From a virus, in IMG/VR virus record IMGVR_UViG_3300025652_000730, positions 1-20,152 of that record: 20,152 bases of DNA; one strand, given 5' to 3'. The first letter of the stretch is position 1. Each line of letters begins with the position of its first letter. Positions 1-20,152 of the stretch are shown here, piece after piece. Under the pieces are notes generated by a model that was not told where the DNA came from, did no database searches, and worked only from the letters and a program-made list of their open reading frames with translations. Both the position numbers and the translations under genes were made by a program.

Positions 1-112
1 CAAGGTCTGGATGTTCACCAATACCCACTGGATTAGTGAGATAGACTTTGATATTATCTTTTGCTTTTTCAATCTCTGATTCATACTGTAGTTTTAGTGC
101 TTTTATAAACAT
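1..112 (-). CDS. Small conserved phage protein, N-terminal part only
   Basis: An ATG at 112 opens a frame that runs off the left edge of the window after about 37 codons. It is preceded by a good ribosome-binding site (AAGGAG, about 7 nt upstream). The visible part begins MFIKALKLQYESEI and later reads VYLTNPVGIGEHPDL: a short helical stretch rich in Lys and Glu, then a Gly/Pro-containing turn. From memory, small proteins with this ending of the N-terminal half (NPVGIGEHPDL) are common in marine T4-like phages and have no assigned function. The gene follows the DUF1599 gene by 4 nt, so it is the next member of the gp55-47-46 operon. The C-terminus is outside the window. Confidence 0.75.
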   Translation of the reverse strand, partial: MFIKALKLQYESEIEKAKDNIKVYLTNPVGIGEHPDL

Positions 113-116
113 ATTA

Positions 117-503
117 TTACTCCTTTAGGGTTGCATAACTCTTGACATAATCTCTCATAAAATTACGACCAGCTGACACAGAAAGTGTGAGGGTATCATC
201 GTTTTTATTCTCTTCCTCTTCGTATAAGATAAGTGCAATAAGAGCGTAATTTGCCATATCAATGAGAGTGTCCTTGATACTCTCATCTTTGACTTCTAAC
301 TTTTCTTTCTTTGCAAACCCCATGATACGACTAAACTTGTCTCCAATTCGCACACAACAACCCTTCCATGCTGGAATCCCTGCCTGTTCGCATGTTCTGA
401 AATTTGCAAATACATCGTCTGTGTTTGCGTAGTCATGACGCTTTGCATCATGCACCAATTTCATATTCTCCAACAACTCATAAAATCTTTCACTCTGGTT
501 CAT
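117..503 (-). CDS. DUF1599 / Nmad1-like protein
   Basis: This is a 128-residue helical protein. The stretch HDAKRHDYA (residues 18-26), then VRIGDKFSRI (51-60) and DESIKDTLIDMANYA (73-87), matches the pattern of the DUF1599 family, called nucleotide modification associated domain 1. The acidic residues E70, D73, E74, D78 and D82 recall the metal-binding helices of MazG/dUTPase-type all-alpha NTP pyrophosphatases. A role in nucleotide hydrolysis or modified-nucleotide metabolism is therefore possible, but it is inference. The start ATG at 503 has GGAG upstream. The gene lies 4 nt after gp46 and 4 nt before the next gene, so it is co-transcribed with the recombination nuclease genes. Family assignment is fairly sure and biochemical function is not. 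Confidence 0.72.
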   Translation of the reverse strand: MNQSERFYELLENMKLVHDAKRHDYANTDDVFANFRTCEQAGIPAWKGCCVRIGDKFSRIMGFAKKEKLEVKDESIKDTLIDMANYALIALILYEEEENKNDDTLTLSVSAGRNFMRDYVKSYATLKE

Positions 504-507
504 CTTT

Positions 508-2217
508 CTACTCCACTATGTGACTAAAGTTCTTCACTTTCTCAAATTTAATTGTACTGCGAAACTTATCTGCAAGTGCATCTTGTTTGTGACTAATCAC
601 AAATACATTCTCACCACCCAGTGTGTTGAGTATCTTTAGGAACTCATCTGTGCCTGTGCCATCCAGCGAACTATCGAACACCTCATCAAGTATCAAGAGA
701 TTAGTGTTAGCACTGTTCTTCATCTTTGCAACGGCTCTCCAAGTAAACAGCAGTGCAAGGTCAATACGCATCTTCTCACCTTCACTGAATGAAGCGTAAG
801 TAAAATCGTCACGATATCTTGACTTGATTGTTTCCTCAAAATTTTCATTCAGTGTGAAGTTAACATAAAACTCCATTGATGTGAGATAGGTATTAACCAA
901 CTTATTCATGATAGGTAGATACTGTTTTATAATCTTGGTCTTAATACCCTGATCAGTCAGCATCGACTTTACTGCTTCATTATAAACTCTCGACTCACGC
1001 AACTTACTTTTCTCTTTAGTAACAGACTCAAATTCCTCTTCTAGAACTGTGACCTCTTCGTGGTCTTTTTTGTCAACATGTCCAGATTGCAGCTGTTTCA
1101 TTTCTGCATCTAAAGTTGCATTGAATTTTTGTAGTTGAGACATAGAGCTATTCTCTTTTGCAATCTCAACATTATTTGATTGTATATTTTGACTAACTTC
1201 ATTGATTATCGTAACCTTTGCCTTAGTTGCATCCAACTCATCTTTAAGGTCAGCCATTCCCCTAGACAACTTATCAGCCTCACCCCTTTTCACATTGACC
1301 ATATCAGATTTGAAAATCTCATCAATATGTTGTTGACATGTAGGACAGTCTTCATTTTTTTCAAAGAAACCAACAAGTCTACTGTGCGCTCTATGTTTTT
1401 CTTTCAGTTGAGACTGAATGTCTTTCAGCTTGGTGAACTTCTCTTCAATCTTCGAGGCATTAGATATCTTCTCATGCATACTTTCAATATCATTCTGAAG
1501 GTCAGCAATCTTTCGCTTCTTCTTAAAAATCTCCTCTTCATTACCAGCAATCAGAGTTGTTTTTTCTTCAATCAACTTTCTTCGATTATCTTGGATGTCT
1601 TTGATATACTTCTTCTTTAGCACAAGTTTTTCTTTTGTGATAGATTCCTTATACTCCAACTCTCTACAGTCAGTTTCGATTGTTTTTAACTTCTGCTTGA
1701 GTATCATGTTCATTAAGGAGAAAATCTGAATATCCAAAATCTCTTCAACAACTTCACGCCGATGTCTGGACTTCAGTTGCATGAAAGGAATGAATGTAGA
1801 TGAACCAAGAATGACAACCTGTGTAAAACTACGATAGTTCAGTTTTAGAATTTGTTGCTCTAGGTATTTTTGATAATCTCTCACATTGGCATCTTGGTTA
1901 TACATCTTGCCGCCAATATAAATCTCAAATACATTTGGCTTGATGCCACGAACAACTTTTATATCTTTACCACCAACGGTAAACTCAACCTCTACAAGAC
2001 AATTAGATGCGTTGACAGAATTTAAAAGTTGTGGTTTATTGATGTTGCGAAATGGTTTACCAAATAGACCAAAACATATTGCGTCAAGGACAGTTGACTT
2101 ACCAGCGCCATTCTCTCCGATAATCAATGTCGTTGAGTTTCTATCTAGTTGTATTTCAGTGAAGTTATTACCAGTTGATAAAAAGTTCTTCCACCTAACA
2201 TAATTAAAATGAATCAA
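508..2217 (-). CDS. 46: Recombination endonuclease subunit gp46 (SbcC/Rad50-like ATPase)
   Basis: gp46 is the ATPase half of the phage Mre11-Rad50 complex, which with gp47 resects DNA ends for recombination-dependent replication. At 569 residues it is close to T4 gp46. Visible parts in order: Walker A GENGAGKST (34-42), a long charged coiled coil from about 165 to 420 interrupted by the zinc hook CPTC (291-294), the ABC signature SFSEGEK (476-482) and Walker B LLILDEVFD (507-515). The start codon is TTG at 2217, and its first bases overlap the TGA stop of gp47 (TTGA). The residues after it, IHFNYVRWKNFLSTG, align with the N-terminus of the family, and no ATG is placed to serve. The weak upstream site and the overlap suggest translation coupled to gp47. 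Confidence 0.96.
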   Translation of the reverse strand: MIHFNYVRWKNFLSTGNNFTEIQLDRNSTTLIIGENGAGKSTVLDAICFGLFGKPFRNINKPQLLNSVNASNCLVEVEFTVGGKDIKVVRGIKPNVFEIYIGGKMYNQDANVRDYQKYLEQQILKLNYRSFTQVVILGSSTFIPFMQLKSRHRREVVEEILDIQIFSLMNMILKQKLKTIETDCRELEYKESITKEKLVLKKKYIKDIQDNRRKLIEEKTTLIAGNEEEIFKKKRKIADLQNDIESMHEKISNASKIEEKFTKLKDIQSQLKEKHRAHSRLVGFFEKNEDCPTCQQHIDEIFKSDMVNVKRGEADKLSRGMADLKDELDATKAKVTIINEVSQNIQSNNVEIAKENSSMSQLQKFNATLDAEMKQLQSGHVDKKDHEEVTVLEEEFESVTKEKSKLRESRVYNEAVKSMLTDQGIKTKIIKQYLPIMNKLVNTYLTSMEFYVNFTLNENFEETIKSRYRDDFTYASFSEGEKMRIDLALLFTWRAVAKMKNSANTNLLILDEVFDSSLDGTGTDEFLKILNTLGGENVFVISHKQDALADKFRSTIKFEKVKNFSHIVE

Positions 2218-3272
2218 ATCTCTAAATCCTGTGCTTCAATATATAATTCTCTTGTTGTGTTCTTGAGTCTGTCTTTACTTAGGTTAATCGGCAGATCATC
2301 AATATAGCGTTCAAGTAAGGTCATAGTGTCCTCGGTATTCTCAACAATATCATCAGAGACATTGCTTGCATCCAACTCTGAGAAATCTTCAATAATCTTG
2401 ACCTCATGACAATCAGCTTGCAACAATCTATCAACAAATTTATCGAACTGATAAAGGTCTTTCTTATTTACCACAACCAATTTCACATATTTATTTTTGT
2501 ATGCCGACATATCATGATTATCGTCAAAAATGGACACTGTATCATCATAGTAAATCTTGGAGTAAATAGTGTGGGGATTGACAATCCGTTCCAACTCTCT
2601 CTTCTCTGTATCAAATACATGAAACCCTTTAGGATCATTCCAATCATTCCAGTAGATTTCATATGGTGTGCCAAGATAGAATATTTGGCCGTCATCTGAT
2701 TTGTGGTGATAGTGACCACTCATCACCATATCAAACCTTTTGAACTCTTGCTTGTCCCAGCCGTGGTCCATGAATAAACCTCTCTGCATCTCAAAACCAT
2801 TTAACTCTAAATGGCCCATGCAGATTTGAGCATCAGATGTTTGCAACATCTTCATCGTGTGAGACATATTCTCAGTATTAATCCAAGGAACAAATAGAAT
2901 TTTACATCCATCAAACTCAACTTCAGTTGATTTCTCATAAACGGTAATATTCTTGTGTCTGCCGTCCACAAGTTCTTGTAGTGAATTCACCTCGTTGGTA
3001 TTCTTATAGAAGGTGTCGTGATTTCCAACAAGCATGTGAAGGTTTATACCTTCAAACTTATCGATAAACCGCTCACGGAAATCTTTCGCAATACGATAGG
3101 ACACATATTTCCTTCTATCCATAACATCGCCGAGATGAACAACATCGGTTATGTTATGTTCTTTTAGATATGGGAAAAACTGATTCTCGTAAAACTGGAA
3201 AAAATATTCGTTAAAGTTTTGATTGTCATTCCTAGCGCCGAAGTGAGTGTCGGTGATTAGAGCTACTTTCAA
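2214..3272 (-). CDS. 47: Recombination endonuclease subunit gp47 (SbcD/Mre11-like nuclease)
   Basis: gp47 is the metal-dependent nuclease that pairs with gp46. The 352-residue protein shows the calcineurin-type phosphoesterase motifs: DTHFG (D8, H10), GDVMDRR (D49, D52), GNHD (N84, H85), a histidine in CMGHLELNGF (H154) and SGHYHH (H187, H189). A C-terminal cap region follows. The start is TTG at 3272, overlapping the TGA stop of gp55 as TTGA. GGAG lies about 9 nt upstream, inside the last gp55 codons. The encoded start MKVALITDTHFG fits the usual position of the first motif, so TTG is very likely the real start. The gene is the middle one of the 55-47-46 chain, each joined to the next by a 4-nt overlap. 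Confidence 0.96.
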   Translation of the reverse strand: MKVALITDTHFGARNDNQNFNEYFFQFYENQFFPYLKEHNITDVVHLGDVMDRRKYVSYRIAKDFRERFIDKFEGINLHMLVGNHDTFYKNTNEVNSLQELVDGRHKNITVYEKSTEVEFDGCKILFVPWINTENMSHTMKMLQTSDAQICMGHLELNGFEMQRGLFMDHGWDKQEFKRFDMVMSGHYHHKSDDGQIFYLGTPYEIYWNDWNDPKGFHVFDTEKRELERIVNPHTIYSKIYYDDTVSIFDDNHDMSAYKNKYVKLVVVNKKDLYQFDKFVDRLLQADCHEVKIIEDFSELDASNVSDDIVENTEDTMTLLERYIDDLPINLSKDRLKNTTRELYIEAQDLEI

Positions 3273-3808
3273 TCTTTTTTCTCCATGAAGACTTCTAGTC
3301 CTTTTTTCTTACCAGAGTCTTCTTTCTTCTTGGGTTTGTATACATCTTCTGCTGGCAAGAATGCAGCTAAGTCTATACCCTCAACATGATAAGTATTATT
3401 GTCACCTTCCATAGTTGTAAAGGAAGTATAGGCTTCCCTCTCAATCATTTTATTCTTCACATGACTTTGCTTTTTCTCTTTTGCAATTCTTCTTAGAAAT
3501 GCATAGTAGATTATCTGAGTAAAGTATGCAAAGGGGTTTTTTGATTTTTCTGGATTGAAATTTTTCACATATTGTAGACAATTCTCAATGCCGTCTGAAA
3601 TCATTTCATCTCTGTAAGTATAATTTATAAAATTTGGTCTATACGATAAATGAGTTGCAATTTTTAAGAAACACTCACCGATATAGTTTGTAACAGGAGG
3701 AGACTGCTTTCCATCATCCTCTGCGATAGCGCACTTCTCTCTCCACTCAATCATTGCCTGTAGAAAAACTTTGTTGTCTACATAATGGATACTTTTTTTC
3801 TTTGCCAT
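3269..3808 (-). CDS. 55: Late-transcription sigma factor gp55
   Basis: gp55 is the small sigma-like protein that directs host RNA polymerase to phage late promoters with the box TATAAATA. The protein is 179 residues, close to the 185 of T4 gp55. The central part, YIGECFLKIATHLSYRPNF then YRDEMISDGIENCLQYVKNFNPEKSKNPFAYFTQIIYYAFLRRIAKEK (about 60-120), is the sigma-70 region 2-like core typical of the family. The C-terminus is short and lysine-rich, where T4 gp55 contacts the flap and sliding-clamp machinery. The start ATG at 3808 has GGAG about 7 nt before it. A host-type promoter lies upstream, so it can be made before late transcription begins. Its expected target box occurs several times in this window. 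Confidence 0.93.
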   Translation of the reverse strand: MAKKKSIHYVDNKVFLQAMIEWREKCAIAEDDGKQSPPVTNYIGECFLKIATHLSYRPNFINYTYRDEMISDGIENCLQYVKNFNPEKSKNPFAYFTQIIYYAFLRRIAKEKKQSHVKNKMIEREAYTSFTTMEGDNNTYHVEGIDLAAFLPAEDVYKPKKKEDSGKKKGLEVFMEKKD

Positions 3809-3831
3809 TTAAATCTCCAATCACATAACAT

Positions 3832-3860
3832 ATAATAAACAAATATACACACAATGTCAA
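3832..3860 (-). promoter_or_regulatory. Sigma-70-type promoter for the gp55-gp47-gp46 operon
   Basis: On the minus strand a perfect -35 hexamer TTGACA (3855-3860) is followed after 17 nt by TATTAT (3832-3837), one base off TATAAT. The expected start of transcription is near 3825, leaving a short leader that contains the GGAG of gp55. Spacing and sequence fit host housekeeping RNA polymerase, suitable for an early or middle phage operon. Confidence 0.8.
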
Positions 3861-3892
3861 TACCCATTTATTTTTTCATTGGAGTATTGACA
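3855..3892. repeat. 9-bp perfect inverted repeat overlapping the gp55 promoter -35
   Basis: TGTCAATAC (3855-3863) and GTATTGACA (3884-3892) are exact reverse complements around a 20-nt AT-rich loop. The left arm contains the -35 hexamer of the gp55 promoter; the right arm gives a second TTGACA pointing the other way. It could be an operator or a hairpin at the 3' end of the preceding transcript. It lacks the T tract of a normal terminator. The rest of the 122-nt gap 3809-3930 holds no gene that I can see. Confidence 0.6.
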
Positions 3893-3930
3893 AGCAGTGA
3901 AAAACCGTGTACTTTAAGTATGTGCCTGGG

Positions 3931-4335
3931 TCAATGAATAAGTTTAGAACCTGTTTCTGATCCTATTAATAGTTCATCGTATATATCTTCATCGTCTGGG
4001 TCATCATCATCTGGAGATAGAATATCTTCATCTCCCCAGTTTGCATCTATTTTTCTAATCACATGCTCGTAGTATCTAGCTAATCCAGTTGATGCATCGG
4101 CAATTAGTATGCAATGACTTTTATTAACCTCAAAATATCTCTGCTCCGAAAAATGTTGCAACCACGGCTTGAGATTTAAGATTTCATTAACCTGACCATC
4201 TGAGCTTAATTTAGGAATCACATCCATTTTTAGTGGATTCGACACTTCATAATTGTCTACGGTTTCACCACTTATCTCACAGATAATCATTTCATTGTTG
4301 GCAAACTTTAGAATCTTGTAATTTTCTAGATTCAT
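3931..4335 (-). CDS. Conserved marine-phage protein, possible Sm-like fold
   Basis: The 134-residue protein has a beta-rich N-terminal two thirds (ILKFANNEMIICEISGE, then YEVSNPLKMDVI, then YFEVNKSHCILIADAS, then a helix LARYYEHVI) and a very acidic tail at about 105-122 (GDEDILSPDDDDPDDEDIYDE). Strongly bent short strands with the pattern xxxGExV and NPLxM recall Sm/Lsm folds. From memory, an ocean-metagenome family with phage neighbours was shown by crystallography to be Sm-like, and this may be a member; I could not check it. It overlaps uvsW by 4 nt (ATGA) and ends 122 nt before gp55. Function is unknown; nucleic-acid binding is a guess from the fold. Confidence 0.6.
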   Translation of the reverse strand: MNLENYKILKFANNEMIICEISGETVDNYEVSNPLKMDVIPKLSSDGQVNEILNLKPWLQHFSEQRYFEVNKSHCILIADASTGLARYYEHVIRKIDANWGDEDILSPDDDDPDDEDIYDELLIGSETGSKLIH

Positions 4336-5819
4336 TTTAATTTTATCCTATCTATTTTATAATCAAATTTTTGCTCACTATAGATATTTATGCGTTCTTT
4401 AAAATGTCTTAGGGTGAAATTGAGTTTAGAATCGATGGAAAGATCGTCGGAGATGTCAAAGACTTTGAGACTTCGGCTTTTGTCTCCAAGTCGCAACCCA
4501 CGCCCAAGGGACTGTAACACTCTAATTTTGCTTTTGCTGGGACTGGCGAACACGATGTTATTAACATTCCTAATATTAATACCAGTACTAAAAGTACCAT
4601 AGCTGGCCACGATGATTGCTCCATGTTCTTTCTCCACTATCTCTCTAATCTGTTCTCTAGTGTCTGTATTAACACCACCATAGACAAAAAATACTTTCCT
4701 GTCCTTGTATTTATCTTTTATTAGCTTATAAAGCGGTTCCCCGTGCTTTTCTACAAACTGAAATAAACAGAGGGTATTACCAGTGCAATGCCCCATAAGA
4801 TCGCAAAGAAATAGATTCCTTTTCTTCTTTGTAACGATATATTCCAATTCTCCTCCATAGTCAAACTCCTTTACTATTTGTCTATCCTCATCGGGATATT
4901 TTAAAACTATACAGTTAATCTTTAAATTTGATAGCGTTTTATTATCAATCAATTCTTTTGTTGTGACAACATATTTTGCTTTACCAAACAATCCCTCTAA
5001 TACTAATCTGTTCGTTTGAGTTCCATCCAGTGTTCCTGTTAACCCAAAACGATATTTGCAAGTGTCAAGTTTTGTCATGATACCTGTCAAAGATTTTGCT
5101 TTGAACAGATGAGCTTCATCCCCAAACACTGCTCCAAACTGCCTGAAATATGCTCTTGGCATTCTATGCAACGATTGCCAAGTTGATATAACAACATCTT
5201 TAGTTACTTTTTTATCATGTCCTTGATATATTTTTTGACAGTATGTTCCAGAACTCCAACCATAATCCTCAAAGTCTTTGTACATCTGTTCAACAAGCGA
5301 AGTGGTTGGAACTAAAATTAGAGTTTTCAATTCCATCATATGGTAGTAACGAATGAGACAATATATTACTAATGACTTGCCCGAAGCAGTAGGAGAAATG
5401 AGCAAAGAACGATTTGTGGCAATAGCATGGGTAATGGCATCAATTTGATAATCTCGAACTTTAATTCTTCTTCCATTGAGAGTGGGTCTGAGCCCTCGTA
5501 CAAAGCCTTGCACCACACTTCTGGCCACTGTTCTTTCACTTCTGAGTCCATCTTCCAATTCATAATCTTCACCATTATTTTTAAGGTACTCTTCTATATA
5601 GGGGAGTAGTCCTCTATATATTTCACCTGTGACAATGTTGTATAAACGAATCTTACCATCCCAAGTTTTATTCCTATATGCAGGCATATACTTGAAGCCG
5701 GGAACTTCAAAGGTAAAGAAATCATTCACCTCCGCTGCAAGTGATGGTTCAATATCTATTATTTTTATGTAGACCTCATTCTTTTTAGATATACGCATTT
5801 TGTAATGTGTGAGGCTCAC
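4332..5819 (-). CDS. uvsW: DNA helicase UvsW (superfamily 2)
   Basis: UvsW is the RecG-like helicase of T4 phages that unwinds R-loops, regresses forks and branch-migrates recombination intermediates. The protein is 495 residues, near the T4 length. It has an N-terminal DNA-binding region (WDGKIRLYN, 53-61), Walker A SPTASGKS (142-149), the DEAH box (234-237), motif III GLTGTL (259-264), a C-terminal helicase lobe with VASYGTFSTGI (404-414) and motif VI QSLGRGLR (436-443). Two starts are possible. GTG at 5819 has AGAGG about 8 nt upstream and overlaps the oxygenase gene by 35 bp. ATG at 5798 gives MRISKKNEVYIKI, similar in length to relatives, but has no visible ribosome-binding site. I kept the GTG. 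Identity is certain; only the first seven residues are in doubt. Confidence 0.95.
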   Translation of the reverse strand: MSLTHYKMRISKKNEVYIKIIDIEPSLAAEVNDFFTFEVPGFKYMPAYRNKTWDGKIRLYNIVTGEIYRGLLPYIEEYLKNNGEDYELEDGLRSERTVARSVVQGFVRGLRPTLNGRRIKVRDYQIDAITHAIATNRSLLISPTASGKSLVIYCLIRYYHMMELKTLILVPTTSLVEQMYKDFEDYGWSSGTYCQKIYQGHDKKVTKDVVISTWQSLHRMPRAYFRQFGAVFGDEAHLFKAKSLTGIMTKLDTCKYRFGLTGTLDGTQTNRLVLEGLFGKAKYVVTTKELIDNKTLSNLKINCIVLKYPDEDRQIVKEFDYGGELEYIVTKKKRNLFLCDLMGHCTGNTLCLFQFVEKHGEPLYKLIKDKYKDRKVFFVYGGVNTDTREQIREIVEKEHGAIIVASYGTFSTGINIRNVNNIVFASPSKSKIRVLQSLGRGLRLGDKSRSLKVFDISDDLSIDSKLNFTLRHFKERINIYSEQKFDYKIDRIKLK

Positions 5820-6372
5820 CGTAATGACCTCTTACCAATATGTTCCATGCAATACTTATTCGTTCATTCGGAGTAGAAGGAACCCAATGCATCAACCATG
5901 ATGGGAAAATAAATGATGTGTCAACAACAGAGTTAAACTGTATCATTCCAGAGTTGTCCCAGTTTGGTGTATTTCTTGGTTTTAAAATATTTGCTGCCGG
6001 TCTGGGATCAAAAAACTGTATTGGAGAGCCCCCCTTCAAATAGTATACACCAGACAATGTATTATTAGAGTGTGTATGGGGTGGATGGGTTTGTCCCTCT
6101 TCTAATATATTACTCCACATATTAGTAATTTCAATTTTATCGAACTCGTATCCACTATCTTCAAGTATTTTTTCTGTTACTGCTTTAATATTATCAGAGA
6201 GTGGTCTAAAGTAAGAAATTTTATGTAAAGTGTCATCTTTTGCCTTCTTGTAATGCGTCTGATTTACCTTTTGAACATAACTCCTCATCATCATCTGGTC
6301 ATGATCACCAATATTCATTTTAACTTCATGAACAGAGGTAGGAAAACATTTCCAAGTTTTTACATTATCCAT
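5785..6372 (-). CDS. Putative 2OG-Fe(II) oxygenase (TIGR02466-like)
   Basis: This predicted iron- and 2-oxoglutarate-dependent dioxygenase has 195 residues. The C-terminal half carries the family signature: HPPHTHSNN (candidate Fe ligands H99 and H101), LSGVYYLKGGSPIQFFDPRP (107-126), then FPSWLMHWVPS with distal ligand H162, and ERISIAWNI with R171 to bind 2-oxoglutarate. I place the start at ATG 6372, which lies 4 nt after the uvsY stop and has GGAGG about 11 nt upstream. The frame stays open to a TTG at 6396 inside uvsY, but that start has no support. Such oxygenases are common auxiliary genes in marine T4-like phages. The substrate is unknown (a protein side chain, a nucleic acid base or a small molecule). 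It lies between two recombination genes, which may be chance. Confidence 0.85.
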   Translation of the reverse strand: MDNVKTWKCFPTSVHEVKMNIGDHDQMMMRSYVQKVNQTHYKKAKDDTLHKISYFRPLSDNIKAVTEKILEDSGYEFDKIEITNMWSNILEEGQTHPPHTHSNNTLSGVYYLKGGSPIQFFDPRPAANILKPRNTPNWDNSGMIQFNSVVDTSFIFPSWLMHWVPSTPNERISIAWNILVRGHYGEPHTLQNAYI

Positions 6373-6376
6373 AACA

Positions 6377-6811
6377 TCAGAAACCTCCGGCCACAAATTT
6401 CTTCCAATCTTGAGCGTTACGGATATCCCATCCCCTGTTATCTATAGACTTTATCACACCATCTATGAACTCTACTATTGTCTCATAGTATACAACCTTC
6501 TTCTCAAGTTCAATAATATCGTCATCAGAATTAATATACATCTGAAGGTCAGTTTTCAGAACTTTCAAGTCAAATGGTTTGGCAGCATAAATTTTTGCAT
6601 CGGACTTGCCACCATAATATTCCCACTTCTCTCGGTATAATCGTTTGTGGTCAGCTTTACACTGAAACATGAGAAGTTTGTATTTGGTTTTATACTCTAA
6701 CCATTTTGGTTTGATGATTTGATTTTTATAGGATTGTTGGTGTAGGTCTTCATCATCTAATATAATAAGGTCTTCTTTGGCTTCCGCCTGTAATTCACTT
6801 AACTTGTTCAT
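6377..6811 (-). CDS. uvsY: Recombination mediator UvsY
   Basis: UvsY loads the recombinase UvsX onto gp32-covered single-stranded DNA. The protein is 144 residues against 137 in T4. It shares the layout: an N-terminal acidic helix (LSELQAEAKEDLIILDDEDL), a central basic segment KPKWLEYKTKYKLLMFQCKADHKRLYREKWEYYGGKSD (about 34-73) that corresponds to the T4 WLNKHSSIKKEM...YYSGRGD region, and the C-terminal segment VEFIDGVIKSIDNRGWDIRNAQDWKKFVAG, matching the T4 ending with SRGFAIKHIQD. The start ATG at 6811 has GGAG about 5 nt upstream. The gene follows the tube-like gene by 10 nt and appears to be read from that gene's late promoter. Confidence 0.93.
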   Translation of the reverse strand: MNKLSELQAEAKEDLIILDDEDLHQQSYKNQIIKPKWLEYKTKYKLLMFQCKADHKRLYREKWEYYGGKSDAKIYAAKPFDLKVLKTDLQMYINSDDDIIELEKKVVYYETIVEFIDGVIKSIDNRGWDIRNAQDWKKFVAGGF

Positions 6812-6821
6812 TTAATCTCCA

Positions 6822-7412
6822 TTATGATGCAGTGGTGTTCAATGCAGTAAATTGATATATCTGATATGCAAATGTAGCATTTGCAATCACATTAGTAACA
6901 TCTGTAGCATCATTGTTAAACTGTACGGCGCTCAATGCTACAGGATACAAATCTAAAAAATCAACCTGTAATAAAGGATTATTTTTATTTGACAAAACCA
7001 TAAGGTATGCATCAGAAAATAATGCATTAGCAGGTGTGGAAGCACCAACTCTATCAGTCGAAGGACTTACCGCTGCGCTTGGGGTGTTAGATATATTTGA
7101 CTTAAAATTACTGAACTGTTTTCTACTCTTTGGAAAACCAATTGCAGTCATCCATTCATGCAAAGACCGATAGTTCTCTAAAAACTCATCGACAATAAAA
7201 CTTATCTCTAAATTCTCATAAGTTATTTTATCACCCATAATCGGAATGTCTTTAAATGGGGTAGGAAAAAGAGCTTCCCCCATATTAATGCCTGGAATAT
7301 TTGCTGAAGTCGTAAAAAATTGCACTTTCGGTAATTGGTGAATACCGAAACGAAATTGAGTAGGACTCAAATAATCTAATTTATCTGGTTGTCTATCTAT
7401 AGCTGTGGTCAT
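6822..7412 (-). CDS. Tail-tube-fold protein, paralogue of gp19 (gp54/gp48-type candidate)
   Basis: The 196-residue protein resembles the tail tube protein encoded at 13342-13878. The stretches FFTTSANIPGINMGE, then PFKDIPIMGDKITYENLEISFIVDE, then YRSLHEWMTAIG align by eye with FLVTASNLPAQTLGE, PFRGRQIYIAGDRTFDDAWTTTFMND and RNAMELWMNGI of gp19. In T4 the tube fold is shared by gp19, the baseplate tube initiators gp48 and gp54, and gp3-like caps, so one of these roles is likely; which one I cannot tell. The frame is open to a TTG at 7472, but that codon lies upstream of the gp23 terminator hairpin. ATG 7412 (MTTAIDRQPDKL) lies beyond it and matches the usual N-terminus. There is no ribosome-binding site before this ATG, and a late-promoter box sits 5 nt upstream. 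Confidence 0.8.
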   Translation of the reverse strand: MTTAIDRQPDKLDYLSPTQFRFGIHQLPKVQFFTTSANIPGINMGEALFPTPFKDIPIMGDKITYENLEISFIVDEFLENYRSLHEWMTAIGFPKSRKQFSNFKSNISNTPSAAVSPSTDRVGASTPANALFSDAYLMVLSNKNNPLLQVDFLDLYPVALSAVQFNNDATDVTNVIANATFAYQIYQFTALNTTAS

Positions 7413-7417
7413 ACTAC

Positions 7418-7425
7418 TATTTATA
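7418..7425 (-). promoter_or_regulatory. Late promoter box TATAAATA before the tube-like gene
   Basis: A perfect gp55-type box TATAAATA on the minus strand. It begins two bases beyond the T tract of the gp23 terminator and ends 5 nt before the ATG at 7412. With the usual T4 spacing transcription would start at or next to that ATG. It appears to serve the tube-like gene, uvsY, the oxygenase gene, uvsW and the Sm-like gene. Confidence 0.7.
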
Positions 7426-7427
7426 AC

Positions 7428-7458
7428 AAAAAAAAGAGGAGGTCCGAAGACCCCCTCT
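7428..7458 (-). terminator. Rho-independent terminator after gp23
   Basis: On the minus strand GAGGGGGTC (7449-7457) pairs with GACCTCCTC (7436-7444) through nine base pairs with one G-U pair, closed by a TTCG tetraloop, and is followed by a run of eight T. It lies 30 nt after the gp23 stop. The other strand has no T run after the hairpin, so it works in one direction. It ends the head gene block. Confidence 0.93.
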
Positions 7459-7486
7459 AAGTTTGTAGTCAAGTTTCTTATTATTA

Positions 7487-8839
7487 TTACATAAGGTTTG
7501 TAACTTTAACCCGACGATAGTAAGCATTTGTATTCGCTGCAAGTGAGATTGTAGCAGCTGTATTAGCAGCTTCAGCACCAGCACGGGCAAATGGGTTAGC
7601 AGCCATACCGTAACGAGTTTTGAACCCGATTTTCGGTTGGAAGTTGTCCTCACCAACCGCACGAACCATTTGTAACGGAACATACGGGCAATAGAACAAA
7701 CCAGCATCGTAAGGTGAAGTACCCTTGTAACCAACGACATAATACTGCGAAGCAGCAACATTCGCCGAATACGGGTCAACATAGACCTTGTAACGACCAT
7801 TCATAATACCAGCAAAAGTTGTCTGTGTGTCATCAACATTAAGGTTGTTGTTGAGAGCAGGCGTGTAATCAAGAACACCAGCCATCTGAAGAGCAGATGC
7901 AACATCAGCAGAACAGACGATCATGTTACCTTTACCACGACGAGTCTGTTGACCAATGGCATTCGCATCTCTTTCGATAGCGAACATCAGGCCTTTGAAC
8001 TTCTCAACTGACCAACGACCATTAGAGTCGGTGTCAAGGTCGAAGATACCAGCAGTCGTTGTATTAATCGCAGCACCCTTAACAGCAGTATTGTAGATCG
8101 AGCGAACAACCTCACGGTTAATTTCAGCAAGAATCTCTGTCGAAAGAATGTTAGCGAGTTCTGTCTCAGCGTCCAGACCGTGGATCGCTTTGAGGTCTTG
8201 AGCAAGTTCCATTGAATACTCAGCTTTCAGAGCACGGGAAACTGCCGTAACCGTCGATTTGTCGATACTGAATGACATTTCAGCAAAAGCGTTCGTGGCA
8301 CTATCACCAAGAGCTTCAGACTGAGCAGTTGTCATACCAGTTGCGAATGCATAATCTCCAGCAGTCGGGCTGTCATTAAGAGCAGCAGGATTGCTTTCGC
8401 TTGCACCAATATCACCACCACCGATTGTGCCGGCAGCGTTCTGGTTCGAGAAGTCACCAGAGAAACCGTTTGCAGCAGCAGCGGTTGTCTCATCGACCAA
8501 TGCTTCTTCACCATCCATCGACAGATGACGGGCCCGCATTGCAAAGATTAGACCAGTAGGGCCAGTCATTGGCTGGACACCACAGATATCATACGCAATT
8601 AAGTTTGGCATTGCACGGCGAACTAACGAAATTAGGATTGGGTCCCAATTTGATACACCCGATACATTACCTGTCGGAACACTTTCCGAAAGGAACGCTG
8701 CATCTTCTCTAAGAGCAGCTTCTTGGTTCTCAAGAATAACAGTGGTAACGGCCCGACGATACGAATCTTCGATTTCTGGAAGATCAGGATGTTTTAGGAC
8801 CGGCGACCACTTTTCTTGTAGATGTTCTGTTTGAAACAT
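7487..8839 (-). CDS. 23: Major capsid protein gp23
   Basis: gp23 builds the hexamers of the head shell. The 450-residue protein is shorter than T4 gp23 (521), as is usual in marine T4-like phages. It has the N-terminal pro-region followed by the family block WDPILISLVRRAMPNLIAYDICGVQPMTGPTGLIFAMRARH (65-105), and conserved C-terminal strands including YKVYVDPY and GYKGTSPYDAGLFYCPYVPL. In the pro-region LSE at 50-52 fits the gp21 protease consensus (hydrophobic residue, any residue, Glu), so mature protein may begin at S53. The start ATG at 8839 has AAGGAG about 7 nt upstream. A near-consensus late box lies upstream and a strong terminator downstream, so it can be made as a single-gene transcript. 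Codon choice is GC-richer than in neighbours, which fits high expression. Confidence 0.97.
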   Translation of the reverse strand: MFQTEHLQEKWSPVLKHPDLPEIEDSYRRAVTTVILENQEAALREDAAFLSESVPTGNVSGVSNWDPILISLVRRAMPNLIAYDICGVQPMTGPTGLIFAMRARHLSMDGEEALVDETTAAAANGFSGDFSNQNAAGTIGGGDIGASESNPAALNDSPTAGDYAFATGMTTAQSEALGDSATNAFAEMSFSIDKSTVTAVSRALKAEYSMELAQDLKAIHGLDAETELANILSTEILAEINREVVRSIYNTAVKGAAINTTTAGIFDLDTDSNGRWSVEKFKGLMFAIERDANAIGQQTRRGKGNMIVCSADVASALQMAGVLDYTPALNNNLNVDDTQTTFAGIMNGRYKVYVDPYSANVAASQYYVVGYKGTSPYDAGLFYCPYVPLQMVRAVGEDNFQPKIGFKTRYGMAANPFARAGAEAANTAATISLAANTNAYYRRVKVTNLM

Positions 8840-8867
8840 TTGTTTCTCCTTTATTTATTATTACATC

Positions 8868-8875
8868 TATTTATT
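8868..8875 (-). promoter_or_regulatory. Probable late promoter box AATAAATA before gp23
   Basis: AATAAATA on the minus strand, one base off TATAAATA, about 28 nt before the gp23 ATG, a spacing that leaves room for the leader and AAGGAG site. A second AATAAATA at 8852-8859 overlaps the ribosome-binding region and is too close to be the promoter. The region is very AT-rich, so chance matches are possible. Confidence 0.5.
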
Positions 8876-8886
8876 ATGTTTATAAT

Positions 8887-10116
8887 TTAAACAGCGCCTT
8901 TGATACGTTTTTCAGTACGACCAATAGCAGACATATACGCCTTCATTGCGTTCGTCGTATCAATGTCCTGTTCGGCGCTACCATAGTCATCATCATTATC
9001 ATAAGTCTGATCAGAATTTACTTTCGGAAAATAACTTTCCTTCAGAGTATCCAACTTTTCACGGAAAGTGTCTTGGTTTTTAAAATCAATCTCTTCCGTC
9101 AGTGACTTAAACTTCTCAAACTGTGTATCAGTCAATTCAGAGGCAGCCTCTAAAACGACCTGTTCCCGAACCAAATCAGAATTAGCAGTCTTCATCTCAA
9201 TATTTTGTTCCATAATACCATTTAACTGCTCTTCCAGTTCAGCAATTTTCTCAGATTGTGCTTCAAGAACATTATACTTTTCGTTTGGAACGTCAATGTA
9301 ATGATCTTCAAACAACTGTTTCAAACCAGAAATAAAGTCTTCAGCAATCTCGCCCTTGAGTCCACGCTCAATTGCCAACTCGTTTTCTTTCATCCATTCC
9401 TCTACAACATAATCGAGGTATTGATCTACTTTTTCAGATAGAGTATCTTTATACTCATCTATTTCTATCGCCATAGCAACTTGTTGGTCTTCAGTAATTC
9501 TTGTCAACTCTTTACGAGTCTTGGATTTAACCGCAGCTTCAAAAATTGTTGCAGCTTTTTCCTTGAACTCTTCAGAGAGGTCTTCTCCATCAACGAGGGC
9601 ATTAATATCAGACGAAACATCAATGCTCTTGATGTAGTCTTCAACAACCTCTTCGTTCTTCTCAGAAGGCAAATGACCATCTTCTTTTTTCATCATACCA
9701 TATGTAGCCATAAGGTCTTTCTTGCCCATCGTTTCCATTTCTGCATACATAGCAGCCATGAGTTCTTCTTTGGACTTATTACCCATTTCTTCGTCTTCAT
9801 CCATTTCTGCATCTTCTTTAACTTTTTTAACTTTCTTCATAGGGTCTGGTTTCCCTTCATCCTTCTGTTGTTCGTCACCAGAGACTTCTTTCGCTTTATC
9901 TGCTGCAACATCAGTTGGGGAATCAGCGGCATCTGGTTCTACAACAGGATCACCACCATCTTGCATTTCATCAGATTGGGGCGGTCCTACTTTTTTAACT
10001 TTTTTCATCGGCTCTGCACCAGCAGACCCTTTAGTAGGAGCATCATGAGCGGCTTCTTCAAGTTCTGCAAGAACCTCCGCCTCTAGCTCTTCAATTGTTT
10101 GGTCTAATTCAGACAT
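8887..10116 (-). CDS. 22: Prohead scaffold core protein gp22
   Basis: gp22 forms the inner scaffold on which the head shell assembles, and is then cut up by gp21. The protein is 409 residues, longer than T4 gp22 (269). The N-terminal 130 residues are low-complexity, acidic and Ala/Pro-rich, and hold the basic heptad MKKVKKV twice (37-43 and 93-99). The rest is charged and helical with coiled-coil character (for example ISGLKQLFEDHYIDVPNEKYNVLEAQSEKIAELEEQLNGI), as expected for a scaffold. Many L-x-E and I-x-E tripeptides are possible protease sites. It lies between gp21 and gp23, as in T4. The ATG at 10116 has AAGGAG upstream and a perfect late box before it. The long N-terminal region is the main difference from T4. 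Confidence 0.92.
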   Translation of the reverse strand: MSELDQTIEELEAEVLAELEEAAHDAPTKGSAGAEPMKKVKKVGPPQSDEMQDGGDPVVEPDAADSPTDVAADKAKEVSGDEQQKDEGKPDPMKKVKKVKEDAEMDEDEEMGNKSKEELMAAMYAEMETMGKKDLMATYGMMKKEDGHLPSEKNEEVVEDYIKSIDVSSDINALVDGEDLSEEFKEKAATIFEAAVKSKTRKELTRITEDQQVAMAIEIDEYKDTLSEKVDQYLDYVVEEWMKENELAIERGLKGEIAEDFISGLKQLFEDHYIDVPNEKYNVLEAQSEKIAELEEQLNGIMEQNIEMKTANSDLVREQVVLEAASELTDTQFEKFKSLTEEIDFKNQDTFREKLDTLKESYFPKVNSDQTYDNDDDYGSAEQDIDTTNAMKAYMSAIGRTEKRIKGAV

Positions 10117-10143
10117 AGGAAGTCTCCTTTTTTTTATTAAATA

Positions 10144-10151
10144 TATTTATA
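10144..10151 (-). promoter_or_regulatory. Late promoter box TATAAATA before gp22
   Basis: A perfect TATAAATA on the minus strand in the 37-nt gap between gp21 and gp22, 27 nt before the gp22 ATG. The gap also holds AAGGAG for gp22. It would drive gp22 and, through the short gap, gp23. Confidence 0.75.
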
Positions 10152-10153
10152 AA

Positions 10154-10798
10154 TTACAACTTTTTGAGGAACTTAGCAAAAGCTAAAGCAGCTTCATTCG
10201 CTTGTCTTTGACGCTTTTTAACATCGAAACTTCTTTTTATCTCTGAAACATGAGCTTCAATCAAAGAACCGTGGTTCCAAACCCATTCTTTACCCTCCAT
10301 AATACCCTGTACAAATGCACTAGGTGCAGAAGGGTCAGCAACAATATCCGCTGCTGCCGCAAGATAAAAATCACTTCTCACATACTTGGCACCGTCCCTC
10401 TCGTCCAAGCTTCCCATACCTCTAGATGATACACCCAATTTCGTTCCTTCGTCCATTAAAGTTTTGACGATTTTTCCCATTGGAGTATCTAAAATCCTAG
10501 CTTCACCTATAATGTTCTTACCATCTGGATACAACTCAGTGACAAGATGTGAAACTCTCTCTAAATTTACTGTTGGGCCATCTGGGTGGCCTAACTCTCC
10601 GTATGCTCTTTTTTCATTGACAAATTTATTATTATAGTTTTTAACTTCCTTTGTCAATACATCCATAGGATACACCCGACCATTACGGTTTTTAATATCC
10701 CCTTGCATAAAGATACCACGAATTTTATAACTTTTATCACCATCACTTTCTTCGCAAATGTACTCTACATTTTCAATGGCTTCTGATATTAGTTTCAT
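10154..10798 (-). CDS. 21: Prohead maturation protease gp21
   Basis: gp21 is the serine protease that cleaves gp22, gp23 and other head proteins during maturation, at sites after hydrophobic-x-Glu. The 214-residue protein (T4: 212) has the herpesvirus-assemblin-like core: GRVYP (40-44), GELGHP with catalytic H71, and GVSSRGMGSL with the nucleophile S124 or S125, followed by the segment FYLAAAADIVADPSAPSAFV (144-163) conserved in the family. The ATG at 10798 has AGGGG about 10 nt upstream and follows the previous stop by 5 nt. No promoter is visible between it and the genes before it, so it is expressed with gp20. Confidence 0.95.
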   Translation of the reverse strand: MKLISEAIENVEYICEESDGDKSYKIRGIFMQGDIKNRNGRVYPMDVLTKEVKNYNNKFVNEKRAYGELGHPDGPTVNLERVSHLVTELYPDGKNIIGEARILDTPMGKIVKTLMDEGTKLGVSSRGMGSLDERDGAKYVRSDFYLAAAADIVADPSAPSAFVQGIMEGKEWVWNHGSLIEAHVSEIKRSFDVKKRQRQANEAALAFAKFLKKL

Positions 10799-10803
10799 GA
10801 TTA

Positions 10804-11274
10804 CTATACCCCTGCATGTCCTAAAGAGACTTCTTCAACATATACTGCACCATCGCTTCCGCCAGTCTCGTTGATAACCGAAATGCGATAACCAGTTGGG
10901 TCATGATCAAAAAGTAAATAAGACCCATCGTCATATGCGGCACCAACTGTTCCCTCCTCTAACAAAATTTGATCCCCAGCATCTGAAGAGTCAGAATCCG
11001 TTCCGCTAAGAGCAACAGGAGAAGCAACAGCAGAGCGAGGTCTTACTGATGGATTTACTGTGGTTGTGCTTCCGGCTTTTAAATAAAATCCGTTTGTGCT
11101 AGTTACTGTGGAGTAGTCTTCAGAAATAAGAAAGAAAACATCTTGACCACCAAACTCAGTGACTCTGAAAGATGTTGCCAAACTCAACTTACCGATATCT
11201 ACATCATGAGCAGCATCATCACCAAGTGTTGAAGCTGAGATTGTGCCAGCATTTCTTAAAGTTTTAAATGACAT
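10804..11274 (-). CDS. Unknown beta-rich protein in the head cassette
   Basis: The 156-residue protein sits between the gp68-like and gp21 genes, where T4 has nothing. I do not recognise a family. It is rich in Ser, Thr, Gly and Asp, and predicted to be mostly beta-strand, with no signal peptide, membrane segment or cysteine. Three segments share a hydrophobic-acidic motif: FFLISEDYST (47-56), DQILLEEGT (101-109) and DGSYLLFDHD (116-125). The same style of motif recurs in gp14 at the other end of the window. Its place in the head operon, 5 nt before gp21, with AGGAG before the ATG at 11274, suggests a structural or head-decoration protein, but that is inference. Confidence 0.7.
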   Translation of the reverse strand: MSFKTLRNAGTISASTLGDDAAHDVDIGKLSLATSFRVTEFGGQDVFFLISEDYSTVTSTNGFYLKAGSTTTVNPSVRPRSAVASPVALSGTDSDSSDAGDQILLEEGTVGAAYDDGSYLLFDHDPTGYRISVINETGGSDGAVYVEEVSLGHAGV

Positions 11275-11283
11275 TTCCTACTC

Positions 11284-11532
11284 CTATACCGTTAACATTT
11301 CTTTTTCAAAGTATCGCATGAGTTCTTTTTCAGTGACTCTAAATTTTTTTGATACTTCTTTTATAGTCTTTTCAAAAGTATTTAGGAAATCTGAAGGTTT
11401 AGAATCCATAATTTTAAAGATAGAATCGACAGCATCTCTCATTTTTGGAGACAATTTCTTATATTCTGCTGATTTTTTATGTTCATCTTTCTCAAAAACT
11501 AAGTTTTGATAAAGTTCATCAATTCTCTTCAT
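11284..11532 (-). CDS. Prohead core protein, gp68-like by position
   Basis: A small, highly charged helical protein of 82 residues (many Lys and Glu, for example ELYQNLVFEKDEHKKSAEYKKL and EKTIKEVSKKF). Sequence alone does not prove a family. In T4 the order is 20-67-68-21, and this gene takes the place of 68, a minor core protein of the prohead that helps set head shape. The ATG at 11532 has AGAGG about 9 nt upstream and overlaps the end of the preceding small gene by 14 nt. T4 gp68 is larger (141 residues), so the name is positional. Confidence 0.65.
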   Translation of the reverse strand: MKRIDELYQNLVFEKDEHKKSAEYKKLSPKMRDAVDSIFKIMDSKPSDFLNTFEKTIKEVSKKFRVTEKELMRYFEKEMLTV

Positions 11533-11686
11533 CTTTTTTGGCCTCTTGATTTACAAAGGTGCTGGATAACTCTCTTCTTTTTCCTTCTAACGCTTTACCA
11601 ACCTTATCAGATATAGAATTGGCAAAATGTTTCTCAGCTTCTAAGTTTGAATTTGACGCAAGATTATCAATTATTTCTCTAGACAT
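11519..11686 (-). CDS. Small prohead core protein, gp67-like
   Basis: A 55-residue open frame that begins MSREIIDNLASNSNLEAEKHF and ends with an acidic-basic tail NQEAKKDEEN. The ATG at 11686 comes straight after the TAA of gp20, with GAGGAG 6 nt before it, so the frame is clearly meant to be translated. It has the layout of the small core proteins that follow the portal gene in T4-like phages: a short N-terminal helix with an AEKxF pattern, then VGKALEGKRRELSSTF. T4 gp67 is 80 residues and sits at the same place. It is part of the scaffold interior and is likely cleaved by gp21. Confidence 0.75.
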   Translation of the reverse strand: MSREIIDNLASNSNLEAEKHFANSISDKVGKALEGKRRELSSTFVNQEAKKDEEN

Positions 11687-13294
11687 TTATTTCTCCTCAT
11701 CATCTACTTCTTGACCATCATATTTGGCAACATCGTCTGGAGGTATTGGAGTGCCATCTTGTGATGGGTATCGTGTTATACCATCTGTACCAGAAGGAAC
11801 CTCAATACCACCTTCATCTGGATCAAGACCTTCTTCTTTATTTATCTGATCTTGCATATTTTCAATTTCATTGTCTGTCATACGCAACACCTTTTTCATT
11901 ACATACTCTTTACTGAAAAATGTACCGATATAAGCCTCCACACTTCCCAAATTATTTAATCTTTCGTTAAGAAGTTCACCGTCTTTCAATTCTGCAAAGT
12001 GACCATCAGCCAAGAAATCATATTGAATATGTTCTTGCATCAGTTTCCAATCGTCTAGAGATATCACTCCCTTTAATAAAAGTTGCGTTTTTAGAATATC
12101 AGTGAATAGAGGTGTAAACTTCTTTCTAATTCTTTGAACAAACTTTGTAAATTTTAGCTCATCTCTAGTAATTTCATTGGAACGACCTAAACTAAATTGT
12201 GACTCTGCTTCCAAACGAGAGATTGGTACATTCAGTGACCTAAACAATTTTCTCTGAAAATAAACGATGTCATCAATCTCACCTAGATTTTGTCCACCAG
12301 GCAAAGTTGTAATCTCTGTTCCCCTACCACCTTCTCTTCGTGGAAGCCAGAAATCTTCCAACATACTCATATGATTTCTATCGTCACGAATCTCACCAGT
12401 TGATGCGTCATACACCAATTTGTTACGGTAACGGTTCATCACATCTTTGAGATACTGTTCAGCTTTAATCTTAGGCAGATTACCTACATCAATGTAGAAA
12501 ATTCTACGCTCTGGTGCTCTTGATATACGATAGATTACTAGAGAGTCCTCAATCATTCTTAATTGATTGACGGGTTTAATTGCTTTTTGTAGATAAGATA
12601 AAACTCGACCAGAGTTGCCATCAATCAAACCAGATGGAACATAGGTTATAGAATCATCTGATATTTTTATCCCTTGATTTGGTCCATGAACTCCACCACC
12701 GGCAACTTCAATGCCTTTGTCGTTATACATGTAAAATTCTTCGATCTTCTTTATTTTTTCTATGCCGGTTTCTGGGTCCAAAGCTTTTTCAACTTGTCTA
12801 ACCTTTTTAATTTTGGTTGGATCAATGTATCGAAGTTCTGCTATACCCCCTTTAGGATTTTTACCATTAATGATTTTGTGAAAATAAATTCTACCATCAA
12901 CATACCATCTACGAAAAAGGTCATGACCCTTTTCTTCAAATTTTAGAAGTCTTAAAACTTCCTCAAATTCGTCTCTAATTTTCTTTTTGATTCTGTCTGG
13001 ATAGGGCAGATTGTCTAATTCAATCTGTACAGATATATCGCTTTCATTAGACACAATGCCTTCATTAACGATATCTTCAATTGCAGTGTCACACTCTGCT
13101 TGTTGTGCTATGTCACGATATCGCCTGATTAAATCAATATCGGCTCTATCTCGACCATCGGTATCTAAAACAGAACTATAAAATCCACCGCCCGGAATTT
13201 CAATAGTGCCATCGTCAGAGGAAGGACTTGTAAAAGATACAATGTCCTTCTCATCAGTTTTTCTACTAATTCTAAATCCAAAAAGTTCAGCCAT
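11687..13294 (-). CDS. 20: Portal vertex protein gp20
   Basis: gp20 forms the dodecameric portal at one vertex of the head, which starts head assembly and is the channel for DNA. The 535-residue protein (T4: 524) shows family landmarks: YRDIAQQAECDTAIEDIVNE (about 60-79), the wing and stem region with RWYVDGRIYFHKII (128-141) and the segment SLVIYRISRAPERRIFYIDVGNLPK (251-275). The helical stem and crown follow with the block ITTLPGGQNLGEIDDIVYFQRKLFRSLNVPISRLE. The tail is acidic. The ATG at 13294 has AGGAG about 6 nt upstream. It is the first gene of the 20-67-68-x-21 run and has a near-consensus late box before it. Confidence 0.96.
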   Translation of the reverse strand: MAELFGFRISRKTDEKDIVSFTSPSSDDGTIEIPGGGFYSSVLDTDGRDRADIDLIRRYRDIAQQAECDTAIEDIVNEGIVSNESDISVQIELDNLPYPDRIKKKIRDEFEEVLRLLKFEEKGHDLFRRWYVDGRIYFHKIINGKNPKGGIAELRYIDPTKIKKVRQVEKALDPETGIEKIKKIEEFYMYNDKGIEVAGGGVHGPNQGIKISDDSITYVPSGLIDGNSGRVLSYLQKAIKPVNQLRMIEDSLVIYRISRAPERRIFYIDVGNLPKIKAEQYLKDVMNRYRNKLVYDASTGEIRDDRNHMSMLEDFWLPRREGGRGTEITTLPGGQNLGEIDDIVYFQRKLFRSLNVPISRLEAESQFSLGRSNEITRDELKFTKFVQRIRKKFTPLFTDILKTQLLLKGVISLDDWKLMQEHIQYDFLADGHFAELKDGELLNERLNNLGSVEAYIGTFFSKEYVMKKVLRMTDNEIENMQDQINKEEGLDPDEGGIEVPSGTDGITRYPSQDGTPIPPDDVAKYDGQEVDDEEK

Positions 13295-13301
13295 AATAAC
13301 T

Positions 13302-13335
13302 CCTACTAATCCTTCTCACTCTTATATTTAGTAGG
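13302..13335. repeat. 8-bp inverted repeat in the gp20 leader
   Basis: CCTACTAA (13302-13309) and TTAGTAGG (13328-13335) are exact reverse complements with an 18-nt loop, in the 47-nt gap before gp20. The arm nearest gp20 overlaps its ribosome-binding site and the other overlaps the late box. It may hide or expose the site in RNA that reads through from gp19, but chance cannot be excluded. Confidence 0.45.
13325..13332 (-). promoter_or_regulatory. Probable late promoter box ACTAAATA before gp20
   Basis: ACTAAATA on the minus strand differs from TATAAATA at the first two positions but keeps the TAAATA core, and lies 30 nt before the gp20 ATG, the same spacing as the boxes before gp22 and gp23. 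Confidence 0.5.
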
Positions 13336-13341
13336 TAAAAA

Positions 13342-13878
13342 TTAGACAAAATTTACGCTAGAGGCTTCAAAGTGTTGGTATCTCCAAGTGACTTCAAAAG
13401 TCTCAATCGAATCTGCTTGGTCATTAGTTAAATCTATTGCAGAAAGTGAAGTAGGCCATGCACTTCTAAAAATATAACTTTTGAGAATTGTATCATCCCT
13501 ATCTAACTGTTCAACCTGTAAGTCAGTTTGATAATCTGCAAGAGCAGTTACTCCGGTTGCTTCTGCGAGATCGTTGATACCGTTCATCCATAATTCCATT
13601 GCGTTACGAACCATAAAGTCAGTATCGTTCATAAATGTTGTTGTCCAAGCGTCATCAAAGGTTCTATCTCCAGCAATATAAATCTGCCTTCCTCTAAAGG
13701 GGATTGCAATTTCACCTAAAGTTTGTGCTGGAAGATTAGATGCCGTCACCAAGAATGAAGCCCTACGAACATCCAGACCAATTGCAATTCCAGATGGTGG
13801 AGTAATGGTAACTCTATATTGATTTGCCCGAGCGCCTCCGCCAAGTAAATTTGCTTTAAAATCATCTATTTGTGCCAT
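13342..13878 (-). CDS. 19: Tail tube protein gp19
   Basis: gp19 stacks in hexameric rings to form the inner tail tube through which DNA passes. The 178-residue protein (T4: 163) has the tube fold: NQYRVTITPP near the N-terminus, FLVTASNLPAQTLGEIAIPFRGRQIYIAGDRTFDDAWTTTFMND (42-86), the helix VRNAMELWMNGIND and the C-terminal strand ADSIETFEVTWRYQHFEA. The ATG at 13878 has AAGGAG about 9 nt upstream. It lies 13 nt after gp18 with no promoter between, so sheath and tube are co-transcribed. A second protein of the same fold is encoded at 6822-7412. Confidence 0.94.
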   Translation of the reverse strand: MAQIDDFKANLLGGGARANQYRVTITPPSGIAIGLDVRRASFLVTASNLPAQTLGEIAIPFRGRQIYIAGDRTFDDAWTTTFMNDTDFMVRNAMELWMNGINDLAEATGVTALADYQTDLQVEQLDRDDTILKSYIFRSAWPTSLSAIDLTNDQADSIETFEVTWRYQHFEASSVNFV

Positions 13879-13891
13879 GTGAAGTTACTCC

Positions 13892-15994
13892 TTAAAATTG
13901 TCCTACTACTTCACTAAACTCTACACCAGTGCGAACCGCAATAAAGTTAAGAGTAATGAAGTTAATTGATCTGGCTGGCTTGATATAAATGTCACCAATA
14001 AACTCATTTCGGTCTATGACCTCACCAGTGTTGTTCGTATCGTCACAAACCACTCTAAAGTCAAAAATACCTCTACGACCTTGAACATCTCTCAAGAAAG
14101 GTTCAATGAGATTTCTAAATTGTGCTCTCGTAAATTCATCGTTGAATTCAAAGAGAGAGAATTTAGCAGCAGTTGAAATAGCTTTTTCCAAAACTAAGAA
14201 CAATCTTCTAACATTGATTCTATCAAATGCACTGGGTTTTGCAAGTGCAGTCTTATCACCAAACAGAACCACTCCTTGGCCTGGAAAATCAACAATAGGA
14301 TTAATTCTTGCCCGATACAGCTGATCTCTTTCAGATTTCTTAGGATTATAAGAAAGTTTAATTGCACCTCTCACATTACCTCTGTTAAACCCACCTGGCG
14401 AGAACCAAGCGTCAGCAACTTGATCTGTGAAAGCACAAAGTCCAGCTGTGTCACCGTTCATTGGAACGAATCGGAAAACATCGTTATATTTGTCATACAT
14501 TTGTTTATATGCACTATCAAACACCATATATGAAGATGAGGGACAAAGGTCAAATGCATCAACAACATTATCTGTAGCAGTTATAGAACTTGAAACCCCC
14601 ACAGTTGCAGAACGGTGTGGAGAAGCAAAAGCAACACAATCTCTTCTTGTTTCTACAAGTGCATGTAACATGGTAACATGCGTATCTTGTGTGGATGCGC
14701 TGTCACCGGCACCACCACCTTTACCACCAAGAATAAGATTAACATCAACCGACTCTGTATCTTCAAAATTATCATAAGCTATTTCAAGTTCTCCAGCAGT
14801 TACCGCATAATCATCAGTACCATTTTTAAGATTTGATGTTGTTGGTGTATCCAACGCAGCGTATGAAGTACCACCAATTTCAAGCTCGATATTGCCGTTT
14901 TCGTCTTCATTTGAAGTGCCAGTAGCATCTAGAACAATATTATCTCCAGCATTCGCACCGGCGCCGTCAGTTCCACCATCTTCCATGACGATCTGACTTG
15001 TTTCACCAGTGAAGTCTGTGCCCCAGTTAGTTCCGGCACTATTATGATCCATCCAGTATATAAAACTAGAAGTCCTAAAAATTTTGTCTGCATAGTAAAC
15101 ACTATCACCTTGTGGTGATTTACAATTTGGATTTTTAGAGAGGTTTGCAAATGTCTCTAAGACAGCACTTGTTCTATTACCATTACTCTCTACAGCAAAT
15201 CCATTAATTTCCCCTTGTTGGTCATATACAACAACATGAATCTCATCTAGTGTTCCTCTTTGGTTTTGTGTAGCATAATCTGATGTGCCTGGAGCGGCAT
15301 CAAACAAATCATAAAATCTCCACCGGCGTCTAATATTTGTACCCGAAGCGATTGTGCTTTGAAGACCAACACCATTCGGATCGTCTTTGAGTTTAATTGT
15401 GATAGTAGAAGCATCAGCAGCCGTTACTTGATATTCAAATCCTAGTGTTTCACCAAAATTAACAATATCATGAATGGTGAAAACTGTACCATCAGTTACA
15501 CTAATAACTGTCTGACCAAGAGCCTCTTCAGCACTTGTGGTTGTTACAGCAGTCTCTTCATATGCAGTTGCATTAGCACAAATGGATACACCTAACGAAT
15601 TACCATGTATTCCTGCGGTTCTTGCCGCCCATTCACCAACTGAAGCTTGACCATCTTCAAATGAATCTTCATAGTGATCGTCATCACGAATAAGAATTGA
15701 TGTTCCAGATGCTATCGCATTAGTAACACCAGATTCGCAACGAACAACTTTTAGTTGGTCTGTATATTGAAGAAAATTTGCAGCGGTGAAGAATGTTTCA
15801 AACTGATTTGAACTATTTTGGGGTTTCCCAAAAACTTTGACCAAATCTTCTTCACTACCAACAGTTACGATTGAATTAACTGGACCCTTTTCAAAAGCAC
15901 CAGCAATAGCACCAATCGATGTTGAAACTGCTGGGACAATTGTTGTAAGATCAATTTCTCTTACATGTACGCCAGGAGACTTTAAAAAACTCAT
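13892..15994 (-). CDS. 18: Contractile tail sheath protein gp18
   Basis: gp18 forms the contractile sheath around the tube. The protein is 700 residues (T4: 659). The N-terminus FLKSPGVHVREIDLTT and the C-terminal domain are typical; the latter includes VDFPGQGVVLFGDKTALAKPSAFDRINVRRLFLVLEKAI, then FNDEFTRAQFRNLIEPFLRDVQGRRGIFDFRVVCD and GDIYIKPARSINFITLNFIAV. These last segments are the sheath core that slots between neighbours. A Thr/Ser-rich beta domain at about 145-225 (ISVTDGTVFTIHDIVNFGE) and a Gly-rich surface stretch at about 330-430 look like inserted, outward-facing domains. The ATG at 15994 has AAGGAG 8 nt upstream. A perfect late box lies about 40 nt before it. Confidence 0.95.
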   Translation of the reverse strand: MSFLKSPGVHVREIDLTTIVPAVSTSIGAIAGAFEKGPVNSIVTVGSEEDLVKVFGKPQNSSNQFETFFTAANFLQYTDQLKVVRCESGVTNAIASGTSILIRDDDHYEDSFEDGQASVGEWAARTAGIHGNSLGVSICANATAYEETAVTTTSAEEALGQTVISVTDGTVFTIHDIVNFGETLGFEYQVTAADASTITIKLKDDPNGVGLQSTIASGTNIRRRWRFYDLFDAAPGTSDYATQNQRGTLDEIHVVVYDQQGEINGFAVESNGNRTSAVLETFANLSKNPNCKSPQGDSVYYADKIFRTSSFIYWMDHNSAGTNWGTDFTGETSQIVMEDGGTDGAGANAGDNIVLDATGTSNEDENGNIELEIGGTSYAALDTPTTSNLKNGTDDYAVTAGELEIAYDNFEDTESVDVNLILGGKGGGAGDSASTQDTHVTMLHALVETRRDCVAFASPHRSATVGVSSSITATDNVVDAFDLCPSSSYMVFDSAYKQMYDKYNDVFRFVPMNGDTAGLCAFTDQVADAWFSPGGFNRGNVRGAIKLSYNPKKSERDQLYRARINPIVDFPGQGVVLFGDKTALAKPSAFDRINVRRLFLVLEKAISTAAKFSLFEFNDEFTRAQFRNLIEPFLRDVQGRRGIFDFRVVCDDTNNTGEVIDRNEFIGDIYIKPARSINFITLNFIAVRTGVEFSEVVGQF

Positions 15995-16030
15995 TTCTTT
16001 ACTCCTTTACCGAAGTCTTGTTGTATTTAA

Positions 16031-16047
16031 GAATATTTATAATATTC
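16031..16047. repeat. 7-bp palindrome around the gp18 late box
   Basis: GAATATT (16031-16037) and AATATTC (16041-16047) are exact reverse complements with a 3-nt centre. The late box of gp18 lies inside. AT-rich boxes favour such symmetry, so it may be incidental. Confidence 0.45.
16034..16041 (-). promoter_or_regulatory. Late promoter box TATAAATA before gp18
   Basis: A perfect gp55-type box on the minus strand, 39 nt before the gp18 ATG. It sits in the 104-nt gap 15995-16098 between gp18 and the plus-strand gene, back to back with the box of that gene. Confidence 0.78.
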
Positions 16048-16066
16048 GATTTCCTAAACTGACCGT

Positions 16067-16090
16067 TTTATAAGTGTTATAACTTATAAA
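16067..16090. repeat. 9-bp palindrome overlapping the plus-strand late box
   Basis: TTTATAAGT (16067-16075) and ACTTATAAA (16082-16090) are exact reverse complements separated by 6 nt. The right arm overlaps the late box at 16085-16092. It lies upstream of the expected RNA start, so it would act as DNA, for instance as a binding site. Confidence 0.55.
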
Positions 16091-16092
16091 TA
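16085..16092 (+). promoter_or_regulatory. Late promoter box TATAAATA for the plus-strand HNH-like gene
   Basis: A perfect box on the plus strand, ending 6 nt before the ATG at 16099. There is no ribosome-binding site in between, and the expected start of transcription is at or one base before the ATG. Confidence 0.65.
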
Positions 16093-16098
16093 AATACC

Positions 16099-16398
16099 AT
16101 GAATGAACACTATGAAAAATACAAAGAGACAATCAAAAGAGTATCTCGTAGAAACTATCACAAAAGAATCGTGATATTAAACGAGCTTTTAGCAGATAAA
16201 TCGTGTATTCACTGTGGTGAAAGCGAAACTATCTGCCTGAAATTTCATCCTCATGACTCCGAAATTCGCAAGTTAACAAAACGAGTGGGCACCAATGATA
16301 AAAGCAGAAAAGAAATATTTCATTTGATAGGTGAGTCAAAAATTCTGTGTTCAAACTGTTTTATCAAAGTTGATAATGACCTAATAGAATTTATTTAG
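16099..16398 (+). CDS. Small HNH-like zinc-finger protein, degenerate active site
   Basis: The 99-residue protein is the only gene on the plus strand. It has the zinc-binding frame of small phage HNH proteins: CIHC (36-39) and, after about 45 residues, CSNC (84-87). Between them ICLKFHPHDSEIRKL takes the place of the usual LEFHHIDP motif, so the HH pair reads H50-P51-H52. The residue after the last cysteine, normally His, is Phe (F88). It may therefore be an inactive or altered endonuclease, or a DNA- or RNA-binding protein. The N-terminus is basic and helical. It is divergent from gp18 and ends 4 nt from the end of gp17, facing it. Free-standing HNH genes often lie near terminase genes in phages, so it may be a mobile insert. 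Confidence 0.75.
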   Translation: MNEHYEKYKETIKRVSRRNYHKRIVILNELLADKSCIHCGESETICLKFHPHDSEIRKLTKRVGTNDKSRKEIFHLIGESKILCSNCFIKVDNDLIEFI

Positions 16399-16402
16399 GT
16401 TT

Positions 16403-18046
16403 TTACCAATTTGTCTTATAGTCTCTAACTACAGATGTCCACCTAGTGCCGTATTCATCAATCTCATCTTCAAAGGGGTCATCAACGCCATTCACTATAA
16501 AACCAAATGGAGCCATGTCCTGTTCCAGCATATCTTGTTGTTCTCTCATCATGGTCATTCTTATGTCGTTGTCAGTGAGTTCTTTAAAGTATGTCTGGTC
16601 TGTGGCCCAACTAAACATAAACATACAAGCAACCAAGTCATCATTACACCCATCATCAGCGGCATAGGATGGACCTCTACTAATAAATGTAGATAATTCA
16701 TTAACACAGTCATAATCTTCAACAATTAGTTTATTATCCTCGATTAATTGTTTGAGGTTTGAACATCCAATCTTCTTCACAGCTTTAGTTGTTCTAACCC
16801 CCAATTGCGCTCTGCCCCCTGAGAAGCCTGCTCCAAGGACTTGGCCTGCTCGCCCACGCATAGAAGCCATGACTAGGTTCTCATACTCCAAATCAAACTG
16901 TAAAGTGTTTGCGACCTGTTCACCAATATCATTTACCTCAACCATCACATATGCATTGTTATAAGCCTTCGCAACTTCATGTATCTTGGTAGGAAACAGT
17001 AGTGGTTTTATTTCATTGTCTCTAAACTTTGCAACAATCTTGTATGGAATTTCTGTGACATCAAAAACCACAAATGCAGAATAGTCATTTGCAGTTCCCC
17101 TAGAAACATCAGCGGTCAGCATGTATGTGCGTTTTTCTTCTGGACGAATGTGAATATCTATTCCAACATTTGAATGAATAGGTGTTTTATAAGTCAGCTG
17201 TTTTAATTTCACTGAACTTATCAATGTATTGATTGAACCCAAAAACTCACACTCAAACTCTGAATTAAATTGTGACTCAGATGTGTTTCGTATAGTTTCT
17301 ATTTTCCACGCTTCATCACGGCCAGGAACTTCACTCCAATGAACCTCTACAGGAATATAGTCGTTTCTTTTTTCTTGTGCGTCCACCCATATCTTATAGA
17401 ACATATTCATGCCATGAGGAGTTGACACCATAATAACTTTTGTGTTTTGACCAGAGGTAATTGTCGGATAGACAGCAGCGAAGAACTGCTCTGCGATATT
17501 TGATGGAACAAATGCAAACTCATCCAAGAAAATCACATTGTATGAACCTCCTCGAATTGCACTTGAAGATGTAGCAGCTGCTATAACTTTACTACCATTC
17601 TCTAACTCTATATTACCCTTGTTCCAAGCTATGATGCCTTGTTGCATCCATTTGGGAAGGTTTTCGTATGCAAGTTGTAGTCTACTTAAAATATCTCTTG
17701 CAGTTGAGGATTTATTGGCGAGAACAGCGATATTTACATTTGGTTTAAACAATGCGTAGTGTAAGAGGTAACTGATGATAATTGTTGATTTACCAGATTG
17801 TCTAGGCAACTTAAAAATAGAAAACCTATTTTCGTGCATAGTTGAAACCATACCTTTTTGAAAATCATACATCTCAAAAGGCACAAGACCCTCATCTAAT
17901 GAAACAATCTGTACATAGTTCTCTATGAAATAAAGCGGGTCTTCAGCACACTTATGATACTCTTGAATATTTTCTTTTGTAAACTCAACAGCAGTATTTG
18001 TTTTCTTTAGATTCGGATTGCCCAAATATTGGTCTTGGTTAGCCAT
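16403..18046 (-). CDS. 17: Terminase large subunit gp17
   Basis: gp17 is the packaging motor: an ATPase that pumps DNA into the prohead and a nuclease that cuts the concatemer. The protein is 547 residues (T4: 610). Visible motifs: Walker A PRQSGKST (81-88), Walker B VIFLDE (171-176), coupling motif STPHG (208-212), and the RNase H-type nuclease acids D313 in TADVSRG, E370 in MVEVND and D469/D470 in CNDD. The segment RAGQVLGAGFSGGRAQLGVRT (399-419) is conserved in T4-like terminases. The frame is complete with no intron. The ATG at 18046 follows gp16 by 1 nt with only a weak AAGAGA upstream, suggesting coupling. Its stop lies 4 nt from that of the plus-strand gene, with no terminator between. 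Confidence 0.97.
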   Translation of the reverse strand: MANQDQYLGNPNLKKTNTAVEFTKENIQEYHKCAEDPLYFIENYVQIVSLDEGLVPFEMYDFQKGMVSTMHENRFSIFKLPRQSGKSTIIISYLLHYALFKPNVNIAVLANKSSTARDILSRLQLAYENLPKWMQQGIIAWNKGNIELENGSKVIAAATSSSAIRGGSYNVIFLDEFAFVPSNIAEQFFAAVYPTITSGQNTKVIMVSTPHGMNMFYKIWVDAQEKRNDYIPVEVHWSEVPGRDEAWKIETIRNTSESQFNSEFECEFLGSINTLISSVKLKQLTYKTPIHSNVGIDIHIRPEEKRTYMLTADVSRGTANDYSAFVVFDVTEIPYKIVAKFRDNEIKPLLFPTKIHEVAKAYNNAYVMVEVNDIGEQVANTLQFDLEYENLVMASMRGRAGQVLGAGFSGGRAQLGVRTTKAVKKIGCSNLKQLIEDNKLIVEDYDCVNELSTFISRGPSYAADDGCNDDLVACMFMFSWATDQTYFKELTDNDIRMTMMREQQDMLEQDMAPFGFIVNGVDDPFEDEIDEYGTRWTSVVRDYKTNW

Positions 18047-18047
18047 G

Positions 18048-18536
18048 TTATTTCTCTTTTAACATTTTCTGCAACTCAGCAGTACTCCCCACAAACAATG
18101 CATTTGTCACACTTTTAGGTGCGTTGTTTGGCACCTCTTTGAGTTTTCTCATTTTCTCTTGTAGGTCACCAAGTTTTTCAGTGACTTCAGCAACCTGTTT
18201 AATAAGATTTCCGGCAACTTCATATGCCCGTGGATGGTCCGATTCTTTGGCGAGTTCCAGTATTCCTTCCACTGCATCCGTTCCTCTTTCGACCAAATTG
18301 TAGAAGTTTTGTCTTTGGTATTCATAATCGCTCTCCACATGATCATTATTAGTGTTATTTCGATTTTCTTGGGATGGGGGTGTTATCTCCTGTGATGATA
18401 TTTCATACGGTGTTTTAGTTGAATATCCCTGATCTACTTTATAAATCTTAGTTCCATCATCATCATATTCCCAAACTCTTTTGTCGGGATCAATCTGATC
18501 GATTCCTAGAGCTTTGTCAATTATTTCATTAGACAT
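18048..18536 (-). CDS. 16: Terminase small subunit gp16
   Basis: gp16 recognises the DNA to be packaged and stimulates gp17. The protein is 162 residues, nearly equal to T4 gp16 (164). It has an acidic disordered N-terminal part (about 1-70), then a long helical pair, YQRQNFYNLVERGTDAVEGILELAKESDHPRAYEVAGNLIKQVAEVTEKLGDLQEKMRKL (about 73-132), that forms the oligomer ring in the family, and the conserved C-terminal element ALFVGSTAELQKML (146-159), thought to contact gp17. The ATG at 18536 comes 2 nt after the gp15 stop. Confidence 0.93.
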   Translation of the reverse strand: MSNEIIDKALGIDQIDPDKRVWEYDDDGTKIYKVDQGYSTKTPYEISSQEITPPSQENRNNTNNDHVESDYEYQRQNFYNLVERGTDAVEGILELAKESDHPRAYEVAGNLIKQVAEVTEKLGDLQEKMRKLKEVPNNAPKSVTNALFVGSTAELQKMLKEK

Positions 18537-18538
18537 GG

Positions 18539-19339
18539 TTATTCATCTTTTCCAGTTACAGGGTTAAATTCTTTGGAATCTGTGAAGAACGATGTTGTTT
18601 CATTGAAACCAAAATCATCATCAGCGTCTGCATTAAATGGTTTTGGACTGACTGTGTATCTCTGTTCTCTTGTTGGAGACTGATCTGGTAGGTCAGCAAA
18701 TTGATCAACTTGAGCAGTCTTAATGACGTTCTGTGAAGAAACAGGGCCATACAAGTAAAATTTACATGTAAAGTTCATCGTATATATTAATGCTCTTCGT
18801 TGTTCAAACTCTCCTTCGTAATTGTCCTCATAGGATATCCCATTCAGAACAATGGGTACATCTCTTTTAATACCCATATCAGACATATCGTTTATTGTGA
18901 TTGTGTAGTCTGGTTGGAAGAATGGTAAAATCTGTTCTACAATCTGAAGTGCGTCATCTGATTGCTTTGCTAGAACATATAAAACAACTTCCAAGTTATA
19001 CGGCACTGGCATAAACTGAGAATCTAACTGCCTATTCGTATCATCTTTCACTTTTTTAAACTTTTGCACACGACTCAATTTACGAGTTGAATCGTATGAT
19101 AGATTTTGAATCTCAAAACCAATTCTGGGAAGCGTGATTGCAACTTTACTGGATAAATCAGCGTCTGCTCTAAGGCGAACTAAAAACTTCTCTTTAGGTC
19201 CATATGCAAGAGGAACTTTCATAGATTGAACAACATTGCCCGAACTATCCTTTCGCACCAATTGAACATTATTAAATGTTGTACCGAACCCTACAATTAT
19301 CTTTCGGATTGTTTCGTGGTAGAACTGTTGTCCTAACAT
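18539..19339 (-). CDS. 15: Tail sheath stabilizer gp15
   Basis: gp15 forms the hexameric ring that ends the tail and joins it to the neck. The 266-residue protein (T4: 272) starts LGQQFYHETIRKIIVGFGTTFNNVQLVR, the usual N-terminus. It continues with PLAYGPKEKFLVRLRADAD (43-61), RKLSRVQKF, FMPVPYNLEVVLYVLAKQSDDALQIVEQILPFFQPDYTITIND (109-151) and the strand RRALIYTMNFTCKFYLYGPV. All are family landmarks. The ATG at 19339 overlaps the gp14 stop by one base (TAATG) and has AGGAGG 9 nt upstream. The last 50 residues are acidic and Pro/Asp-rich and probably flexible. Confidence 0.94.
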   Translation of the reverse strand: MLGQQFYHETIRKIIVGFGTTFNNVQLVRKDSSGNVVQSMKVPLAYGPKEKFLVRLRADADLSSKVAITLPRIGFEIQNLSYDSTRKLSRVQKFKKVKDDTNRQLDSQFMPVPYNLEVVLYVLAKQSDDALQIVEQILPFFQPDYTITINDMSDMGIKRDVPIVLNGISYEDNYEGEFEQRRALIYTMNFTCKFYLYGPVSSQNVIKTAQVDQFADLPDQSPTREQRYTVSPKPFNADADDDFGFNETTSFFTDSKEFNPVTGKDE

Positions 19340-20152
19340 TATGAACTGCCTCCTACATCACCAAATGGATTTGTTTCTGTGAAATCCAATACAGAATTAT
19401 CAGCGTCATCAAATAATTCATTTTGTGCCGAAGTATCTACATTACCATCAGCGGTTGTGCTTCCATCACCTATTATATAGTCTTCCTGTAACAAGAAGCC
19501 ACTATCTTCACCAAGAAGAACGCCAGCAGATGTTGTCATATCACTGGTTTCTAGTGCGACAACCTCATCATTTGCATCGTCTTCATGTATAATTCTTCCA
19601 AATCCACTCTCTAGTAACAATGCGTCAATGGTTGCAGAATCTTGCTCCATTGTAAATTGTAGTGCAAGAGTATCAGTAGATAAATTATCTTCAATCACAT
19701 CAATCGCAGTGATATCTGTATCAAGAATTTCAGAGCTATACTCAAACAATCTACAACGCAGTTTATAAACCGGATTATTATCAAGTTGGAAATATGGCTC
19801 ATCATGGTCAACAAAATTTATCTGAAACAATTTTGATAGGATAGGATGAAAAATTAAATCACCCTCTAGTGGTCTATCTGAATTTGTAGATGTTGCCTCT
19901 GATATTAAATAACCGCTTTCAAATGATGCTGAGGCTTCAACTGTCCCACTGTCAAGTGTGCCATCCTCTAGCAAAATAGAACCACCAAGAGTATCAGTTC
20001 CAGACTCTATAGTAATCTGTTTTGTGAGGTCTTGAAATCTTTCCTTCGCAACAACAAATGTAGCTTCACTTAAATTCTGCAAACCAAACTGACCCATCAG
20101 TTCTTTCTCACCAGCAAAACCACCCTCACTATCTTCCATATACATTTCAATT
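19339..20152 (-). CDS. 14: Neck protein gp14, N-terminus outside the window
   Basis: gp14 is a neck protein that with gp13 joins head and tail. The frame is open to the right edge, beyond the first ATG at 20145. The encoded stretch EMYMEDSEGGFAGEKELMGQFGLQNLSEATF corresponds to the middle of T4 gp14, so the true N-terminus (about 80 residues in T4) is missing and 20145 is not the start. The family core PLEGDLIFHPILSKLFQINFVDHDEPYFQLDNNPVYKLRCRLFEYSSEILDT is at 92-143, counting from that ATG. Two additions not in T4 carry an acidic motif: SILLEDGT (56-63), then ALLLESGFGRIIHEDD (175-190) and GVLLGEDSGFLLQEDYIIGDGST (208-230). gp14 overlaps gp15 by one base. Confidence 0.9.
   Translation of the reverse strand, partial: IEMYMEDSEGGFAGEKELMGQFGLQNLSEATFVVAKERFQDLTKQITIESGTDTLGGSILLEDGTLDSGTVEASASFESGYLISEATSTNSDRPLEGDLIFHPILSKLFQINFVDHDEPYFQLDNNPVYKLRCRLFEYSSEILDTDITAIDVIEDNLSTDTLALQFTMEQDSATIDALLLESGFGRIIHEDDANDEVVALETSDMTTSAGVLLGEDSGFLLQEDYIIGDGSTTADGNVDTSAQNELFDDADNSVLDFTETNPFGDVGGSS

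Follow-up and report, generated by a model that had tools for sequence, protein, structure and literature searches.

A late promoter box five nucleotides before the start codon marks candidate leaderless late genes in marine T4-like phages

In a viral genome fragment of 20,152 nt (the window), a T4-type late promoter box lies immediately before the ATG of a gp3-like gene. Could the mRNA of this gene begin with its own start codon, and is the arrangement a single case or the mark of a class? An earlier note on this DNA had proposed a leaderless mRNA, based on a late box, a 5-nt gap and an ATG at 7410-7425 and on a missing ribosome-binding site. A base-by-base check returned TATAAATA-GTAGT-ATG on the minus strand, and no SD motif precedes the ATG. 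The features of the locus are as follows:

7418..7425, minus strand: T4-type late promoter box TATAAATA, -13 to -6 in T4 numbering, exact match
7413..7417, minus strand: 5-nt spacer GTAGT with a pyrimidine at -1
7410..7412, minus strand: ATG start codon, its A being the predicted +1
6822..7412, minus strand: gp3-like tail-tube-family protein of 196 aa, predicted leaderless (phrog_45, E 1.1e-34)
7427..7458, minus strand: intrinsic terminator after gp23, a stem of 10 pairs at 7458-7435 followed by a T run (folding energy -20 kcal/mol, z -4.3)
3269..3808, minus strand: late sigma factor gp55, which would read the late boxes of the window (phrog_234, E 1.4e-63)

The name "tube-like", previously given to the gene, holds for its family, phrog_45, but the protein is the counterpart of cyanophage gp3 and not of the tube gene proper. 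We prefer "gp3-like", because the gene is homologous to the S-RIM8 gene annotated gp3, located directly after gp23; the tube gene proper is probably 13342-13878, beside the sheath gene. No sigma-70-type promoter was found near the box at 7418-7425, which comes without a -35 element, and a search for structured RNAs or riboswitches gave no Rfam match in the window. The motif TATAAATA occurs four times in the window versus 1.5 expected. This count is weak alone; the case rests on spacing and conservation.

The other three late boxes include a second candidate, on the plus strand, and two contrasting cases:

16085..16092, plus strand: late box TATAAATA of the second case, exact match
16099..16398, plus strand: 99-aa HNH-like protein, predicted leaderless, start 6 nt after the box (weak phrog_3106/2255 matches)
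10144..10151, minus strand: late box upstream of the gp22-like scaffold gene (8887-10116), whose SD-led start is 27 nt away
16034..16041, minus strand: late box upstream of the tail sheath gene (13892-15994), whose SD-led start is 39 nt away

The same arrangement had been claimed for the gene at 16099. The site is real, with a box and no SD motif, but its spacing is 6 nt (AATACC) and not 5; the Melnitz-2 ortholog has a spacing of 5. SD motifs are absent upstream of both ATGs (7412 and 16099) and present in 15 of the 19 other scorable genes of the window. Two late boxes stand back to back between the sheath and HNH-like genes (16034-16092), the sheath start being SD-led at 39 nt and the HNH-like start lacking an SD motif at 6 nt. 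The 99-aa gene itself is located between terminase and sheath and is well conserved among marine relatives. Its product carries paired CxxC motifs and resembles HNH proteins only weakly, and a Pfam search with it gave no match.

Where would transcription from such a box begin? In T4 the late box runs from -13, its first base (PMC2988020), to -6. Position +1 is therefore reached six bases past the box, and at a spacing of 5 nt the A of the ATG falls on this position. Since the numbering was borrowed from T4, a distant relative, it was checked in the marine phages themselves. Among 67 distinct SD-led late promoters of these phages, a pyrimidine-purine step is present at positions 5/6 after the box in 35 (0.52), compared to about 0.13-0.31 for the other steps (p about 3e-6 for 5/6). 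This peak in SD-led promoters places +1 independently at the sixth base. The 16 SD-led promoters of T4 show no clear 5/6 peak, this set being too small. Of 117 distinct spacing-5 strings from the relatives, 116 have a pyrimidine directly before the ATG. In the spacing-8 class all 18 show the step at 5/6, pointing to a leader of 3 nt. As judged from sequence, the earlier proposal that the A of the ATG is the RNA start is supported, the conserved spacing matching the T4 +1 numbering.

We then asked how often a gene starts at this distance. For the window and three complete genomes (Melnitz-2, Mosig and HTVC008M), genes were predicted with a simple ORF caller, and the distance from NATAAATA to each ATG start was tallied. 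A distance of exactly 5 nt was found for 18 genes, while no other value between 0 and 15 was shared by more than two. With TATAAATA alone, ten genes start at spacing 5; the 55 permuted arrangements of its letters gave an average of 0.13 and a maximum of one. In the T4 control no called gene starts at spacing 5, the nearest being at 13 nt and the starts being mostly SD-led. Chance as the cause of the peak was ruled out by the permuted boxes and the T4 control. Every spacing-5 start in the surveyed genomes is an ATG, never GTG or TTG. Two genes of P-SSM4 start at spacing 5, none do so in Syn9 and S-RIM8, and TATAAATA-N5-ATG was found nowhere in S-PM2, P-SSM2 and KVP40. In a collection-wide pattern scan (80 loci scored), spacing 5 outnumbered every other short spacing among the matches listed. 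A -10-type signal about 10-12 nt before the start stood above shuffled background, as described for TA-led genes (PMC3160421).

A survey of box-to-ATG distances across relatives, as suggested in the earlier note, was performed on IMG/VR homologs of the gp3-, gp2-, gp25- and HNH-like genes. The distance was read locus by locus, and in all four families, about 390 loci together, the commonest spacing is 5 nt; loci of one family are akin, so these counts are not independent. For gp3 of the window type, 52 of 78 loci have a spacing of 5, 11 of 8 and 13 of 16-23, and none falls in the range of 9-15. Of the 13 scored at 16-23 nt, 12 carry GAGG or AGGAG, and L057, which was scored among them, really has a variant CTAAATA box at spacing 5. 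SD motifs in gp3 are thus seen solely at distances of at least 16 nt. Mosig-type gp3 has a spacing of 5 in all 66 loci with a recognised box. For the HNH-like gene, 73 of 79 loci were scored at 5 and the other six at 2. The latter are of two types: one is identical to the window, 6 nt from TATAAATA with an overlapping AATAAATA closer by, and the other has two consecutive ATGs, the second of which matches the other proteins and lies at 5. The gp2-like DNA end protector (phrog_429) is more spread, with 41, 20, 4 and 13 loci at 5, 6, 7 and 8 nt, as is the gp25-like baseplate wedge protein (phrog_261), with 36, 20, 3, 19 and 2 at spacings 5-9. The rule is therefore not strictly an A at +1. The letters of the 5-nt spacer vary widely (GTAGT, GTTAT, ATATC, TTGTT, GTCGT) at constant length. 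The spacing of 5 nt is thus strongly and repeatedly conserved, and together with the 18-gene peak these surveys bear out the guess of a genuine gene class.

Based on these sequence data, a set of late genes in a marine T4-like lineage is very probably expressed from leaderless mRNA. Late RNA polymerase of the gp55 type would bind NATAAATA and begin RNA at the sixth base after it, which would be the A of the AUG at spacing 5, or at spacing 6 with a one-base shift; at spacing 8, RNA would start 3 nt before the AUG. Ribosomes, presumably 70S together with initiator tRNA, would load directly onto the 5'-terminal AUG, and an SD motif would be neither present nor needed. At the gp3-like locus, the T run of the terminator stops two bases short of the late box at 7425, and among 63 gp3 relatives of the leaderless type, 55 have a T run adjoining the box. 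The terminator would separate the gp3 message from the presumably very abundant gp23 mRNA.

The same genes could instead be translated from longer read-through mRNAs, the box being a minor or unused promoter whose AU-rich RNA permits SD-free starts. AU-rich, unstructured starts can indeed permit SD-independent initiation, the neighbouring genes are mostly on the same strand, and the 40 nt from the AUG of the gp3-like gene onward were unstructured in folding. But a strong terminator lies directly upstream of gp3 and is usual among the relatives, and read-through into the HNH-like gene from its neighbours is impossible because they are on the opposite strand. Moreover, an AU-rich enhancer leaves both the fixed spacing of 5 and the pyrimidine at -1 unexplained. 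We therefore regard read-through as improbable.

We see even less reason to think that genome compaction merely pushed promoters onto start codons, so that the exact spacing has no functional meaning. The cultured relatives have streamlined hosts and tight intergenic spaces, which speaks for this idea, but compaction predicts a spread of distances, and what is seen is a spike at 5, a gap at 9-15 in gp3 and a recurrent exchange with SD leaders. That the true start codon lies elsewhere, behind a normal ribosome-binding site, has a precedent in Melnitz-2 gp3, which begins 22 nt from the box behind a weak SD motif. In the window and most relatives, however, protein similarity begins within a few residues of the proposed ATG, and the first 20 codons after it hold no further in-frame ATG; such a displaced start is very hard to maintain and appears slightly less plausible still than compaction. 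An in-frame start upstream was ruled out, the frame not being kept (L003 is one T short in the T run).

The leaderless reading does not imply that a gene is bound to one mode of initiation. In the gp3 tree, SD-led members are scattered and account for five changes, at least four of which are forced by well-supported branches; one of the five is the mislabelled L057. In Melnitz-2 (129242-129290), gp3 starts at the second ATG, with box-N5-ATG kept as a tiny upstream ORF, an apparent relic of the leaderless state. Melnitz-2 gp25 is likewise SD-led, at 16 nt. Thus, one gene can use either mode. In Mosig, late boxes overlap on opposite strands between divergent genes (60977-60990), one start being at spacing 5 and the other SD-led.

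The leaderless candidates include gp2, gp3 and gp25 as well as a neck adaptor, which has a spacing of 8. Others encode a tape-measure-like protein, a protein of the fibre or baseplate, a 2OG oxygenase and, in P-SSM4, plastoquinol terminal oxidase. This last one, an auxiliary metabolic gene (107303-107816), starts exactly 5 nt after TATAAATA. The SD-led late boxes of the window belong to the gp22-like scaffold and the sheath, proteins that are high-copy in T4. It seems reasonable, judging from T4 stoichiometry, that leaderless starts serve minor virion proteins.

Some of these phages also encode a ribosomal protein, bS21:

Melnitz-2, 35389-35661: phage bS21
Mosig, 9983-10132: phage bS21
HTVC008M, 91237-91392: phage bS21

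A search for bS21 in T4, KVP40, Syn9, S-PM2, S-RIM8, P-SSM2 and P-SSM4 found it in none of the seven. Of the ten genomes searched, the three that encode it are precisely those with many predicted leaderless late genes, a match confounded by shared ancestry. In other phages, bS21 expression has been linked to late-stage replication (PMC9723584). Located near the anti-SD on the 30S subunit, bS21 could tilt host ribosomes toward leaderless starts. A dedicated programme of SD-independent translation late in infection, in which a phage bS21 would shift host ribosomes to the leaderless mRNAs of minor virion proteins, is nevertheless a speculative and rather unlikely extension.

If the leaderless reading is true, essential virion proteins in abundant and widespread marine relatives of T4 use a different translation start, T4 itself being a textbook example of leader-bearing late genes with SD sites. 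Gene-start and promoter calls could be improved across many ocean phage genomes. The class would also offer natural material on how host ribosomes treat leaderless messages, and leaderless and SD-led orthologs of one gene could be compared directly. Searches of the open-access full-text literature yielded no description of leaderless late genes for any T4-like phage, and the Melnitz paper contains the word "leaderless" only in a gene-finder reference. Within this literature, the combination of leaderless starts with T4-type late promoters as a gene class is apparently new.

Each of its parts has known counterparts. Leaderless mRNAs are well known from bacteria and from lambda cI (PMC9031893, PMC3160421). 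These share with the marine class the AUG at or beside the 5' end, which is predicted here, and the lack of an SD motif; what sets the marine class, with its predicted 5' ends, apart is its link to a sigma factor specific to the phage and to a group of virion genes. For the TA-led genes described by Zheng et al. 2011 (PMC3160421), a -10 signal located about 10-12 nt upstream of the start was read as leaderless, but these genes belong to cellular genomes and sigma-70-like signals, whereas the marine class has T4-type late promoters. Late promoters with NATAAATA are known in marine T4-like phages, including the cyanophages S-PM2 and Syn9 (PMC2984593). The motif is the same, and in the cyanophages surveyed these promoters are leader-bearing except for the two P-SSM4 genes at spacing 5. 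With T4 late transcription (gp55, gp33, gp45), the marine class shares the box sequence and its numbering, a gp55 homolog, encoded in the window, and the virion genes downstream. In T4, unlike in the marine class, no late gene begins at +1; its late genes are preceded by leaders, most of which contain an SD motif. The leaderless late class is a feature of the marine T4-like phages that T4 itself lacks.
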